Source of the DNA: an uncultured Candidatus Saccharibacteria bacterium
GTDB lineage: Bacteria; Patescibacteriota; Saccharimonadia; Saccharimonadales; UBA4665
Length of the DNA stretch: 5,015 bases
Assembly (NCBI GenBank): GCA_937988795.1
Contig: CALKHY010000071.1
Span: 1-5,015 of the forward strand
Direction: 5' to 3'
Numbering within the stretch: the stretch's first letter is position 1; every line of letters starts with the position of its first letter. The position numbers and the translations under genes were made by a program. Positions 1-5,015 of the stretch are shown here, piece after piece. The notes under the pieces are model-generated. The model was not told the origin of the DNA. It saw only the letters and a list, made by a program, of their open reading frames with translations, and searched no databases.

Positions 1-804
1 AAGGTGTAAAAGCGCCGCCGCGCCGCTCGGAGCGCGCAGGCCTGCGAGCACCAGGTGGCCGGTGGCTGCAGCCTGGACAGCCAGGTTGGTGGTCTGGCCG
101 TCAGACAGGTTGTCGATCAGGATGATGTTCGCATCTTGTTTAAGTGCTGCCTCAAGTCCTTCGAATACGGTCATGCCGCCAGCCAAGTATGTGTGGTTGA
201 CCCCGGCCATCCGATACTTCACGCCGCGTTCGATAGTGGTTACATTGAGCAGCGGGCTGTTGACATCCTTGAGCAGGCTAAAGAGCGTGGCGGCAACGCC
301 GCTGTGGCGTGGACCGGTCACTACCACCAGGCCGTGCGGGCTTGTTAGAACATTTCTGAGTGCCTTGAGCCCGTCGCCCCAGAATCCAAGTTCGGCAAGG
401 TCTTTCGGGTTGCCGCGCTCTTGGCTAAGGTGTAGTACGGCTTTTTCGCCGCCGTATACCGGCATGGTCGACAGGTGTACGTCAACGGTGCCGTCCTTGA
501 GCTTTACCGTATAGTCGCCTTCCTGCGGCATTTGTGTATCCTGGACGTGAAGTCCGGCGAGTGTCTTGAGTTGGGCAAGCAGCGGTCCGAGCGACGCCCG
601 GGGCAACTTGTGCACGCCGCGGAGCACGCCGTCAATCCGGTAGCGCACCAGCACAAAACGTTCATGCGGCTCGATGTGGATATCGGTCGCACCGCGCCGC
701 ACGCCATGCTCGACAAGCATCTCCAGGGTTTCCACCACCTGCTTGTCGGTGAACTTGTCGGCATTGCCGAGCAGTTTCCCCATCAAGGAATTCTTCGCGT
801 CCAT
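1..804 (-). CDS. GspE/PilB-family secretion/pilus ATPase paralogue, probable pseudo-ATPase (3' end cut by window)
   Basis: The frame is open from ATG at 804-802 to the window edge, giving 268 residues with the C-terminus missing. Family features seen: ATDIHIEPHE (38-48) and RYRIDGVL (74-81) of the N2 domain; LAGL (83-86) and MPQEGDY (91-97); STMPVYGGEKAVLHL (112-126); GLVVVTGP (158-165); and ATGHLVLAGL (247-256). Family members are hexameric cytoplasmic motors for type II secretion or type IV pili. Catalytic motifs are abnormal. Walker A is GPRHSGVA (164-171) instead of GPTGSGKT. The Asp box is TIERGVKY (190-197) instead of TIEDPVEY. The GEIRD segment is DNLSD (231-235). The His box has Arg257 where His is usual. 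Only about 35 residues precede the N2 motif, so the usual N1/MshEN domain is absent. I infer a non-hydrolysing partner or regulator of an active PilB. ATG at 804 is the only plausible start: the frame is closed by a stop at 856-858, with no ATG, GTG or TTG between. It diverges from recA. Confidence 0.88.
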   Translation of the reverse strand, partial: MDAKNSLMGKLLGNADKFTDKQVVETLEMLVEHGVRRGATDIHIEPHERFVLVRYRIDGVLRGVHKLPRASLGPLLAQLKTLAGLHVQDTQMPQEGDYTVKLKDGTVDVHLSTMPVYGGEKAVLHLSQERGNPKDLAELGFWGDGLKALRNVLTSPHGLVVVTGPRHSGVAATLFSLLKDVNSPLLNVTTIERGVKYRMAGVNHTYLAGGMTVFEGLEAALKQDANIILIDNLSDGQTTNLAVQAAATGHLVLAGLRAPSGAAALLHL

Positions 805-813
805 TTCTGCTTC

Positions 814-819
814 ATTATA
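814..819 (-). promoter_or_regulatory. -10 box for the PilB-like gene, near-leaderless
   Basis: The - strand reads TATAAT, a perfect sigma-70-type -10 hexamer, with 9 bases between it and the ATG at 804. A start site at the usual distance would fall 2-4 bases before the start codon, so the mRNA would have almost no leader. No Shine-Dalgarno sequence precedes the ATG, and no convincing -35 hexamer was seen 16-18 bases upstream. Confidence 0.55.
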
Positions 820-879
820 TAACGAAAACCATAAGCGTCGTGCATTTTTGTAGCCTTAACCTTGGCGAAATTGCTGACA

Positions 880-906
880 TTGCCCGCATTGCAAAACTGT
901 TATACT
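880..906 (+). promoter_or_regulatory. recA promoter with extended -10
   Basis: TATACT at 901-906 is preceded by TG one base upstream (898-899), forming an extended -10 element (TGTTATACT). A partial -35, TTGCCC at 880-885, lies 15 bases upstream, which is short; extended -10 promoters need little -35 contact. Transcription would start near 913, giving a leader of about 36 bases before recA. No SOS operator is evident. The promoter is divergent from the one at 814-819. Confidence 0.55.
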
Positions 907-909
907 ATA

Positions 910-930
910 AGCGAAAGTCTGAGAGACGCT
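910..930 (+). promoter_or_regulatory. small inverted repeat in the recA leader
   Basis: GTCT (917-920), loop GAG, AGAC (924-927) form a perfect 4-bp stem. It can be extended by AGC (910-912) with GCT (928-930) across a GAAA bulge. It lies just downstream of the predicted transcription start and 8 bases before the ribosome binding site. It could influence recA translation or mRNA stability, but so short a stem could arise by chance. Confidence 0.2.
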
Positions 931-938
931 GTTAGATT

Positions 939-944
939 GGAGGG
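939..944 (+). promoter_or_regulatory. strong ribosome binding site that sets the recA start
   Basis: GGAGGG ends 4 bases before the ATG at 949. It is the strongest well-placed Shine-Dalgarno sequence in the window. It favours ATG 949 over the in-frame TTG at 862, whose coding extension would run through the predicted recA promoter. Confidence 0.85.
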
Positions 945-948
945 TTAT

Positions 949-1998
<1,050 letters not shown>

Positions 1999-2008
1999 AA
2001 TTGTAAGC

Positions 2009-2587
2009 ATGACCAAACGCGCCACCATTTTGCACGGCACCGGCAATAAGCTCACCGACCATTGGCTACCGTGGGCTAAGCAATTGTTTGAGGGCGCCAG
2101 CTACGAAGTCTTCATGCCGATCTTGCCGGACAATATGTATCCAGACAAAGATAAATACGACAAGTTTCTGCGCGAATCCGGTTGGGACTTTGCAGACAAC
2201 GTGATCGTCGGCTACTCATCCGGCGCAACAACCATCTTGAACTTGCTGATGAGCGACTGGTTCCCGCACGCTAGAGCTGTTGCCCTGGTTGGCGCCTTTC
2301 TCAACGAAAAGCTGGTTAAGTCGGCGTCGTGGTATATTCCCGGCCAATTCGATAATCTGTTCCTGCCAGAGTACAAGCCGGAAGTGATCAAGCAAAAGGC
2401 GGACAGATTTTACTTTATCCACGGCAGCGACGACCCATACTGCGACATAGATGACGCAAAACAGCTCTGCCAGGCATTGGACGGTACGTTTACAACTATC
2501 CCAAACGGGGGACATTTAGGTATTTTAAGCAAAATGACGGCCCTGCCCGCCATGGAACAAGTACTGCGCAGGGGCGGCATCATATGA
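2009..2587 (+). CDS. RBBP9/YdeN-type alpha/beta hydrolase
   Basis: This 192-aa protein has the serine-hydrolase layout of the RBBP9/YdeN (DUF1749-like) group. The first strand ends in an ILHGTG loop (7-12). The nucleophile elbow is GYSSGA (68-73) with Ser70 in the GxSxG pattern. An acidic loop HGSDDP (138-143) supplies the probable catalytic Asp (141 or 142), and GGH (167-169) supplies His169, completing a Ser-Asp-His triad in the right order. No signal peptide or membrane segment is visible, so it is probably cytoplasmic. Substrate is not predictable; family members are mostly orphan esterase-like enzymes. It starts 10 bases after recA and has no ribosome binding site; TAAAAT sits 7 bases before the ATG, so it may be read from recA transcripts or made as a leaderless mRNA. 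The fold is very likely; the biological role is unknown. Confidence 0.85.
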   Translation: MTKRATILHGTGNKLTDHWLPWAKQLFEGASYEVFMPILPDNMYPDKDKYDKFLRESGWDFADNVIVGYSSGATTILNLLMSDWFPHARAVALVGAFLNEKLVKSASWYIPGQFDNLFLPEYKPEVIKQKADRFYFIHGSDDPYCDIDDAKQLCQALDGTFTTIPNGGHLGILSKMTALPAMEQVLRRGGII

Positions 2588-2652
2588 ACACCTCGAACAA
2601 CCCTTCCGAGACAAGGAAGAAAAAATAAAAAACGCGTGTGGAGAAAGTAAAG

Positions 2653-2658
2653 TAAAAT
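2653..2658 (+). promoter_or_regulatory. possible -10 box, leaderless start of the S51-like gene
   Basis: TAAAAT lies 6 bases before the ATG at 2665, so a normal start site coincides with the A of the ATG. The nearest GGAG (2640-2643) is 21 bases upstream, too far to act as a ribosome binding site. No -35 hexamer is seen. The 77-base gap (2588-2664) is AT-rich and otherwise holds only a weak 5-bp hairpin at 2603-2619. Confidence 0.45.
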
Positions 2659-2664
2659 AGCAAT

Positions 2665-3252
2665 ATGAAGCGATTAATTTTGATGGGTGGCCGGCCATGG
2701 TTTGGCGAGGATGGCGGCAAAAGGTTTGTCGATACCCTGTTCCGTTATTATCCCAAAGAGGTAAAATTGGCATTTTGCATTTTTGCACAGCCCGAAAGCG
2801 ACTGGGAAGAAACGCGCGCCGTAAATATGAACATGTTTGATAAGTTTAAGGGTGGGCGGCATGTTGAATGTCAAACCATGACCGATGAGAATTTTGCTGA
2901 GATCTCGGCTTGGTCTGACATTATTTACATTCCGGGCGGCAGCACCGACACGCTTGCCGCCAGGCTGCGTAAACACGGCAACATTGCTGCGTTGTGGGAC
3001 GGGAAAATGATTGCCGGTTCTAGTGCAGGTGCCAACTTCATGTGTGAAGGTTTCATTTATCTGGATAAGAAGACGTATAACCGCGGCCTTGGCTGGGTAA
3101 AAGCTACAAGCATTCCGCACTGGCGGTCGAACTACAACAATTACACCGATGAGGATTGGGACTCGCTGGAGCAGCAGGCGCTCTCCGAAGCGCCCGGCAC
3201 CCCGGTGCTCTGCATCCCGGAAAGTGAATTCGTGGAGTTTACGGTAGCGTGA
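2665..3252 (+). CDS. Peptidase S51 (dipeptidase E)-like protein
   Basis: This 195-aa protein matches the class I glutamine amidotransferase-like fold of peptidase S51 (PepE, cyanophycinase). It has an N-terminal strand LILMGGR (4-10), the core strand and glycine turn IYIPGGSTDTL (87-97), and the nucleophile elbow AGSSAGAN (117-124) with Ser120 as probable nucleophile. His152 in IPHWR (150-154) is the probable triad histidine. PepE of enteric bacteria (229 aa) cleaves Asp-X dipeptides; specificity cannot be assigned here. The protein is shorter than PepE and ends soon after the conserved-looking PESEFVEF segment (185-192), so the C-terminus may be trimmed. No signal peptide is seen, consistent with a cytoplasmic enzyme. 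Its TGA overlaps the next start (GTGA), so translation is probably coupled to the Nudix gene. It may also have its own leaderless promoter at 2653-2658. Confidence 0.87.
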   Translation: MKRLILMGGRPWFGEDGGKRFVDTLFRYYPKEVKLAFCIFAQPESDWEETRAVNMNMFDKFKGGRHVECQTMTDENFAEISAWSDIIYIPGGSTDTLAARLRKHGNIAALWDGKMIAGSSAGANFMCEGFIYLDKKTYNRGLGWVKATSIPHWRSNYNNYTDEDWDSLEQQALSEAPGTPVLCIPESEFVEFTVA

Positions 3253-3794
3253 GCGCGCCAGATACGCAGTCGGTTACAGAGTATCCGCCTGTCGTGATCG
3301 TAAACGAGAACGACGAAGTTGTTGGCGAGGCAGCGCTTGCTGATGCGCGCGCCACGGGCCTTATTTACCGGGTTGTATTCGTGGTCGCAAGAGACTCGGC
3401 CGGCCGGATTTTGCTGCAAAAACGTTCGCAGCACATGCGATTGTACCCGGGCTGCTGGGATGTGTCGGCTGCCGGGCATGTTGACGGCGGCCGTACCTAC
3501 GAGCAGGCGGCTGCACTGGAACTGGCCGAAGAGCTGGGCGTTCACGACGCTGAGCTAAAAGAGATCGCGCACTATTATGCCGATGATCCGCTGTGGGGCG
3601 GCGTCCAGGCTCGCCGTTTCGCAAAAATTTTCGAAATTAAACTGGACGCGCTACCGACTCGCCTCGGGCGCGCAGAGGTGAGCAAGGTGCGCTGGTTTAC
3701 CAAAGAGGAGTTGGCCGAACTGGCGGCGCGGGAACCCGACAAGATGGCCGAGGGTTTGCGCTACGCCGCGCCTTACCTGCTGAACATGCCATGA
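3249..3794 (+). CDS. Nudix hydrolase, YfcD/isopentenyl-diphosphate isomerase-like
   Basis: This 181-aa protein opens with the IVNENDEVVGEA element (17-28) typical of the YfcD/IPP-isomerase-like Nudix branch. It continues with LLQKRS (55-60) and LYPGCWDVSAAGHV (65-78), then a Nudix box at 76-98. The box keeps Gly76 and the metal-binding helix ELAEELGV (91-98; Glu91, Glu94, Glu95). Two usual positions differ: Arg82 replaces the first Glu and Leu90 replaces the Arg of the REUxEE core. The C-terminal motif VSKVRWFTKEEL (144-155) is also typical. Nudix enzymes hydrolyse nucleoside-diphosphate-linked or other pyrophosphate compounds; the substrate is unknown, and mevalonate-pathway isomerase activity is possible but unsupported. 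The start is GTG at 3249, overlapping the upstream TGA, with a GGAG (3234-3237) 11 bases before it; the next ATG would remove conserved sequence. Its own TGA overlaps the recX ATG. Confidence 0.93.
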   Translation: MSAPDTQSVTEYPPVVIVNENDEVVGEAALADARATGLIYRVVFVVARDSAGRILLQKRSQHMRLYPGCWDVSAAGHVDGGRTYEQAAALELAEELGVHDAELKEIAHYYADDPLWGGVQARRFAKIFEIKLDALPTRLGRAEVSKVRWFTKEELAELAAREPDKMAEGLRYAAPYLLNMP

Positions 3795-4387
3795 AGATAA
3801 CCGCAATTACACAACAGGTCAAACGCACTGACCGATACTCGATCTTTGTTGACGGCAAGTATGCGTTTTCGCTGAGCGAGTCCGGCTTGCTTGCCAGTGG
3901 GCTGGCCGTAGGCCAGGAGTTAACGCCGGCTGAGCTTAAGAAGCTCAAAAAAGATGCCGGAATGGACAAAGCGTACTACGACGCGCTTCGCTATGTAGCA
4001 ATGCGGGCGCGCAGCGAATGGGAAATCGAGACGTACCTGCAGCGCAAAGAAGTTGATAAGGACGCGGCCAATGAAATCATCCGGCGGCTCAAGGAGGCTG
4101 GGCTGCTCAGCGATCTGGACTTTGCCCGCGCGTGGGTGTCAAACCGCCGTACGCTCAAGAGTGTGAGCAAACAGCGCCTAAGGCAGGAACTTTTGCAAAA
4201 ACGCGTGCCAGAGGACATTATCGACCAGGTGCTGGCCGAGGACGAAACAGATGAACGCGTGGCGCTTAGAGAGCTCGTTCAAAAGAAACGTCATCGTTAC
4301 CCCGACAAGCAAAAACTCATGGCCTACCTTGCTCGCCAGGGTTTCCGCTACGACGACATCAGGTCGGTTCTCGACGAGGAGTTGTAA
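3791..4387 (+). CDS. recX: Regulatory protein RecX
   Basis: The 198-aa product is RecX, a small all-helical protein that binds RecA filaments and modulates their assembly and ATPase activity. An N-terminal beta segment, YSIFVDGKYAFSLSE (16-30), is followed by family-typical LTPAEL (44-49). Then come tandem three-helix RecX repeats: ALRYVAMRARSEWEIETYL (65-83), a second unit around LKEAGLLSDLDFARAWVSNR (100-119), and a third from about 158 to 197 containing LMAYLARQGFRYDDI (176-190). Length and order are normal for the longer RecX type. The ATG overlaps the Nudix stop (ATGA), and there is no ribosome binding site, so translation is probably coupled. recX often sits directly after recA; here three unrelated small enzymes separate them, but the arrangement still allows co-expression. 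Confidence 0.95.
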   Translation: MKITAITQQVKRTDRYSIFVDGKYAFSLSESGLLASGLAVGQELTPAELKKLKKDAGMDKAYYDALRYVAMRARSEWEIETYLQRKEVDKDAANEIIRRLKEAGLLSDLDFARAWVSNRRTLKSVSKQRLRQELLQKRVPEDIIDQVLAEDETDERVALRELVQKKRHRYPDKQKLMAYLARQGFRYDDIRSVLDEEL

Positions 4388-4396
4388 ATTAAGCAC

Positions 4397-4425
4397 TTGC
4401 TTGATGTTTTGCCGGCCGGTATGAT
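4397..4425 (+). promoter_or_regulatory. promoter after recX, upstream of the first small gene
   Basis: TTGCTT (4397-4402) and TATGAT (4420-4425, one mismatch from TATAAT) are 17 bases apart. The -10 lies 9 bases before the GTG at 4435, implying a leader of only a few bases, as for the PilB-like gene. Two palindromes flank or overlap the -10: CCGGCCGG at 4412-4419 and ATGATCAT at 4421-4428. They could be operator sites. No terminator separates this promoter from recX. Confidence 0.45.
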
Positions 4426-4434
4426 CATCAGTAA

Positions 4435-4722
4435 GTGGAAAAAAGTAATAATTTTTTAATATTTGGCGGGCTGACACCAGATAAATGGAGGGAAATGGTT
4501 AGGCCCCAGCTGCCGGTTTATCCGCCGGACGAAGGACAGCGGCGACAACAGATCATAAATAACACATTAGATGAAATGCGCCGGGATGGGACGTTGGCAG
4601 AATTGTGGCAAAGATATTACCAAAGGACCGGTGCTGCTGCAGTGAGCAACCAGGTTGCTCCACCTGACCTCTCCCAAGGGGCGGGGCTGCGGCCCGACGC
4701 GCCCGAGGTTCCTTTGCGGTAG
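4435..4722 (+). CDS. Small protein of unknown function, paralogous to the next gene
   Basis: I do not recognise this 95-residue product. It starts with a short hydrophobic beta-like stretch NFLIFGG (6-12). A probable amphipathic helix (about 35-60) ends in DGTLAELW (51-58). The tail after residue 65 is rich in Pro, Ala and Gly and probably disordered. There is no signal peptide, membrane segment or cysteine. The GTG at 4435 is chosen because TATGAT lies 9 bases upstream and because the N-terminal stretch is echoed in the downstream gene. The alternative ATG at 4495 has a GGAGGG only 2 bases away, too close for a normal ribosome binding site. The frame, start context and similarity to the gene at 4800 support it as real; nothing indicates its function. 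Confidence 0.6.
   Translation: MEKSNNFLIFGGLTPDKWREMVRPQLPVYPPDEGQRRQQIINNTLDEMRRDGTLAELWQRYYQRTGAAAVSNQVAPPDLSQGAGLRPDAPEVPLR
4644..4660. repeat. perfect 7-bp inverted repeat inside the small gene
   Basis: GAGCAAC (4644-4650) and GTTGCTC (4654-4660) are separated by CAG. The stem can be extended by two pairs (4642-4643 with 4662-4663) across a bulged C at 4661. It lies in the low-complexity tail region of the coding sequence. No T-run follows on the + strand, so it is not an intrinsic terminator. It may be an RNA hairpin, an operator-like dyad, or chance. Confidence 0.35.
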
Positions 4723-4785
4723 TGTCAAATCTATCCTTGTCGTAAGGCTGTTGATAAGCTTACAGATCTGGCCTGCTGTCCGGGT

Positions 4786-4791
4786 TAGTAT
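4786..4791 (+). promoter_or_regulatory. weak -10 box before the second small gene
   Basis: TAGTAT (four of six matches to TATAAT) lies 8 bases before the ATG at 4800, repeating the close -10-to-start spacing seen elsewhere in the window. No -35 is seen at a normal distance; TTGATA at 4751-4756 is too far. The 77-base gap 4723-4799 shows nothing else. Confidence 0.25.
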
Positions 4792-4799
4792 CGTTTGCT

Positions 4800-5015
4800 A
4801 TGGGTGCTAATTTGCATGTATGCTTCGAGGGCGGCGTTGTTGATCTGGGCCACAGCCAGCTGGCGGCCGAGGTGCTTACGCGGGACACAACGTTGCCTGA
4901 CCGTTTGGGCAGGGAACTGATTGCCCGAATGCTCCTGCAAGAGGCCGCAGACGATGGCGTGCTAAAGGAATTGTGGGTACATGCCGGACAGGTTGCCCTC
5001 ATGCAGCAGTACCCG
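4800..5015 (+). CDS. Small protein of unknown function, paralogue of the preceding gene (3' end cut by window)
   Basis: The frame is open from ATG 4800 to the window edge, giving 72 codons so far, and is closed upstream by a stop at 4755-4757 with no other start between. The product begins with a beta-like stretch LHVCFEGGVV (5-14). A probable helix (about 36-60) ends in DDGVLKELW (51-59). Aligned without gaps, residues 38-59 match residues 37-58 of the preceding product at 10 of 22 positions (R, I, L, E, D, G, L, E, L, W), and both share the Gly-Gly after the first strand. It has no signal peptide or membrane segment. I do not recognise the family, and the rest of the protein lies outside the window. 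It is probably a real gene because of the paralogy and the open frame. Confidence 0.6.
   Translation, partial: MGANLHVCFEGGVVDLGHSQLAAEVLTRDTTLPDRLGRELIARMLLQEAADDGVLKELWVHAGQVALMQQYP

Follow-up and report, generated by a model that had tools for sequence, protein, structure and literature searches.

Saccharibacteria are tiny bacteria, and their cultivated members live on other microbes. The stretch of DNA analysed here (the window, 5,015 nucleotides in all) raises the question of why one of them should carry an unbroken reading frame for a type IV pilus motor whose ATP site has been lost. The frame occupies positions 1..804 on the minus strand; it starts at an ATG and, as had been predicted, runs for 268 codons without a stop as far as the window edge, its 3' end lying past that edge. 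The product, a PilB/GspE homologue, is called psPilB in the following.

Identity and genomic setting of psPilB

psPilB consists of the N2 domain and the ATPase core of a PilB homologue. The window ORF matches the Pfam model T2SSE (PF00437) with 168.5 bits (cut-off 24.9), and its core matches the GspE/PilB models of NCBIfam with scores that are all under the model cut-offs, the best being 205.7 bits against an equivalog cut-off of 630.25 for what is only the window fragment. An identity as a PilT/PilU retraction ATPase was rejected, with 72.8 bits for pilT_fam versus 205.7 for GspE, and so was an identity as FlaH/ArlH, a protein of RecA/KaiC type, given that psPilB matches PF00437 and none of the RecA/KaiC models.

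The window stops within psPilB, and the gene downstream of it is known from the loci of relatives only. Among the matches listed, the closest full-length relative (P0001) is 438 aa long and identical to the window stretch at 266 of 268 residues; it scores 241.2 bits with PF00437 (cut-off 24.9) over residues 20-434, which covers both the N2 domain and the CTD. Past the window stretch, the P0001 frame continues unbroken into a PilB-like C-terminus with the zinc cysteines, so that the early frame break considered in the original prediction is absent from this near-identical protein, and a recent pseudogene confined to the window contig was rejected on account of this full-length relative. The MshEN (N1) domain gave no match in P0001 or in the psPilB gene of genome G165, and is present in all four active PilB proteins tested. 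The predicted structure of psPilB fits the PilB fold. The organism names on the matches listed are mostly Saccharimonadales or Patescibacteria, together with a few MAGs named Nitrososphaera, Bacillota or Pristimantibacillus.

A gap of 144 bases (805..948) lies between psPilB and the divergent recA gene (949..1998, plus strand; TIGR02012, 565.9 bits), which marks the ancestral T4P-2 site discussed below. The same divergent pair occurs on the Saccharibacteria chromosome CP025011.1 (G001). In the window, recA is separated from recX (3791..4387, plus strand; best RecX model 140.1 bits, under the cut-off of 240) by three genes at 2009-3794, namely a serine hydrolase, an S51 peptidase-like gene and a NUDIX gene, and an ORF of 95 aa at 4435-4722 has no Pfam or NCBIfam match. 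A NUDIX gene between recA and recX was also seen in G209 and G141, in a round of neighbourhood comparison (which included G001) that used six reference proteins only.

Residues lost and retained

Residues were tallied over the best 120 of 723 relatives found, 7999 candidates having been scored, and were compared with a reference set of 51 active sequences of PilB2, the PilB of the T4P-2 operon. Positions R271, R286, E357, E395 and D398 of Geobacter PilB, to which PMC5424180 assigns cross-interface contacts, Mg binding, catalysis and the pore, correspond by checked alignment to psPilB residues 110, 125, 196, 232 and 235.

All four catalytic motifs are altered in the window. Walker A reads GPRHSGVA (residues 164-171; 292..315, minus strand), with Val at the Lys position; the Asp box reads TIERGVKY (residues 190-197; 214..237, minus strand), with Lys instead of the Mg-binding Glu (E357 equivalent); the GE.RD segment is DNLSD (residues 231-235; 100..114, minus strand), with Asn instead of the catalytic Glu (E395 equivalent); and the His box TGHLVLAGLRA (residues 248-258; 31..63, minus strand) keeps its first His and has Arg for the second. 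These motifs had been read correctly in the original prediction, as had the retained IHIEP, RYRIDG, VTGP and TGHLVL. It had overlooked the absence of MshEN, the Lys at the E357 equivalent and the fact that both Arg fingers are His, the first at residue 110 (R271 equivalent; 475..477, minus strand) and the second at residue 125 (R286 equivalent; 430..432, minus strand).

Most of these changes are shared widely among the best 120 of the 723 relatives. The Walker Lys is missing in 118 of them, the two exceptions being P0118 and P0120; it occurs in none of the 119 rows of the crown, the clade to which the window belongs, and in 51/51 active PilB2. The R286 equivalent is His in 119 and Arg in one (Arg in 51/51 active PilB2), and the R271 equivalent is replaced in 54, with Arg in 66 and His in 41 (Arg in 51/51 active PilB2). 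Residue 196 is Lys in 99 and Glu in three (Glu in 51/51 active PilB2), and the E395 equivalent is Asp or Asn in 102 and Glu in four, being intact in the 51 active sequences. Clade-wide sharing, which had been named as a check, holds for the loss of the Walker Lys but not for the change of the second His to Arg: that position is His in 107 of the 120 and Arg in 11, the first His being present in 119. Sequencing error, already judged unlikely, was rejected, as identical changes recur in further relatives.

Other parts of the protein are retained. The N2-domain segment DIHIEPHERFVLVRYRIDG (residues 41-59; 628..684, minus strand) is kept in the window, and D41, H43, E45, P46, R54, R56 and G59 are each found in 120/120 of the best relatives (out of 723), as are the first Glu of the Asp box and the four Cys of the tetracysteine zinc motif, which lies beyond the window and is seen in P0001. 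The pore-loop Asp (D398 equivalent) is kept in the window and in 111 of the same 120. In length, 112 of them fall within 430-444 aa; as the list is made up of predicted proteins, broken copies could escape it.

The recA site and the solo loci

The neighbourhood of recA was followed in two overlapping samples, one with 147 genomes from the class and the other with 93 from the family, in which recA was found in 142 and 89, respectively; the loci were fetched in part. Many genomes of the class have a T4P-2 operon (PilB2, PilC2, pilin, PilM and PilN) divergent from recA-recX, and in several of them ruvA-ruvB lies beyond it. This arrangement agrees with type IV pilus locus two of TM7x, where pilB2 is located together with recAX according to PMC12206443. 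In other genomes, only a PilB and one pilin occupy the site. No PilC, PilM or PilN matches were found in the 20 complete solo loci fetched (8.4-20 kb long). Because the choice of loci was partly guided by the lack of a strong match to PilB2, and because genomes may be incomplete, no prevalence is given.

Where the recA-adjacent PilB2 has PilC alongside, a string of 15 catalytic residues is intact in 24/24 fetched loci, versus 0/20 of the complete recA-adjacent solo PilBs without PilC, all of which are degenerate. Ten of these 20 keep the Walker Lys, three the catalytic Glu (G001, G016 and G208) and one R286 (G016). The contig-cut loci L062, L171, L178 and L180 were excluded from the 20, and L136, L106 and L080, which are away from recA, were left out of the counts; L080 (G032, 5036-6559) encodes a solo PilB of 507 aa with intact catalytic residues, adjoining a pilin and ruvB. 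As a check for bias, the 52 loci with the best matches to the psPilB profile (L008-L059) were classified: in 50, an intact PilB2 is accompanied by PilC (49 recognised by pattern, L053 by alignment), and the remaining two (L037 and L038) are psPilB.

In the relatives, the psPilB gene is what is left of a T4P-2 operon next to recA, retained together with one pilin, an origin that the original prediction had overlooked along with the parallel losses in solo PilBs described below. Its location by recA is probably inherited, since intact T4P-2 operons share this neighbourhood, and a functional tie between psPilB and RecA deduced from gene position was rejected on the same ground. The recA matches in G148 (contig C8) and G177 (contig C3) each contain one in-frame stop (TAG, TAA), which may be errors or real breaks.

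Phylogeny and the order of losses

Two trees bear on the history of the solo PilBs. In the first (62 rows, including 37 of the best 120 of 723 relatives), all 41 psPilB rows lie on one branch with support of 100/99 and group with the PilB2 of the T4P-2 operon, the exact joining point among the active PilB2 being weakly supported. The stem rows P0118 and P0120 have the Walker Lys, and P0116 and G205 have Arg at this position.

The second tree (57 rows, including 11 of the best 120 of 723 relatives, with G001 entered as L001) omits L085, L106, L167, L180 and some active loci. It places 31 solo rows, the window's clade among them, in one group with support of 100/100. The solo PilBs of G136 and G032 fall apart from it, G032 forming a separate branch beside G003, and G158 and G183, labelled solo and contig-cut, group with active PilB2. 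Eight branches are long, the placement of those rows being unsure, and the longest (3.17) is that of the G148 solo PilB.

Within the solo clade of this tree, the pore-loop Arg of GE.RD is missing in 31/31 rows and the second Arg finger in 30/31; the catalytic Glu and the Walker Lys are gone in some lines and present in others. The tree requires one change for the pore-loop Arg, three for R286, four for the Walker Lys and seven each for the Mg-binding Glu and the catalytic Glu. Therefore, the likeliest history is that a single old solo lineage shed its catalytic residues bit by bit, with parallel losses in separate lines, and we infer that the pore-loop Arg was the first to go.

Purifying selection or slow decay

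The main rival to a retained function, and a serious one outside the crown if on the whole rather unlikely, is slow decay. It supposes that PilB2 became useless after the loss of PilC2 and the stator genes and has been eroding without stops so far, selection acting to keep the pilin. The loss of separate residues in separate lines (seven changes of the catalytic Glu, four of the Walker Lys) is what such erosion would produce. Rates outside the crown point the same way: the solo PilBs there evolve faster than active PilB2, with dN of 0.37-0.88 in ten pairs against 0.03-0.26 for recA, compared with 0.14-0.28 in six pairs of active PilB2 against 0.05-0.17 for recA (five pairs with recA). Part of the solo clade may thus be eroding, and it is outside the window's crown clade that slow decay is the strongest contender.

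Within the crown, however, the pattern differs. Between the window and G001 or G209, the psPilB genes differ by 0.18-0.21 at second codon positions, 0.59-0.60 at third positions and about 0.66 at four-fold sites, and the few second-position changes despite saturated four-fold sites argue against decay. The corresponding dN is 0.29-0.34 with dS near 3 (NG86), values from which no exact omega can be claimed because dS is saturated; for RecA of the same pairs dN is 0.10-0.11. The comparisons of the window with G205 (dN 0.50, dS 2.2) and G165 (dN 0.65, dS 1.6) are less clear for purifying selection. No internal stops were found in the psPilB genes of G001, G205, G209 and G165. Also against decay are the narrow length range of the relatives (predicted proteins only), the invariance of the zinc Cys and several N2 residues among the best 120 of 723, and the fact that, across the 119 crown rows, 23 of the positions that are invariant in active PilB2 have become fixed to a different residue, 92 being released and 80 kept. 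In a separate observation, a solo PilB match in G155 (contig C11, 183652-184893) contains one in-frame TAA in one listing and none in the Pfam search.

The codon-position pattern in the window's clade is consistent with purifying selection, and psPilB is best read from these comparisons as an old pseudo-ATPase under such selection. Selection for a non-hydrolysing subunit had been proposed originally; of this, retention without catalytic residues as opposed to recent decay is borne out by the recurrence of the changes and by the codon positions, and none of the outcomes that had been named as refuting it was observed, but the saturation of dS limits what a rate ratio can add.

The newly fixed crown changes include R125H, N65H, G167H, Y197H, Q206Y and M411F. 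Three of them (R125H, G167H and Y197H) lie in former ATP-site motifs, and residue 196 is Lys in 101/119 crown rows, as might be expected if the pocket had been remodelled for another ligand, such as some nucleotide other than ATP or a partner of acidic character, with psPilB as a sensor. This is very unlikely, as the former Walker Lys position varies among V, I, L, S, R, T, G, A and M in the crown, which is not suggestive of one tight site.

The lone pilin

Of the 20 complete solo loci, 19 have a type IV pilin, detected by HMM, adjoining PilB. In intact T4P-2 operons, the same HMM matches the pilin that comes first after PilC2, and on this match the solo-locus pilin is identified as the first pilin of the T4P-2 operon. 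Gly(-1) and Glu(5), the residues of prepilin processing and assembly, are kept in 19/19 aligned pilins, 17 of which adjoin a solo PilB.

The pilin can outlast its PilB, a further point on the side of slow decay. In G170 (L175) and G171 (L176), it lies between recA and ruvB and PilB is gone, so that PilB is dispensable in these two genomes. Furthermore, G148, with the only solo locus that lacks the pilin, also has the longest solo PilB branch, again as erosion would predict. For both reasons, the pilin seems to be the more strongly kept partner. At the site in G176, neither PilB nor pilin is found. Weaker pilin matches were seen beside recA, with no PilB between, in G120, G119 and G115.

Remaining pilus machinery and possible functions

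Pilus genes were inventoried in 19 of the 20 solo genomes (all but G149) and in six others. One PilC, located beside PilB1 and PilT (T4P-1), was found in 11/19 (G009, G016, G046, G070, G071, G113, G148, G150, G151, G167 and G208) and also in G115. Two or three PilC are present in G001, G136, G154, G155, G202 and G205, G165 has only the T4P-2 PilC, and in G169, a genome that is perhaps incomplete, no PilC was found. An argument from T4P-1 as the only machine hence fails in 8/19, which have at least two PilC, a T4P-2 PilC or none found.

Canonical pilB genes were expected elsewhere in these genomes and are indeed there. Of the 25 inventoried genomes, 24 have a PF00437 gene with a length of about 560-625 aa and a score of >390 bits, and a second PilB of 526-625 aa lies beside PilC in G155, G165, G202, G205 and G209, with intact motifs in the three that were checked (G165, G205 and G209). 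In G001, three other PilB-type genes and PilT all have intact P-loops. Apart from T4P-1 and T4P-2, locus L067 of G001 (8089-10867) contains a third PilB-PilC pair with pilins, and similar third pairs seem to be present in G205 and G209.

The genomes searched measure 0.4-2.2 million bases, and the long retention of a motor without an ATP site in genomes so small therefore points to a task for the PilB scaffold that is not the driving of the pilus. The reading that we prefer, with a probability of slightly under one half, is that psPilB is kept as a nucleotide-independent scaffold or regulator, predicted to act on the base of whichever type IV pilus machine the cell still has. This role, probably on T4P-1, is suggested because the predicted fold and the zinc site are present and the ATP site is absent. 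The lone pilin would be made into filaments by T4P-1, the sole PilC-bearing machine in 11 of the 19 solo genomes searched. Fixed in a state without nucleotide, psPilB would dock on PilC1 or stack on the PilB1 ring instead of serving as a working ring subunit, and could thereby tune T4P-1 or its use of the lone pilin. In Myxococcus, a substrate-free state of PilB has been proposed to signal (PMC11656802).

A dedicated pseudo-motor is a rather unlikely variant. Here, a nucleotide-free PilB ring, born when the second pilus operon lost its platform protein, would bring the orphan pilin to the surviving pilus, and catalytic residues would have been lost several times in parallel because ATP turnover was no longer the job of psPilB.

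The original prediction also offered mixed rings with an active PilB, and a psPilB built into hexamers of PilB1 or PilB2, where it would slow or cap them, would have partners, given the large PF00437 gene of nearly every inventoried genome. The retained N2 residues, zinc site and D398 equivalent, and a model that fits the PilB fold, are compatible with assembly into such a ring, and PMC6762196 reports interaction of PilT, PilU and PilB in a two-hybrid test. However, the residue that acts in trans as the second Arg finger is His in 119 of the best 120 relatives (of 723), so that a pseudo-subunit would lack a residue used by the neighbouring active site, which makes simple mixed rings less likely. 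Moreover, where only T4P-1 has PilC, the adjoining motor is a PilB1, which is only distantly related (the G001 copy shares 33% identity with P0001), and the authors of PMC6762196 use their own data to argue against hetero-hexamers of PilT and PilU. As originally stated, mixed rings are not supported, and we regard them as quite unlikely.

If psPilB controls T4P-1, the finding bears on host attachment by bacteria of the Saccharibacteria type. In a well-studied motor family, psPilB separates structure from catalysis, and the positions it keeps mark needs that are independent of ATP. There is also a warning for annotation: the sources of several relatives give them the name 'type IV pilus assembly protein PilB', and yet these proteins lack the ATP site.

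Comparison with known systems

No description of a degenerate PilB in Saccharibacteria, or of a pseudo-ATPase of type IV pili, was found in the titles and abstract openings of the open-licence literature, which was covered in part. The nearest counterpart is pilB2 of the T4P-2 of TM7x (Nanosynbacter lyticus), which by its description in PMC12206443 belongs to the same family and has the same recA neighbourhood. The PilB and PilT of TM7x are described there as having ATP-binding and hydrolysis sites, in a locus that is mostly complete; psPilB, in contrast, has lost the ATP site and MshEN, and its site in the relatives lacks PilC, PilM and PilN. Compared with the PilB core of Geobacter metallireducens (5TSG/5TSH; PMC5424180) and with Thermus PilF (5OIU), the equivalents of the Walker Lys, E357, E395 and R286 are replaced in psPilB.

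Two other proteins modulate or assist a motor of this kind. PilU, a paralogue in the same superfamily, works only beside the principal motor and depends on PilT; it keeps Walker A and Walker B according to PMC6762196, whereas psPilB lacks both and has its best matches in PilB/GspE. FlaH/ArlH has an ATPase fold and modulates the PilB-like motor FlaI, and the Sulfolobus FlaH binds ATP and does not hydrolyse it (PMC6011876). FlaH is a member of the RecA superfamily that still binds ATP, in contrast to psPilB, a PilB homologue without the binding residues.
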